Positions 1 through 64,000 of a DNA stretch of 64,000 bases are shown one piece after another. Source of the DNA: Arthrobacter dokdonellae. Lineage in GTDB: Bacteria > Actinomycetota > Actinomycetes > Actinomycetales > Micrococcaceae. A program made the translations under genes and the position numbers. The notes beneath the pieces are model-generated. The model did no database searches. It had not been told where the DNA came from and saw only the letters and a program-made list of their open reading frames with translations. Where the stretch lies: positions 4,278,001 through 4,342,000 of the forward strand of contig NZ_CP029642.1 of the NCBI RefSeq assembly GCF_003268655.1. The letters are read 5' to 3'. Numbering within the stretch: position 1 is the stretch's first letter; each line of letters starts with the position of its first letter.

Positions 1-346
1 TCGCGATCAAGAATGCGCACATGCCCGCAACTACGTGCGAAGGTGGGTTATGTTTGGTCCTTAGCTTGGACCCTGCGTCGAGCATTATCTCAACCGGGAC
101 ACGAAAAGGCACTTGAACAACTCAATAAGTATGCCGGAATCAGACGCGAAACGCCAACCGGAGGTCCCGTCGCCCGGCTTCGGCATGCCCTGAACCGCCC
201 ACCGTGCCGCGCACGTGGCGCACCTGCGCGGTATTTGCCGGCCCGGGATCTCGTCCGAGTGGGGAACCTCACCCGTCGCCACGGTGCCCGCGTCGCCAAC
301 GGACGCGCCGCCACGCGGACCGCCGCGTGCACACCCTGTCGTTAAA
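1..346. other. Left edge, no supported gene
   Basis: I see no convincing gene here. The open frames are short, lack a recognisable product and lack a ribosome binding site. The stretch lies beyond the tuf terminator and may belong to the 5' or 3' flank of a gene outside the window. Confidence 0.5.
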
Positions 347-384
347 GGAGGAAGGCCCCCGGCCGAAGCCGGGGGCCTTCCTCC
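347..384 (-). terminator. Terminator after tuf
   Basis: A perfect 17-bp GC-rich stem (347-363 with 368-384) closes on a CGAA loop 26 bases after the tuf stop. On the minus strand only a short T run (TTT) follows. It would end the str operon transcript. Confidence 0.85.
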
Positions 385-409
385 AGACCTGAGTCACCTG
401 GCGGGCAGG

Positions 410-1600
<1,191 letters not shown>

Positions 1601-1706
1601 GGGTTCCTCCTAGAACGTTTTCGTTGACTTACTCTCGGCGACGCTTTTCGTCACCGAAATCGATAGCAAGTCTACTGGGGGCTTTTGATATTTAGGAAAT
1701 TACTGC

Positions 1707-1752
1707 TTGCCTGGGTCCGTATCAGCATAAAGTGCCGAATGGACCCAAGCAA
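1707..1752 (-). other. Hairpin between fusA and tuf
   Basis: A stem of 11 pairs with one mismatch (1707-1718 with 1741-1752) and a 22-nt loop starts 8 bases after the fusA stop. There is no T run, so it may be an RNA-processing site or a weak terminator that lowers readthrough into tuf. Confidence 0.4.
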
Positions 1753-1760
1753 AAGTGCGG

Positions 1761-3875
1761 TTATTCGCCGCGGGCCTTCTGGATGATCTCGTCGGCTACT
1801 GCCTTCGGGACCTCAGCGTAGCTGTCAAACTTCATCGAGTACACGGCACGGCCCTGGGTCTTGGAACGCAGGTCGCCAATGTAGCCGAACATTCCGGACA
1901 GGGGCACCAGGGCACGGATGACCTTGACGCCGCTGGCATCCTCCATGGACTGCATCTGGCCGCGGCGGGAGTTGATGTCACCGATAACTTCACCCATGTA
2001 TTCCTCAGGGGTGCGGACTTCAACTTCCATCAGCGGTTCGAGCAGGACCGGGTTGGCCATCCGGGCCGCTTCCTTGAACGCCATGCGGCCGGCGATCTTG
2101 AAGGCCATTTCGGATGAGTCAACATCGTGGGACGCGCCGTCAAGCAGCGTGGCCTTGATGCCGACCATCGGGTAGCCGGCCAGCACGCCGTCAGGCAGTG
2201 CGGACTGGATGCCCTGGTCAACGCTGGGAATGTATTCGCGCGGAACACGGCCACCGGTGACCTTGTTCTCGAACTCGTACATGGCACCTTCGGCAGTATC
2301 CAGCGGCGCGATGGCGATCTGGATCTTGGCGAACTGCCCCGAACCACCGGTCTGCTTCTTGTGCGTGTAATCGTGCTTGACAACGGCGCGCTTGATGGTT
2401 TCGCGGTACGCAACCTGCGGCTTGCCGACGTTGGCCTCAACGTTGAATTCGCGGCGCATGCGGTCCACCAGGATGTCCAGGTGCAGCTCGCCCATGCCGC
2501 CAATCTCGGTCTGGCCGGTGTCTTCATTGAGGTTGACGGTGAACGTCGGGTCCTCAGCGGAGAGCTTCTGGATGGCCGTGGACAGCTTCTCCTGGTCCCC
2601 CTTGGTCTTCGGCTCGATGGCAACGAAGATCACGGGCTCGGGGAAGGTCATCGACTCAAGGACAATGGGATTTGCGGGGTCGCACAAGGTGTCACCGGTG
2701 GTGGTGTCCTTGAGGCCGATCACGGCGTAGATGTGACCGGCGTGGATCTCATCGACGGGCATTTCCTTGTTGGCATGCATCTGGAACAGCTTGCCGATGC
2801 GTTCCTTCTTCTGCTTGGTCGAGTTCAGCAGCTGCGTTCCGTTGGTTGCCCGGCCGGAATACACGCGGATGAAGTTCAACTGACCGAAGAACGGGTGCGT
2901 GGCGATCTTGAAGGCCAGGGCCGAGAACGGCTCCGCCTCGCTCGGCTCGCGCTTGATCTCCACGGACTCGTCCTTGGGATCGTGGCCCACCATGGCGCCG
3001 ACGTCCAGCGGGTTCGGCAGGTAGTCGATGACGGCGTCGAGCATGGGCTGCACGCCGCGGTTCTTAAAGGCAGAACCACAGAAGACGGGGTAGATCTCCG
3101 AGTTCACGGTCAGCTTGCGAATGCCCGCCTTCAGTTCCTCGATGGACGGCTCTTCGCCCTCAAGGTACTTCTCCATCAGCTCTTCGGAGGACTCGGCAAC
3201 CGCCTCAATGAGGGAAGCACGGTACTCTTCAGCCCTTTCCTGCAGATCCGCGGGGATCTCCTGGATCTCGTAGGCGGCACCCATGGTGACGTCACCCTTT
3301 GAGTCGCCTGCCCAGACGAAGGCCTTCATGGTCAACAGGTCCACGACGCCGGTGAATTCGCTCTCGACGCCGATCGGCAGCTGCATGACCAGCGGCTTGG
3401 CGCCGAGGCGGTTGATGATGGTGTCGACGGTGAAGTAGAAGTCGGCGCCCAGCTTGTCCATCTTGTTGACAAAGCAGATGCGCGGCACGTTGTACTTGTC
3501 AGCCTGGCGCCAGACAGTCTCGGACTGCGGCTCCACGCCCTCCTTGCCGTCGAAGACGGCGACGGCGCCGTCGAGCACACGCAGGGAGCGCTCAACCTCA
3601 ACCGTGAAGTCAACGTGGCCGGGGGTGTCAATGATGTTGATCTGGTTGTTGTTCCAGAAACAGGTCACCGCGGCGGAGGTAATGGTGATGCCGCGTTCCT
3701 TTTCCTGTTCCATCCAGTCAGTCGTCGAGGCGCCGTCGTGCGTTTCGCCGAGCTTGTGGTTCACACCCGTGTAGAACAGGATGCGCTCGGTAGTAGTGGT
3801 CTTGCCGGCATCAATGTGGGCCATGATGCCGATGTTGCGGACCTTGTTAAGGTCTGTAAGCACGTCCTGTGCCAC
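1761..3875 (-). CDS. fusA: Elongation factor G
   Basis: EF-G is the GTPase that drives translocation on the ribosome and, with RRF, ribosome recycling. The protein is 704 residues, full length for the family. The G1 motif AHIDAGKT is near residue 20, followed by DTPGHVDF and [10 protein letters not shown], then domains II to V, with a conserved C-terminal region containing [13 protein letters not shown]. It lies between rpsG and tuf in the standard str order rpsL-rpsG-fusA-tuf. A hairpin in the rpsG-fusA gap may adjust expression. Confidence 0.98.
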
Positions 3876-3905
3876 GGTTTCTCCCTTTTCTAGAGATGAG
3901 CTTGC

Positions 3906-3945
3906 GGGTGGTTCCTTGCGGCAACCGGGCCGTTCGGAACCACCC
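3906..3945 (-). other. Hairpin in rpsG-fusA gap
   Basis: A perfect 10-bp stem, GGGTGGTTCC with GGAACCACCC, encloses a 20-nt loop. CTAGAG and CTCTAG outside it can extend the structure. It sits just before fusA in the operon, where ribosomal protein operons often carry S7 or processing structures. Its role here is inferred. Confidence 0.5.
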
Positions 3946-3957
3946 TCACGGCTCTAG

Positions 3958-4428
3958 TTACCAGCGGTAATGGGCGAATGCCTTGTTGGACTCGGCCATC
4001 TTGTGGGTGTCTTCGCGACGCTTGACTGCGGCACCAAGGCCGTTCGAGGCATCCAAAACCTCGTTGCGCAGGCGTTCGGTCATGGTCTTCTCGCGGCGGG
4101 CCTTGGAGTAGCCGACCAGCCAGCGCAGGGCAAGGGCGGTCTGGCGGCCCGGCTTGACCTCGACCGGTACCTGGTAGGTTGCGCCACCGACGCGGCGGGA
4201 CTTCACCTCAAGGCTCGGCTTGATGTTTTCCATGGCCTTCTTCAGCGCTGCGACGGGGTCGGCGCCTGTCTTCTCGCGGACACCTTCGAGTGCGCCGTAA
4301 ACAATGCGCTCCGCGGTGGACTTCTTGCCGTCGACCAGAACCTTGTTGATCAGCTGCGTGACCAGGGGGGAACCGTAAACGGGATCTACAACTAGCGGCC
4401 GCTTGGGGGCCGGACCCTTGCGAGGCAT
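3958..4428 (-). CDS. rpsG: 30S ribosomal protein S7
   Basis: S7 nucleates assembly of the 30S head by binding 16S rRNA. I chose the start at [11 protein letters not shown], which gives the normal 156 residues. An upstream in-frame start would read back into rpsL. The sequence has the conserved [15 protein letters not shown] and the C-terminal [15 protein letters not shown]. One base separates its start codon from the rpsL stop, so the two genes are very probably translationally coupled. Confidence 0.98.
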
Positions 4429-4429
4429 A

Positions 4430-4804
4430 TTACTTCTTCTCCATCTTTGCACCGTAGCGGCTGCGGGCCTGCTTGCGGTTCTTAACGCCCTGGGTATCCA
4501 ATGCGCCACGGACGATCTTGTACCGAACACCGGGAAGGTCCTTCACACGGCCTCCGCGAACGAGCACGATGGAGTGCTCCTGGAGGTTGTGTCCGACACC
4601 GGGGATGTAAGCGGTGACTTCCACGCCGCCGTTGAGGCGCACACGTGCCACCTTGCGGAGGGCCGAGTTCGGCTTCTTCGGGGTCGTGGTGTAAACGCGC
4701 GTGCAAACGCCGCGACGCATGGGGCTGCCCTTCAATGCGGGAGCCTTGGTCTTCGTGACCTTGGGTGTCCGGCCCTTTCGGACCAGCTGGTTAATCGTAG
4801 GCAC
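4430..4804 (-). CDS. rpsL: 30S ribosomal protein S12
   Basis: S12 sits at the decoding centre of the 30S subunit and affects accuracy. The 124-residue protein is full length and starts [12 protein letters not shown]. The lysines whose changes give streptomycin resistance are wild type here ([11 protein letters not shown] and [11 protein letters not shown]). It is the first gene of the str operon, and the gene upstream is on the opposite strand. Confidence 0.98.
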
Positions 4805-5218
4805 TTTCGTGTTCTCCGTTGTTTTCTCGAGATGCTTCTCGTATCGCTTTTCCTGGCCATCGTCCGCCGAGGAAGAGCCTTTTACTGGTAGTCGCAGACT
4901 TGGGCGACTTCACAGCGCCTAGGCATGCAAAAATGTGGCATTCGCTGTACAAGAACCGTACAACCCGGACCCGCGACCCCTCTCCCGGGAAACCTGGAGA
5001 AATGGGCGCTCTTATCCACTGCCACACTAACAATTGATAACCACACTACCATGCGGCGGGCACGAGCTAAAAATCACGGCCGGGGTGCCCCGGGATTGCC
5101 CTTGACAGGGCCCCGCCGTAGGCGCAATCTCAAAGGTACTCCACGCCGCACCTCGGCCGGTCTCCCACCTGCGGCACCCATGTGGAGCGGGAAGCTACAG
5201 GCGGTAGGCAGGTGTGTC
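4805..5218. other. Intergenic, str operon leader and promoter region
   Basis: This 414-base gap separates the diverging rpsL and patatin-like genes and must hold both promoters. On the minus strand TTGTAC occurs twice about 11 bases apart around 4946-4962, but I see no convincing -10 at the right distance, so I do not call a promoter. No other gene is supported here. Confidence 0.5.
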
Positions 5219-6211
5219 ATGGCTGATGCAGATCTGGTGCTCGAAGGCGGCGGCGTCAAGGGGTCCGGCTTGGTGGGGGCGGTGACCGCACTTGCCACGC
5301 ACACCGATCCCTACTCGTTCCACCGCGTGGCAGGCACCTCCGCCGGTGCCATCGTTGCGGGCCTTCTGGCCTCCGGCATGACCGTGGCCCGGGTCAAGGA
5401 CGTCATGGACGGTTTGGACTTTGCGAAGTTTGAGGACGAATCGGGATTCATGGCCCACCTGCCCGGCCTGGGCCAGTCCGCAGGACTGCTCTTCCACGAA
5501 GGCCTTTTCGCCGGAGGGTTCCTGCATGAATGGATCTCCGAGACGCTGGCCGGCGAAGGCGTCTATACCTGGGCCGACCTCAAGGAAGAGGATCCCGGCA
5601 GCGCACTTCCTCCCGGGCAGCGCTACAAGCTGGTGGTCATCGTCTCCGACGTCTCCCGCGGATTGATGCTGCGGCTGCCCTGGGACTACGAACAACTGCT
5701 GGGCGTTGATCCGGACACCGCATCAGTCGCGGACGCCATCCGTGCCTCCGCGTCGATACCCTTCTTTTTCCGGCCTTGGAAAATGCCCATCAACGCCGCC
5801 GAGACCGGACATGACCACATAGTCTGCGCCGACGGCGGCCTGCTCTCCAACTTTCCCATGGCGATATTCGACAGACATGACGGCCAGCCGTCGCGCTGGC
5901 CCACGCTCGGCGTGAAGCTGTCCGGGCAGACCAGCATCCGGACAGCGGATTGGGCGCCGGACAACAGCAACGTCCAGCTGGCGAAGTCGCTGCTGGGCAC
6001 CATGATGGGCGCCCACGACCGCAGCTACGTCAATGACCCGCAGGCGGTCTCCCGCACCATCTTCGTCGACACGACCAATTACCGTGCCACCGATTTCCAT
6101 CTGACCCAGGAGGACAAGGAAATCATGTTCAGCAAGGGCCAGGCAAGCGGGCAGCAGTTCCTGACCACGTGGGACTGGGAGGCATGGAAGGCAGGCGACT
6201 ACGCCAACTAG
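5219..6211 (+). CDS. Patatin-like phospholipase family protein
   Basis: A predicted serine lipid acyl hydrolase of the patatin family, probably cytosolic or membrane-associated. The oxyanion motif GGGVKGSG is at residues 10-17, the nucleophile elbow GTSAG at 39-43 (Ser41), and the catalytic Asp of the DGG motif at 205, so the Ser-Asp dyad is intact. The start MADADLVLEGG gives 330 residues. An earlier in-frame start would add a basic, low-complexity leader without homology features. There is no signal peptide. It is a lone plus-strand gene between rpoC and rpsL. Its substrate cannot be told from sequence. Confidence 0.85.
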   Translation: MADADLVLEGGGVKGSGLVGAVTALATHTDPYSFHRVAGTSAGAIVAGLLASGMTVARVKDVMDGLDFAKFEDESGFMAHLPGLGQSAGLLFHEGLFAGGFLHEWISETLAGEGVYTWADLKEEDPGSALPPGQRYKLVVIVSDVSRGLMLRLPWDYEQLLGVDPDTASVADAIRASASIPFFFRPWKMPINAAETGHDHIVCADGGLLSNFPMAIFDRHDGQPSRWPTLGVKLSGQTSIRTADWAPDNSNVQLAKSLLGTMMGAHDRSYVNDPQAVSRTIFVDTTNYRATDFHLTQEDKEIMFSKGQASGQQFLTTWDWEAWKAGDYAN

Positions 6212-6234
6212 CTGCCTGCCTGTTAAAGTACGAC

Positions 6235-6269
6235 GGCGGTGGGTCACCTGTGAAAGGTGACTCACCGCC
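6235..6269. terminator. Hairpin between convergent genes
   Basis: A 15-bp stem with one G-T pair (6235-6249 with 6255-6269) and a 5-nt loop lies between the patatin-like gene and the rpoC stop. It can act in both directions, though there is no clear T run. Confidence 0.65.
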
Positions 6270-6351
6270 CGTTCGCTGCCTCTCCAACCTCGCAAGTCCC
6301 CAGGCTCGAGGGGCCTCGGCAGCTCTCTTATCGCATCAGTAGATGGCCAGG

Positions 6352-10254
<3,903 letters not shown>

Positions 10255-10359
10255 AGGGGTCCTGTTCTCTCTAATTCTCTAAGTCTGAATGTCTAGGCGG
10301 GTACGGGAGGAAGCGAAGGTTCTTTCGGCGGCACGGCAGGGTGCCGCCGAAAGAGCCCC

Positions 10360-13300
10360 CTAAACTTCTTCGACAGAGTTCGGCTCGGCCCTTGACAGGT
10401 CGATGCCCAGCTCCTCCGCGGCCCGGAAGACTTCTTCATCCGAGTCACGCATCTCAATCGTGGTGCCGTCGGTGGAAAGGACTTCCACGTTCAGGCACAG
10501 CGACTGCATTTCCTTGATAAGCACCTTGAAGGATTCGGGAATGCCCGGCTCCGGGATGTTCTCGCCCTTGACGATTGCCTCGTAGACCTTCACGCGGCCG
10601 TGGATGTCATCGGACTTGATCGTGAGCAGTTCCTGCAGCGTGTACGCGGCGCCGTAGGCCTCCAGGGCCCACACTTCCATCTCACCGAAGCGCTGGCCGC
10701 CGAACTGTGCCTTACCGCCCAGGGGCTGCTGGGTGATCATGGAGTACGGGCCGGTGGAGCGGGCGTGGATCTTGTCGTCCACCAGGTGGTGGAGCTTCAG
10801 GATGTACATGTAGCCCACGGAGACCGGGTCCGGGAACGGCTCGCCGGAGCGGCCGTCGAACAGGCGCGTTTTGCCGGAGGAATCGATCAGGCGGTCGCCG
10901 TCGCGGGTCACGTTCGTGGAATCCAGCAGGCCGGTGATTTCCTGTTCAAGGGCGCCGTCAAACACGGGGGTGGCAACCTTGGTCTGGCCGGTTTCACGCG
11001 GCAGGTTCGGCAGCTTCTGCACCCATTCCGGCTCGCCTTCAATCTTCCAGCCGGTCTTGGCCACCCAGCCCAGGTGGGTTTCAAGCACCTGGCCCACGTT
11101 CATGCGGCCGGGGACACCGAGCGGATTCAGGACGATGTCGACGGGAGTTCCGTCGGCCAGGAACGGCATGTCCTCGATCGGCAGGATCTTGGAGATGACA
11201 CCCTTGTTGCCGTGGCGGCCGGCAAGCTTGTCACCATCGGTGATCTTGCGCTTGTTGGCGACGTAGACGCGGACCAGCTGGTTCACGCCGGGAGGCAGGT
11301 CGTCGTCGGAGTCACGGTCGAAGACGCGGACACCGATGACGGTACCGGACTCGCCGTGGGGCACCTTGAGCGAGGTGTCGCGGACTTCGCGGCTCTTCTC
11401 ACCAAAGATGGCTCGCAGCAGGCGCTCTTCCGGGGTCAGCTCGGTCTCGCCCTTGGGGGTGACCTTTCCGACCAGGATGTCGCCGGCGTCGACCTCGGCA
11501 CCGATGTGGATGATGCCACGCTCGTCCAGGCCGGCCAGGATTTCCTCGGAAACGTTCGGGATGTCCCGGGTGATTTCCTCGGCGCCGAGCTTGGTGTCGC
11601 GGGCGTCGATCTCGTGCTCTTCGATGTGAATCGAGGAGAGCACGTCTTCTGCCACGATGCGCTGCGAGAGGATGATGGCATCCTCGTAGTTGTGGCCTTC
11701 CCAGGACATGAACGCCACCAGGAGGTTCTTGCCCAGGGCGAGCTCGCCCATGTCCGTCGCGGGACCGTCGGCGATGATGCCGCCCACTTCCAGGCGCTGG
11801 CCCTCGGAGGCGAGGACGCGCTGGTTGTACGCGGTGCCCTGGTTGGAACGCTGGTACTTGGCGATGGGGTAGTTGGTTTCCGTGCCGTCGTCGTTCAACA
11901 TGACCACGACGTCGGCGGAAACCTCGGAGACCACGCCCGCCTTTTTCGCGATGACCACGTCACCGGCGTCAACAGCCGTGGGGCGCTCCATGCCGGTGCC
12001 CACAAACGGGGCCTCGGACTGGACCAGCGGCACGGCCTGGCGCTGCATGTTCGCACCCATCAAGGCGCGGTTGGCGTCATCATGCTCCAGGAACGGGATC
12101 AGGGCGGTCGCCACGGACACCATCTGGCGCGGGGAAACGTCCATGTACTCGACCTCGTCGGCCGGGATCAGGACGGGCTCGCCGCCACCGCCGCGCTGGC
12201 GGACCAGGACGGTTTCTTCGGTGAAGTGGTTGTCGTCGTCCAGCGGCGCGTTGGCCTGGGCGATGACAACGTCAACCTCGTCATCGGCCGTCAGGTAGTC
12301 GACCTCGTCGGAGACGACGCCGTCCTTGACCCGGCGGTACGGCGTCTCGATGAAGCCGAACGGGTTGATGCGGCCGTAGGAAGCCAGCGAACCGATCAGG
12401 CCGATGTTCGGGCCTTCCGGGGTTTCAATCGGGCACATGCGGCCGTAGTGCGACGGGTGGACGTCGCGGACTTCCATGCCGGCGCGGTCGCGGGACAAAC
12501 CGCCCGGGCCCAGCGCGGAGAGGCGGCGCTTGTGCGTCAGACCGGCCAGCGGGTTGTTCTGGTCCATGAACTGCGAGAGCTGGGAGGTTCCGAAGAACTC
12601 CTTGATCGCGGCGACAACCGGGCGGATGTTGATCAGCGTCTGCGGCGTGATGGCCTCGACGTCCTGGGTGGTCATGCGCTCACGCACAACGCGCTCCATG
12701 CGGGACAGGCCGGTGCGGACCTGGTTCTCGATGAGCTCGCCCACGGCGCGGATGCGGCGATTGCCGAAGTGGTCGATGTCGTCCACGTCGACGCGGAGGT
12801 CGACTTCGGCGCCGTCGCGGATGCCCTTGGTCGTCTTGCCGCCGGCGTGCAGGGTGACCAGGTACTTGATCATGGCGACAATGTCATCGACGCTGAGGAC
12901 GGAGGATTCCGGGTTGCTCAGCGGCATGTCGATGCCCAGCTTGCGGTTGATCTTGTAGCGGCCAACCTTGGCCAGGTCGTAGCGCTTGGCGTTGAAGTAC
13001 AGGTTGTGCAGCAGCGCGTCGGCGGCGTCGACCGTCGGCGGCTCACCCGGGCGCAGCTTGCGGTAGATGTCCAGCAGCGCGTCCTCACGGCCGGTGGTGG
13101 CGTCCTTTTCCAGCGTGGCGCGGATGGAGTCGAACTCGCCGAACTCCTCCAGGATCTGGCCTTCGGTCCAGCCAAGGGCCTTCAACAGCACCGTGACGGA
13201 TTGCTTGCGCTTGCGGTCAAGGCGCACGCCGACCTGGTCGCGCTTGTCAATCTCCAGCTCGAACCAGGCTCCACGCGAGGGGATGATCTTGGCGGTGAAG

Positions 13301-13878
13301 ATTTCCTTGTCACTGGTCTTGTCCGCGGTGCGCTCAAAGTAGGCGCCCGGGGAACGGACCAGCTGCGACACAACAACACGCTCGGTGCCGTTGATGACGA
13401 ACGTGCCCTTGTTGGTCATGAGCGGGAAATCGCCCATGAACACGGTCTGTTGCTTGATTTCACCCGTGAGGTTGTTCATGAACTCAGCCTTGACGTACAG
13501 CGGCGCGGCGTACGTGGCGTCGCGGTCCTTGCACTCGTCAACGGTGAACTTGGGATCGGCGAACTCCGGTTCCGTGAAGGACAGGGACATGGTGCCCTGG
13601 AAGTCCTCAATCGGGGAGATCTCTTCGAAGATGTCGGACAGCCCGGACGTGACGGCCACGCTGTCATCGCCGGCGCTCACGGCGGTTTCCATGCGGCCCT
13701 GCCAGCGCTCGTTGCCGACGAGCCAGTCAAAGCTCTCGGTCTGGAGTGCAAGCAGATTCGGCACGTCAAGCGGCTCGTGAATCTTTGCGAATGAGAGGCG
13801 ACTCTTTGCACCGTCGGTGCTGTTTGAATCGATAGCGGTTGCAGCGTTATTTACATTAGAGGTGCTCGAGGCGACCAA
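10360..13878 (-). CDS. rpoB: RNA polymerase beta subunit
   Basis: The beta subunit of RNA polymerase, the rifampicin target. I place the start at a TTG (13878) that follows GGAAGGA by six bases and yields an N-terminus reading (M)VASSTSNV, as I recall for Arthrobacter RpoB. A GTG five codons upstream (13893) has no comparable binding site. The product is then 1172 residues. The rifampicin region reads [13 protein letters not shown] and [14 protein letters not shown], with wild-type Asp, His and Ser at the common resistance positions. It is co-transcribed with rpoC. Confidence 0.96.
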
Positions 13879-14302
13879 GAGGGATCCTTCCACAGACCTG
13901 CAGGCTTGTTCTTGTGAACCCTCACCCGATTCGCCGATTGGTCATCAAACCAAGACGAACGCTGGACAAAAAGTTGCAAAAACACCCGACGTGGGAGTTG
14001 AATCTTCCCAAGACGCGTGCCGTTCCAACCGTTGTCCGAAGCAAAGCCCACCGCTATATGAAGGCTGAAGGTTAAGAGGGATACGCAAAGAACTACACTA
14101 CAGGCATATTGCCCGCGTGTCTACCGCACGATGCGCAAATACGCAAGCATGGATGTTCCGCCCCTCACAATCGTGGCTGCCAGGTTCTCCCCCGGCGGCC
14201 CGTGGCGCGGAAATTTCCCGCCCTCCCAAGCTGTTAGATTCTATGGAGGGCCGGTGCAGGTCAAGGGTGACCTGTGTGGACAATGAGTAAGGAGCGCCTG
14301 CC
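13879..14302. other. Intergenic between rpoB and thiolase
   Basis: This 424-base divergent gap must carry the rpoBC promoter and leader and the thiolase promoter. I found no rpoB promoter I would defend. On the thiolase side, TAGATT at 14235-14240 resembles a -10 box and a palindrome lies just downstream. I see no further gene. Confidence 0.5.
14257..14274 (+). promoter_or_regulatory. Candidate operator before the thiolase gene
   Basis: The sequence CAGGTCA-AGGG-TGACCTG is a perfect 7-bp dyad. It lies about 17 bases after a -10-like TAGATT and 28 bases before the thiolase start, where a repressor could block the promoter. The binding protein is unknown. Confidence 0.5.
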
Positions 14303-15523
14303 ATGACAGCACAAGACAATGCGGCAAACGGAAGCAATTCCGTGGAGGTCGTCATTCTCGCCGGGGCACGGACCCCGCAGGGACGGCTGAACGGGCAGCT
14401 GGCGCCTTTCTCCGCCGTCGAGCTCGGGACCAAGGCCATCGCCGCCGCCTTGGAGCGTTCCGGCGTCAAGGCGTCCGACGTCGACCATGTCATCATGGGG
14501 CAGGTGTTGCAGGCGGGTGCCGGCCAAAACCCGGCCCGCCAAAGTTCCGTTGGCGCCGGGATTGGCTGGAACGTGCCTGCCGTGACCCTGAACAAGGTGT
14601 GCCTTTCGGGGCTGACCGCGGTGATCGACGCCGCCCGGATGATCCGCAGCGGCGACGCCGACGTGGTGGTGGCCGGCGGCCAGGAATCCATGACCCGGGC
14701 CCCCCACCTGCTTCCCGGCTCCCGTCAGGGCTGGACCTACGGCGCCGTGCAGGCCTTGGACGTCGCGGCCCACGACGGGCTCACCGACGCCTTTGACGGC
14801 GAGTCCATGGGCCTGTCCACGGAACGGGGCAACATCCGCCTCAACATCAGCCGCACGGCACAGGACGAGGTCGCCGCGGCCTCACACCGCAGGGCCGCGG
14901 AGGCACAGCAGACGGGCGCTTTCGACGGCGAGATCGTCCCCGTCAGCGTCCCGCAGCGCAAGGGCGACCCCCTGGTGCTCACGCTCGACGAGGGCGTCCG
15001 GGCCCAAACCTCGATTGAATCCCTGGCCCCGCTGCGTCCGGCGTTCTCGGCCGACGGCGCCATTACGGCCGGCAACTCCTCCCCGCTGTCCGACGGCGCC
15101 GCGGCCATGGTGGTGGCCAGCCGGTCCTACGCGGAGGCTCACGGTCTCCCCTGGCTGGCCGTGGTCGGGGCCCCGGGCCAGGTGGCGGGCCCGGACAACT
15201 CGCTGCACTCACAACCGTCCCACGCCATCCAGAGTGCCCTGAAGAAGGCCGGATGGAGCGCCGAGGAGCTGGACTTCATCGAGATCAACGAGGCGTTTGG
15301 CTCGGTGGCCGTCCAGTCGCTGCGGGACCTGGACTACCCGCTCGAGAAATGCAACATCCACGGCGGCGCCATCGCCCTGGGGCATCCCATCGGAGCCTCC
15401 GGCGCGCGCCTGGCCCTGCATGCCGCCTCCGAGCTGGCACGGCGCGGGGCAGGCCGGGCCGCCGTGGCGCTGTGCGGCGGCGGCGGCCAGGGTGAGGCGC
15501 TGCTGCTGTTCCGGAACGCTTAG
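14303..15523 (+). CDS. Acetyl-CoA C-acetyltransferase (thiolase)
   Basis: A type II thiolase that condenses or cleaves acetoacetyl-CoA and longer 3-ketoacyl-CoAs. At 406 residues it has family length. The nucleophilic Cys100 lies in NKVCLSG, the histidine motif is GGAIALGHPIGASG near residue 355, and the second active Cys is in CGGGGQGEA near the C-terminus. An AAGGAG ribosome binding site precedes the ATG. The stop codon overlaps the next gene by one base (TAGTG), so the two are coupled. Biosynthetic (PhaA or AtoB) versus degradative (FadA) use cannot be decided from sequence alone. Confidence 0.92.
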   Translation: MTAQDNAANGSNSVEVVILAGARTPQGRLNGQLAPFSAVELGTKAIAAALERSGVKASDVDHVIMGQVLQAGAGQNPARQSSVGAGIGWNVPAVTLNKVCLSGLTAVIDAARMIRSGDADVVVAGGQESMTRAPHLLPGSRQGWTYGAVQALDVAAHDGLTDAFDGESMGLSTERGNIRLNISRTAQDEVAAASHRRAAEAQQTGAFDGEIVPVSVPQRKGDPLVLTLDEGVRAQTSIESLAPLRPAFSADGAITAGNSSPLSDGAAAMVVASRSYAEAHGLPWLAVVGAPGQVAGPDNSLHSQPSHAIQSALKKAGWSAEELDFIEINEAFGSVAVQSLRDLDYPLEKCNIHGGAIALGHPIGASGARLALHAASELARRGAGRAAVALCGGGGQGEALLLFRNA

Positions 15524-16017
15524 TGGGCTCGGCCCGGGCCGGTGGAACACCGACCGGCCGGGCCCGGGTGGCCGCCGACGCCGCCGCCCGGGGCCTCGCG
15601 GTGGAAATCATCCCGCGGCCGGTTGCCAACTCGCTGGCCGAAGCCGCCGCGCTGATCGGCGTCACGCCGTCGGACATCGTCAAGTCGCTGGTGGTCAAGC
15701 GCAGCGACGACACGTTCCTGTTTGCCCTGGTGCCCGGCGGGCGCACCATCTCCTGGCCGAAGCTGCGCTCCGTGGTTGGCGTGAACAAACTGCAGATGCC
15801 CAAGCCGGACGTCGCCCTGGCCGCCACCGGCTACGAGCGGGGCACCATCACCCCGCTTGGAAGCACGACGGCGTGGCCCGTGTTTGTCGATGAAAGCGTG
15901 GCCGGGCGGCGGGTGGCCCTGGGGGCAGGCGAACACGGCTACAGCATGTTTGTCGAAGCGGACGCCCTCATCTCCGCCCTCGACGCCACCGTTGCGGACA
16001 TCTCGGTTCCGGAGTAG
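15523..16017 (+). CDS. YbaK/EbsC family aminoacyl-tRNA deacylase
   Basis: A small protein of the YbaK/ProX-type editing family, whose members hydrolyse mischarged tRNA such as Cys-tRNA(Pro) or Ala-tRNA. The 164 residues span one domain, with the conserved lysine in IVKSLVVK, the segment FALVPGGRTIS and the C-terminal GxG loop ALGAGEHGYSM. It starts at a GTG that shares a base with the thiolase stop codon, with no separate ribosome binding site, so translation probably depends on the upstream gene. A functional link with the thiolase is not obvious. A tandem repeat array begins three bases after its stop. Confidence 0.85.
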   Translation: MGSARAGGTPTGRARVAADAAARGLAVEIIPRPVANSLAEAAALIGVTPSDIVKSLVVKRSDDTFLFALVPGGRTISWPKLRSVVGVNKLQMPKPDVALAATGYERGTITPLGSTTAWPVFVDESVAGRRVALGAGEHGYSMFVEADALISALDATVADISVPE

Positions 16018-16019
16018 CG

Positions 16020-16090
16020 ACGCTCCTGCAGGTCCGGGGCGTTCTGCGGCGGCGGTCCTGCAGGTCCGGGGCGTTGTGCAGTGGCGGTCC
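16020..16090. repeat. 32-nt tandem repeat array, copy site 1
   Basis: Units start at 16020, 16052 and 16084, exactly 32 bases apart. The first core is ACGCTCC and the next two are GCGGTCC, each of the first two followed by TGCAGGTCCGGGGCGTT. The array starts right after the deacylase gene. The same core with the same spacing recurs at 16531, 49361 and 55585. Confidence 0.85.
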
Positions 16091-16396
16091 CGCTTTCCGT
16101 GATTCTCCAGTAATATCCGCCCGGGTCAAGCAACGGGAAATCGTGCAGTCCCCACTCCCGCAATGCCACGTACTCCACCACGGACCAGCCCGCTTTGCTG
16201 ACGAGAACACGCTCCGCCTCGAGATCGTCGGTCACCAGCACGAGTTCGCATGGATGGTGCCGCGCGTCAGTGCGATATAAGGCTGAACGCTGATGCGTCT
16301 ATCAATGGGGAGTTGAAGACCAAGAACTTCCGTGTAGAACTCCACGGTGGCGTCCGGGTCCACGGGAAAGATTTCGCAACGAAGTCATGTGGTCAT
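16086..16396 (-). pseudogene. Decayed VOC (glyoxalase-like) protein gene
   Basis: Two reading frames together give a recognisable vicinal-oxygen-chelate domain. The N-terminal part reads CEIFPVDPDATVEFYTEVLG, and the C-terminal part reads VTDDLEAERVLV, WGLHDFPLLDPGGYYWRIT. From the likely ATG (16396) the fourth codon is a stop (ATG ACC ACA TGA), and a frame change near 16250 is needed to join the halves. With both lesions the gene should be inactive. I infer an ancestral protein of about 105-120 residues. No intact neighbour suggests its former role. Confidence 0.65.
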
Positions 16397-16530
16397 CGGC
16401 CCAGTTTTTCCGGCATCGGCGGAGCCCGCGATAGCGGCGGCTGCGGCGCGGCGCGCCCGAAGCTCCCGAGCGTTTTCCGCAGCCCGCGTTCCCCCTTTGA
16501 CGACAGTCGCAGAACACCCCGCCCGCAGAG

Positions 16531-16601
16531 GGAGCGTCCTGCATTTCAACGCCAAAGGTGCAGGAGCGTTTCGCATTTCAACGCCAAAGGTGCAGGAGCG
16601 T
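16531..16601. repeat. 32-nt tandem repeat array, copy site 2
   Basis: GGAGCGT occurs at 16531, 16563 and 16595, exactly 32 bases apart. Between them GCATTTCAACGCC and AAAGGTGCA are repeated identically, giving two perfect 29-nt units at 16541 and 16573. The array lies just beyond the rplL terminator. Confidence 0.9.
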
Positions 16602-16617
16602 CCCTGGCTCGACATGC

Positions 16618-16651
16618 AAGAAGCCCCGCACCAGACGGTGCGGGGCTTCTT
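16618..16651 (-). terminator. Terminator after rplL
   Basis: A perfect 15-bp stem with a 4-nt loop lies 18 bases beyond the rplL stop. The 3' arm on the minus strand ends CTTCTT. Confidence 0.8.
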
Positions 16652-16669
16652 CGTGAATTGCGTGGGTGG

Positions 16670-17047
16670 TTACTTGACGGTAACCGTGGCGCCGGCAGCT
16701 TCGAGGGCTTCCTTGGCCTTCTCGGCAGCTTCCTTGGTGGCGCCTTCGAGGACAGCCTTGGGAGCGGAGTCAACGACGTCCTTGGCCTCCTTCAGTCCGA
16801 GGGAGGTCAGGGCGCGCACCTCCTTGATGACGGCAATCTTCTTGTCGCCAGCGGCTTCGAGGATCACGTCGAACTCGGTCTTCTCTTCCTCGGCCTCGGC
16901 AGCAGCGCCGCCGGCGGGGCCGGCAACTGCAACAGCAGCAGCGGTAACTTCAAAGACCTCTTCGAACTTCTTCACGAACTCGGAGAGTTCGATGATGGTC
17001 AGTTCCTTGAAAGCTTCAATGAGCTCGTCGTTGGTGAGCTTAGCCAT
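16670..17047 (-). CDS. rplL: 50S ribosomal protein L7/L12
   Basis: L7/L12 forms the flexible stalk of the 50S subunit that recruits translation GTPases. The 125-residue protein has an N-terminal dimerisation helix ([21 protein letters not shown]), an Ala/Gly/Glu-rich hinge and the C-terminal domain with KTEFDVIL and [12 protein letters not shown]. It follows rplJ by 143 bases in the classic rplJL order and is closed by its own terminator. Confidence 0.98.
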
Positions 17048-17190
17048 GGGTGGCGCTCCTTCTTTTTGTTCTTGCCCGTACGGGCGAATCTAAAAACCTA
17101 AGTCCTCATGGAATTAGGGACATGCATGGGGCCCGCGGTTGCCAGGTTCCGGGACATTGCGTCAGCAATTTACCAGCCGGCAAAGGGGGG

Positions 17191-17760
17191 CTAGGCCTCG
17201 GCGGTCTCTGCTTCCGCAGCCGGAGCTTCTTCAGCGGCGGGCGCTTCTTCAGCAGCCGGAGCTTCTTCAGCAGGTGCACCTTCGGCAAGCTTCAGGCGCA
17301 GGGCATCGATGGTGCGCGCAGCGGCGGCCATCGGAGCCTTGAGGATGCCGGCAACCTTGGCCAGCTGCAGCTCACGGGATTCGAGGGCAGCCAGGGCGGC
17401 GACCTCAGAAGCGTCGAGAGCCTTGCCTTCGAAGAGGCCGGTCTTGATGACCAGCGCCTTGTTGGCCTTTGCAAAATCCGTCAGGCTCTTGGCTGCCGCA
17501 ACAGCGTCACCCTTGATGAAGGCAATGGCGGTGGGACCCGAGAGCTGACCTTCAAAAGCGTCAACACCGGCTTCCTTGGCCGCGATGGCTGTCAGGGTGT
17601 TCTTGACGACCGAGAACTTGGTGTCCTGGCCGAGAGAAACGCGCAGCTCCTTGAGCTGGGCAACGGTGAGCCCACGGTATTCGGTTAGGACTGCTGCAGT
17701 GGAATCGCTGAAATCCTGCTTGATTTCTGCAACTGCGGCCACCTTTGTTGGCGTTGCCAT
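17191..17760 (-). CDS. rplJ: 50S ribosomal protein L10
   Basis: L10 anchors L7/L12 dimers to 23S rRNA. The start [14 protein letters not shown] follows AAGGAGGG and gives 189 residues. The core has the usual [14 protein letters not shown] motif and a C-terminal helix for L12 binding. The tail ends in three repeats of PAAEEA, an acidic alanine-rich extension. A leader of roughly 280 bases with a terminator-like hairpin precedes it, as expected for L10 autoregulation. Confidence 0.98.
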
Positions 17761-18044
17761 AACCCTCCTTCCGGGAATTAGTGCCGGTCCTTCCGGCCCT
17801 GCCCAGCGCCATTCCCCTGAGGGAATGCAATGGAAAACAAAAACGCCCCGCACAGATGTACGGGGCGTTGGGGCCGTGGATACATGGGCTTTCACCCGCA
17901 TCAAACACTGCCTAAGCTTTGTGCACCTGCGCTGGCCGTCCCTGTTCAGGACTTTCGGATGGAAACCTTCCCAGTTCCACACTGCAGGACGCATGCTGCG
18001 TCCGGCGCGTGGGGGGTGATTTCCATCGACCGACGGTCTTTGGT
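17761..18044 (-). ncRNA. Candidate L10 leader RNA
   Basis: The untranslated stretch before rplJ contains a GGG-TGAAA-CCC-like hairpin region near 17890, an attenuator-like terminator at 17842-17869 and a CATTCCC/GGGAATG hairpin (17810-17827). L10 or the L10-L12 complex is known to bind such leaders and repress rplJL. The layout fits, but I did not fold it against the known family. Confidence 0.5.
17842..17869 (-). terminator. Attenuator-like terminator in rplJ leader
   Basis: On the minus strand AACGCCCCG pairs with CGGGGCGTT (9 bp, 10-nt loop) and is followed by TTTTGTTTT. It stands 81 bases before the rplJ start, so it either ends the upstream GNAT transcript or attenuates rplJL. Confidence 0.7.
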
Positions 18045-18050
18045 CCTCCA

Positions 18051-18080
18051 AGGCTACAACAGTTGCTTGGTCCACTCCAA
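18051..18080 (-). promoter_or_regulatory. Candidate rplJL promoter
   Basis: TTGGAG (18080-18075) and TAGCCT (18056-18051) are separated by 18 bases, placing the start site near 18044, after the GNAT gene stop. The rplJL transcript would then begin with a leader of about 280 bases. Confidence 0.5.
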
Positions 18081-18120
18081 ATTGGGGCCGCACCCCACCA
18101 GGGCGCGGAAAGGACAATGC

Positions 18121-19212
18121 CTACATTTCGGGGTCAAAGGACTTTCGCCACTGACCTGTCACTCCGGCGGCGGCAAAGCCCATCCGGGCATTGATGGTGA
18201 TCAGGTGAGTGTCCTCCGCCGCGTTCCACGTGTAGATGGCATGCGCATGCGGGAAGGTACGGCGGAGCAGCTCCAGATTGGCCAGCTTCATGCGCAGGCC
18301 CAGCTCGCGGCCGCGGTGTCCGCCCTCCATGACTGTGTCGTCCTGGAACACGACGTCGTCGCGGTGGCCCAGCACCGAGATGGACGTGTAGCCGACCAGC
18401 CGTCCAGTTGTCCGGCTTTCGGCCGCGGTCACCAAAGTGCGCCGGCCCGTTGACTGGGACAGTTCCTCGGCCTCGCGGAGGCGTGCCACATCCCAGCTGC
18501 CTTCGCCCGCCGGCGCGCCTCCTTCCTGCTCCAGGCGCGCAACGTCCACCGCCCATTCGTCCGGGCACGTGTCGGTCCATTGGTGTACGGCATATTCGTC
18601 GCCATGTGCAGCCGCGGCCGACTCCAGCAGTGCCGCGGCCCGGCTCTCCGGAAACGGCAGTGCGCAGGAACTGAATTGCTCGACCCGCTCCAGCCGGTAG
18701 CCTGCGTTGTGCGCGAAGCGGGCCTGGCGGTTCGCCAACGGCAGCGCGCCCACGCCGGTGGCTGGATGGAGCAGTTCGACGTCGGTGCCGGACTCCAGCT
18801 GTGCCCGCAGCTCCGCGGCTGAATGGTTCGTTTCCACCACCACAACACGCCGGTTCTCCCCGCGCACGAACGTTTCCGCGGCTTCCAACAGACGGCGTCC
18901 CAATCCCCGTCCCTCCGCCACGGGCAACACGTCCAGCGTGACGTGCGCCAGCTCCGTCTGGTCGTCCAGCGGCATGGCAATGCCGGCACGTCCGACGATC
19001 GTGCCGTCAACGCGGGCCACGAGCATCACATACCACTCGTAGGGATCGTGGCACAGGGCCAGCAGTTCCTCCCCTGTGTACGCGAGATCGTCATTGCCCC
19101 AGGTGCTGACGCGGACCTGCCGGGAGACGTCCACGGCGCGCAGGAAGTCCGCGGCGCCCTCGCCGTCGAGGGTGTCGGGCACCCGCAGCTGTTCGATCCG
19201 GATGTCAGTCAT
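18121..19212 (-). CDS. Tandem GNAT acetyltransferase
   Basis: A 363-residue protein with two GNAT folds. The N-terminal half shows the acetyl-CoA loop region VLPVAEGRGLGRRLLEAAE (about residues 95-113). The C-terminal half has a more degenerate loop (HRGRELGLRMKLANLELLRR) and ends in the typical NARMGFAAAGVTGQW segment. An AGGAG sequence precedes the ATG. It interrupts the common rplA-rplJ neighbourhood on the same strand. The substrate is not predictable. Paired GNAT domains occur in mycothiol synthase, but the clear MshD candidate is the gene at 39610. Confidence 0.85.
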   Translation of the reverse strand: MTDIRIEQLRVPDTLDGEGAADFLRAVDVSRQVRVSTWGNDDLAYTGEELLALCHDPYEWYVMLVARVDGTIVGRAGIAMPLDDQTELAHVTLDVLPVAEGRGLGRRLLEAAETFVRGENRRVVVVETNHSAAELRAQLESGTDVELLHPATGVGALPLANRQARFAHNAGYRLERVEQFSSCALPFPESRAAALLESAAAAHGDEYAVHQWTDTCPDEWAVDVARLEQEGGAPAGEGSWDVARLREAEELSQSTGRRTLVTAAESRTTGRLVGYTSISVLGHRDDVVFQDDTVMEGGHRGRELGLRMKLANLELLRRTFPHAHAIYTWNAAEDTHLITINARMGFAAAGVTGQWRKSFDPEM

Positions 19213-19342
19213 GTCGTTTGCTCCTGAAAGTAGCTTGTGCCGGCCGCCATGACATGGTCATGTTCAACCCGCTTCCCCCATTGAAATCTTTTGCTTCCAG
19301 CCATCGAAGCCACACTGCCCGCCCCTCCACCATACAAAAAGG

Positions 19343-19379
19343 GAGGGCCCGGCGTAGCAAATCGCTACGCCGGGCCCTC
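19343..19379 (-). terminator. Terminator after rplA
   Basis: A perfect 16-bp stem (19343-19358 with 19364-19379) with a 5-nt loop is followed on the minus strand by CCTTTTTG. It is a standard intrinsic terminator 28 bases after the rplA stop. Confidence 0.92.
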
Positions 19380-19406
19380 TCGTCAGGCAGCGTTCACACG
19401 CACCGA

Positions 19407-20114
19407 CTAGGCCTCGATGACAACCTTCGTCACGGCCGGGTCAACGGGGATGCCGGGGCCAAACGTCGTGGCGACGGTGGCCTTCTGCAGGTAGCGGCCC
19501 TTGGAAGCGGACGGCTTCAGGCGAAGCACCTCTTCCAGTGCTGCCGCGTAGTTCTCCGCCAGCTTGGTCTCGTCGAAGGACACCTTGCCGATGATGAAGT
19601 GCAGGTTGGAGTGCTTGTCGACGCGGAAGTCGATCTTGCCGCCCTTGATGTCGTTGACGGCCTTGGCGACGTCGTTGGTGACGGTCCCCGTCTTCGGGTT
19701 CGGCATCAGGTTGCGCGGACCCAGGACCTTGCCCAGACGGCCAACCTTGCCCATGAGGTCGGGGGTGGCAACGGCCGCGTCGAAGTCGGTCCAGCCGCCC
19801 TGGATCTTTTCGATCAGGTCGTCGGTGCCAACGAAGTCGGCCCCGGCCGCGATCGCTGCCTCGGCACGCTCGCCGGTCGCGAAAACGAGGACGCGGGCGG
19901 TCTTGCCGGTGCCGTGCGGGAGGTTGACGGTGCCGCGGATCATCTGATCAGCCTTGCGGGGGTCAACACCCAGGCGGAAGGCAACCTCAACGGTTGCGTC
20001 GAACTTGGACGGGTTGGTGTCCTTGGCGAGCTTGATGGCCTCGAACGGTGCGTAAACCTTGTCCGCATCGATCTTGGCTACGGCTGCCTCATATGCTTTG
20101 CTGCGCTTTGCCAT
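19407..20114 (-). CDS. rplA: 50S ribosomal protein L1
   Basis: L1 binds 23S rRNA at the mobile stalk near the E site. The start [16 protein letters not shown] gives 235 residues, normal for the family. Conserved stretches include [32 protein letters not shown] and the C-terminal [15 protein letters not shown]. It follows rplK by 152 bases and ends at a strong terminator, so rplK-rplA is one unit separate from rplJL. Confidence 0.98.
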
Positions 20115-20266
20115 GCTGCTTGTTTCTCCTTGTGCAGTTGTGGTCGTTAGGACCGCGCGGGCCCTGCCACGTACGTCCGCCGCAACCACCCAAAGGTGAG
20201 TTGTCCGGCGTCGTTCTTGATGTTTGTGAATGCCCAAATGGGCGTGAAGCAAAGCCTAAAGAAGGC

Positions 20267-20698
20267 TTACGCTTCGACGGTGATGCCCATGGAACGGGCG
20301 GTGCCGGCGATGATCTTCTCGGCGCCTTCGATGTTCGTGGCGTTGAGGTCAACCAGCTTCTGGGTGGCGATCTCGGTGACCTGTGCCTTGGTCAGCTGTG
20401 CCACCTTGACGGTGTGCGGGGTCGCTGAACCCTTGGCAACGCCTGCAGCCTTCTTGATGAGCTCGGCAGCCGGCGGGGTCTTGGTGATGAAGGTGAAGGA
20501 ACGGTCTTCGTAAACCGTGATTTCAACCGGGATGACGTTTCCGCGCTGGGATTCCGTGGCAGCGTTGTACGCCTTGCAGAATTCCATGATGTTGACACCG
20601 TGCTGGCCAAGCGCAGGACCGATGGGCGGTGCCGGGTTGGCGGCGCCTGCCTGGATCTGCAGCTTGATAAGGCCGGTGACCTTTTTCTTGGGAGCCAA
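20267..20698 (-). CDS. rplK: 50S ribosomal protein L11
   Basis: L11 binds the GTPase-associated centre of 23S rRNA and is needed for RelA activation and thiopeptide sensitivity. The 143-residue protein has the proline-rich N-terminal domain ([20 protein letters not shown]) and the RNA-binding C-terminal domain. It lies 130 bases after nusG in the conserved secE-nusG-rplK-rplA order. Confidence 0.98.
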
Positions 20699-20828
20699 TG
20701 TAGGGTCCTTCTCTCAATAACTTTCCTTCGACGACGGAGCGCGTCCAAGGTGGGTGGCCGGATGGCGTCCGGCCGTACGCTGCCCGGCAACAAAGCTAAG
20801 TTGCCGTTCAGCGAAATTGGTGGGTCAA

Positions 20829-21677
20829 CTAGATCTTGGTGACCTGGTTGAAGGCGAGCGTGACAGGGGTTTCGCGCTCGAAGATGGACACGAGCACAAC
20901 GAGTTGCTGGGACTCGGGCTTGATCTCGGAGATCGTGGCGGACAACGTCTCAAACGGTCCGTCCTTGACGATGACTGCCTCGCCGACCTCGAAGTCGATC
21001 TCGGCGTCGACGGGGTCATGGCGCAGCGGAACGCCGGTCTCTTCGGCCCGTTGCTCCTCGAAGACCGGGGCGAGCATGGAGAAGACCTCATCCAGGCGCA
21101 GCGGGACCGGGTTGTGGGCATTGCCCACAAATCCGGTGACGCCGGGCGTGTGGCGGACAACGCCCCAGGAGGCATCCGTCAGGTCCATGCGGACCAGGAC
21201 ATATCCAGGGATGCGGACACGGTTCACCACCTTGCGGGTGGCGTTCTTGATCTCCACGACTTCTTCCATGGGGACCTGGACCTCGAAGATGAAATCTTCC
21301 ATGTTCAGCGACAGGCTGCGGGACTCAAGGTTGACCTTGACCCGGTTTTCGTAGCCGGCGTAGGAGTGGATGACGTACCAGTCCCCCTCCTGGCGGCGCA
21401 GCTTGGCCTTGAACTCCTCGTCGGGGTCCACCGCGGGTTCGGCAGGCTCGGAGTCGGCGGTCTCCGGGTCGGCGACGTCGGCGGTCCCACCTTCGGCGGC
21501 GGCGACGTCGGCCTCATCGACGGACTCGCCGCCAGCCACAGTGTCGGCGCCTTCCGCGGAGTCGGCCGCTACGGCGTCGTCCGTGGACGCATCAAGGTCA
21601 GCACTGATGGCAGCATCAGCAACCACAGTGTCCAGATCCTGCTCACTGTAAGTTGCCTCGGGCTCCTGCTCAGACAC
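20829..21677 (-). CDS. nusG: Transcription termination/antitermination protein NusG
   Basis: NusG binds RNA polymerase and couples it to Rho or the ribosome. The 282 residues comprise an acidic, low-complexity N-terminal extension of about 95 residues (rich in Asp, Ala and Glu), then the NGN domain starting [17 protein letters not shown] and the C-terminal KOW domain ([19 protein letters not shown]). The long acidic extension is common in actinobacteria and absent from E. coli NusG. It follows secE on the same strand. Confidence 0.97.
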
Positions 21678-21766
21678 GAATTTCCTGCTTTCCTGGTGCG
21701 TTTCTTAAATGGCTCAAACCGTCCCCTTGTCAAAATACAATGACGGGGCCGGCCAAAGTTGAGCGT

Positions 21767-22048
21767 TTAGTGCTCGATGTGTACGTTGCCGCCAAAGACC
21801 CAAAGCACGAGCTTGCCGAAACCCAGATCCAGGACGGTAACAATACCCATCACGATGACAACGAATACCAGCACAACCGCGGTGTAGTTGAGCAACTCCT
21901 TGCGAGTGGGGGTGACAACCTTCTTCATTTCGCCAATGACCTGGCGCAGGAAAATGGCTATGCGGGCAAAGAAGCCGGGCCCCTTGGGTGTGGCTTCCTT
22001 TTTGGCGGGGCGGCCATTGGAGCGGCTCGCCGCGGTTTCGGTCACCAT
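21767..22048 (-). CDS. secE: Preprotein translocase subunit SecE
   Basis: SecE is the small essential subunit that clamps SecY in the Sec translocon. The conserved RQVIGEMKKVVTPTRKELLNYT amphipathic region is followed by one membrane segment (AVVLVFVVIVMGIVTVLDLGF). The start is uncertain. I use ATG at 22048 (93 residues). The next codon, GTG at 22045, has GAGG at better spacing and would begin (M)TETAAS, and two further ATGs occur at 22060 and 22063. Confidence 0.95.
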   Translation of the reverse strand: MVTETAASRSNGRPAKKEATPKGPGFFARIAIFLRQVIGEMKKVVTPTRKELLNYTAVVLVFVVIVMGIVTVLDLGFGKLVLWVFGGNVHIEH

Positions 22049-22196
22049 TGCCTCACTCATCATTAGTTGGAAAACACGCGAACCCGCGTGAGCGGACCAT
22101 GCCATGTGCTTTTATCCGCCAGGTCGGGCGGGATTTGGTTTACTGCAATCCCTGTGGAACGTGAATTGCGTGAACCAAACCCGCCGCGCCTTAGCG

Positions 22197-22269
22197 CAGG
22201 GCAGACAGGACTCGAACCTGCAACCTGCGGTTTTGGAGACCGCTGCGCTACCAATTGCGCCACTACCCT
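22197..22269 (-). tRNA. tRNA-Trp (anticodon CCA)
   Basis: The minus strand folds as a full cloverleaf of 73 nt. The acceptor AGGGTAG pairs with CTGCCCT (one G-T), the anticodon stem GCGGT/ACCGC-type arm encloses CCA, and the T-loop is TTCGAGT. CCA is not encoded. It sits directly before secE, the usual place in actinobacteria. Confidence 0.97.
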
Positions 22270-22326
22270 ATGAAACTTGCTTGCTGTGCGGCCCTGAGGT
22301 CGCACCGGCGCCGAAGGCCATGAAAC

Positions 22327-22355
22327 AATTTACCGTCTTGGGCGAAGGTTTCCAA
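22327..22355 (-). promoter_or_regulatory. Promoter for tRNA-Trp/secE/nusG
   Basis: TTGGAA (22355-22350) and TAAATT (22332-22327) are separated by exactly 17 bases. Both match the vegetative consensus well, and the pair lies about 58 bases before the tRNA. Confidence 0.7.
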
Positions 22356-22541
22356 ACCCGCTCCAAGGCGTGCACCATCATGGTGTTTCAACACCGGTTG
22401 TCCATTCTACGCATTGTTGCCCGCCACGTCGAACCGGCCACGGGAAGCGCCTAAAGTAGTGGTGTGCGCCGAAGCGCCCCGCAGCATCCAGCACGGAAGC
22501 GTCCCCTGCGGGGCCCGCCCTTTCGAACGAGAGTAGAGAAG

Positions 22542-23777
22542 ATGCCTGCCGAAGTGACAGCTGACCAAGCCGCCGGCCGCCGGGTTTCCGCCCGCATCGC
22601 CGCCATTGCCGAATCTGCCACGCTGGCGGTGGACGCCAAGGCCAAGGCCCTCAAGGCTGCCGGCCGTCCCGTCATCGGCTTCGGTGCCGGAGAACCCGAC
22701 TTCCCCACCCCGGACTACATCGTGGAGGCCGCCGTGGCCGCCGCACGGCAGCCGAAATTTCACCGTTACTCCCCCGCCGCGGGCCTGCCGGAGCTCAAGG
22801 CGGCCATCGCCGCCAAGACCTTGCGTGATTCGGGCTACGCCGTGGAGCCGTCCCAGGTGGTGGTGACCAACGGCGGCAAGCAGGCCGTCTACGAGTCCTT
22901 CGCCACCCTGCTGGATCCCGGCGACGAAGTCATTGTCCCCACCCCTTACTGGACCACGTACCCGGAGGCGATCCGGCTTGCCGGCGGCGTGCCCGTGGAA
23001 GTCTTCGCGGGCCCCGAACAGGGCTACCTCGTCACCGTGGACCAGCTCGAAGCCGCAGTCACCCCGAGCACCAAGATCCTGCTGTTCGTTTCCCCGTCCA
23101 ACCCGACCGGTGCCGTGTACTCCCCGGAGCAGACCCGCGCGATTGGCCTGTGGGCCGCGGCCAAGGGTCTGTGGGTCGTCACCGACGAGATCTACGAGCA
23201 CCTGACCTACGACGGCGTGCCGTTCACCTCGATTGCCACGGCAGTACCGGAGCTGGGTGACCGGGTGGTGGTCCTTAACGGCGTGGCCAAGACCTATGCC
23301 ATGACTGGATGGCGCGTGGGCTGGATGATCGCCCCCGCCGACGTGGCCAAGGCGGCCACCAACATGCAGTCCCACGCCACCTCCAACGTGGCCAACGTGT
23401 CGCAAATGGCTGCCCTCGCCGCCGTGTCCGGGCCGCTGACGGCCGTGGAGGAAATGAAAGTGGCCTTTGACCGGCGCCGCAAGGCGATGGTAGCGGCCCT
23501 TAACGCGATCGACGGCGTGGAGTGCCCCACCCCGCACGGCGCCTTTTACGCCTACGCGGATGTCCGCGGCCTGCTGGGCCGCGACATTGGCGGCATCCGC
23601 CCGGCCACGTCCGCTGAGCTGGCCGCCCTGATCCTGGATAAGGCCGAGGTTGCCGTCGTTCCCGGCGAGGCGTTCGGCCCCAGCGGCTACCTTCGCCTTT
23701 CGTACGCCCTCGGCGACGACGACCTCGCCACAGGGGTCGGCCGCCTTCAGGAGCTCCTGGGCACCGCCAAGGCGTAA
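22542..23777 (+). CDS. Pyridoxal-phosphate aminotransferase (AspC-type, class I)
   Basis: A fold-type I aminotransferase of the 1-beta aspartate/prephenate subgroup, which moves the amino group between aspartate (or a related acid) and 2-oxoglutarate. Starting at [11 protein letters not shown] it has 411 residues. Signature segments are [22 protein letters not shown] and the PLP lysine in [17 protein letters not shown]. It diverges from the tRNA-Trp/secE unit and converges with the response regulator gene, whose stop is only five bases away. A TAAAGT near 22452 may be its -10 box. The ribosome binding site is weak. Confidence 0.9.
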
Positions 23778-23782
23778 CCGGT

Positions 23783-24439
23783 TCAAAGCAGGCGGCGGTC
23801 GGCGGCCCAGCGCGTGAGTTCGTGGCGGGAGGACAGCTGCAGTTTGCGCAGGACGGCGGAAACGTGGGTTTCCACGGTCTTGATGGAGATGAAAAGCGCT
23901 TTCGCCACTTCCTTGTAGGAATACCCTCGCGCGATCAGGCGCATGACTTCCAGTTCACGGGCGGAGAGCTTGTCCAGTTCGTCCTCCACGGCAACGTCCG
24001 CCGTGCCAAACGCGTCCAGGACAAACCCAGCCAGCCGGGGCGAGAAGACCGCGTCTCCCCCGGCAACCCGGCGGACGGCGTCGGAAATTTCGCTGCCGGA
24101 GATCGACTTGGTGACATAGCCACGGGCTCCGGCGCGAATCACCGAGACCACGTCCTCGGCCGCATCGGAGACGCTGAGCGCCAGGAACTTTACGTGCGCC
24201 AGCTGCCCGGAGCAGCCGGCGATCACCTCCCGCCCGCCTTGGCCGCGGCCCCCGGGCAGGTGGACATCCAGCAGCACCACATCCGGCACATGGGCCGTGA
24301 CGGCGGCAATGGCTTCCTCCACCGTGGCGGCTTCCGCCAGGACCCGGATGTCCGGGGCGAGGTCCGCCTTGAGCCCCGACCGGAAGATGGCGTGATCGTC
24401 CACCACGACCACGCTGATGGGCCGTCCTGCCTGTGTCAC
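23783..24439 (-). CDS. LuxR/NarL-family response regulator
   Basis: A 218-residue regulator with an N-terminal receiver (Asp14 and Asp15, phospho-acceptor Asp58 in VVLLDVHLPGG, conserved Lys in TKSISG) and a C-terminal LuxR helix-turn-helix (LSARELEVMRLIARGYSYKEVAKAL). Its GTG start overlaps the kinase stop codon by four bases (GTGA), so it is coupled to and almost certainly partners the upstream kinase. The gene pair faces a PspC protein gene, pointing to envelope-stress control. Confidence 0.93.
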   Translation of the reverse strand: MTQAGRPISVVVVDDHAIFRSGLKADLAPDIRVLAEAATVEEAIAAVTAHVPDVVLLDVHLPGGRGQGGREVIAGCSGQLAHVKFLALSVSDAAEDVVSVIRAGARGYVTKSISGSEISDAVRRVAGGDAVFSPRLAGFVLDAFGTADVAVEDELDKLSARELEVMRLIARGYSYKEVAKALFISIKTVETHVSAVLRKLQLSSRHELTRWAADRRLL

Positions 24440-25764
24440 TTCATGTCCTCCGTGTTTTGGATTCTGCCGTTGCCGTGTTGCGGCCCGGCCTGCGCCGGCA
24501 CGGCGGGCAGGTGCAGCCGCACCTCGGTGCCTTCCGCTGTGCCAATGATCTCAGCCGAGCCGCCGTGGCGCTGCATGCGTCCGACGACGGACTCCCGGAC
24601 CCCCAGCCTGTCCGGCGGCACGGCAGAGGGGTCGAAGCCCGCACCCCGGTCCTTGATGAACACGTCGACGCCGGACCCCGTTGCCTCCACGTACACGGAC
24701 ACCGCCGTTCCTCCGTGGCGCACCCCGTTGAGCGTCGCCTCGCGCGTGGCCTGGACCAGTGCGCGCGTGCGCTCCCCGAGCTCGGCGTCGCCCACGCTCA
24801 CCACTTCCACGGGGAGGCCGTGGAGGTCCTCGACTTCGGCGCAGACAGCTTTGATGCGGGCGACGAGCTTCCCGGGGTCCTTGCCTTCGTCCTGGTAGAT
24901 CCACCGGCGCAGCTCCCTTTCCTGGGCTCGCGCCAGCCGGCTGACCTCTTGCGGGGAGCCGGCCCGTTTTTGGATCAGCGCCAGGGTTTGCAGGACGGAA
25001 TCGTGGAGGTGTGCGGCAATCTCGGCGCGCTGCGTTTCACGGATGCGCCCGGCCCGTTCTCCCTGGAAGTCGCGCCAGAACTTCAGTGCCCAGGGGGCCA
25101 GCACCAGTCCGACGCCGGCCAGTACGGCCAGGGAGGCCACGATGGATGCCCACACCAGCGCCCACGATCCCGAGCCGGTCACGATGATCAGCACCCCGGC
25201 CACGACCAGGACGATGCCGGCGGCGAACCTGGCCACCGACCAGGGGGTGTCCATTCTCGCGGCGTTAAGCAGGCCCACACGCCGGGTGGCGTCCAGCTGC
25301 ATCCACGCGAGGACGGCGCCGGCGGCGATCACGCCCAGCGGAATGACGGTGCCAAGATCCAGGTTCACCCCTGACCTGGCACTGAACAGCAGGAGGGCGG
25401 CAACCACCAGCGCGCCACCAATCAGGATTTCCTTCAGTCCGACGGCGGCACCTGGCCGCCCCGCCGAACGGCCAGGCTCCGGGGCGCCTCCTTGGGCACC
25501 GGGCGTGGCGGGTGCGGGACGGAACAGCTTGAGCCGGGGTGCACCGTCGTCGTCCAGCAGGGGGGCATCGGTGGCTGCGTCGTCGCCGGCCAACGGGACC
25601 AGGATCCACAGCCAGGCATAGAAGACCAGCCCGGCACCGAAGAGGAAGCAGGAGCCGGCCATGACGGCCCGGACGGTGCTCACGCGCAGGCCGAGGTGTT
25701 CGGCCAGGCCGGCGCACACGCCCGCCACCATCCGGTTCGGCGACCGGTACATCTTTGTGCTCAT
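24436..25764 (-). CDS. PspC-domain sensor histidine kinase
   Basis: A membrane sensor kinase of 442 residues. Residues 5-60 form a PspC domain (SPNRMVAGVCAGLAEHLGL and a membrane helix), followed by an acidic/proline linker and about four more membrane segments between 110 and 225. The HisKA_3 region has the phospho-acceptor His254 in AAHLHDSVLQT, and the ATPase has Asn346, DRGAGFD at 372 and a G2 box near 388. No periplasmic sensor domain is present, so it likely senses through the membrane or a partner, as LiaS-type kinases do. The divergent PspC protein is the obvious partner. Confidence 0.9.
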   Translation of the reverse strand: MSTKMYRSPNRMVAGVCAGLAEHLGLRVSTVRAVMAGSCFLFGAGLVFYAWLWILVPLAGDDAATDAPLLDDDGAPRLKLFRPAPATPGAQGGAPEPGRSAGRPGAAVGLKEILIGGALVVAALLLFSARSGVNLDLGTVIPLGVIAAGAVLAWMQLDATRRVGLLNAARMDTPWSVARFAAGIVLVVAGVLIIVTGSGSWALVWASIVASLAVLAGVGLVLAPWALKFWRDFQGERAGRIRETQRAEIAAHLHDSVLQTLALIQKRAGSPQEVSRLARAQERELRRWIYQDEGKDPGKLVARIKAVCAEVEDLHGLPVEVVSVGDAELGERTRALVQATREATLNGVRHGGTAVSVYVEATGSGVDVFIKDRGAGFDPSAVPPDRLGVRESVVGRMQRHGGSAEIIGTAEGTEVRLHLPAVPAQAGPQHGNGRIQNTEDMK

Positions 25765-25878
25765 GGGTCAATCCAAGCACGCCCCGGGCGGGCCCGCAGT
25801 GATTCCAAGGGTTGCTTCAGGGTTGATTCAGGGTGGCCCCCGATGGCGGGCCGCACCCCGGCAGGACACCATTGAACC

Positions 25879-27459
25879 ATGAACGAGAGCCATGAAAACC
25901 AGGAGCCCGGCCCTGTGCCGCCGCACGACAACCACGCAGGCGCGGTGCCACCGCACGACGGCGGGACAGGGCAGGAGCAGCCGCCCGGGCCGGAACAGGC
26001 GCCACCCAACGACGCGACAGGGCACAAGCCGCCGCTGTCGGGCCAGGAACAGACATATTCGCCCGGATCCGCGGGTCCGGCCTACCCGGGTCCGGCCCCG
26101 CAGCCGAGCGCGCGCTGCTTTGTGTGGCTGCGCTCCCTCGGCGTCCGCCGCGGCAGCAGCCGCTGGGTGGGCGGCGTGTGCAGCGGGCTCGCGGAGAAGT
26201 GGGGCATCGATCCGGTGATCGTCCGGGGCCTGGCCGTGGTCCTGACGCTGTTCTTTGGCGTCGGCCTCCTGGCCTATGGCGTGGCCTGGGCGCTGCTGCC
26301 CGAACCGGACGGCCGCATCCATGTGGAGCAGGTGGCCCGCGGGCATTGGTCAACCGGGATGACCGGCGCCGCCGTCGCAACTTTCCTTGGCATGGCCGGC
26401 CCCGGGCAGAGCGTCGCCTGGAACGGACATGGCGGCTGGATCCCCTGGCCGGTGCTGTGGGTGGCGGCCATCGTGGCCATCATCGTCTGGGCCGTGAACC
26501 GCGGCAAAGACGGACCGGCACGTGCTGCCCAGGGTCCGCACTACCAGCAGCCGCAGTTTGGCGCAGCAGGCTCACCCGGCCAGGCCCAGCACTTCGACGC
26601 AGCGGCTGCACCGGGCGGGGCCCCGCGGTACGCGCCGGCCCCCGGCGCCGTCCCCTATGCGGCGGAACCGTTGACCGGGAATTTCGGGACGTGGACCGGG
26701 CGCAACCTCGGCCCGCATGGCCCACTCGGCCCAACAGGCCCGCTCGGCCCCAACGGCCCGCTCGGCCCCAACGGCCCGCTGGGCCCGAACGGCCCGCTGG
26801 CACTCAAGGCGCGCCCCCGGCTGGGTGCCGCGGCAACCCTGCTGTCCCTTGGGCTGGCCGTCATGGTCGGCGCCCTGGTGTTGATCCTTAACGCATCGGG
26901 CGTCCTGAACCTGCACGGCTACCAGGTGGCCGCTGCCGCTGCCGCCGCTGCCATCACGGCCGGACTGGCGATCATTTTCTCCGGCCTTCGCGGTCGCTCG
27001 GCAGGCGGCGTGGGGACCTTCGCCATCATTGCCCTCGTGGTCGCCGGCCTGCTGAGCATGGTCCCCCAACATGCACCGTGGACCCCGATGGCGAACCAGT
27101 CATGGGCGCCCACCACCGTCAGCGCGGCGCAGGACGGACTGTCCGTGGCCATGGGCGGCGCCAACATCGACCTGACGGGGTTCGACGCCGGCTCGGCCTT
27201 GGCCGGCGACGTCCAGATCCCCGTGAGTCTGGTTGCCGCCAAGGCGGTGCTCAAGGTGCCCACCAGCATCCCTGTCACCATCAAGAGCGATCTTGCCGTA
27301 TCCAGTCTGGAGGTCCAAGGCCAGCCGGGCAACGACGGCAAGGCCGTGGTGCAAAGCTCCACCACGCACATCAATCCCGAGGCAACGGGGAACGGGCTGG
27401 TGGTCACCTTGGAAGGTGCGGCCGCCAACGTCACGATCATTCCGGTCGCCGGCAAATAG
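25879..27459 (+). CDS. PspC-domain membrane protein with toastrack-like C-terminus
   Basis: A 526-residue membrane protein divergent from the PspC kinase. It starts with a Pro/Gly-rich cytosolic segment (1-85), then a PspC domain (RGSSRWVGGVCSGLAEKWGI, near 90-135) with membrane helices. A low-complexity GPLGPN repeat follows near 278-308, then three membrane helices around 315-400. The last 110 residues are beta-rich and glycine-poor (GGANIDLTGFD to GAAANVTIIP), resembling the LiaF/DUF4097 toastrack fold. That resemblance is my reading, not a search result. Together with the kinase and regulator it matches a LiaFSR-like envelope-stress module. Confidence 0.75.
   Translation: MNESHENQEPGPVPPHDNHAGAVPPHDGGTGQEQPPGPEQAPPNDATGHKPPLSGQEQTYSPGSAGPAYPGPAPQPSARCFVWLRSLGVRRGSSRWVGGVCSGLAEKWGIDPVIVRGLAVVLTLFFGVGLLAYGVAWALLPEPDGRIHVEQVARGHWSTGMTGAAVATFLGMAGPGQSVAWNGHGGWIPWPVLWVAAIVAIIVWAVNRGKDGPARAAQGPHYQQPQFGAAGSPGQAQHFDAAAAPGGAPRYAPAPGAVPYAAEPLTGNFGTWTGRNLGPHGPLGPTGPLGPNGPLGPNGPLGPNGPLALKARPRLGAAATLLSLGLAVMVGALVLILNASGVLNLHGYQVAAAAAAAAITAGLAIIFSGLRGRSAGGVGTFAIIALVVAGLLSMVPQHAPWTPMANQSWAPTTVSAAQDGLSVAMGGANIDLTGFDAGSALAGDVQIPVSLVAAKAVLKVPTSIPVTIKSDLAVSSLEVQGQPGNDGKAVVQSSTTHINPEATGNGLVVTLEGAAANVTIIPVAGK
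26710..26799 (+). repeat. In-frame 18-nt repeats coding GPLGPN
   Basis: About five 18-base units inside the PspC gene encode G-P-[LH]-G-P-[TN]. Copies near 26750-26790 are almost identical, so unit number may vary between strains. Confidence 0.8.
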
Positions 27460-27487
27460 CCGGCAGACAGAGAGTAAAGGGAACACC

Positions 27488-27784
27488 ATGAACAATCCAA
27501 CGGAACCACTAGGCTTTCCCGGTCATTCCGGCGCCGGACCGGAGGACACCCCCCTGAAGGGCACGAGGCAGGGCGCGGACAGCACGATCTCCGTCGCCAG
27601 GCCACCGGTGAGGGTGGGGACCCTGGTGTGGGGCGCCGTCGTCGTCGTGATAGGCATCCTGGTGCTCGTCACACGGCAGGCCGGCCTGCCACTCGACACC
27701 GGCCAGACATCGATGTGGCTGCTCTTCGGCGCCGGGCTGACGATGGTGGCAGGCGGGGCCGTGAACGTGCTGCGGCGGAAGTAG
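27488..27784 (+). CDS. Small membrane protein downstream of pspC-like gene
   Basis: A 98-residue protein that I do not recognise. The first 43 residues are polar. Two membrane segments follow (VGTLVWGAVVVVIGILVLV and MWLLFGAGLTMVAGGAVNVL), ending in RRK. It starts 28 bases after the PspC gene with AAAGGG before the ATG, so it is likely co-transcribed and part of the same membrane-stress module. Confidence 0.8.
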   Translation: MNNPTEPLGFPGHSGAGPEDTPLKGTRQGADSTISVARPPVRVGTLVWGAVVVVIGILVLVTRQAGLPLDTGQTSMWLLFGAGLTMVAGGAVNVLRRK

Positions 27785-27808
27785 GCAACTGGCCGGTGGC
27801 ACCGGAAC

Positions 27809-27843
27809 GCACCGGAACGCACCGGGGCCGGGCGGGGCCCGGC
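27809..27843. repeat. Short direct repeats and hairpin between convergent genes
   Basis: GCACCGGAAC is repeated twice plus a partial copy and runs into a GCCGGG-CGGGG-CCCGGC hairpin (27827-27843). It may act as a weak bidirectional terminator. Confidence 0.4.
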
Positions 27844-27852
27844 GGGGAAGGT

Positions 27853-30800
27853 CTAGGCCCTGCGGCGCCTGGCGGCCATCATGGAGCGAAGCCCCAGGGC
27901 CGGACCCGCCACGCACGCGGCGCCCAGGAGCAGGCCGGCGGCGAGCGCGGCGATGGTGGCTGTGCGCGGCGTGTGCGGTCGTTCGGCGTAGACGTCCTCG
28001 GGCCGTTCCCCCGGGCCGACGGCGTCCTGGTGCAGGGCTGCGGCCAGCAATTCGGCCAGGTGCACGCCCTGGCGGCCGCCGGCGTCGCCCTGTTCAATCT
28101 GGGTGCGGCAGCTGAAGCCGTCCGCCAGGATCACCGCCCCGGCCTCCGCCGACCGAAGCGCCGGGAAGAGCACCCGCTCGCCGCAGGCCTCGGAGACGTC
28201 ATAGTGGCCCTTTTCAAAACCGAAATTGCCGGCCAGGCCACAGCAGCCGGAATCAAGCACCTCCGCGTCCACGCCCATCCGCTGCATGAGCGCCACGTCG
28301 GCGCCGAACCCCATCACCGCGTGCTGGTGGCAGTGCGTCTGGACGAGGGCGTGCCGGGCCAGCGGCGGCGGCTGCCAGCCGGGGCTGTGATTGACCAGCA
28401 ACTCCGCCAGCGTCACGGTCTGTTCGCGCAGCCGGCGCATGTCCGGATCGGAGGGGAACAGCCCGGCCGCATCCGACCGGAAGACCGCCGTGCACGACGG
28501 CTCGAGCCCGAGGATGAGGGTTCCGGCGCGCAGGTGCGGCGCCAGGACGTCCACCGTGCGCCGCAGGACCTTCTTCGCCACGTCGAGCTGGCCGGTGGAG
28601 ATCCACGTCAATCCGCAGCAGACCGGATCCGGCGGGACAACCACGTTCCACCCGGCATCCTCCAGGACCGCCACGGCCGCCTGCGCCACATGCGGGTGGA
28701 ACGCGTTGCTGAAGGTGTCCGGCCACAGCACCACGTCCCCGCGAGTCCCACTGCCCCGCGGGCCACGCCCGGCGTACCACGCCTGGAACGTCTGCGGGGC
28801 GAACTGCGGCAGCCGGCGCTCGGGCGCCACGCCCGCCAGCTCCTTCCCCGCGCGGGCGAGCAGGGGCGCCTGGGACACGGCATTGAGCAGCCGCGGCGCG
28901 AGCGCCGCCAGCCGTGCCCACAGCGGCAGCCAGCCCATTGAATAGTGGGACCGGGGCCGGACCCGCCCGGCGTAGAAGTGGCTGAGGAACTCGGCCTTGT
29001 AGGTCGCCATGTCCACGCTGACCGGACAGTCCTGCTTGCAGCCCTTGCAGGACAGGCACAGGTCCAGCGCGTCCCTTACCGCCTCGGACCGCCAGCCGTC
29101 TCCGATGGGGGAGTCCTCGTGGCCCTGGAGCATCTCAAACAGCAGCCGGGCGCGGCCGCGGGTGGAGTGCTCCTCCTCACGCGTGACCATGTAGGACGGG
29201 CACATGACTCCTCCCTCGTGCCGCCTGCAGGCCCCCACCCCGACGCAGCGCAGCACGGCCTCACTGAAGCTGCCGCCGTCGTCCGGGAAGGCGAAATGCG
29301 TCTCCAGCGGCGCCGGTGCGTAGCCGGCGCCAAGCCGCAGGTCCGCATCCAACCGGGCCGGACTGCCCAGCTTGCCGGGATTCATGATGCCCCGCGGGTC
29401 GAAGATCGCCCTGAACCGGGCGAAGGCCGCGATCAGGCCGGGGCCGTACATGACGGGCAGCAGCTCCGCCCGCGCCTGGCCGTCGCCGTGTTCGCCGGAC
29501 AGCGATCCGCCCATCGAGACGACGAGCCTGGCGGCGCGCTCCATGAACGTGCGGAACGTGGCCACGCCCGCCGCGGTGGCAAGGTCGAACGGGATGCGGG
29601 TGTGCACACAGCCCTGGCCGTAGTGGCCGTAGAGCGAGGCGGCCTCGAACCCGAACTCCGCATACAGCTCCCGCAACGCGCGCAGGTAGTCGCCCATGCG
29701 TTCGGGCGCCACCGCCGAATCCTCCCATCCGGGCCACATGGCCGGCAGGCCGGGCACGTGCGCCGTGGCGCCAAGGGCCGCCTCGCGCAACTTCCACAGA
29801 CGGCGGGCCTGCCCGCCGTCGTACTCGGTGACGGTGGGACGTGAGGCCAAGGCACGGGCGGCCGCTGCGAAGGCATGAGCCTTGTCGGCGGCCTGCTGCG
29901 GCGTGTCCGCGCCGAACTCGACCAGGAGCCACGCCTGCGGGCCGTCCGGGAGCAGGGCCAGCGCGTCCACGGGAAGTCCGGTGGCGCGCTCGTATCCGAC
30001 GACTTTGCCATCGAATCCCTCCAAGGCGATCGGATCGTGGTCCAGAATGGCGGGAACGTCGTCGCCGCTGGCCCCCGCATCCGGATATCCCAGCAGCACC
30101 ACCGCCTTCGCCGCGACCACCGGCATGAGCCGCAGCTTCGCCCGCAGGACGAACACACAGGTCCCTTCCGAGCCCACCAGCGCCTGCGCCACGTTGAATC
30201 CGTGTTCCGGCAGCAGCGAGTCCAGGTTGTATCCGGAGACCCGGCGCGGGATCCGCGGGTATTGCCGGCGCACCTCCTCGCCGTGCGCGTCCACGAGTTC
30301 GCGCAGCTGCCGGTACACCTCCGCCTGGCGGCCCCCGCCCTGGACAATGGCCAGGTAGTCCGCCTCGGAGGTCGCGCCGACTTCCATCCGCGTGCCGTCG
30401 GGAAGCATCACCTCCAGCGCCAGCGTGTTATCCACTGTCTTGCCGGTGCGCTGCGCCGTCGCGCCGCAGGAATTGTTGCCGAGCATCCCGCCCACGGTGC
30501 AGTGGTCATGGGTGGCCGGCCGCGGCCCGAACTCCAGGCCGTAAGCCGCCAACTGCCCGTTCAGCTCGTCCAGGACGATGCCCGGTTCCACCCAGCAGCT
30601 GCGCTCGCGCGGATCGACGGAGAGCAGCTGCGTCAGGTACTTCGAGCAGTCGATGACGACCGCGGCATTTGTGCACTGGCCGGCCAGGCTGGTGCCGCCA
30701 CCGCGGGAGAGCACCGGGACCCCATGCCCGCGGCAGACCAGCATCGCCTCCGCCGCCGCCTCCACTGTGCGTGGAACGACGACGGCGACCGGCACCTGAC

Positions 30801-30936
30801 GGTAGTTGGACGAGTCCGTTGAGTAGGCCGCCCGTGACCCGGCATCAAAGCGCACCTCCCCATCGACCCTCGCACGGAGGTCCGCTTCAAGGCCGGTGGT
30901 ACGCACGGTGGGGGTTGGAAGTTCGATGCGCGTCAT
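27853..30936 (-). CDS. FAD-linked oxidase / Fe-S oxidoreductase fusion
   Basis: A 1027-residue fusion enzyme of the D-lactate/glycolate dehydrogenase type. Residues 1-500 are an FAD-binding PCMH domain (GGGTSLAGQCTNAAVVID, GGMLGNNSCGATAQRTGKT) and FAD-oxidase C domain (GSLSGEHGDGQARAELL). A ferredoxin-like region follows near 570-660 with two cysteine clusters, one CVGVGACRRHEGGVMCPS and one CLSCKGCKQDCP. The C-terminal part has two cysteine-rich CCG modules (DPVCCGL and SGCCGLAGNFG). The last 40 residues hold a hydrophobic helix and an RRRR tail, suggesting membrane attachment. Substrate is probably a 2-hydroxyacid. An AGGTGA site precedes the ATG. Confidence 0.88.
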   Translation of the reverse strand: MTRIELPTPTVRTTGLEADLRARVDGEVRFDAGSRAAYSTDSSNYRQVPVAVVVPRTVEAAAEAMLVCRGHGVPVLSRGGGTSLAGQCTNAAVVIDCSKYLTQLLSVDPRERSCWVEPGIVLDELNGQLAAYGLEFGPRPATHDHCTVGGMLGNNSCGATAQRTGKTVDNTLALEVMLPDGTRMEVGATSEADYLAIVQGGGRQAEVYRQLRELVDAHGEEVRRQYPRIPRRVSGYNLDSLLPEHGFNVAQALVGSEGTCVFVLRAKLRLMPVVAAKAVVLLGYPDAGASGDDVPAILDHDPIALEGFDGKVVGYERATGLPVDALALLPDGPQAWLLVEFGADTPQQAADKAHAFAAAARALASRPTVTEYDGGQARRLWKLREAALGATAHVPGLPAMWPGWEDSAVAPERMGDYLRALRELYAEFGFEAASLYGHYGQGCVHTRIPFDLATAAGVATFRTFMERAARLVVSMGGSLSGEHGDGQARAELLPVMYGPGLIAAFARFRAIFDPRGIMNPGKLGSPARLDADLRLGAGYAPAPLETHFAFPDDGGSFSEAVLRCVGVGACRRHEGGVMCPSYMVTREEEHSTRGRARLLFEMLQGHEDSPIGDGWRSEAVRDALDLCLSCKGCKQDCPVSVDMATYKAEFLSHFYAGRVRPRSHYSMGWLPLWARLAALAPRLLNAVSQAPLLARAGKELAGVAPERRLPQFAPQTFQAWYAGRGPRGSGTRGDVVLWPDTFSNAFHPHVAQAAVAVLEDAGWNVVVPPDPVCCGLTWISTGQLDVAKKVLRRTVDVLAPHLRAGTLILGLEPSCTAVFRSDAAGLFPSDPDMRRLREQTVTLAELLVNHSPGWQPPPLARHALVQTHCHQHAVMGFGADVALMQRMGVDAEVLDSGCCGLAGNFGFEKGHYDVSEACGERVLFPALRSAEAGAVILADGFSCRTQIEQGDAGGRQGVHLAELLAAALHQDAVGPGERPEDVYAERPHTPRTATIAALAAGLLLGAACVAGPALGLRSMMAARRRRA

Positions 30937-31070
30937 GCTGGGCTCACCTGCAGCTCGTGGGGCTGGTGCTCGTTGTGGCCACAGTCTAAGCCCGGCGCTG
31001 GAAGGGCGGAAGGGACGCCGCTGGCGCGGCACAGGCGGTCAACGCAGCGACCCACCATCCGCGCTCCGCG

Positions 31071-31098
31071 TTGCCCCCGTCACACGAGCGTCTAGAAT
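31071..31098 (+). promoter_or_regulatory. Candidate pfkA promoter
   Basis: TTGCCC and TAGAAT are 16 bases apart, about 70 bases before the phosphofructokinase start. Confidence 0.55.
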
Positions 31099-31168
31099 GT
31101 CCAAGAGAGAGGAGCTCGACGGTGCGCTCAAACCCCATTGACTCCATCCCTGAAGGACCTTATTACCC

Positions 31169-32194
31169 ATGAAGATTGGAATCCTGACCAGCGGCGGCGA
31201 CTGCCCCGGGTTGAACGCCGTTATCCGCGGCATCGTGCTCAAGGGCATCAAGAGCTACGGCCACGAATTCGTCGGCTTCCGCGACGGCTGGCGCGGCGTG
31301 GTGGAGGGCGATGTCATGGACCTCCCCCGCCAGATGGTCCGCGGCATCTCCAAGCAGGGCGGGACCATTCTGGGCACCTCCCGCACGAACCCGTTTGAGG
31401 GCAACGGCGGGCCGGACGTCATCAAGGCGCACCTGAACCGTCTGGGCATCGACGCCATGATCGCCATCGGCGGCGAAGGCACGCTGGCTGCGGCCCGCCG
31501 CCTGACCGACGCCGGCCTGAAGATCGTGGGCGTGCCGAAAACGGTGGACAACGACCTTGATGCCACGGATTACACCTTTGGTTTCGATACAGCCGTCCAA
31601 ATTGCCACCGAGGCGATCGACCGCCTCCGCACCACGGGCGAATCGCACCACCGCTGCATGATCGCCGAGGTGATGGGCCGCCATGTGGGCTGGATCGCCC
31701 TTCACGCGGGCATGTCCACCGGAGCGCACGCGATCCTCATTCCGGAGCAAAAGACCAGCATGGACCAGATCGTCGCATGGGTGCAGGAGGCCCACGACCG
31801 CGGCCGCGCACCGCTGGTGGTGGTGGCTGAAGGCTTCGTGCCGGACCACCGGGACTCCGCCCATTCCGAGCGCGGCCTGGACACTTTCGGCCGCCCGCGG
31901 CTGGGCGGCATCAGCGAGCAGCTGGCCCCGGAGATCGAGGCCCGCACCGGCATAGAAACCCGCGCCACCATTCTGGGCCACATCCAGCGCGGCGGCGTTC
32001 CCTCCAGCTTCGACCGCGTGCTGGCCACCCGCCTGGGCATGGCCGCCGTCGACTCCGTCGTGGAGGAACGGTGGGGCACCATGGTCTCGCTCAAGGGCAC
32101 CGAGATTGAACACGTCCCGTTTGAGTCGGCGCTGGGCAACCTGAAGACCGTCCCGCAGCACCGCTACGACGAGGCCGCCATCCTCTTCGGCTGA
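31169..32194 (+). CDS. pfkA: 6-phosphofructokinase
   Basis: Phosphorylates fructose 6-phosphate to fructose 1,6-bisphosphate, the committed step of glycolysis. The 341-residue protein has ILTSGGDCPGLNA at the N-terminus, the phosphoryl-donor loop GGEGTL with Gly104, and PKTVDNDL with Lys124 and catalytic Asp127. In this family Gly104 goes with ATP and Asp104 with pyrophosphate, so ATP use is expected, although Lys124 is more typical of PPi enzymes. This Gly/Lys pair is seen in streptomycete ATP enzymes. The gene is monocistronic with its own promoter. Confidence 0.94.
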   Translation: MKIGILTSGGDCPGLNAVIRGIVLKGIKSYGHEFVGFRDGWRGVVEGDVMDLPRQMVRGISKQGGTILGTSRTNPFEGNGGPDVIKAHLNRLGIDAMIAIGGEGTLAAARRLTDAGLKIVGVPKTVDNDLDATDYTFGFDTAVQIATEAIDRLRTTGESHHRCMIAEVMGRHVGWIALHAGMSTGAHAILIPEQKTSMDQIVAWVQEAHDRGRAPLVVVAEGFVPDHRDSAHSERGLDTFGRPRLGGISEQLAPEIEARTGIETRATILGHIQRGGVPSSFDRVLATRLGMAAVDSVVEERWGTMVSLKGTEIEHVPFESALGNLKTVPQHRYDEAAILFG

Positions 32195-32228
32195 CCGTCC
32201 GAACCCCACGCGCCGGCGCCAGGGCGTC

Positions 32229-32234
32229 TAGCCT
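32229..32234 (+). promoter_or_regulatory. Leaderless -10 box, GNAT gene
   Basis: TAGCCT ends six bases before the ATG at 32241, so transcription should start at or next to the start codon. There is no ribosome binding site. Confidence 0.6.
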
Positions 32235-32240
32235 TGACGC

Positions 32241-32972
32241 ATGACCTTTGACGCGAGCTCCGCCCCGATTGTCCGGCTGGCCTGGGAACGGCATCTGGGC
32301 CTCCCCGCCGATTCACTGGTAGCGAGCGGCTCCGGCGCCCGCATAAACCAGGCCGGCGACGCGGGGTCGCTGACCTTCCTTCGGCTCTGGGACCAGTCGG
32401 TGCTGACCGGGCCGCCCGAGCTGCTGCGCGCCGCGGAGGCCTACAGCGACGATGACCTCAGCGACCATGCCAACATGCTGCGCCTCACGCGGGACGACGG
32501 CGGGCGGGGCCGGGGCACCCAGGCCCTCTACTACGCTGACGACATGCCCCTCCACGAACCAGCCGAAACTGTCATGGTCTCCCACGGATACCCCGAGGCG
32601 GCGGCGCTGGAGGCGATGTGCCCGCCCGACGACGTGAACGACGTCGGCCTGGCCGCCCTTCCACACAAGTTCACCGTCATGGAATCCGGCGATCCCGGCG
32701 CGGGGCCCGCCGCCTGCGCCGCCTATGCCGAGTTTGCCGGACTGCTGGCGCAGCTGGGCACGCTGGTGCCGCCGACGTACAGGCGACGCGGGCTGGGCGC
32801 ACTGGCCACCAGCATCGCCGCCCACGAAGCGCTCGCCACCGGATTGATCGTCCAGTGGCGGGCGGACATCAACAACGCGGGCGCCCACGCGCTGGCCCTG
32901 TCAGTTGGCCTTAACGTGGCCGGGCTCCAGACGTCGGTTGCCCTTCAATCCCGTCAAACTCCGCATAGATAG
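32241..32972 (+). CDS. GNAT family N-acetyltransferase
   Basis: A 243-residue protein with a poorly conserved N-terminal half and a GNAT acetyl-CoA loop in PPTYRRRGLGALATSIAAHEAL near residue 180, followed by the typical ADINNAGAHALALSVGL segment. Substrate unknown. It starts at ATG with a -10 box six bases upstream. Its 3' end overlaps the convergent MFS gene by 62 bases. Confidence 0.75.
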   Translation: MTFDASSAPIVRLAWERHLGLPADSLVASGSGARINQAGDAGSLTFLRLWDQSVLTGPPELLRAAEAYSDDDLSDHANMLRLTRDDGGRGRGTQALYYADDMPLHEPAETVMVSHGYPEAAALEAMCPPDDVNDVGLAALPHKFTVMESGDPGAGPAACAAYAEFAGLLAQLGTLVPPTYRRRGLGALATSIAAHEALATGLIVQWRADINNAGAHALALSVGLNVAGLQTSVALQSRQTPHR

Positions 32973-34416
32973 CATCCACAGCCCGGGGCTTGGCAAACAG
33001 CACCGCCATCACGGCACCCACCAGGATCACCACGGCCGGCAGGATCATGGACTGGCCCATCGCCGTCGAGAAGCCTGCGCGCAGGAACTCGGGAAGCTGC
33101 CCGCTGACGCCGCTGGCACCCTGCGGGGCGCCGGCGGGCATTTCCGCAGTCAACCGCGCCCCGATCAGGGCGGCGATGGCCGCGGATCCGAGCACCGAGC
33201 CGATCTGGCGGGTGGTGTTGTAGATCCCGGCGCCGGCGCCGGCCTCGCGCGGGCCCAGGTTGCGGGTGGCCGTCGTCGAGAGCGGGGCCCAGATCCCTGA
33301 ACTGGCGATGCCGAGCAGGCCGCTGGGCAGCAGGAACAGCCAGATGGCCGTGTCGGCATTCATCAGCGACGAGGTCCACAGCAGCGCCGCCGCCATCAGA
33401 AGGAAACCGGTCAGTGCCACGTACCGCGGGTTGACGGTGTCCACAAGCTTGCCCACGAACGGCGCCAGCACGCCGGACAACAGGGCCATCGGCACCATCA
33501 TGAGCGCCGACTGCGTCGGCGACATGCCCCGCACCAGCTGGTAGTAGAAGAACAGCGGCAGGCTCATGGCGGTGACCGTGAAGCCCACAGTGGTGATGGC
33601 GGCGTTGGCCAGCGAGAAGTTGCGGACCTTGAACAGGTGCAGCGGCACCAGCGCCTCGCCCTTGGTGACGGCCTGCCAGACGACGAACAGCGCCAGGAAA
33701 ACGATGCCGGCAATGATTAGTCCCCAAACGGAGATTGGACCGGCGATGGTGCCCCAGTTGTACTTTTCACCTTCCTGGATGCCAAATACCAGCATGAACA
33801 GGCCCACGGAGCTCAGGGCCACGCCCAGAAGATCGAACTTGTGGTCGTGGGTTTTCAGTGACGGCACCAGACGCGCGGCCATGACGAATGCCACCACTCC
33901 CACCGGCACGTTGACGAAGAAGATCCATTCCCAGCCCAGGCCGTCCACCAGGACGCCGCCAAGGATCGGCCCCACCAGCATGGCCACGCCGGCCGTGGCG
34001 CCCCACAGGCCCATGGCCGGGCCACGCCTGTCGGGCGCAAAGATGCGGGTGATCACGGCCATGGTCTGTGGCGTCATCAGGGCCGCGCCGAGTCCCTGGA
34101 CCGCGCGGGCCAGGATCAGCATCCCGATGCTCCCGGAGAGTCCGCACCACAGCGATGCCAGGGTGAAGACGCCCAGCCCGACCAGGTACAGGTTTTTGGG
34201 GCCGTATTTGTCTCCCATCCGCCCCGTGACCAACAAGGGCACCGCGTAGGCGAGCAGGTAGGCGCTGGTCACCCAGATGACGGAGTTAATGTCGGTGTTC
34301 AGGCCTTCCATGATTTTCGGGTTGGCCACCGAAACGATGGTGGAGTCGACCAGGATCATGAAGAAGCCCAGCACGAGCGCCCATAATGCGGGCCACGGTT
34401 TTGCCACTGTTTCCAT
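32911..34416 (-). CDS. MFS drug/multidrug transporter, DHA2 (EmrB/QacA) type
   Basis: A 501-residue 14-helix proton antiporter for drug export. The motif C region is GATAGVAMLVGPILGGVLVDGLGW near residues 135-158, and the first helix carries the DHA2 DSTIV signature (LVDSTIVSVANPKIM). AAGGA lies seven bases before the ATG. The gene starts 10 bases after the PadR regulator gene and is probably repressed by it. The export substrate is unknown. Confidence 0.9.
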   Translation of the reverse strand: METVAKPWPALWALVLGFFMILVDSTIVSVANPKIMEGLNTDINSVIWVTSAYLLAYAVPLLVTGRMGDKYGPKNLYLVGLGVFTLASLWCGLSGSIGMLILARAVQGLGAALMTPQTMAVITRIFAPDRRGPAMGLWGATAGVAMLVGPILGGVLVDGLGWEWIFFVNVPVGVVAFVMAARLVPSLKTHDHKFDLLGVALSSVGLFMLVFGIQEGEKYNWGTIAGPISVWGLIIAGIVFLALFVVWQAVTKGEALVPLHLFKVRNFSLANAAITTVGFTVTAMSLPLFFYYQLVRGMSPTQSALMMVPMALLSGVLAPFVGKLVDTVNPRYVALTGFLLMAAALLWTSSLMNADTAIWLFLLPSGLLGIASSGIWAPLSTTATRNLGPREAGAGAGIYNTTRQIGSVLGSAAIAALIGARLTAEMPAGAPQGASGVSGQLPEFLRAGFSTAMGQSMILPAVVILVGAVMAVLFAKPRAVDAIYAEFDGIEGQPTSGARPR

Positions 34417-34426
34417 GGATTATTCC

Positions 34427-35032
34427 TTAAAGTTTGCTTTGAGCCGTACTGTTCGAGTGTTCAGGCGGATGCCATGGCATCGCACCGCTGGTGATGTCCG
34501 CGTGTAGCTGGCGGATCCAGGCCAGTTCCGCGCCCGTCATGGCCTCTTGGTACCGGATTTCCATCCAAAACCTTTGTTCCACACCCTTGCACTGGGCCGT
34601 GTGCGCGTCCGCCTCCAGCTCGGCCACGGAGGCCTCCAGGGCGTCCATCCGCCGCTCGAGCAGGTCAAGCACGACGCCGGCGGGCAGGTTGTGTGCCTCG
34701 GCGACCGCTTGGGGGAAGCTGGGGTATTCGGTGGCGGGACGGGCCAGGAGTTCCTTGAGCCGGCTTTCCAACATTTCGCGGCCCACAGGCAGGATCGAGT
34801 AGGTGGTGCGCTCCGGCCGGTTTCCTTCCCGCTCGGTGCCGACCGCCTTGACCAAGCCAGCCTCCGCCAGCCTGCCAACCGTGTGGTACAGCGTGCCCGG
34901 CCTGACCTTCACCAGCCGGTCCTCGCGCCGGTGGATGAGCAGCTGGTACATCTCATAGGGGTGCATGGGGCGCTCGGCCAACAGGCCCAGCGCCGCCACG
35001 CCAAGCGGGGTCAGCTGCTTTTCTGTTGCCAT
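34427..35032 (-). CDS. PadR family transcriptional regulator
   Basis: A 201-residue repressor with an N-terminal winged helix (LTPLGVAALGLLAERPMHPYEMYQLLIHR, then VRPGTLYHTVGRLAEAGLV) and a C-terminal helical dimerisation domain (Vir_C type). I chose ATG 35032 because AGGG lies five bases upstream. ATG 35044, with TAGAGT five bases ahead, would add four residues. It precedes the MFS gene on the same transcript, and an inverted repeat at its promoter suggests autoregulation, typically relieved by the exported drug. Confidence 0.9.
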   Translation of the reverse strand: MATEKQLTPLGVAALGLLAERPMHPYEMYQLLIHRREDRLVKVRPGTLYHTVGRLAEAGLVKAVGTEREGNRPERTTYSILPVGREMLESRLKELLARPATEYPSFPQAVAEAHNLPAGVVLDLLERRMDALEASVAELEADAHTAQCKGVEQRFWMEIRYQEAMTGAELAWIRQLHADITSGAMPWHPPEHSNSTAQSKL

Positions 35033-35053
35033 GCCCGCCCTCATTCCACACTC

Positions 35054-35083
35054 TAGTCCATAAGAATTATTCCACGTGGACTA
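35054..35083. promoter_or_regulatory. Candidate PadR operator
   Basis: TAGTCCA and TGGACTA form a perfect 7-bp inverted repeat with a 16-base spacer, and CCACGTGG is nested inside. On the minus strand the repeat ends on TAGAGT (35056-35051), the likely -10 box of the padR-MFS unit, so a bound protein would cover the promoter. Confidence 0.6.
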
Positions 35084-35214
35084 TGCGGGAAACAACAGGC
35101 GGCCGGGTCTGGTCCTGTGATGTATTTCTCGCTTTTTCCCAACCCTGGACAGGGCTGGCGTCGACGGCGCCGGCCTCGTCCGCCGTCGACCGGCGGCTTA
35201 TAGGGCCGGATCCG

Positions 35215-36312
35215 TCACCTGGGTGCGCGCAGGAAGCCGGTGGCCCTGCCCACCACCTGGCCGGCGTCGGTGGCCACGATGGTCTCCTGCGACGCCACGT
35301 ACTTTTCCCCGGCGTCGTCCACGATGAGTTCGGCCCCGGGGTCCACGGTGCGCTTGATGAGGGCCAAGGCAATGGGGCCCATCTCATAATGCTGGGCCAC
35401 GCTGGTCACCACACCCACCTTACGGTCGCCGGAAAACACCTCGCTGCCGGCAGCCGGAATGGTGTGCTGGGACCCGTCGAGCTGCAGGAACACCAGGCGG
35501 CGCGGCGGGTGGCCCAGGTTGTGAACGCGGGCCACCGTCTCCTGGCCCTTGTAACAGCCCTTCTCCAGGTGCACGGCCGTGCGCAGCAGGTCCAGCTCGT
35601 GAGGAATGGTCTTCTCGTCCGTTTCGGCCCCTCGGCGGGGGCGCCAGGCGGCAATCCGCAGGGCTTCCGCCGCCCAGGCCCCGGCCAGCGGCCGGTCCCC
35701 CACCGTGGCCACGAGCTCCGCGGCGGGCACCAGGTATTCGCGCCATGGCCGCTCCAGCCCGGGGTGGCTGCCCTCGTCAATGGCGGCGTAGCTCCAGCCC
35801 CCGTCCCCGACGTGCGGCCACGGGTCGATCCAGACCGGCCGCCCGTTCCATTCCGGAACTTCCGCCACGGAGCCCAGGACGGCCCAGTCGGCCGAAACGT
35901 CCGACACGTCGACCCGCAGCATGAACTTCATGGAGTTCAGCCAGGCGGCCAGCGGCCCGGCTTCGTCAGCTTCCACGATCAGCCAGGTGGTGGCGCCGTC
36001 GTCCACCACGCGGGCGTCATATTCGATCCGGCCCTGGACGCTGAGCAGCAGCAGTTCGGTGCCGACCCCGGGCGCCAGGTTCGTGACGCTTTGTGACGAC
36101 AGCGTGTTCAGCCAGCTGAGCCGGTCCGGGCCGGACACCGTGACGACGCCGCGGTGCGAGAGGTCCACGACGGCGCTTGGCGGCTTTCCAAGGTAACCGG
36201 CCAGCAGCCGCTGCTCCTTGTTCGGGTCGCCGTAGTGTGCGGCCACGCCGGCGTCCAGACCGGCGGCCTGGACGGCGCCATGGCGGTTTAGCAAAGGACT
36301 CAAATAGCTCAT
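35215..36312 (-). CDS. ygfZ: Folate-dependent YgfZ/GcvT-like protein
   Basis: A GcvT-fold, folate-binding protein that supports Fe-S cluster enzyme maturation or repair in other bacteria. The family signature KGCYxGQE appears as EKGCYKGQETVARV near residue 263. The start MSYLSPLLNRHGAV gives 365 residues. A longer frame would only translate the upstream repeat array. The upstream region holds a 31-nt tandem repeat array. The gene neighbourhood with a nitrobindin-type protein, GlnR-like regulator and mshD resembles that of mycobacteria. Confidence 0.88.
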   Translation of the reverse strand: MSYLSPLLNRHGAVQAAGLDAGVAAHYGDPNKEQRLLAGYLGKPPSAVVDLSHRGVVTVSGPDRLSWLNTLSSQSVTNLAPGVGTELLLLSVQGRIEYDARVVDDGATTWLIVEADEAGPLAAWLNSMKFMLRVDVSDVSADWAVLGSVAEVPEWNGRPVWIDPWPHVGDGGWSYAAIDEGSHPGLERPWREYLVPAAELVATVGDRPLAGAWAAEALRIAAWRPRRGAETDEKTIPHELDLLRTAVHLEKGCYKGQETVARVHNLGHPPRRLVFLQLDGSQHTIPAAGSEVFSGDRKVGVVTSVAQHYEMGPIALALIKRTVDPGAELIVDDAGEKYVASQETIVATDAGQVVGRATGFLRAPR

Positions 36313-36380
36313 GCCGTGTGCAACGCCTTCCCTGATGCGCCTATTCCGTGCGCCACTGGCCGCCCTTCCCCCGCTGCCCC

Positions 36381-36497
36381 CGTTGAGATTGGAGATAACG
36401 ACCTCCCCCATCGTTGAGGTTCGACATAACGACGTGCCCCATCGTTGAGGTTCGACATAACGACGTGCGGGCCGCCGTTGTGGTTGGCGACAAATGG
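36381..36497. repeat. 31-nt tandem repeat array A
   Basis: Four units start at 36381, 36412, 36443 and 36476 (periods 31, 31, 33). The core is CGTTGAGGTTCGACATAACG in the two identical middle copies. The first copy reads CGTTGAGATTGGAGATAACG, and the last is degenerate. It lies 70 bases before ygfZ. Confidence 0.9.
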
Positions 36498-36767
36498 CCG
36501 TCCGTGCCGCAGCTTCGGCTGCGGGAATTTCCGGCCTCGGCCCGAAAGCCGTGGCATTTCCCCTGCATGGGCGGTTATCTACCGGTCATTGTACGGATAC
36601 GGCGGTCTGGGGGTCCGCCACCCCACCAATGCCGTGCTCTCGGCATCCATGGAACCGTGCCGTGGGCTGGTGACCACCAAATGCGCGGCCACGGTCTGTC
36701 CGGCGCCTGGTAGTCCTGCCGGGGAAAAGGCAGCGAGGTCCGCCCTCCGCGGCTGGCGAAGGGGGAG

Positions 36768-36820
36768 CTCGTCATCTCCAACCTCAACGGGCGCGGAGGT
36801 CGTCATCTCCAACCTCAACG
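36768..36820. repeat. 31-nt tandem repeat array B, inverted
   Basis: Two units 31 bases apart carry CGTCATCTCCAACCTCAACG, the reverse complement of the array A core. They begin 12 bases after the nitrobindin-type gene stop. Confidence 0.9.
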
Positions 36821-36831
36821 GAAAGGCGGGC

Positions 36832-37431
36832 TTATTGAACCTTGTGCAGCGCCGCGGAGGCGTGGGCCTCGAGGGACTTGCCTTGGGCCGCCACGTCCCA
36901 GCGCCAGAAGAGGTCGCCGTTGACCAGGCCGAAGATGCGGGTGGCCGCGGAGTAGTCCTTGGCGCCGGAGTGCCGCATGACGGCGTCGGTGGCCAGCTGG
37001 ATCTGGGGGCCCTTGATGCTGCCGTAGTACAGCTCGGAAATCCCACCCGGATGGACGATGTTAACGATGATGTCAAAGCCGCCGTCGGCATTCCGCAGGG
37101 CTTCGACGTCGTCGGCTGTCCTCAAGGCGGGCACGATGTCCGCCGGGATCAGGCCCGGTCCGCCGTCGGCGTCGTTCAGGGGCCGGTCCAGCTGCCAAAA
37201 GCCGGTTTCGACGGACAGGGGGCGCAGGATGGTGCCCTCCTCGTCGGTGAGCCAGGACTCGGCCTTGTATTGCAGGTAGGGCAGCCCGTTGGCGCTGAAG
37301 GTCGCGGTCTGGGTGAAGTGCTCGTCATCGGCCTCGCCGGTACCGAGCCGGCCACGTCCCGTCCAGGTGCCGAGCAGCCACGACAGCGGGACCAGTTCGG
37401 GCGTCAGGTCCGTGGGTATTTCAATGGGCAT
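36832..37431 (-). CDS. Nitrobindin-type heme-binding beta-barrel (FABP-like) protein
   Basis: A 199-residue protein of the THAP4/nitrobindin-like family (UPF0678), whose heme-bound members isomerise peroxynitrite. The family motif GxWxGxG is LLGTWTGRGRL near residue 24, and the C-terminal EAHASAALHKV carries histidines in the region of the heme ligand. Downstream of its stop an inverted 31-nt repeat array could act as a transcript end. It follows a tiny membrane protein gene by six bases, so the two are one unit. Confidence 0.82.
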   Translation of the reverse strand: MPIEIPTDLTPELVPLSWLLGTWTGRGRLGTGEADDEHFTQTATFSANGLPYLQYKAESWLTDEEGTILRPLSVETGFWQLDRPLNDADGGPGLIPADIVPALRTADDVEALRNADGGFDIIVNIVHPGGISELYYGSIKGPQIQLATDAVMRHSGAKDYSAATRIFGLVNGDLFWRWDVAAQGKSLEAHASAALHKVQ

Positions 37432-37437
37432 GGCAGG

Positions 37438-37551
37438 TTACTGCTGTCCCTTGAAGAGACGCCACACCACCAGTCCGGCGAACCAGGCCATGGTGAGGCC
37501 GGCAAGGACCAACAGGCAGATGAAGAAGATTTCCAAGGCAAGTACGCTCAT
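37438..37551 (-). CDS. 37-residue single-span membrane protein
   Basis: A very small protein, MSVLALEIFF then ICLLVLAGLTMAWFAGLVVW then RLFKGQQ. It is one hydrophobic helix with a basic C-terminal end, so an N-out, C-in span is likely. It has a good promoter (TTGACC at 37589-37584, GATAGT or TAGTAT near 37563) and stops six bases before the nitrobindin-type gene, which supports translation. I do not recognise a function. Confidence 0.7.
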   Translation of the reverse strand: MSVLALEIFFICLLVLAGLTMAWFAGLVVWRLFKGQQ

Positions 37552-37557
37552 GGAGCC

Positions 37558-37589
37558 ATACTATCGTGAACTTTTGGCGCTCAGGTCAA
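37558..37589 (-). promoter_or_regulatory. Leaderless promoter, small membrane protein operon
   Basis: TTGACC (37589-37584) overlaps the last codons of the upstream gene. GATAGT (37565-37560) is 18 bases on and TAGTAT (37563-37558) ends six bases before the ATG, so the mRNA should lack a leader. Confidence 0.65.
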
Positions 37590-38315
37590 CAGCAGCTTGT
37601 CGATGAAATAGACCAAAGCGCCCAGCGACAGGACGGGCGCGACGGCCGCGGAAAGGCCCCCAGCGACGTTGCGCACCGGCCCCGTGAGCGTGCCCAGGCG
37701 GCGGAAACTGGCAATGACGGCGGCCACGAGCGCGCCAAGTACCGCGGCGGGAAGGATCCTGAGCTCTGAAAAAAGCAGCGCCGCAAGCGGGCCAGCCAGC
37801 GCGGCAAGCACGATGGCCAGGGGCGCGAGGACCCGGTCGGGCCATGACAGCATGCCCACGGCCAATGCGACAGCAGCGCTGATGGCGGTAACCAACGTCA
37901 TCCCGGGCTCCCCCAGGAAGCGGTACGACGCCACCCATCCGCCGGCAAACCCTGCGATGAGGACACCCGCCCCGGCGCCGAGGGTGGATTCAAGCCGGTG
38001 CGCCTGGCCGGTCCCGCGGATCAGCTGCACCACCATGACGGCGCCGAAGCCCAACGCGATGAAGATGGGCGTCCACACCAGGAAGTTCGCGTCGGCCGTC
38101 AGCCCGCTGGTCAGGGCCGCAGCGGCGCCGGTCAACGCAATGACGGTGCCCAGTGTCTTCTTCGCCGGAATGCCCAGGTAGTGCGGCCAGCCGAAGCCGA
38201 ATGCAGTCGCAAGCGCCACCGCGACGCCCACAATGTAGCCGAGCCCGAAATAATGCCCCGCCACGATGGCTGCAAGCGCAATGATTCCTGCAAGACCGGC
38301 TAATGATGACTTCAC
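37581..38315 (-). CDS. Multi-span membrane protein of unknown function
   Basis: A 244-residue protein that I do not recognise, with about seven or eight hydrophobic helices, few charged residues and no signal peptide. The GTG start follows AGGA by eight bases. It resembles small integral permease-like hypothetical proteins of actinobacteria. It diverges from the GlnR-like gene and lies before the nitrobindin-type unit on the same strand. Confidence 0.75.
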
Positions 38316-38480
38316 ACATCAATCCTGCCCTACTCTGGCGGTACACTGTGGAACAACCCTCGCTCCGGTGCGTTGTGCCGCGGCCGTTTGCCTTGGCTGC
38401 AAGGTGCACGACTGCCGGTCCGAGGTGACAGGTGGTTTGTCGCTCAAAGATGCGCACATCGACGCACTTTGGAGGAAGTC

Positions 38481-39179
38481 ATGTCGCAGATCTTAATGTT
38501 GACCAACAACCACGGCAGTTCCGTGGACGTCCTTCCTGCCCTGGAACTGCTCAGCCACTCCATACATATCCTTCCGGCGGTGCCCACGGCCCTGCTGGAC
38601 GCAAAGCCGTCCGACCTCATCCTTGTCGACGCCCGCAGGGACCTGGCCGGCTCCCGGTCCCTGACGCAGCTGTTGCGGGCAACGGGCATCAGCGTGCCGT
38701 TGCTGCTGGTCCTCACGGAAGGGGGCATGGCGGCCGTGACGGCGTCCTGGGCGGCGGACGACGTCATCCTTGAAACCGCCGGCCCCGCCGAGGTGGAAGC
38801 CCGCCTGCGCCTGGCACTGACGCGGGCATCGGACGCCGAGGACTCCGTACACCAGGAAATTCAGGCAGCAGGCGTGGTGATTGACGAGGACAGCTACACT
38901 GCGCGGGTCCACGGCAAGGTACTGAACCTGACCTACAAGGAATTCGAACTCCTGAAATACCTGGCACAACATCCCGGCCGCGTTTTCACCCGCGCGCAAC
39001 TCCTCAACGAGGTCTGGGGCTACGACTACTACGGCGGCACGCGCACCGTGGACGTCCATGTGCGGCGCCTGCGCGCCAAACTCGGCTCGGACCACGAGAG
39101 CCTGATCAGCACCGTGCGCAATGTCGGCTACCGCCTGACCATTGCCAAGGTGCCCGACGACGAACTGGCCGAGGCGTAG
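38481..39179 (+). CDS. GlnR-like orphan OmpR-family regulator
   Basis: A 232-residue regulator with a receiver-like N-terminal domain and a C-terminal winged helix ([34 protein letters not shown]). The receiver keeps Asp50 (LILVDARRD) but lacks the N-terminal acidic pair (MLTNNHG) and the conserved Lys, as in actinobacterial GlnR, which works as a phosphorylation-independent dimer. In mycobacteria glnR lies next to mshD, as here. GGAGGA precedes the ATG. No kinase gene is adjacent. Nitrogen control is therefore the best guess. Confidence 0.82.
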
Positions 39180-39253
39180 GGCGGAGGGCTGGTAGCGGGT
39201 CCGCGCGGACGGACGTCCAGGGCGCGCGGACGTCAGGTGGACGGCCGTTAAAA

Positions 39254-39288
39254 GCAAAGGCCCGCTCCGGTCAGGAGCGGGCCTTTGC
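39254..39288 (-). terminator. Intrinsic terminator
   Basis: A perfect 15-bp stem with a 5-nt loop. On the minus strand it is followed by TTTTAAC, so it best ends a minus-strand RNA. It can also stop plus-strand glnR-like transcripts. Confidence 0.88.
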
Positions 39289-39291
39289 ATT

Positions 39292-39346
39292 TGGTGGAGG
39301 ACATACGGGTCGAACGTATCGAGGACACCCCACTGGTGCATCCCCC
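39292..39346 (-). ncRNA. Candidate tRNA-like RNA ending in CCA
   Basis: On the minus strand ATACG-TTCGACC-CGTAT is a canonical T-arm with the G53-C61 pair and T54, T55, C56, G57, A58. It is followed by acceptor strand GTCCTCC, discriminator A and encoded CCA, five bases before an intrinsic terminator. GGGGGAT at 39346-39340 can pair with GTCCTCC (two wobbles). Between them only 20 bases remain, with a CACC/GGTG hairpin, so D and anticodon arms are missing. It may be a decayed tRNA or a small structured RNA. Confidence 0.4.
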
Positions 39347-39470
39347 CAGTTGCTGCCCTCAAACTCTATGGCAGGGCGGGCGCCGGCGCAAACCAAGTCG
39401 CAGAAGGCGCGCCCACCAAGGGTCCCCATGGGCCGGCAAGGGTGAATGCGGCGGGAGTGTCCCGCACGCG

Positions 39471-39590
39471 TGGTGGGCCCACGCGCCCGAGGGACCCCGG
39501 GTGACGCGCCAGCGTCACACGGGGAGGGCGTGGTGGGCCCACGCGCCCGAGGGACCCCGGGTGACGCGCCAGCGTCACACGGGGAGGGCG
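39471..39590. repeat. Two perfect 60-bp tandem copies
   Basis: Bases 39471-39530 and 39531-39590 are identical. Each has the palindrome GTGGGCCCAC and the hairpin GTGACGC-GCCA-GCGTCAC. The second copy runs into the mshD promoter. Confidence 0.95.
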
Positions 39591-39597
39591 TGGGGAC

Positions 39598-39603
39598 TAG
39601 GCT
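39598..39603 (+). promoter_or_regulatory. Leaderless -10 box, mshD
   Basis: TAGGCT ends six bases before ATG 39610, with no ribosome binding site. Its -35 region lies inside the second 60-bp repeat. Confidence 0.6.
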
Positions 39604-39609
39604 GTGGTC

Positions 39610-40587
39610 ATGAGCCCTGCAAAGACTGGCAGCTGGCCCGTGACGGTGGTCCCGGGCACCCCCGAATCCGACGTCCTGCGCGACATCCTCGACCTGGTCG
39701 CGGACGCCGAGGACGAAGATGGCAACCCGCCGTTTTCCGAGCAGACCCTGGTGGAGCTGAAGTCCCGCCATGCGGGCCCGGACACCGTGCTGGTCCTGCT
39801 CACGCATGCGCCGGAGGAGAATTCGCCGACGGAGGGTGAAGACCTGGCCGGAGTGGCCGTCGTCGTGCTTGACGGTGGTGAGGGCGTGCTGGAGATCGCG
39901 GTGCATCCCCACTATCGCAATGAGGGCGTCGGGTCCATGCTGGTGGACAAACTGGTGGCGGTGCGCGGCCTGCAGGGCATCAGGGCGTGGTCGCACGGAG
40001 ACCATGAGGCCGCCGCGGACCTGGCGGCCAGCTACGGCTACCGGGCCATCCGCGAGCTGTGGCGCATGCGCCTGGTCCGGCGCGCCCCGGACGCGGCCCT
40101 GACGCCGGACCGCCCTTCCGTACCCGACGGCGTGACCTTGCGGACGTTCGTCCCCGGCCAGGACGAGGCCGCCTGGCTGGCCGCCAACGCCGCGGCGTTT
40201 GCCCACCACCCGGAGCAGGGCGCGCTGACCCTGGACGACCTCCGGGCCCGCATGGCCGAGCCGTGGTTTGACCCGGCCGGATTCTTCCTGGCCGTCGACG
40301 CTTCGGGGGCGATCCTCGGCTTTCATTGGACCAAGGTGCACCCGGGCAGGGCGGGGCAGTCCCCCATGGGCGAGGTCTACGTGGTGGGCGTGACCCCGGA
40401 TGCCCAGGGAATGGGCCTGGGCAGGACGCTGACCGTGCAGGGCATCGACTACCTGCAGTCGCAGGGGCTGCGCGCCATCATGCTGTATGTGGACGCGGAT
40501 AACGAAGCCGCCGTGGCCCTCTACCGCCGGCTCGGTTTCACGAAGTGGGACTCCGACGTCATGTACGGCCCGGTCTCCGCGTCCTGA
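39610..40587 (+). CDS. mshD: Mycothiol synthase
   Basis: Acetylates Cys-GlcN-Ins in the last step of mycothiol synthesis, the main low-molecular-weight thiol of actinobacteria. The 325-residue protein has two GNAT domains. The second carries the strong acetyl-CoA loop ([19 protein letters not shown]) and the C-terminal [18 protein letters not shown], and the centre has the MshD-like [14 protein letters not shown] prefer ATG 39610 over GTG 39604 because TAGGCT stands six bases before it. The gene follows the GlnR-like regulator, an order also found in mycobacteria. Confidence 0.9.
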
Positions 40588-40637
40588 ACCGCCCGAGGAG
40601 GGGTCCGGCGGGGGCTGCCCCGGCCCGCTGCGGCTTG

Positions 40638-40643
40638 TAATGT
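40638..40643 (+). promoter_or_regulatory. Leaderless -10 box, ppk1 mini-ORF
   Basis: TAATGT ends six bases before the ATG of the 10-codon mini-ORF at 40650, so the ppk1 mRNA should begin at that ATG. Confidence 0.55.
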
Positions 40644-40649
40644 TGGAAC

Positions 40650-40682
40650 ATGGCAGCACCAACTGTGAGGATCTACCGATGA
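40650..40682 (+). CDS. 10-residue leader ORF coupled to ppk1
   Basis: ATG at 40650 opens a ten-codon frame, [10 protein letters not shown], whose TGA overlaps the ppk1 ATG (ATGA). It lies exactly where a leaderless mRNA would start. Its likely role is to load ribosomes on a leaderless message and pass them to ppk1, which has only a moderate GAGG site. The peptide itself may be irrelevant. Confidence 0.5.
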
Positions 40683-42922
40683 AACGTGAATACAAGGCAC
40701 CGGCGCGAACCGCGGCGTCGCTGAACGGGGAACGTTTCGGCTCCGGGGAGGTGCAGGCTGCCCGCGCCACCCAGGACCGGATCGACATCCCCGAATTTGA
40801 GCCGAACCTCCTGCCGGAGGGCGACATCAGCCCGGACCGTTTCCTGGACCGGGAGCTCAGCTGGCTGGCGTTCAATGCCCGCGTCCTGGAACTCGCCGAG
40901 GACCCGGACGTCTACCTGCTGGAGCGGGTGAACTTCCTGTCCATCTTTGCCTCCAACCTCGACGAATTCTTCATGGTCCGGGTGGCCGGCCTCAAGCGCC
41001 GCATCGCCGCCGGCCTGGCCGTGCCCTCCCCTGCCGGGCTCAGCCCCATTGAGGTCCTGGAACAGATCAGCGACGCCGCCCACAAGCTGCAGGCGCGGCA
41101 CGCCCATGTCTTTGCCAGCCAGATCCGCCCGGCGTTGGCCTACGAGCACATCCACCTGGTCCGCTGGGACGAGCTGGACGAGGGCGCCAAGGACCAGCTG
41201 GGCAAGATGTTTGCCGAGAAGATGTTCCCCATCCTGACGCCCCTGGCCGTGGACCCGGCCCACCCGTTCCCGTACATCTCGGGGCTGTCGCTGAACCTGG
41301 CCGTGGTGGTCCGCAACCCCGTCAGCGACAAGGAGCTCTTTGCCCGGCTGAAGGTGCCGGACCTGCTGGACCGGCTCGTCTCCGTTGACGGCGCCCGGGC
41401 AGGCACCGTGCCGGGGCGCGTGGCCAGGTTCATCCCGCTGGAGGAAGTCATCGCCCAGCACCTGGACCAGCTCTTTCCCGGCATGGAGGTGCTGGAACAC
41501 CACACCTTCCGCGTCACCCGCAACGAGGATCTCGAGGTCGAGGAGGACGACGCCGAGAACCTCCTGCAGGCGCTGGAAAAGGAACTGCTGCGCCGCCGGT
41601 TCGGCCCTCCCGTCCGCCTGGAGGTGGCCACGGACATCAATCCAAACGTCCTGGCCCTGCTGGTGCGCGAGCTCGACATCGAGGACTCCGAGGTCTACAA
41701 GCTCCCGGCCCCGCTGGATCTGCGCGGCCTGTCCGTCATTGGCGGCATTGACCGCAGCGATCTTCGGTTTCCCAAGCACGTTGCCCACACCTCGCGCGAT
41801 TTGAACGAGTCGGAGACGTCCAAGGCCGCCAACGTGTTCGCGGCCATGCGCCGGCGCGACATCCTGCTCCACCACCCCTATGACTCCTTCTCCACCTCGG
41901 TCCAGGCGTTCCTCGAGCAGGCCGCCTCGGACCCCAAGGTCCGCGCCATCAAGCAGACCCTGTACCGGACCTCCGGCGACTCCCCCATTGTGGACGCCCT
42001 GGTCGACGCGGCCGAGGCCGGCAAGCAGGTGCTGGCGCTGGTGGAGATCAAGGCACGCTTTGACGAGCAGGCCAACATCTCCTGGGCCAGAAAGCTGGAG
42101 CAGGCCGGCGTGCACGTCGTCTATGGCATCGTGGGGCTGAAAACCCACTGCAAGCTGTCCCTGGTGGTGCGCCAGGAACAGGACGGGCTGCGCCGCTACT
42201 GCCACATCGGCACGGGCAACTACCACCCGCGCACGGCCCGCTACTACGAGGACCTGGGCCTGCTGACGGCGGACAACCAGGTGGGCGAGGACCTCACCAA
42301 GTTGTTCAACCAGCTTTCCGGGTACGCGCCCAAGTCCGAGTTTGAGCGGCTGCTCGTGGCCCCGCGCTCCGTGCGATCGGGCCTCATCGAGCGCATCGAC
42401 ACGGAAATCGCCAACAAAAAAGCCGGGCTGCCAGCCCAGGTGCGCTTCAAGGTCAACTCGATGGTCGACGAGGCCATCATCGATTCGCTGTACCGGGCCT
42501 CGCAGGCGGGGGTGGACGTCGGGGTGGTGGTGCGCGGCATCTGCTCACTCCGCCCGGGCGTTGCGGGGCTGAGCGAGAACATCACCGTGCGCTCGGTGCT
42601 GGGCCGCTTCCTGGAACATTCACGCGTATTCACCTTTGCCAATGGCGGGGACCCGGTGGTCTACATCGGCTCCGCGGACATGATGCACCGCAACCTGGAC
42701 CGCCGGGTGGAGGCGCTGGTGCAGCTGTCCAACCCGGACCACATCAGGGAGGTCAACTCACTTCTGGACCGCTACCTCGACGCCGGCACGTCCAGCTGGC
42801 ATCTCGGCGTTGACGGTGAATGGACCCGCCACCACCTCGCTGCGGACGGCACCCCGCTCAGCGACGTCCAGTCGTGGCTGCTCGCCAGCCGCTCCCGCCC
42901 GCGTTCGACCCTGCACCGGTGA
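40679..42922 (+). CDS. ppk1: Polyphosphate kinase 1
   Basis: Reversibly makes polyphosphate from ATP. The 747-residue protein begins [14 protein letters not shown] after GAGG, and the kinase core starts at [19 protein letters not shown]. The N1, helical N2 and two PLD-like C domains are present, with the active histidine region [20 protein letters not shown] near residues 507-526 and HCKLSLVVR upstream. The stop codon overlaps the next gene (TGATG). Upstream is an overlapping ten-codon ORF. The pairing of ppk1 with mutT1 also occurs in mycobacteria. Confidence 0.96.
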
Positions 42923-43887
42923 TGCGCAGCAGCGAGCACTTGGAGGACGCCGCCCCCACCGGCACGGAAATTTCCGTGTACGCGGCAGGGGCGCTGTGCT
43001 GGCGCGTCAAAAAGAAGAAGCTGGAGCTGCTGCTCATCCACCGGCAGCGCTACGACGACTGGTCCTGGCCCAAGGGCAAGCTGGACAACGGTGAAACCAT
43101 GGCCGAGTGCGCCGTGCGCGAGGTGTACGAGGAAGTGGGGCTGCCCATCACACTGGGCATACCGCTGCCCGCCATCCGCTACGCCGTCAAGCCCGGAATG
43201 AAGGAGGTGCACTACTGGGCGGCCGAGGTGGACGACATGCCGCCCCTGCCCGACGGCAAGGAAGTGGACACCGCCGTCTGGTGCTCCCCCACGAAGGCGA
43301 GGGGCCTGCTCTCCAACCCGTCCGACGTCGAACCGCTGGAGGCCCTGCTCGCCGCGCATGAGGCCGGAACGCTGCCGACCTGGCCCCTGCTGGTGATCCG
43401 GCACGCAAAGGCCAAGCCGCGCTCGGCCTGGACCCGCGCCGAGGGCGAGCGGCCGCTGGCGGCGACGGGCAAGCGGCAGGCGCTTTACCTCCAGCGGCTG
43501 CTGATGGCCTGGCACCCGGGCAAGATCCTCACGAGCGGCTGGATGCGCTGCATTGCCACCATCTCCCCCTACACCCAGGCCACCAAGGCCAAGGTCAAGG
43601 TGGTGCCGGCGCTGACCGAGGCGGACCACAAGCGGAACCCCGCCAAGGCCGCCGCCGCCGTGGAAAAGCTGCTGTCCAAGTCCAGCGCCGCGGCCGTGTG
43701 CACCCACCGGCCCGTGCTGCCGACCGTGCTGGAGACGCTGGCCACGCACATGGACGGCGCACTGGCAGCGAGGCTGCCGCTGGGCGACCCCCACCTGGCC
43801 CCCGGCGAGGTGCTCGTGGCGCACGTGTCCGTCAACGACCCCGGGCGCATCGTGGCGGTGGAGCAGCACCGGCCCTACGAGGACTGA
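42922..43887 (+). CDS. mutT1: Nudix hydrolase fused to histidine phosphatase (MutT1 type)
   Basis: A 321-residue two-domain enzyme. Residues 15-150 form a Nudix domain with a complete box, GKLDNGE then REVYEEVGL, at about 52-74. Residues 155-320 form a histidine phosphatase domain starting LLVIRHAKAK (RH at 160-161). Mycobacterial MutT1 has the same fusion and hydrolyses 8-oxo-GTP, 8-oxo-dGTP and diadenosine polyphosphates, protecting against oxidised nucleotides. The ATG shares a base with the ppk1 stop, so both are co-translated. Confidence 0.9.
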   Translation: MRSSEHLEDAAPTGTEISVYAAGALCWRVKKKKLELLLIHRQRYDDWSWPKGKLDNGETMAECAVREVYEEVGLPITLGIPLPAIRYAVKPGMKEVHYWAAEVDDMPPLPDGKEVDTAVWCSPTKARGLLSNPSDVEPLEALLAAHEAGTLPTWPLLVIRHAKAKPRSAWTRAEGERPLAATGKRQALYLQRLLMAWHPGKILTSGWMRCIATISPYTQATKAKVKVVPALTEADHKRNPAKAAAAVEKLLSKSSAAAVCTHRPVLPTVLETLATHMDGALAARLPLGDPHLAPGEVLVAHVSVNDPGRIVAVEQHRPYED

Positions 43888-43957
43888 ACCCGGACCCACG
43901 CCGCCGGCGAACTGCGGCCCCAGCCCCGTCCAGGGCGGCCTCCAGCGGCGGGACACG

Positions 43958-43963
43958 TAGACT
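43958..43963 (+). promoter_or_regulatory. Leaderless -10 box, thyA
   Basis: TAGACT ends six bases before the GTG start at 43970. No ribosome binding site is present. Confidence 0.6.
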
Positions 43964-43969
43964 GGTGGC

Positions 43970-44788
43970 GTGACTATTGTGACCCCGTACGAAGACCTCC
44001 TCAGGGACGTGCTGGCCAACGGCACGCAGAAATCGGACCGCACCGGCACCGGCACGCTCAGCGTCTTTGGCCGGCAGCTGCGCTTCGACCTTTCCGAGAG
44101 CTTCCCGTTGATCACCACCAAGCGGGTCCACTTCAGGTCGGTCGCCATGGAGCTGCTCTGGTTCCTGCGCGGCGACTCCAACGTGCGCTGGCTGCAGGAT
44201 CACGGCGTGAAGATCTGGAATGAATGGGCGGACGACGCCGGGGAGCTTGGTCCGGTCTACGGCGTCCAGTGGCGCTCGTGGCCCACGCCGGACGGCGGGC
44301 ACATCGACCAGATTTCCCAGGTCATGGAGTCCCTGCGGAGCAACCCGGATTCCCGCAGGCACATCGTCTCTGCCTGGAATGTGGGTGAGCTGAAGGACAT
44401 GGCCCTGCCGCCGTGCCACGCGTTCTTCCAGTTCTACGTTGCCCCCACGGAGGACCGGCGCGGCAAGCTCAGCTGCCAGCTGTACCAGCGGTCGGCGGAC
44501 ACGTTCCTGGGCGTGCCGTTCAACATTGCCTCCTACGCCCTTTTGACCATGATGATGGCGCAGCAGCTGGACCTGGAGCCGGGCGAATTCATCTGGACCG
44601 GCGGCGACGTGCACATCTACGACGACCACGTGGACCAGGTCGCCGAGCAGCTCACCCGCGAGCCATACCCGTACCCGCAGCTGCGGTTCACGCGCAAGCC
44701 GTCCTCCATCTTTGACTACACCTTTGACGACCTTGAGCTGGTCAACTACCAGCACCACCCGACGATTAAGGCACCGATCGCCGTATGA
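43970..44788 (+). CDS. thyA: Thymidylate synthase
   Basis: Methylates dUMP to dTMP using methylenetetrahydrofolate. The 272-residue protein is of the ThyA type, with Arg24 in SDRTGTGT, the nucleophile Cys149 in [12 protein letters not shown], and the C-terminal IKAPIAV. It starts at GTG without a leader. The stop codon overlaps folA by four bases (ATGA), which makes sense because ThyA produces the dihydrofolate that FolA reduces. Confidence 0.97.
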
Positions 44789-45381
44789 GCACCGACGCCG
44801 GCTCCCCCGGACAGCCCCCACAGTACCGCTTCACCCAGCCCATCGTGGGCATGATCTGGGCGCAAACCAACCAAGGCGTCATAGGCGCCGAGGGTGGCAT
44901 GCCCTGGCACCTGCCCGAGGACCTGGCCCACTTCAAGCGCGTCACCCAGGGCCACCCGGTGGTGATGGGCCGCAAGACGTGGGATTCGTTTCCGGAAAAG
45001 TACCGGCCGCTCCCCGGCCGCACCAACATCGTGGTGACCCGGCAGGAAAACTGGGGCTCGACGCCGGACGCGAGTGGCGCCGTCGTGCTTGACTCCTTGG
45101 ATCAGGCCCTGGTGGAGGCGCAGCTGTCCCCCGGCGGCGAGGAAGTGTGGGTGCTCGGCGGCGGACAGATCTTCGCCCAGGCGATCGACGACTGCAACGT
45201 CGCCGTCGTCACGGTTATTAACACGGATGTGCCAGGTGACACGCTGGCACCCGCGCTGGGCCCGGAGTGGACGTTCCGCGGCGCCACGCCCCAGGAGGGC
45301 TGGCGCACCGCCAAGAACGGCGCCGAATACCGCTTCACGTTGTGGGCCCGGGGCGAGTCCGAGTTTGAGGTGCCCGAATAA
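44785..45381 (+). CDS. folA: Dihydrofolate reductase
   Basis: Reduces dihydrofolate to tetrahydrofolate with NADPH and is the trimethoprim target. The 198-residue protein has the N-terminal [26 protein letters not shown], the substrate-binding Asp/Glu position occupied by Glu in [17 protein letters not shown] and the NADPH loop [12 protein letters not shown]. The C-terminal region is slightly longer than in E. coli FolA (159 residues). It is translationally coupled to thyA. Confidence 0.96.
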
Positions 45382-45453
45382 GCCATCCGTGCGCGAGGCT
45401 GAGACGGCGTTCACCAGATGACACCAACTTGGCGGGGCTCTCCCCCTCCCGCC

Positions 45454-45459
45454 TAAACT
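45454..45459 (+). promoter_or_regulatory. Leaderless -10 box, asd
   Basis: TAAACT ends six bases before the ATG at 45466. TTGGCG lies 19 bases upstream of it. There is no ribosome binding site. Confidence 0.6.
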
Positions 45460-45465
45460 GGACGC

Positions 45466-46608
45466 ATGACCTCACTCAATGTTCCTTCCGTCGGCCTAGT
45501 TGGCTGGCGCGGCATGGTCGGTTCCGTCCTGATGCAGCGCATGCAGGACGAGGGCGACTTCGCAAGCATCAACCCCGTCTTCTTCTCCACTTCCAACGCC
45601 GGCGGCAAGGCCCCGGCATTGGCCGGTCCAGTCTCTGGCGAGACGGGCACGCTCGAAGACGCCTTTGACATTGACACGCTGGTCAAGCTGCCCATCATTG
45701 TCACCGCCCAGGGCGGCGACTACACCAAGCGCGTCCACACCGAGCTGCGCGGCCGCGGCTGGGACGGCCTGTGGCTGGACGCAGCCTCCACGCTGCGCAT
45801 GAACGAGGACTCGATCATCGTCCTGGACCCCATCAACCGCGACGTCATCGACAAGGGCCTGGTGAACGGCACCCGCGACTTCATCGGCGGCAACTGCACC
45901 GTCTCCTGCATGCTCATGGGCCTGGGCGGACTGTTCAAGAACAACCTGGTCGAGTGGGGCACGGCCATGACCTACCAGGCCGCGTCCGGCGGCGGCGCCC
46001 GCCACATGCGCGAGCTCCTCAAGCAGTTCGGAACGCTTAACAGCGAGGTGTCCAGCGAACTGGACGACCCGGCATCGGCCATCCTGGACATTGACCGCAA
46101 GGTCCTCGCCCACCAGCGCGAAGGCATCGACTCCAGCCAGTTCGGCGTGCCGCTGGCGGGCTCGCTCATCCCCTGGATCGACTCCGATCTGGGCAACGGG
46201 CAGTCGCGCGAGGAGTGGAAGGCCGGCGTGGAGACCAACAAGATCCTGGGCAACTCCGCGGACAACCGGGTCATCATGGACGGGCTCTGCGTGCGGATCG
46301 GTGCCATGCGCTCCCACTCGCAGGCGCTCACGCTCAAGCTGCGCGAGGACCTCCCGGTGGCCGAGATCGAAGCCCTGCTGGCCAACGACAACGAGTGGGC
46401 CAAGGTGGTGCCCAACACGAAGGAAGCGTCCATGGCGGACCTGACCCCGGTGGCCGCCTCCGGCACCCTGGACGTCCCCGTGGGCCGTATCCGCAAGATG
46501 GAGATGGGGCCGGAATACGTCAGCGCGTTCACCGTCGGCGACCAGCTCCTCTGGGGCGCGGCCGAGCCGCTGCGGCGCATGCTGGCCATCGCCACTGGCA
46601 CGCTCTAG
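45466..46608 (+). CDS. asd: Aspartate-semialdehyde dehydrogenase, proteobacterial type
   Basis: Makes aspartate semialdehyde for lysine, diaminopimelate, methionine and threonine synthesis. The 380-residue protein matches the E. coli-type enzyme almost throughout ([53 protein letters not shown]). Catalytic Cys144 lies in GGNCTVS and a late His region is intact. Most actinobacteria instead use a shorter enzyme of about 345 residues. It starts without a leader. A 90-bp inverted-repeat element follows the stop by five bases. Confidence 0.95.
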
Positions 46609-46613
46609 ACCCG

Positions 46614-46703
46614 GATCTGTGTTGCACTTCTTCGGCTGGATAGCGCCTTCCGGGACGGTTTTCGTCCAATGACGGTTTTCGTCCAATAAGTGCAACACAG
46701 ATC
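46614..46703. repeat. MITE-like element with 16-bp terminal inverted repeats
   Basis: GATCTGTGTTGCACTT (46614-46629) and its exact reverse complement (46688-46703) bound a 58-base interior. Inside, the 17-mer GACGGTTTTCGTCCAAT is repeated head to tail (46654 and 46671), each copy having a GGACG/CGTCC-type hairpin. It fills the gap between two convergent genes. Confidence 0.85.
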
Positions 46704-46704
46704 T

Positions 46705-47919
46705 TTAGGTGGCGAGGAAGTTTGCGTAGTTCGCCGCAGATCTTTCCAGCGCCCTGTCCTGCGCCGGGCTGAGCCCGTCAAACAGCTCCGGAAGAACGAC
46801 GCCGGCGACTTCCCGTTGTTTCTCGGCCGCGCCTTGCGCCTTGCGCCAGGTCCCGGCCACCCTGCCCCCTGCCACCACTGGTGCCTTGAACATGCCGTTG
46901 TTGCCGGGCACTGTCAGCGGCGCATGGTGTGGCGCAAGCGCGGCGCTCCTGTCCGTGTAGCCCAACAGGTATTCGTCAAAGCCGGGCAGCAGCAGGATGG
47001 TCCTGGCCCCGGGCAGCGTGCCGCCCAGCAATTCCGCCGTTTCCGGGGCCAGCAGGTAGCTTGTTCCGCCGCACTCCACGGATTCCAGCCCGCCAGCCAC
47101 CTGGTCCAGCCCGGCCTTGATGTCCGCCAGGGTCAGCTTCGACCACCATTGGAAGTCCTTGATGGTGGCCGGGCCGTGGCTGCGGAAATACCGCAGGGCA
47201 AGCTCGGCCAACGCCTCCCCGCGTTCCAGGACACGGCGGTCCTTGATCCAATGGTCAGCCTGCACAAAGAACTGGGTGTTGCCGTTGCCCGCGGCCGCGT
47301 TCATGGGCCCCTGTACCAGTGAGCCCTCCACGCAGAGCAGCCACAGCAGGTGGATGCCCCGCTGGGCCGCGGTCCGCTGTCCCGCCGCTTCGAAGGCCCC
47401 CAGCAGCTCCTCCCGCGTCGCCCTGCCGCAGGAGCCGCCGTCCGGGCCGGCACTGGCGCCAGGACTGGCGGTGACGCCTGCCCCGCCCTTGCTACGGGTC
47501 CCGGCTTCCCGGCCCGGCGGTTCCAACAGCGCCAGGGCAACATCGCGCACCTGGTTGAGGTCCGGCGTCGTAATTCCCAACTGGCGGTGCCGGCCTGCCA
47601 TGGATCCCAGCATCCGTCCCGAGGTCAGCGACAGGATCCACCCGAGGTCCTCGGCAGCCGTGACGTGGAGGGTGCCGCGCAGGGGCCACGAACGGACAAT
47701 CTCCCCGCGGTTGAAGGCCGCCTCGACGCCGGCCCGGCCGGTGCCGGACGCACGGAGCCCGATGGACCACAGCGCGCCGGGGAGGTCCTGTCCCTGCAGT
47801 GCCGTCAGCCAACGCACAACGTCCACCGGCCCCGGGCTGGGACGGGTGGACGCGGGCAGGATCCATTGGGCCGCAAGGCGGAGGCGGGCAAGGACGGCGG
47901 GTGTGACGCTGGGGGCCAT
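46705..47919 (-). CDS. Winged-helix DNA-binding domain protein (AlkZ/HTH_42-like)
   Basis: A 404-residue member of the HTH_42 winged-helix family related to AlkZ/YcaQ DNA glycosylases. The N-terminal LTALQGQDLPGALWSIGLR contains the Q-x-Q segment of the family, followed by VRSWPLRGTLHVTAAEDLGWIL. The C-terminal half has PGFDEYLLGYTDRS. A low-complexity insert rich in Gly, Ala and Ser occurs near residues 155-185. I infer a DNA-binding role and do not claim glycosylase activity. The ATG follows GATACT by seven bases, suggesting a near-leaderless mRNA. Confidence 0.8.
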   Translation of the reverse strand: MAPSVTPAVLARLRLAAQWILPASTRPSPGPVDVVRWLTALQGQDLPGALWSIGLRASGTGRAGVEAAFNRGEIVRSWPLRGTLHVTAAEDLGWILSLTSGRMLGSMAGRHRQLGITTPDLNQVRDVALALLEPPGREAGTRSKGGAGVTASPGASAGPDGGSCGRATREELLGAFEAAGQRTAAQRGIHLLWLLCVEGSLVQGPMNAAAGNGNTQFFVQADHWIKDRRVLERGEALAELALRYFRSHGPATIKDFQWWSKLTLADIKAGLDQVAGGLESVECGGTSYLLAPETAELLGGTLPGARTILLLPGFDEYLLGYTDRSAALAPHHAPLTVPGNNGMFKAPVVAGGRVAGTWRKAQGAAEKQREVAGVVLPELFDGLSPAQDRALERSAANYANFLAT

Positions 47920-48081
47920 CCCCCAAAGTATCCCCGCCCACACAGCCGGCCCGCAATAGCCCCCACCCGCTCCCCAACCTCGTTCCTCGGCAAGGGCCAC
48001 TCGCGGGCCTGGGCCCCTTCGAAAAACGTCCCGAAAGATCGTTTTTTCGACCGTTATTGCAGGTCAGCTGTGGAGGGGGGG

Positions 48082-49206
48082 TCAGCGGGCGGAACGCAGC
48101 TGGGCCGTGATGGGGCATTCGAAGGGGTCGCGCTGGCCCAGGCCCACGCGGTTCAGGTAGCGCATGACGATCATGTAGGACTGGCCCAGGGTGGTTTCCG
48201 TGTACGTGATGTTCCGCTCGGCGCAGTACGCGCGGACCAAGGGCTGGACGGCCTTGAGGTTCTTGGAGGACATGGTCGGGAACAGGTGGTGCTCAATCTG
48301 GTAGTTCAGCCCGCCCATGCCGGCGTCGACCCACCATCCGCCGGAGATGTTGCGGCTCATCAGGGTCTGGCGGCGCATGAAGTCGATCTTGACGTCCTTG
48401 GGGACCAGCGGCATGCCCTTGTGGTTCGGGGCGAAGGAGCCGCCCATGTAGACACCGAGCGCCATGACCTGCACGGCGATAAAGGCAAGGCCCAGGCCCC
48501 AGCCAAGGAACCAGAGCGTGAACGCCGGCAAGATGACCAGGCGGACCACCAGCATGGCGATTTCGGCCTTGCGCTCGGGGACAACCTGCTTGCGGTCGAG
48601 CACCCGGCGGACGGCGGAAATGTGAAGGTCCAGCGCCGCAAGCGTCAGCAGCGGGAAGAAGAACGCGCCCTGGCGGCGGGCGAACCACTTGGCGAAGCCG
48701 GTACGCTTGGCGGCGTTCTCGGGGTCAAACACCAAGGCGCCCGGATCGATGTCGCCATCCACGCCGATCTTGTTCGGGTTCAGGTGGTGCTTGCCGTGCT
48801 TGTTCATCCACCAGCCGTAGGACAGGCCCACGAACAGGTTCCCGGCGAAACGGGCGAGCCAGGCGTTCTTCTTGGCGGAGGCGAACACCTGGCGATGCGC
48901 GGCGTCGTGCGAAAGAAAGGCGGTGTGCGTGCACAGGAAAGCGAACAGCACGGCGGTGACCAGCTGCCACCAGCTTTGCCCCAGCGTCAGGAACAGCGCC
49001 AGGACGGCCAGGTAGCCAAGGCTTTGACGGACAATCCGCGCCACGTACCACTTGATGTCGCGCTCCATGAGGCCGGCGTCGCGCGCCTGCTCGCAGAGCT
49101 GGATGAAGTCCGTGACGTGGCGGTCCCGGGTGGGGCGCTTGCGTGCGGGTTTGGCGGCGGGCGTTTCGTCGAGCAGGTCCGCGTGGTCCAATGTTGCCGA
49201 TGACAT
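48082..49206 (-). CDS. Membrane fatty acid desaturase
   Basis: A 374-residue di-iron membrane desaturase that introduces a double bond into acyl chains, probably to adjust membrane fluidity. All three histidine boxes are present: SHDAAH near 91, HGKHH near 127 and QIEHH near 300. The QIEHH form is typical of acyl-CoA and front-end desaturases, but there is no cytochrome b5 domain. Four membrane segments are visible. GGAGG lies seven bases before ATG 49206. The gene is alone between murB and the HTH_42 gene. Regiochemistry is unknown. Confidence 0.9.
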   Translation of the reverse strand: MSSATLDHADLLDETPAAKPARKRPTRDRHVTDFIQLCEQARDAGLMERDIKWYVARIVRQSLGYLAVLALFLTLGQSWWQLVTAVLFAFLCTHTAFLSHDAAHRQVFASAKKNAWLARFAGNLFVGLSYGWWMNKHGKHHLNPNKIGVDGDIDPGALVFDPENAAKRTGFAKWFARRQGAFFFPLLTLAALDLHISAVRRVLDRKQVVPERKAEIAMLVVRLVILPAFTLWFLGWGLGLAFIAVQVMALGVYMGGSFAPNHKGMPLVPKDVKIDFMRRQTLMSRNISGGWWVDAGMGGLNYQIEHHLFPTMSSKNLKAVQPLVRAYCAERNITYTETTLGQSYMIVMRYLNRVGLGQRDPFECPITAQLRSAR

Positions 49207-49360
49207 GGTGTTCCTCCAGTACTTCACGGAGCTTAAAACACCGCGTTATGAGAAAGGTCTGAATCTTCCACTAACGCTACGGACCCTCCACTCCGGGCAC
49301 ATCACACCCGGGAGCCGTCTTGGCCCCGTACCGGGGTAGGGGTGGCGCCGTCATGAGTGA

Positions 49361-49400
49361 AGGAGCGTCCGCCGAAAAGGCCCCGGAACTGAAGGAGCGT
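49361..49400. repeat. 32-nt tandem repeat array, copy site 3
   Basis: AAGGAGCGTCCG occurs twice with AGGAGCGT at 49361 and 49393, exactly 32 bases apart. The array ends 12 bases from the murB stop. It has the same core and spacing as the arrays at 16020, 16531 and 55585. Confidence 0.8.
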
Positions 49401-49411
49401 CCGGGGGCGGG

Positions 49412-50494
49412 TCAGAGCTGGCAGCCCACCAGCACCGGCTCCGGGTGCAGGGTGATGCCGAATTGGCGCACGACGCCGGCGCGCACCTCCCGCGCGACCG
49501 CAAGTACGTCTTCTGCCGAAGCCCCGCCACGGTTCGTGACGGCGAGCGTGTGCTTGGTGGACAGGGCAGCGCGGCGGGACGCCACTCCGCCGCGCTTCCT
49601 GCCATCGAGCGCGAGGCCGTACCCCTTGGAAAAGCCCGCATGTTCAATCAGCCAGGCGGCGCTGAGCTTGGTCAGCCCGGCGGCGGCGGGGTAGCGCGGG
49701 GCGTCTGCGGGCAGTGACGCGGCCTCGGCGGCGCCGACGATCGGGTTGGTGAAGAAGGAGCCCGTGGACCAGGTGTCGCGGTCCGCCGCATCCAGCACCA
49801 TGCCCTTGGAGGCGCGCAGTTCCAGTACGGTGCGGCGCAAATCCAGCGCATTGGCGCGCCTGCCCACCTCAACGCCGAGGCGGCGGGCCAGCTCGGCGTA
49901 CTTCACGGGGGCGCTCATGCGGCCCAGGAGCAGCTGGAACTCCACGGTCAGCACCACGAAGCGGGGCGAGCCGTTGACAGTGGTCTGCTTGATGATGGAA
50001 TCCCGGTAGCCAAACTTCAGCTCCGAATTGGTAAAGGTGCGCACGGCATCCTTCTCGCGGTCCCAGACGCGCACGGCGGCGACGGTCTGCGCGACGTCGG
50101 CGCCGTAGGCGCCCACATTTTGCACGGGTGTGGCCCCGGTGAGGCCGGGAATGCCGGAGAGGGCCTCCAGCCCGCTCCAGGCGTGCAGCACCGACTGGTG
50201 GACAAAGCTGTCCCAGTCGTGGCCGGCCGCAACCACCACGGAGGCCCCGCCACAGGAGTCCTCGGCAGTTGCCTTGAAGCCCTGGCTGGCAATCTTCAGG
50301 ACCGTGCCGTCGAAGCCGTCGTCCGAGACCACCAGGTTGGACCCGCCACCCACAATCAGGAGCGGCTCGCCGGCGTGGTCGGCGGTGCGGACCGCGGCAA
50401 TGATCTCCGCCTCGGTGGCAGCTTCCACGTAGGTGCGCGCGGGTCCCCCTACGCCGAGGGTGGTCAGGGAACTCAGCAGCACGTTTTCACTCAC
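49412..50494 (-). CDS. murB: UDP-N-acetylenolpyruvoylglucosamine reductase
   Basis: MurB reduces UDP-GlcNAc-enolpyruvate to UDP-MurNAc, the second committed step of peptidoglycan synthesis, using FAD and NADPH. The 360-residue protein has the FAD-binding TLGVGGPARTYVEA and GGGSNLVVSD, the active-site region SAAWLIEHAG and the C-terminal LHPEPVLVG with the catalytic Glu. It starts at a GTG inside the stop of the upstream MFS gene (GTGA overlap). A TACTGT six bases before the GTG may also give it a leaderless internal promoter. Confidence 0.96.
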   Translation of the reverse strand: MSENVLLSSLTTLGVGGPARTYVEAATEAEIIAAVRTADHAGEPLLIVGGGSNLVVSDDGFDGTVLKIASQGFKATAEDSCGGASVVVAAGHDWDSFVHQSVLHAWSGLEALSGIPGLTGATPVQNVGAYGADVAQTVAAVRVWDREKDAVRTFTNSELKFGYRDSIIKQTTVNGSPRFVVLTVEFQLLLGRMSAPVKYAELARRLGVEVGRRANALDLRRTVLELRASKGMVLDAADRDTWSTGSFFTNPIVGAAEAASLPADAPRYPAAAGLTKLSAAWLIEHAGFSKGYGLALDGRKRGGVASRRAALSTKHTLAVTNRGGASAEDVLAVAREVRAGVVRQFGITLHPEPVLVGCQL

Positions 50495-51924
50495 GCTTCA
50501 ACAGTAGTGCCTTGCCTGGCACCGGCCGTCGCGGTCTTGCGCACCACCGGCGTGAGCACAAAGGCCACCACCAGCATGACGAGGACGGCGAGCAGGGAAT
50601 GGAGCACGCCGACGTGTTCGGCGAGCAGGCCCAGCACCGGCGGTCCGCCCAGGAAGGCGCCGTAGCCGATCGTCGAGACCACGGAGACGCGGGCAGCCGC
50701 GTGGTCGGGGTCGTCAGAGGCTGCGGACATGCCGACGGGGAACCCGAGCGCGGATCCCAGGCCCCAGAAAACGAGGGCGGCCAGGGCGACCTCCTGGGTG
50801 GGCGCGAACACAAAAACGGCCAGCCCGGCCACGGCCATGGCCGCGCTGACGCGCAGGGCGGCCACCCGGCCGTACCTGTCCAGGACCGTGGTGCCGGCGA
50901 AGCGCCCAACGGTCATGGCGGAGACGAAGATGCCATAGCCCAGCGCGCCGACGGCGTTGGAGGAGCCGTAGCCGTCCGCGAGGGCCAGCGCAACCCAGTC
51001 GCCCGCGGCGCCTTCGGCCAGGGCCAGGCCCAGGACCAGCACGCCGATCAGCACGGTGCGCGGGTCGCGCCAGGCGGCGGCGATCTTGGCCCTGCCGTCC
51101 AGCTTGGCCTGGGCCAGCCTGCGGCTTTCCGCGGCCAGGGCGGCAGCGGCGTCGACCGCCGGGTCGGCGGCAGGGTCGGCCGCCCGCTTGGCGGGGGCAC
51201 GCGCCGTTGTGCCCGGCCTGACGATGGGGATGGGTCCGGTGCCGGGCACGGAGTCCAGCTCGCCCAGCTGGACCGCGCCCTGCCCGCGTCCGGCCTCCGC
51301 GGAAAGCCGGTCCGCCTGGTAGTGGCGGGTGGCGAACCAGATGGCGGTCCACACAATCGCGGCCATGACGCCGACGTGGATGGCGACGGGAACGTGCACC
51401 AGGGCGGCGAGTGCGCCGAGCCCCGCGCCCACCACGGTGCCGACGCTGAACGAGCCATGCAGGCGCGGCATGATGTGCCGGCCCAGCGCCCGCTCCACGG
51501 CGGCGCCCTCAATATTGGAAGCGGTGTTGAAACTGGCGGTGCCCAAGCCCACGATGACCAGGCCCGCCCCCACCACCAGCGGGTTGATAAAGACGCTGGC
51601 GCCCACCCCCATGAGGACCAGGCCCACTGCCTGGATGGTGGTGCAGACGCGGGTGGTCAGCCTGGAGCCGAGCCGCAGCACCACCAGTCCGGAGGCGGCC
51701 ACGGACACGAACGAGCCCAGGGACATGCACAGCAGGATCAGCCCCACCGTGGCCGGCGTCAGGCCGAGCCCGTCGCGGATCGCCGGGATGCGGGACACCC
51801 AGGTGGAGAAGACCAGCCCGGACCCGGCATAGGCGGTGACCACGCCGTTGCGCCAGGCATTGACGCCCGCCGTATCCGCGCCGGCGATGCTGGAATCAGC
51901 GCTGCTGGTGTTGGTTCCGCTCAC
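50491..51924 (-). CDS. MFS transporter
   Basis: A 477-residue major facilitator with 12 predicted helices and an unusually long, Ala-rich central loop (about residues 200-285). It resembles YbjJ-like sugar or drug efflux proteins (STWVSRIPAIRDGLGL near the N-terminus). It overlaps the MaoC gene before it and murB after it by four bases each (GTGA), so it is part of one operon. The substrate is unknown. A role in cell-envelope metabolism is only suggested by the neighbours. Confidence 0.85.
   Translation of the reverse strand: MSGTNTSSADSSIAGADTAGVNAWRNGVVTAYAGSGLVFSTWVSRIPAIRDGLGLTPATVGLILLCMSLGSFVSVAASGLVVLRLGSRLTTRVCTTIQAVGLVLMGVGASVFINPLVVGAGLVIVGLGTASFNTASNIEGAAVERALGRHIMPRLHGSFSVGTVVGAGLGALAALVHVPVAIHVGVMAAIVWTAIWFATRHYQADRLSAEAGRGQGAVQLGELDSVPGTGPIPIVRPGTTARAPAKRAADPAADPAVDAAAALAAESRRLAQAKLDGRAKIAAAWRDPRTVLIGVLVLGLALAEGAAGDWVALALADGYGSSNAVGALGYGIFVSAMTVGRFAGTTVLDRYGRVAALRVSAAMAVAGLAVFVFAPTQEVALAALVFWGLGSALGFPVGMSAASDDPDHAAARVSVVSTIGYGAFLGGPPVLGLLAEHVGVLHSLLAVLVMLVVAFVLTPVVRKTATAGARQGTTVEA
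50501..50506 (-). promoter_or_regulatory. Possible internal leaderless -10 box, murB
   Basis: TACTGT ends six bases before the murB GTG, within the last codons of the MFS gene. It could be chance because murB is also coupled to that gene. Confidence 0.35.
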
Positions 51925-52346
51925 GCCACGCGGACCGTGGCCTGCGCCTTGACCAGCACCTTTTGCCCGTCGAGGGTGACGGCCAAGTCGATCCGGGCCG
52001 TCCCCGCGTCGGCGTCGAGGGCGCCGATGGTGCCGGAGACCTCGACGACGGCGCCCGGCTCCCCGTCCAGGTCGGCCACCGGCACCGGCTTGGTAAAGCG
52101 CGTGCCATAACCGACGACGGCGGCCGGGTCGCCTGCCCAGTCTGTCACCAGCTGCACCGCCGCGCCCATGGTGAACATGCCGTGGGCGATGACCCCGGGC
52201 AGTTCCACCTCGCGGGCAAAGCGCTCGTTCCAGTGGATGGGGTTGAAGTCGCCGGAAGCCCCGGCGTACTTCACCAGGTCGGCGCGGGAGATCTCAAGTG
52301 TCCGGCTGCCGATGTCCTGGCCGACCGCGAGTTCCGCAAGGTTCAT
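51921..52346 (-). CDS. MaoC family dehydratase (hydratase 2 motif)
   Basis: A 141-residue hot-dog-fold (R)-hydratase/dehydratase. The hydratase 2 motif is visible as GDFNPIHWNERFA followed by PGVIAHGMFTMG near residues 30-60, with catalytic Asp and His present. Together with the preceding N-terminal-type MaoC partner it likely forms a heterodimer comparable to HadAB or HTD-type dehydratases acting on beta-hydroxyacyl thioesters. Its ATG overlaps the stop of the partner gene by one base (TAATG). Confidence 0.88.
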   Translation of the reverse strand: MNLAELAVGQDIGSRTLEISRADLVKYAGASGDFNPIHWNERFAREVELPGVIAHGMFTMGAAVQLVTDWAGDPAAVVGYGTRFTKPVPVADLDGEPGAVVEVSGTIGALDADAGTARIDLAVTLDGQKVLVKAQATVRVA

Positions 52347-52795
52347 TACTGGCCCTCCCCGCGCACCAGGATGGCGGACACCGTAGTGGCAACGGCGTCC
52401 CCGGTCACGGTGGAAATTTCGGCGCGGGTGGTGATCATGGCGCCGCCGCCCATGGCCCGGACGGTGTCCACGTGGAGTTCGGCCACGAGCTCGTCGCCGG
52501 CCGTGATGGGGCGGTGGTGCGTGAATTTTTGCTCGGCGTGGACTACCCGGGAAAAATCGATCCCGGACTCGGGATCGTTGATCAGCTGGGCGTCGGCACG
52601 CTGCGCGACAATGATCGCGTAGGTCGGGGGCGCCACAAGGTCGGCGTGGCCCAGTTCCCGGGCGGCAGCGACGTCAAAGTGGGCGGGGTGGACGGCCTTG
52701 ACGGCGCGCGCAAATTCGCGGATGGACTCGCGGCCCACGCTGTACACGTCGCCGGCCGGGTAGCTTCGGCCCTGCAATTGGGGGTTGATGGTCAT
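52346..52795 (-). CDS. MaoC N-terminal domain (FAS1-like) dehydratase partner
   Basis: A 149-residue hot-dog domain of the MaoC_dehydrat_N type, without the catalytic hydratase motif (PPTYAIIVAQRAD, HAEQKFTHHRPITAGDELVAE). It probably pairs with the next gene product to form the substrate tunnel, as HadA does with HadB. It is the first gene of a four-gene operon ending in murB. It starts without a leader, TAGGCT standing six bases before the ATG. Arthrobacter lacks mycolic acids, so the acyl substrate is unknown. Confidence 0.85.
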   Translation of the reverse strand: MTINPQLQGRSYPAGDVYSVGRESIREFARAVKAVHPAHFDVAAARELGHADLVAPPTYAIIVAQRADAQLINDPESGIDFSRVVHAEQKFTHHRPITAGDELVAELHVDTVRAMGGGAMITTRAEISTVTGDAVATTVSAILVRGEGQ

Positions 52796-52801
52796 GATCC
52801 A

Positions 52802-52807
52802 AGCCTA
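52802..52807 (-). promoter_or_regulatory. Leaderless -10 box, MaoC-MFS-murB operon
   Basis: TAGGCT ends six bases before ATG 52795. Its upstream bases are the start of the 110-bp tandem repeat, so any -35 element lies in the repeat. Confidence 0.6.
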
Positions 52808-53025
52808 CCGGCCGAGGGGCCCCGGCATGGGCCCACGGCGGCGAGGGTCCCGCCGCGAGCTTGCGAGCGGTGGGAGCCGCCGGGGAGAAGCGAGGACGGG
52901 GAGGCCGGTGGGCGCTACCGGCCGAGGGGCCCCGGCATGGGCCCACGGCGGCGAGGGTCCCGCCGCGAGTTTGCGAGCGGTGGGAGCCGCCGGGGAGAAG
53001 CGAGGTCGGGGAGGTCGGTGGGCGC
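52806..53025. repeat. Two 110-bp tandem repeats
   Basis: Units at 52806-52915 and 52916-53025 differ at only a few positions, and a third copy begins at 53026 (TACCGG). Each includes TGGGCCCACGGCGGCGAG and a GGAGCCGCCGGGGAGAAGCG segment. It fills the gap between the MaoC operon promoter and the tetR 3' end. Confidence 0.93.
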
Positions 53026-53050
53026 TACCGGGCGGCGCATGCTGCGCACG

Positions 53051-53617
53051 CTAGGTCCGGGCACCCGATCCCATCCGCGCGACCACCGTCAGTAAGGACC
53101 GGACGTCAACGCTTCCGTCGGGTCCGGCGTCGTTCCCGGCATGCGTCGGAAGACCAAAAAGGGCCGCGTTGTAGTAGAGGCCGTCGCCGATGAGCATGAC
53201 GGCGCGCGCGACCGAGGCGTCCTGGATGTCGCCGAGGATCAGCTGGTACCAGCGTTCGTGCATCTCGGAAAAGGCTGCGCGCACGGTGGTGTCGTCCCCC
53301 TGGGCCAGCCGCATGGCCGCAACGACCGTGCGGTCGAACGTGGTTCCACCGAAGACGCTGGTGCGCACGTAGTAGTTGGCGCAGCCTTCCGGGTCTTTGG
53401 CCATCAGGGCAAAGTCAGCCTCGGCCAGTTGACGCATCTTCTCGACCAGGCCGGCCGTCAAGGCTTCCTTGCTTTTGAAGTGGTACAGCAGGCCACCCTT
53501 GGAGACGCCCGCAGCGGCCGCAACCGCGTCCAGCGTGGCTGCCCGGGGGCCGTCGTTGATCAACAGGTCCTCGTACGCCTGCAGGACCCGGACGCGCGCG
53601 GACGGTGGTGTAGTCAT
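53051..53617 (-). CDS. TetR family transcriptional regulator
   Basis: A 188-residue repressor with the N-terminal helix-turn-helix (AATLDAVAAAAGVSKGGLLYHFKSKEALTAGLV) and a TetR_C-type ligand domain. It diverges from an MFS exporter gene, and two adjacent dyad sites lie between them, so it should repress both. TAGGCT stands six bases before the ATG. Confidence 0.92.
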   Translation of the reverse strand: MTTPPSARVRVLQAYEDLLINDGPRAATLDAVAAAAGVSKGGLLYHFKSKEALTAGLVEKMRQLAEADFALMAKDPEGCANYYVRTSVFGGTTFDRTVVAAMRLAQGDDTTVRAAFSEMHERWYQLILGDIQDASVARAVMLIGDGLYYNAALFGLPTHAGNDAGPDGSVDVRSLLTVVARMGSGART

Positions 53618-53623
53618 CCTTAC

Positions 53624-53629
53624 AGCCTA
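53624..53629 (-). promoter_or_regulatory. Leaderless -10 box, tetR
   Basis: TAGGCT is six bases before ATG 53617. Its -35 region would fall in the first operator copy. Confidence 0.6.
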
Positions 53630-53643
53630 CAAGAAGTGATGGA

Positions 53644-53685
53644 CTGTACCGTCCAGCCGGTTTACTGTACCGACTAGACGGTTTA
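53644..53685. promoter_or_regulatory. Doubled TetR operator
   Basis: Two 21-base direct repeats (53644-53664 and 53665-53685) begin CTGTACCG and end CGGTTTA. Each contains ACCG-N6-CGGT, a dyad suited to a TetR dimer, and 21 bases put both on one face of the helix. The second copy touches the MFS -10 box. Confidence 0.75.
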
Positions 53686-53689
53686 GAGT
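53684..53689 (+). promoter_or_regulatory. Leaderless -10 box, MFS gene
   Basis: TAGAGT ends seven bases before ATG 53697 and overlaps the second operator copy, so repressor binding would block it. Confidence 0.6.
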
Positions 53690-53696
53690 GGTTGTC

Positions 53697-55247
53697 ATGG
53701 CTTTTATTCTCGACAATCCCAAACAGGGCGCCGCCGCCGCCCGCGCGGACACACGGGCCTGGGTCGCCCTGGCGGTCCTCATGCTGCCGGTGCTGCTGAT
53801 CTCCGTGGACAACACGGTGCTGAGCTTCGCCGTCCCCTCCATCTCGCTTGCCCTGGTCCCCTCCGCGCCGGAGCTGCTGTGGATCATTGACGTCTACCCG
53901 CTGGTGCTGGCCGCGCTGCTGGTCCCCATGGGCAGCCTGGCCGACCGCTTTGGCCGTCGCCGCCTGCTCCTGCTCGGGAGCACGGGTTTTGCCGTGGTGT
54001 CCGTGCTGGCGGCCTTTGCGCCGTCGGCCGCGGCCTTGATTGGCTACCGGGCCCTCCTGGGCGTGTTCGGCTCCATGCTGATGCCTTCCACGCTTTCCCT
54101 GATCCGCAACCTCTTCGCGCACCAGGACCAGCGGCGCACCGCCATCGCCATTTGGGCTGCGTGCTTTTCCGGAGGGGCCGCACTGGGTCCCATTGTGGGC
54201 GGATTCCTGCTGGAGCACTTCTGGTGGGGCTCGGTATTCCTGCTCTCGGTCCCCGTGCTGGTGCCACTGCTCATCCTGGCGCCCATTTTTGTGCCTGCAT
54301 CAAAGGACCCCGAGCCCGGGAAGATTGACCCCCTCAGCATCCTGCTCTCCTTCGGCGCCATGGTCCCGGTCATTTTTGGCATCAAGGAGATCGCCCAGGG
54401 CGGGCCCTGGGCGGTACATGCCGGCCTGATCGCGGCAGGTCTGGCGCTGGGCTTCGTCTTTGTACGGCGCCAGCTGCGCCGGGACAGCCCCATGTTGGAT
54501 GTGCGGCTGTTCCGCAACCCGGTGTTCAGCGGGGGCGTGCTGGCCAACCTGCTGAGCATTTTCTCGCTGGTGGGCTTCCTGTACTTCGTCACCCAGCACC
54601 TGCAGCTGGTGGTGGGGCTCTCCCCCACCGCGGCGGCGTTTGTGCTGGTCCCGGGGCTTGCCGTCTCGATTGTGACGGGGCTGCTGGCGGCCCGGCTGGC
54701 CAGGTTCTTCAAGCCGTCCCGGCTGGTGTCCGCAGGCCTGCTGCTCAACGCCGTCGGATTTGGGATCGTGTGGTTGAACCCGGACGGCGCCGTGGCCGGC
54801 ATTGTGGCGGCCTTTGTTGTGCTGGGTGCGGGCGTGGGGATCGCGGAGACCATCTCCAACGACCTCATCCTCAGCGCTGCCCCACCGGCCAAGGCCGGTG
54901 CCGCGTCGGCGATCTCGGAGACCGCCTACGAGGTCGGCTCGGTCCTGGGAACCGCCCTGCTGGGCAGCATCCTGGCGGCCGCCTACCGGCTCAACGTGGT
55001 GGTGCCCGGGTCGCTCTCCGCGGTGGAGCGGAATGCGGCGGGCCAGACGCTGGGCGGGGCGATCGACGTTGCCAACACGCTGCCTGCCGGACAGGGATCC
55101 GCACTGCTGGCATCGGCCAGGCACGCCTTTGATTGCGGCTCCGGGCTGGTCGCGCTGGTGGGTGTTGCGTTGATGGCGGGCGCGGCCGTCATGTGCCTGC
55201 GGACCTTGCGCGCCGCCGATTCCGGCGCGGATCCTGGGGCCCGCTGA
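53697..55247 (+). CDS. MFS multidrug transporter, QacA/SmvA type
   Basis: A 516-residue DHA2-family exporter with 14 predicted helices. Motifs include VDNTVLSFAVPSISLAL in helix 1 (motif D1), GSLADRFGRRRLLLLG between helices 2 and 3 (motif A) and SGGAALGPIVGGFLLEHFWW (motif C). QacA and SmvA export quaternary ammonium biocides and dyes. The substrate here is inferred from family only. I chose ATG 53697 because a -10 box lies seven bases ahead. The divergent TetR gene should control it. Confidence 0.92.
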   Translation: MAFILDNPKQGAAAARADTRAWVALAVLMLPVLLISVDNTVLSFAVPSISLALVPSAPELLWIIDVYPLVLAALLVPMGSLADRFGRRRLLLLGSTGFAVVSVLAAFAPSAAALIGYRALLGVFGSMLMPSTLSLIRNLFAHQDQRRTAIAIWAACFSGGAALGPIVGGFLLEHFWWGSVFLLSVPVLVPLLILAPIFVPASKDPEPGKIDPLSILLSFGAMVPVIFGIKEIAQGGPWAVHAGLIAAGLALGFVFVRRQLRRDSPMLDVRLFRNPVFSGGVLANLLSIFSLVGFLYFVTQHLQLVVGLSPTAAAFVLVPGLAVSIVTGLLAARLARFFKPSRLVSAGLLLNAVGFGIVWLNPDGAVAGIVAAFVVLGAGVGIAETISNDLILSAAPPAKAGAASAISETAYEVGSVLGTALLGSILAAAYRLNVVVPGSLSAVERNAAGQTLGGAIDVANTLPAGQGSALLASARHAFDCGSGLVALVGVALMAGAAVMCLRTLRAADSGADPGAR

Positions 55248-55280
55248 GGCCTGTTGTCAGCAGCCTCCGGTGTGTTCGCT

Positions 55281-55529
55281 TCAGCGGCCGCTGTTTCGCT
55301 TGTCCGCGTTCTTGAGGGCCTTGCGGACGGCGCGGCTGCGGACTCCCAGCGACACCATGTGGGCGATCAGCCCCACGCCGATGAACGGCAGGCCGACAAA
55401 GGTCAGGTGCGGCGTGGAGGTGACGGCACCAATGACGATGATGATGATGCCAAGGGCAGTCAGGCCCATGCCGCCGAAAACGGCATATTTATAGGCCGGA
55501 GGCGCGGTTTCCCAAAAGTCGTTTAGCAC
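55281..55529 (-). CDS. Small two-helix membrane protein (DUF3188-like)
   Basis: An 82-residue protein with two hydrophobic segments (VFGGMGLTALGIIIIVIGAV and LTFVGLPFIGVGLIAHMVSL) and a basic tail rich in Arg and Lys. It resembles the DUF3188 family, whose function is unknown. The GTG start has TAGACT six bases upstream and no ribosome binding site. Confidence 0.75.
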   Translation of the reverse strand: MLNDFWETAPPAYKYAVFGGMGLTALGIIIIVIGAVTSTPHLTFVGLPFIGVGLIAHMVSLGVRSRAVRKALKNADKRNSGR

Positions 55530-55535
55530 GTCCCA

Positions 55536-55541
55536 AGTCTA
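55536..55541 (-). promoter_or_regulatory. Leaderless -10 box, DUF3188-like gene
   Basis: TAGACT ends six bases before the GTG at 55529. Confidence 0.6.
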
Positions 55542-55584
55542 ATGGGTAATGCCCAAGCCCCGGTTCGCAGCCGCCCCACTATCG

Positions 55585-55627
55585 ACGCTCCTGCAGCTTT
55601 GGCGGCTTTTTCGGCAACGCTCCTGCA
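55585..55627. repeat. 32-nt tandem repeat array, copy site 4
   Basis: ACGCTCCTGCA occurs at 55585 and 55617, exactly 32 bases apart. It is the reverse complement of the TGCAGGAGCGT core at 16531-16601, and CTTTGG flanks it as it does there. The array lies between two minus-strand genes, about 43 bases after the DUF2797 stop. Confidence 0.85.
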
Positions 55628-55669
55628 CCTTTGCGATGTTCAACCACCGGAAACGGGCCAGCCTCCGGA

Positions 55670-56662
55670 TTAGAAGAGAGACTCCTGCAGCGCGGGGATC
55701 TCAGTCGCGTAGTCGCCGAACTGGATCTTGTGTCCCTTCAGCCCGGCGAGGTCGGCCAGAAACTCCGTCTCCGTGTCGTCCACGGCCACCAAGGCATAAC
55801 TGCCCACCATCGAATCCAGCCGCATGCCGTGCTCACCGCACGACAGAGGCAACGGGTAGGCGATCCGCCGGCCGGGTCGCGCCACCGCGGCGGCAAAAGG
55901 ACCGAGGTCAAACCGTTCGGTCACGGGTTGAAACCCATCCAGCGCGCACGTGCTCAAGAAGGCGCGCGCCGCACCGGAGGCGGTGGCATTGACGGCGTCC
56001 AGTTCGGCGTCCAGCTTCGGCTGCAAAAGGGAGGCGAATTTTGCCGCGCCGCGGACGACTTGGGTCAGGCCCAGCTCCGCGGACACTGCGTCTTCGAGCA
56101 TCCGCACCACGGAGCCGTCCCGGGCGCGGGCCACGTATCGGGCAACAATGGCTCCCTGCTCTGCCAGTCGGCTCCACTTGCTTCGCTGGGATGCCGTTCC
56201 GACCTTCACGGTGCCATCGGCAAACGTGGCGATATACAACCAGTGCGGCTGTGCCAGGTAGGCCTTCAGGCCGGGCGGCCCAATGCCGCTGCGGTGAAAG
56301 TCGTGCATGAAGCGGAAGTCGTCCCGCGCCAAGCAGCTGCCACACTGGTAGCCGCGCTCTGCGGCCTGACCCGTGGGGCAGCTGTGGTGTTCGGCGTCAT
56401 GGGGGCCCAGCACCACCGAAAACCCGAGACAGTGCCGGGCCGGGACACCGGCGCCGCACTCGACACGGAACCGCAGCCAAAGCCCAGGCTCGAGCGGCAG
56501 GCGTACACCGCCGTCGTCCGTGGTCACGGCAAGCACGGGCCCGTCCGCGGACCAGGTGATTCCGCGGACCAAGGTCCCGCTCGCCGGCTGTCCGCCGACC
56601 ACGCCAGGTCTCTCCGGGCCCGTCGGGGCCAGGGCCCCGGGATCGATCACCGGACCGGCCAT
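55670..56662 (-). CDS. DUF2797 family protein
   Basis: A 330-residue protein of unknown function with a cysteine/histidine-rich N-terminal third (RHCLGFSVVLG, HHSCPTGQAAERG, QCGSCLARDD) that probably binds zinc, and a central segment PHWLYIATFADGTVKVGTASQRSKW like a GIY-YIG-type core. It starts one to four bases after the CitE-like stop (GTG 56665 or ATG 56662), so the two genes are coupled. No role can be assigned. Confidence 0.75.
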   Translation of the reverse strand: MAGPVIDPGALAPTGPERPGVVGGQPASGTLVRGITWSADGPVLAVTTDDGGVRLPLEPGLWLRFRVECGAGVPARHCLGFSVVLGPHDAEHHSCPTGQAAERGYQCGSCLARDDFRFMHDFHRSGIGPPGLKAYLAQPHWLYIATFADGTVKVGTASQRSKWSRLAEQGAIVARYVARARDGSVVRMLEDAVSAELGLTQVVRGAAKFASLLQPKLDAELDAVNATASGAARAFLSTCALDGFQPVTERFDLGPFAAAVARPGRRIAYPLPLSCGEHGMRLDSMVGSYALVAVDDTETEFLADLAGLKGHKIQFGDYATEIPALQESLF

Positions 56663-56666
56663 CACA

Positions 56667-57539
56667 TCAGACGGCTGGCTGGACGCCGTAGGCCACGGCC
56701 AACTTCATGATCTTTTCGGCACGTCCCAGGCGGGGCAGGTCCGAACCGTCCCGGATGACGCCGCCGCGCGCCTCGAAGTCATTCATGAAGTCGGTGGCCC
56801 AGGCAACGTCGGTGGGTGTGGGGCTGATGACCTCGTTGATGATCGTCGTCTGGTCGATCGCCAGGCAAAGCTTGCCCGTCATGCCCATCGAGACGGTGAT
56901 GGCGGACTGTTCCCGCAGGATCGGGTGGTTGGTGCCGACGGTGGGGCCGTCAATGGGGCCGGGCAGGTTTCCGACCCGGCTGGCAACCACGAGTTTGGCG
57001 CGCGGGTACGCCATGGCCTCACGGTCGGCGGCCATGCCGGTGTCGCGGCGGAAGTCGCCCGAGCCGAATGCCAGGCGGAAGGCACCCTCTGCTCGGGCGA
57101 TGTTGTTCGCTTCCTCAATGCCCAGTGCGGACTCCACCAGGGCGAGGACGCGGGTCTTGCCGTCGAGACGGTGGTAGGTCTCCTTGACCTGTTCGGCGTT
57201 TTCGGTCTTCGCCAGCATCACACCGAGCAGGTTGGGGATGTTGCGCAGGCCGGCAACGTCGTCCGCCCAGAAGTCCGAGTGGACGTCATTGATGCGGACC
57301 CAGGCCTTGCCCCCGTTGCGCAGCCAGGCAATGACGTCGGACCGCGCGGCGTCCTTCTTTTTCGGGTCAACCGCGTCCTCGATGTCCAAAACCACGGCGT
57401 CAGCACGCGAATCCGCGGCCTCATCGAAGATCTCCGGGCGGGTCGCGGGTACCAGCAGCCATGACCGGGCAATTTCAGCCGGAATATTGCGGGTGCGGGG
57501 TGGCTTGGACGCGGAGTCGGTGTGAACGGTACTAGACAT
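56667..57539 (-). CDS. HpcH/HpaI aldolase/citrate lyase family protein (CitE-like)
   Basis: A 290-residue TIM-barrel lyase of the CitE/MclA type, which cleaves or forms malyl-, citramalyl- or related CoA esters. Visible features are RSWLLVPATRPEIF near residue 24, DIEDAV with the metal-binding acidic residues, WVRIND, and LVESALGIEEANNIA with the conserved Glu. There is no CitD or CitF nearby, so it is not part of a classical citrate lyase. The ATG 57539 has TACGGT six bases ahead. It is translated together with the DUF2797 gene. Confidence 0.85.
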   Translation of the reverse strand: MSSTVHTDSASKPPRTRNIPAEIARSWLLVPATRPEIFDEAADSRADAVVLDIEDAVDPKKKDAARSDVIAWLRNGGKAWVRINDVHSDFWADDVAGLRNIPNLLGVMLAKTENAEQVKETYHRLDGKTRVLALVESALGIEEANNIARAEGAFRLAFGSGDFRRDTGMAADREAMAYPRAKLVVASRVGNLPGPIDGPTVGTNHPILREQSAITVSMGMTGKLCLAIDQTTIINEVISPTPTDVAWATDFMNDFEARGGVIRDGSDLPRLGRAEKIMKLAVAYGVQPAV

Positions 57540-57545
57540 ACATCT

Positions 57546-57551
57546 ACCGTA
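57546..57551 (-). promoter_or_regulatory. Leaderless -10 box, citE-like gene
   Basis: TACGGT ends six bases before ATG 57539. A ribosome binding site is absent. Confidence 0.6.
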
Positions 57552-57644
57552 TACGCACTCCGCGCCGGAATCGCTGCGCGCTCCTACAAGACCCGGCCCC
57601 ACCGGCTGGCGGAATGTGCCAGTTGGCCGGCCCCGCGCGGGCCG

Positions 57645-59216
57645 CTACTCCGGCATGATCATGGTGCGCAGGTCGAGCTGGCGCAGCACCCGGTCGGCCA
57701 CTTCCGGATCGGTCGCGGCCTCGTTGCGTGCCGTGAGCACCTCCTGCCGGGCGGCGTCCAGGGCGATGGTCTGCACGGCGATGGCCAGTTCCCGGCCCCG
57801 ACGGCGTCGCCCGTCCGCACCGCCGTCGTCCACGTTTCCGTCCAGCAGTTCAGCGTGCAGGCGCTTCATCCTGGATTTGACCAGTTGCAGTTTTTCCTGC
57901 GGCAGGCTCTTGATGAGCTCGTTGTCCCGAAGGGCCGCCACGGCCGCATCCTGGGCACGCAGGGCCAGCAGCCGCCCGGCCTCACGCTCCTCCACGCCGT
58001 CGTCCGTTGCCTTTAAGACGCGCATGAGCCACGGCAGGGTGAGGCCGGGCAGCACCAGGGTGGCCAGCAGCACGGCACAGGCAACCACGATGATCTCGTG
58101 GCGGCCGGGAAACGCGTCGCCGGACGGCAGCACGGTGGGCAGGGCCAGCGCCAGCGCCAAGGTGGCCAACCCCCGCATGCCGCACCACGTGAGGATCACC
58201 ACGTCCTTGAGGCTGGTGGGCTGAAGCCCGCCCTCGGATTTGCGCGAAAGCAGCGCGAGGAGCCCGAACCACAGGAAACGGACCGCGATGACGAGGACGC
58301 TGATTCCGGCTGCCGGGGGAATCATGCCCCAAATTGCCGAACCTTCGGCGTTGACGACCTCGCGGACCTCGAGTCCCACCAGTCCGAACGCGAGCCCGGT
58401 GACGAGCAGTTCCACCACGTCCCAAAACGCCGCCCGGGTGACACGCTCGGCCGCGTCCTCGGCACGGGCGTGGCGCTTGATCTCCAGCGCCGTCACCACC
58501 ACGGCGATGACGCCGGAGGCATGGACCTCCTCGGCCAGGATGTAGGCGGCAAACGGGACCACCAGGGTCACGGCGCTGCGGGCCACGGAGGACGTGATGA
58601 GCCTGGTGATCAGCCCCGTCAGCCAGCCCATGAGCATGCCGACGACGACGGCCGCCACGGCTCCCAGGGCAAACTTGGCCGCCACTTCGGCCCCGAAGGG
58701 CTGGCCGGACAGGGCGCTGGCCACGGCCGCCTGGAAGACCACGATGGCGGCGGCGTCGTTGAACAGGCCCTCGCTCTGCAGCACGGTGATGAGGCGGCGG
58801 GGCATGTGCACGCGGCCCGACACCGATTCCACGGCCACCGGGTCCGGCGGGGCGGCCATCGCGCCCAGCGCCACGGCAGCAGGCAGGCCGATCCCGGGAA
58901 TCAACAGCCATGCGGCACCCGCCACCGCCGCGGTGGAGACCACCACGAGGGCCACGGCCAGCAGGATGATGGTCCGCCAACGGACACGGAACACCGACCA
59001 GGAGCTTTTCTGTGCGGTGGCGAAAAGCAACGGCGGAAGGAAGATGGGCAGGATCAGCTCGGGGTCGATCTGCAGGTCCGGGAAACCCGGGATGAACGTC
59101 ATGGCGACGGCCAGGAGCAACATGAGCACCGGGTACGGAAGCTTGAGCCTGTCTCCCAGCCCGACAGCAACCACCGTGGCGAAGAGGAGTCCGATGACCA
59201 GTACCAGCTGTTCCAC
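57645..59216 (-). CDS. Na+/H+ antiporter (CPA1/NhaP type)
   Basis: A 523-residue monovalent cation/proton antiporter with about 12 membrane helices and a cytosolic C-terminal domain of about 120 residues. Transport-core residues are visible in GAMAAPPDPVAVESV (unwound helix region) and EGLFNDAAAIVVFQ (the FND motif). It should expel Na+ and help pH balance. The GTG start has TAAGGT six bases upstream. It is separated by 105 bases from the CitE-like gene. Confidence 0.9.
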   Translation of the reverse strand: MEQLVLVIGLLFATVVAVGLGDRLKLPYPVLMLLLAVAMTFIPGFPDLQIDPELILPIFLPPLLFATAQKSSWSVFRVRWRTIILLAVALVVVSTAAVAGAAWLLIPGIGLPAAVALGAMAAPPDPVAVESVSGRVHMPRRLITVLQSEGLFNDAAAIVVFQAAVASALSGQPFGAEVAAKFALGAVAAVVVGMLMGWLTGLITRLITSSVARSAVTLVVPFAAYILAEEVHASGVIAVVVTALEIKRHARAEDAAERVTRAAFWDVVELLVTGLAFGLVGLEVREVVNAEGSAIWGMIPPAAGISVLVIAVRFLWFGLLALLSRKSEGGLQPTSLKDVVILTWCGMRGLATLALALALPTVLPSGDAFPGRHEIIVVACAVLLATLVLPGLTLPWLMRVLKATDDGVEEREAGRLLALRAQDAAVAALRDNELIKSLPQEKLQLVKSRMKRLHAELLDGNVDDGGADGRRRRGRELAIAVQTIALDAARQEVLTARNEAATDPEVADRVLRQLDLRTMIMPE

Positions 59217-59222
59217 GCTCTC

Positions 59223-59228
59223 ACCTTA
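59223..59228 (-). promoter_or_regulatory. Leaderless -10 box, antiporter gene
   Basis: TAAGGT ends six bases before the GTG at 59216. Confidence 0.6.
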
Positions 59229-59304
59229 GCGTCTCCCGAGGACCCGCACCCTGATCCTCCCGCGCAGCCTGCCTGTTGCTCCCCGGTCGTGGGGCACGGG
59301 GGCC

Positions 59305-60825
59305 TCAGTCGTAGTGCTGCATCCCTGGCCACAGGGACGTCCAAGGGGCGCGGAGGCCGCGGCAGACCATGACGGCCCGTCCCTGTTCCTCGTTTTGGAC
59401 GCCGATCCCGTTATCCAGCCTGGCCTTCACGGTGCATGAGGTGAAGAGGTTGGACAGCTCATCGAAGCCCACAGTGACGGCGGCAGTCGCCGTTGCCGGC
59501 GGGGGGCCGTAGGCATGCAGCTGGTTCTGCCCGCTGAACACCGGCGGAAGTCCGCGGGTCGGCCCGAATTTCTCCAGCGCGCCCGCTTCCCCATAGTTCT
59601 GCGCCAACAGCACCGTGCGCGCCCGCTCGGCGGGCCGCAGTGCGTCGTAGACTCCAGCCACCTGGTCCACGTAGGCAGGCCAGCCCACGGAGTCCCTGGC
59701 CGTCTGGTTGACCGTGGCGATGACAGGTGGCAATGATGCCGCCGGGATTACCGGCAGCGCCACCACCACGGCCGTGGCCCCGGCAACCGCGACGGCGGTC
59801 CAGACGCCGGACCAACGGAGGGCACGGCGGCGCGCCCACTGGACGCTCACGGCGGACCCGGCAGCGTAGGCGAAGGCCAGCAGCCCGAACGTGTAGTAGG
59901 GCTGGCCGCCTGTGGCCAGGACGATCAGGGCGACGATCGGGTACGCCCAGGCAAATGCCCGCACCGGCCGCCACTCGGCGCGCCGAAACAACGCCACGAG
60001 ACCGGCGATCCAGATCGGGACGAGGGTGATGCCGAGGAGTATGAGCTGAAACGGCACGAAGTACAGCCTGTCGTCGCCGCCCTTGTCGCGCGCCAGCGCT
60101 CCGGCCATCGTGAGTTCCGGCCAGCCCGTCGCGGCCTGGTAAACCAGGTTCGGGGCCCCGACAAGCACGGCGGCGAGCACTCCTGCCCACAGCCATCTTT
60201 GGGTGAGGGCCCTGCGCGGTCCCGCCAGGAGCAGGCCGCCAAGGAAGCCGAGCAACAATAGCGCAATCAACCACTTGTTGTAGGTGCCCAGCCCCACCAC
60301 CAGGCCGGCGGGCAGCCACCACCGCGGCCGGTCCCGCAGCAACGCCCGGCAGGCGAACAGGATGAACCCCAGCCATGGCAACAGGTCGGCGGAAGCCGTC
60401 AACAGGATATGCCCGGCAATGAAGACAAACGTTGAACTGGCGCCCGCCGCAGCCAGCAGCTGTGCCCGGGCGCCGCCGCCGAGTTCGGCCGACAGCAGGG
60501 CCGTCAGGGCCACGGCGCCGAGGGCGAACAGCATCGCCGGCACGCGCAGCGCCCACAGGTTGTCGCCAAACACCCAGATCCCGGCCCGGACAACCATCGG
60601 CGTCAAGGGGGACTGGTCCACATAGCCCCAGGCCGGATGCATGGACAGGACGCGGAAATACAGTTCGTCACGATGGTAGCCGTACCGCGTCACGGTCAGC
60701 AGGAACAGGGCCGCGTCAACGGCCAGGACCACGGCCACCGGGCGCCAGGCAAAAGGCGCCCGCAGGCTGTAGGCGATCCGCGCAGGGCCGCCAGGACTTG
60801 GCCGCATCGGCGGTGAGGGGGTCAT
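59305..60825 (-). CDS. ArnT/PMT-like membrane glycosyltransferase (GT39/83 type)
   Basis: A 506-residue polyprenyl-phosphate-sugar-dependent glycosyltransferase with about 10-12 helices. The first loop carries the catalytic acidic region (YHRDELYFRVL, HPAWGYVDQSPLTP), as in the ArnT/dolichyl-phosphate-mannose families. It would transfer a sugar from a lipid carrier to an envelope target outside the cytoplasmic membrane. It starts 18 bases after a small lipoprotein gene on the same strand. The acceptor is unknown. Confidence 0.85.
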   Translation of the reverse strand: MTPSPPMRPSPGGPARIAYSLRAPFAWRPVAVVLAVDAALFLLTVTRYGYHRDELYFRVLSMHPAWGYVDQSPLTPMVVRAGIWVFGDNLWALRVPAMLFALGAVALTALLSAELGGGARAQLLAAAGASSTFVFIAGHILLTASADLLPWLGFILFACRALLRDRPRWWLPAGLVVGLGTYNKWLIALLLLGFLGGLLLAGPRRALTQRWLWAGVLAAVLVGAPNLVYQAATGWPELTMAGALARDKGGDDRLYFVPFQLILLGITLVPIWIAGLVALFRRAEWRPVRAFAWAYPIVALIVLATGGQPYYTFGLLAFAYAAGSAVSVQWARRRALRWSGVWTAVAVAGATAVVVALPVIPAASLPPVIATVNQTARDSVGWPAYVDQVAGVYDALRPAERARTVLLAQNYGEAGALEKFGPTRGLPPVFSGQNQLHAYGPPPATATAAVTVGFDELSNLFTSCTVKARLDNGIGVQNEEQGRAVMVCRGLRAPWTSLWPGMQHYD

Positions 60826-60843
60826 CTGCGCGCCACCGCGCGC

Positions 60844-61089
60844 CTACAGGAGCTCATACGAGTCCACCGCCTGCTCGAGAATGGTGCGATACCGGAACCA
60901 TACGCTTGCCGGGGTCGCGGCGACAATAACACTGCTGCCGTGGCGGCCGCCGGCCGGCCTGGAACCACGGGAACGCGGACAACGCCGGGGCCGCGGTGCC
61001 GCGGGCCGGGCAACTGTCCCGCCGCAGCCTGCGAGCGGCAGGCCGGCCCCCAGCGCCAGGACGCCGGCGGCCAGCCGGAAATTCCTCAT
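60844..61089 (-). CDS. Small putative lipoprotein
   Basis: An 81-residue protein with a clear lipoprotein signal (MRNFRLAAGVLALGAGLPLAGC), the lipobox LAGC placing the lipidated Cys at residue 22. A strong AGGAG lies seven bases before the ATG. The mature part is short and Arg/Pro-rich, then ends FRYRTILEQAVDSYELL. The basic middle reads like a frame-shifted stretch, so it could be the remnant of a longer lipoprotein. It is followed closely by the glycosyltransferase gene. Confidence 0.55.
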   Translation of the reverse strand: MRNFRLAAGVLALGAGLPLAGCGGTVARPAAPRPRRCPRSRGSRPAGGRHGSSVIVAATPASVWFRYRTILEQAVDSYELL

Positions 61090-61203
61090 GGTGTTCTCCT
61101 AGATTGGAGCCCTCGCCTGGCGGCCGGGCTTGCATCTAGAGACGGCGCCGGCAGGGCACGGGTTCAACGCTGGAGGAAGACAGCAAAGATCTTTCGCCGC
61201 CGA

Positions 61204-61851
61204 TCAGGGGTTCAGCGCCTGCGCAATCGGGACATCCCCGTCGGTGAATTCGATGGTGCGGCGCACGGTGTCCGGGCGGCCAAGGACCGCCGCCGCCACG
61301 AGGGCGACATTGGCCCGGGAGGTGTTCCGGCTGGCGGGGTCGGCAGCCGTGGTGACGGCCCCGGTCGGGTCGTCCTGGGTCAGCGCCCCGGGCCCCAGGA
61401 TGGTCCAGGACAGGCCCGTGCCGCGCAGGTGCGCGTCTGCGGCCGCCTTGGCCTCGGCGTAGGGGAAGAAGCTGTCCTCTCGGGGGACGCCGTGGTCCGG
61501 GCCGGCCCCCAGGTAGGACACCATCACATAGCGCGTCACGCCGGCCTGGGCTGCGGCGTCCATGGAACGGATGGCCGCGTCGCGATCGACGGCGTATGTC
61601 CGTTCGGCGCTTCCCCCGCCTGCGCCCGCGGACCAGACGACCGCGTCCTGTCCGGCCATCAATGCGGCGAGCTCGTCCACGGACGCGGACACGACGTCGT
61701 GCACCACCGGGGTGGCCCCCGCCGCGGCAACATCGTCGATTTGGGCGGCGTTGCGGATCACGCCGGAAACCTCCCAGCCGCGCTCCTTGAGCAGCGGGGC
61801 CAACAGCAGTGCAATCTTCCCGTGCCCGCCAATGATCATGACCTTGCCCAT
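61204..61851 (-). CDS. NAD(P)H-binding SDR-like protein
   Basis: A 215-residue Rossmann-fold protein of the atypical SDR/NmrA-like group. The nucleotide-binding motif is GGHGKIA at residues 8-14, and the downstream region YAEAKAAADAHLRGTGLSWTIL is typical of the group. The active-site tetrad is only partly conserved. GAAGGAG precedes the ATG. Likely functions range from redox sensing to reductase activity, and I cannot choose. Confidence 0.82.
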   Translation of the reverse strand: MGKVMIIGGHGKIALLLAPLLKERGWEVSGVIRNAAQIDDVAAAGATPVVHDVVSASVDELAALMAGQDAVVWSAGAGGGSAERTYAVDRDAAIRSMDAAAQAGVTRYVMVSYLGAGPDHGVPREDSFFPYAEAKAAADAHLRGTGLSWTILGPGALTQDDPTGAVTTAADPASRNTSRANVALVAAAVLGRPDTVRRTIEFTDGDVPIAQALNP

Positions 61852-61999
61852 GCTGCCGCTCCTTCGTCACGGCGGCGGCCAGGAACCGCTGCCTGCGTCC
61901 TCCCAGTACACACCGGGCGCGACGAGGGCGCCAGTCAGGCGGCAGCGCCGACGGTGCACGCAGGCGGCCGCACAGCCAAGCATGCCGCCATGGGCGCAA

Positions 62000-62043
62000 A
62001 AAACCCGTGGCCCCTGGGCCTTTCGGCCGGGACCACGGGTTTT
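62000..62043 (-). terminator. Terminator after tRNA-Met
   Basis: AAAACCCGTGG pairs with CCACGGGTTTT around a GGGCC/GGCC inner hairpin. On the minus strand six T residues follow. It stands eight bases after the tRNA-Met gene. Confidence 0.9.
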
Positions 62044-62050
62044 GTTTCGG

Positions 62051-62124
62051 TAGCGGCGGGGAGGCTCGATCTCCCGACCTCACGATTATGAGTCGTGCGC
62101 TCTAACCAACTGAGCTACGCCGCC
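62051..62124 (-). tRNA. tRNA-Met (anticodon CAT)
   Basis: A 74-nt cloverleaf. Acceptor GGCGGCG pairs with CGCCGCT (one wobble), D-arm GCTCAGTTGGTTAGAGC, anticodon stem CACGA/TCGTG with CAT. The T-arm GGGAG-ATCGAGC-CTCCC has A instead of T at position 54. An elongator Met or a lysidine-modified Ile tRNA cannot be separated by eye. It lacks initiator features at the acceptor end. No CCA is encoded. Confidence 0.93.
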
Positions 62125-62186
62125 ATAAATGAGTTTGGCCCGTGTTGTCGGCCAAAACCGTATTGACACGAGCCACCCCATTTGCG

Positions 62187-62258
62187 AGCCCCCCACCGGA
62201 ATCGATCCGGTGACCTCGTTCTTACCAAGAACGCGCTCTACCACTGAGCTAGGGGGGC
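62187..62258 (-). tRNA. tRNA-Thr (anticodon GGT)
   Basis: A 72-nt cloverleaf with a perfect 7-bp acceptor (GCCCCCC with GGGGGGC), anticodon stem GTTCT/AGAAC around the loop with GGT, and T-arm ACCGG-ATCGATT-CCGGT. As in the next tRNA, position 54 is A. It is 62 bases upstream of tRNA-Met on the same strand, so they are probably co-transcribed. Confidence 0.95.
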
Positions 62259-62581
62259 AACGAGAAAATACTTTACCAGCGGTTTTGCAGGATGCGAAAT
62301 CGAGGATTCCACCCCTCGGGACCGGCCCCCGCATCGGGGCGTGAGAGGCGCGGATGGGGCCGTACACGGTGCCGAAATGCGGCCGGAACACCCCCATTTC
62401 CGGCGCATGGAACCGGGCAGTCCGGCCCACGGGGCGGGACTGATGACATGCGTCACAGCTCCGGGCGCGCGGATACCAGACAGGGGGCGGGGCACAAAGT
62501 TTCCTTTGCGCCCCGCCCCCTGTCCCGGCAAATTACGATTTCAAGGTTCCGACCGGATCATAGTGTCCGGCAACGGCCTCG
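62259..62581. other. Intergenic between deaD and tRNA-Thr
   Basis: This 323-base gap contains the deaD terminator (62479-62524) and should contain the tRNA promoter, which I could not place. No gene is supported. Confidence 0.5.
62479..62524 (-). terminator. Terminator after deaD
   Basis: A 20-bp stem with one A-C mismatch (62479-62499 with 62504-62524) and a 4-nt loop, 58 bases after the helicase stop. The CAAAG/CTTTG top and GC-rich base make it very stable. Confidence 0.85.
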
Positions 62582-64000
62582 TTACCACTTGCCCTTGCTG
62601 TTGAAGCTCTGGCCGCCCTCGTGGCGGGGACGGCGGTCGCCACCACCGTGTCCGGTGTGGCCCTGGCTGTTTCCCTGGCCGCGGTCCGCGCCGTAGCCAT
62701 GGTCCGCGCCGCGGTCCCGGTCGCCGCGGTAGCCGCCCTGGCCGCCGTCGAACTTCTTCCGGAAGCCGCCCTGGCCGCGGTCGCCACGGTCATCGCGGCC
62801 CTTGTAGCCTGCGCCGGAGGACGCCGGGCGGCGGCCCTTGTCCAGCTCGAGGTTGATGAGCTCCCCGCCGATGCGCGTCTTGCTCAGGGCACGCCATTGG
62901 TCCTTGGACAGCTCCGCGGGCAGCTCCACCAGGGTGTGGTCGGCGCGGATGTCGATGCCGCCGATCTGCGAGGAGGACAGGCCGCCCTCGTTGGCGATGG
63001 CGCCGACAATGGAACCGGGCATGACGCGCTGGCGGCGTCCCACGGCGATGCGGTAGGTGGCGTTGCCCTCGGTCAGCGTGCGGGTCGGGCCGCGGGAGCC
63101 GAAGCCGTCCTTGGCGCGCTCACGCTTCTGGTACTCCGGTGCTGCCGGCAGGTCCTGGACCAGCAGGGGCTGGCCGCCCTGGGCCATGACGGCCAGGGCC
63201 GCGGCGATCTCCGCGGCGGGGACGTCATGCTCTTCCTCGTAGCTGGCAATCAAGTCGCGGAACTTGGCCACGTCCTGGCTGGCCAGCGTCTCGGTGATCT
63301 TCTCGGCAAACTTGCCCAGGCGCAGCGAGTTGATGGTCTCGGCGGAGGGCAGGTGCATCTGCTCAACCGGCTGGCGGGTGGCCTTTTCAATGGCGCGCAG
63401 CAGGTACTTCTCGCGCGGGGTCATGAACAGGATCGCGTCGCCGGAGCGGCCGGCACGGCCGGTGCGGCCAATGCGGTGCACGTAGGACTCCGTGTCATGC
63501 GGGATGTCGTAGTTGATGACGTGGGAGATGCGCTCAACGTCCAGGCCGCGGGCAGCCACGTCGGTGGCGACGAGGATGTCGAAGCGGCCGTCGCGCAGGC
63601 CTTCGATGGTGCGCTCGCGCTGCTGCTGCGGAATGTCGCCGTTGATGGCGGCAGCCTGGAAGCCGCGGGACTTGAGCTTGTCGGCCAGGTCCTCGGTGGC
63701 CATCTTGGTGCGCACAAAGGCGATGACGCCGTCGAACTCCTCGACCTCCAGCACGCGGGTCAGCGCGTCGAGCTTGTGCGGGCCCATGACCTGCAGGTAG
63801 CGCTGGCGGGTGTTGGCGCCGGTGGTGGTCTTGGACTTGACCGTGACCTCGGCCGGATTGTTCAGGTACTGCTTGGAGATGCGGCGGATCTGACCGGGCA
63901 TCGTGGCGGAGAACAGGGCAACCTGCTTCTCGGCCGGGGTCTGGGACAGGATCTGCTCCACGTCCTCGGCGAAGCCCATGCGCAGCATTTCGTCGGCCTC
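62582..64000 (-). CDS. deaD: DEAD-box RNA helicase, 5' part outside window
   Basis: The C-terminal 472 residues of a CsdA/DeaD-type RNA helicase. The frame stays open through the window edge and begins EADEMLRMGF, just after the DEAD box of motif II, so the N-terminal Q motif and motif I lie outside. Motif III (FSATMP), helicase C with SDFDVLVATDVAARG-like and YVHRIGRTGRAGR segments, and a DbpA-type RNA-binding domain (RIAVGRRQRVMPGSIVGAI) are present. The last 75 residues are rich in Gly, Arg and Asp (RGG-like tail). It should remodel rRNA or cold-shock mRNAs. Confidence 0.92.
   Translation of the reverse strand, partial: EADEMLRMGFAEDVEQILSQTPAEKQVALFSATMPGQIRRISKQYLNNPAEVTVKSKTTTGANTRQRYLQVMGPHKLDALTRVLEVEEFDGVIAFVRTKMATEDLADKLKSRGFQAAAINGDIPQQQRERTIEGLRDGRFDILVATDVAARGLDVERISHVINYDIPHDTESYVHRIGRTGRAGRSGDAILFMTPREKYLLRAIEKATRQPVEQMHLPSAETINSLRLGKFAEKITETLASQDVAKFRDLIASYEEEHDVPAAEIAAALAVMAQGGQPLLVQDLPAAPEYQKRERAKDGFGSRGPTRTLTEGNATYRIAVGRRQRVMPGSIVGAIANEGGLSSSQIGGIDIRADHTLVELPAELSKDQWRALSKTRIGGELINLELDKGRRPASSGAGYKGRDDRGDRGQGGFRKKFDGGQGGYRGDRDRGADHGYGADRGQGNSQGHTGHGGGDRRPRHEGGQSFNSKGKW

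Follow-up and report, generated by a model that had tools for sequence, protein, structure and literature searches.

Tandem 32-base repeat units with species-specific spellings behind the genes of Arthrobacter

It was found that Arthrobacter dokdonellae carries, just behind the stop codons of many genes, short arrays of a repeat unit of 32 bases. An array usually consists of two to five units placed head to tail, and in most arrays their orientation is that of the preceding gene. Other species of the genus have arrays of the same kind in spellings of their own, in part behind the same genes. These arrays may be DNA sites at which a putative DNA-binding protein, adapted to each species, marks the gene end or insulates it, a reading to which I give, judging from sequence, slightly less than an even chance. 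The original prediction had started from the motif GGAGCGT, repeated with a period of 32 bases at four sites. It lacked the longer conserved unit and the sense polarity behind stop codons, and GGAGCGT is one spelling of the core only.

The repeat unit and its four sites in the window

The unit has the form ACGC-n5-CA-n2-T-n2-GG plus 14 freer bases, 32 bases in total. A block of about 18 bases is conserved, and the following 14 are nearly free in their letters except for an A-tract near column 25, which lies on either strand. The consensus of 52 exact units of the own genome (G000), written in the ACGC orientation, is ACGCTCC-TGCAG-AT-CC-GGGGC, followed by a T-rich, otherwise free stretch. Where columns 24-26 hold an A/T triplet, AAA or TTT outnumbers mixed triplets by 27 to 12 in G000, 52 to 17 in G006 and G014 combined, 23 to 5 in G017, and 30 to 11 in a set of other genomes; for comparison, intergenic DNA free of arrays has a homopolymer share of 0.41, and coding DNA one of 0.45. 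On the sense strand, TTT is more frequent there than AAA. The units of G006 and G014 have a second A-tract, the two (columns 14-16 and 24-26) being about one turn apart. Near-duplicate units were removed before the folding, covariation, and A-tract counts. Units running into an inverted core were also removed for the A-tract counts (120 to 103 in G000, 142 to 138 in G006 plus G014), and the G017 and other-genome sets are a hand-copied part of the listed matches, with 34 and 63 units left.

The window, that is, the whole stretch of 64,000 nucleotides that was analysed, has four sites. Site 1 (16020..16090, + strand) follows a gene at 15523-16017 in its sense, with units at 16020 and 16052 and the core of a third unit at 16084. 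The 32-base step predicted for this triple holds, but the exact core does not recur: ACGCTCC, which is GGAGCGT on the - strand, is present only in the first unit at 16020, and the units at 16052 and 16084 have GCGGTCC. Site 2 (16506..16601, - strand) reads in the sense of an rplL-like gene (16670-17047) and is composed of full units at 16601-16570 and 16569-16538 and a degenerate unit at 16537-16506. Here the core and the step are both exact, as predicted, with GGAGCGT on the + strand at 16531, 16563, and 16595; these are the pair matches at contig positions 4294531 and 4294563 in the genome scan. A hairpin with perfect 15-base arms (16618..16651, no strand) lies between the rplL-like stop codon and site 2. 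By its looks it would be an ordinary intrinsic terminator, and a similar hairpin is found 3′ of rplL in the congener rows examined. About 430 bases separate sites 1 and 2 (16100-16500). Two ORFs tried in this stretch gave no Pfam match, and the congeners examined have a much shorter gap or other repeats at this place.

Site 3 (49362..49400, - strand) is one unit plus the next core, with the stop codon of a murB-like gene (49412-50494, - strand) 11 bases before it. Its core and step were predicted correctly; only the start, placed at 49361, is off by one, GGAGCGT lying at 49362 and 49394. Site 4 (55585..55623, + strand) is also one unit plus the next core, and the predicted core is present on the - strand at 55585 and again at 55617, a step of 32. 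The claim that the sites lie at gene ends is true of sites 1 to 3. Site 4 lies between called genes that are both on the - strand, has the opposite, + sense, and is an exception to the polarity rule. Such exceptions, site 4 among them, may be real or may be gene-calling errors. The gene names tRNA_edit, MFS, MurB, and thiolase are based on Pfam, and all others were given by eye. On its own, GGAGCGT is no more frequent in the window than chance predicts (13 copies versus 13.00 expected).

Genome-wide spacing and place behind genes

The predicted excess of GGAGCGT pairs over chance was borne out in the whole genome, where a search allowing steps of 18 to 47 gave 60 matches (33 and 27 by strand) versus 0 for a reversed-pattern control. 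The predicted preference for the 32-base step also stood: 52 of the 60 pairs are exactly 32 apart, six are at 30, 31, or 33, and two are at 41 and 47, and the preference recurs in relatives. There are 59 unique pairs, because the ends of contig C1 overlap and one place is counted twice (matches 10826 and 4351570). The overlap is about 18 kb long, and the compared bases are identical (6057/6057). As the circular assembly is untrimmed, counts near the contig ends double. Contig C1 is nearly free of GGAGCGT pairs from about 2.36 to 3.59 Mb, with one odd-step match at 2.69 Mb; dnaA is at 0.51 Mb, and the pair-poor gap takes in the point opposite the origin, reaching further on one side. The second contig of G000 (C2, about 171 kb) has none of the 60 pairs, about two being expected.

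Searches beyond this single spelling gave the same step. A spelling-free pattern with steps of 22-52 had 175 matches in 23 genomes of the genus versus 9 for its reversed control, and among the 151 matches listed, 140 are at 32, 10 at 31 or 33, and one at 42. The sequence TGNNGGAGCGT occurs 174 times in G000 (reversed control, 35). A weight-matrix scan, which covered fetched stretches selected for carrying arrays, found 152 units in 247 kb of G000 (control 17), 109 in 122 kb of G006 (control 1), and 84 in 115 kb of G014 (control 2). Same-strand neighbours at most 200 bases apart have a step of 32 in 65 of 76 cases in G000, 72 of 73 in G006, and 50 of 51 in G014. When only diverged neighbours are taken (at least 8 differences in columns 13-32), the step is 32 in 46/57, 47/47, and 30/30 cases, respectively; G006 and G014 combined keep it in 77 of 77 pairs, and it is looser in G000, where 11 of 57 are off 32. 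Some adjacent units are identical or nearly so, and neighbouring spacers are often alike. Among the 52 exact units of the own genome, no whole array was found copied to another locus, the contig-end duplicate excepted.

The predicted bias to gene 3′ ends was confirmed, and it comes with a polarity. With 469 genes from a home-made caller, 99 of 117 arrays have the orientation of the gene directly before them (42/53 in G000, 31/34 in G006, 26/30 in G014), and one of the 53 G000 arrays lies inside a called ORF. The median gap from the stop codon to the first unit is 13 bases in G000, 6 in G006, and 7.5 in G014, with outliers of up to 139, 2299, and 136, respectively. A count made independently of the gene calls found a stop triplet at most 14 bases upstream of the first unit in 25/62, 25/38, and 22/31 arrays of the three genomes, the baseline share of random windows being 0.19 for G000 and 0.24 for G006/G014.

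For 71 of the 117 arrays, the same-strand gene has a convergent neighbour downstream. Convergent genes often have two opposed arrays between them that run into each other, in many cases through a palindrome such as ACGCTCCTTCACCCGGTGAAGGAGCGT; the distance between the two arrays varies. At locus L323 (G016, 3′ of a livF-like gene), the entire array forms a single long, nearly perfect palindrome whose arms measure about 44 bases each. It was assessed whether arrays take the place of hairpin terminators. Among 256 gene ends, with 9 single-unit ends set aside, perfect inverted repeats of at least 8 bp were found at 16/67 convergent and 4/25 codirectional ends with arrays, versus 9/47 convergent and 14/108 codirectional ends without arrays, which is no clear difference.

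Species spellings and shared gene ends

Arrays of ACGCSGTATCAC, again 32 bases apart, were found in G006 and G014; the full spelling, as read in the gap behind rplL, is ACGCSGTATCAC-YTTTGG. When 23 genomes were searched for this spelling, pairs turned up only in G006 (58) and G014 (45), the remaining 21 having none (control 0), and among the matches listed the step is 32 with one exception at 33. GGAGCGT pairs, sought in 58 relatives including the own genome, are numerous only within the genus (for example, 53 in G004, 47 in G020, and 46 in G017), and G003 and G018 have none. The spelling-free pattern matched 40 of 295 genomes of the family. It is present in 20 of the 23 genomes of the own genus, with 1 to 78 matches each and no match in G010, G011, and G018, and in 15 of the 23 genomes of one other genus. 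Outside these two genera, there are five single matches in four further genera, which is the control level (five single matches for the reversed pattern). In a scan of named genomes, array-like units among the 80 loci listed belong to Arthrobacter and Pseudarthrobacter records, and the other units appear to be chance or simple repeats. Two exact patterns gave 0 matches in a viral collection, a result that covers those two spellings only.

The letters at columns 5-8 differ between genomes, examples being TCCT in G000; SGTA in G006 and G014; TCTC in G249, G258, and G273; CCGC or CCCA in G082, G213, and G306; CGCA in G005; TATC in G021; and TCGC in G015 and G017, both of which mix TCGC with TCCT. 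Cores of an ACCCTCC type, which the spelling-free pattern misses, are present in G004, G010, and G019. Where opposed arrays meet in G006 and G014 at L250 and L282, the palindromes between them are spelled CCTC and TCTC, unlike the surrounding arrays, and look like relics of an older dialect.

Some array-bearing gene ends are common to several species. Among 23 rows of the rplL gap, one of which ends at a contig start, G000, G004, G006, and G014 have an array, and it lies beyond the terminator hairpin. A comparison of 20 fetched loci of G006 with 19 of G014 gave 12 matching pairs, each with a match of at least 2.9 kb; arrays are seen on both sides in six of these 12 pairs, and one further pair was displayed outside its arrays. 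Five array-bearing ends of G000 (the rplL gap, S1657700, S1843800, S3762100, and S3840800) also carry arrays in G006 or G014, and G000 keeps its own spelling at them. At S720500 only one flank matches, and at S4218000 G006 has a large hairpin instead of an array.

Behind four gene ends, 78 congener regions were read, two of them incomplete. For the end of an aldehyde dehydrogenase-like gene, 17 rows were read. ACGC-type units are present in 11 of them, always in the spelling of the genome concerned, and in 9 of these 11 genomes they come after the stop codon and before a conserved hairpin. Variant repeats on the far side of the hairpin are found in G001, G004, and G022, and no repeats were seen at this end in G011, G017, and G018. 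Behind a topoisomerase-like gene (22 rows), there are units in G001, G004, and G022 and variant units in G010 and G019. The form ACGC-n5-CAGCAAYGG is found genome-wide in G002 (78) and G013 (39), with 14 in G021, and therefore the argument for inheritance rests on G008, G009, and G020. G008 has this form once, in its own TCCT spelling, at the aldehyde dehydrogenase-like end, the same gene end at which G002, G013, and G021 have such units. In G009 and G020, two of three such units lie at this end. This suggests that columns 5-9 may have changed in place at shared gene ends. A second repeat, about 100 bases long and bounded by inverted ends (core resembling TTTTTCCGGCGACTATCCGACG and AAAGGAGACG), recurs in several congeners at L060, L062-L065, L072 (behind rplL), L284, and L303, and is MITE-like in appearance.

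Possible roles and comparison with known systems

The original prediction left the choice between a bound protein and a structured 3′ RNA. Evidence favours a DNA-bound protein over a folded RNA because diverged units keep the step, the A-tract stays fixed, and base-pair covariation is absent; the protein and its helical phasing would be the putative part. An A-tract at a fixed place on either strand I read as DNA shape and, together with the fixed step, as a protein on one DNA face. The spacing is kept while the spacer letters vary, as would be expected of a phased protein-binding array. A putative sequence-specific protein would bind unit after unit on the same side of the helix, 32 bp being about three turns, and form a polar row, perhaps a filament, at the gene end. 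This row would stop or insulate transcription or would anchor another chromosomal protein. The protein would differ between species, and the core letters, above all columns 5-9, would have changed with it in place. The full version, rather doubtful as a whole, is that two genera have a chromosomal system in which a species-tuned DNA-binding protein, lined up in polar rows on arrays with 32-bp phasing immediately after stop codons, ends or insulates transcription, and in which its recognition letters are rewritten at dozens of loci as the protein changes. One factor per species is too simple, since G015 and G017 mix two spellings. I also count against the protein the looser step of G000, the preference for TTT over AAA in the sense strand, the variable distance between meeting arrays, and the null result for hairpin replacement.

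An RNA element would explain the sense polarity and the short distance to the stop codon (median, 6 to 13 bases) no less well. Transcribed arrays might act as tandem terminators or stabilise mRNA 3′ ends: the sense ACGCUCC of G000 can pair with GGGGCGU (with one G-U pair) before a T-rich stretch, strong hairpins arise where two arrays meet, and units between the stop codon and the conserved hairpin of the aldehyde dehydrogenase-like end would be in the transcript. For columns 1-27, the sense strand also gives the more stable fold (-6.9, versus -5.0 for the antisense strand). However, no distant column pair covaries as base pairs inside the units of the own genome, G006/G014, G017, or the others, and shuffling the columns of own-genome units hardly changes how well they fold (z -1.2 to 0.1). 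In G006/G014, the folds of the 119 unit pairs are better than those of their shuffles on either strand, but once 23 inverted-core pairs are dropped (119 to 96), the excess is gone in sense (z -0.5) and small in antisense (z -2.5); a block shuffle gives z -1.8 and -1.4. An RNA hairpin inside the unit was thus set aside as the main driver. The array behind rplL lies past the terminator, and an exact 14-base spacing would have no reason in an unstructured RNA spacer. I regard an RNA-level element as unlikely.

BIMEs bind gyrase, and the place of the arrays behind genes, often convergent ones, as well as the A-tracts about one turn apart in G006/G014, would suit a BIME-2-like dock where supercoils at gene ends are relieved or absorbed by DNA gyrase or a general nucleoid protein. 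Neither kind of protein needs an 18-base core or species spellings, and few arrays lie near the expected terminus of G000; this role is distinctly improbable. Least probable, and very unlikely, is that the units are selfish or neutral repeats that spread and duplicate locally and have no job. Nearly identical neighbours look like recent local duplications, and several congeners have few or no units, but diverged neighbours keep the 32-base step, the core is kept while the rest is free, different species share array-bearing gene ends, and whole-array copies were not seen among the exact own-genome units.

Like CRISPR arrays, which join a conserved part to a variable part of constant length, these units have a conserved part and a variable part of constant length; in contrast to them, adjacent variable parts are often alike, and two to five units stand behind stop codons at dozens of loci. 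Iterons and the tandem transposase sites at element ends consist of a protein site repeated in direct orientation with roughly helical spacing. The present units are direct repeats at about that spacing too, with protein binding putative, but they occupy dozens of chromosomal loci behind ordinary genes and are common to species. They also differ from tandem intrinsic terminators: a stem and a T-run in each unit were not found, nothing covaries, and columns 24-26 are TTT or AAA. Inverted pairs of DNA uptake sequences serve as terminators. The uptake sequences of Neisseriaceae are a short genomic signal present in thousands of copies, whose dialects are thought to follow the receptor, according to the available part of PMC3630211. 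Species dialects of one short signal are present here too, but with about one or two hundred copies in the stretches and searches made, in tandem and behind genes.

Repeats of the REP/BIME kind (GTAG and CGTC superfamilies) are described, in the available part of PMC3733652, as short, intergenic sequences with more than 100 copies per genome and species-specific types, which lie behind genes and between convergent genes, often less than 20 bases from the stop codon. The arrays are likewise intergenic, behind genes, and high in copy. REP units are palindromes, mostly in opposed pairs, with negligible head-to-tail dimers in the CGTC class (PMC3733652, same part), whereas the present units are head to tail, are not palindromes of 20-40 bp, and are palindromic only at junctions of opposed arrays. 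GTAG-class REPs are tied to RAYTs in the same part of that source. The RAYT (Y1 transposase, PF01797) is absent in G000 and present in two of 23 genomes of the genus (G017 and G020), and mobilisation by a RAYT was rejected for the own genome, which lacks the Y1 transposase. The main text of PMC3733652 has neither "arthrobacter" nor "actinobacteria", the available part of PMC2817692 does not name Arthrobacter, and literature searches turned up no such repeat family for Arthrobacter and no described counterpart of the gene-end dialect.

No family considered has all of these features, and I call the arrays a new variant among short gene-end repeats, possibly a new kind. If a protein reads them, the genus would possess a device for gene ends that belongs to neither of the usual routes, hairpin and Rho. 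Species that differ in spelling could then serve as natural pairs in tests of how a DNA-binding protein and its sites, dozens of them, change in step. Even if the function is humbler, the repeat family merits annotation for its almost constant ruler, its sense polarity, and its species spelling.
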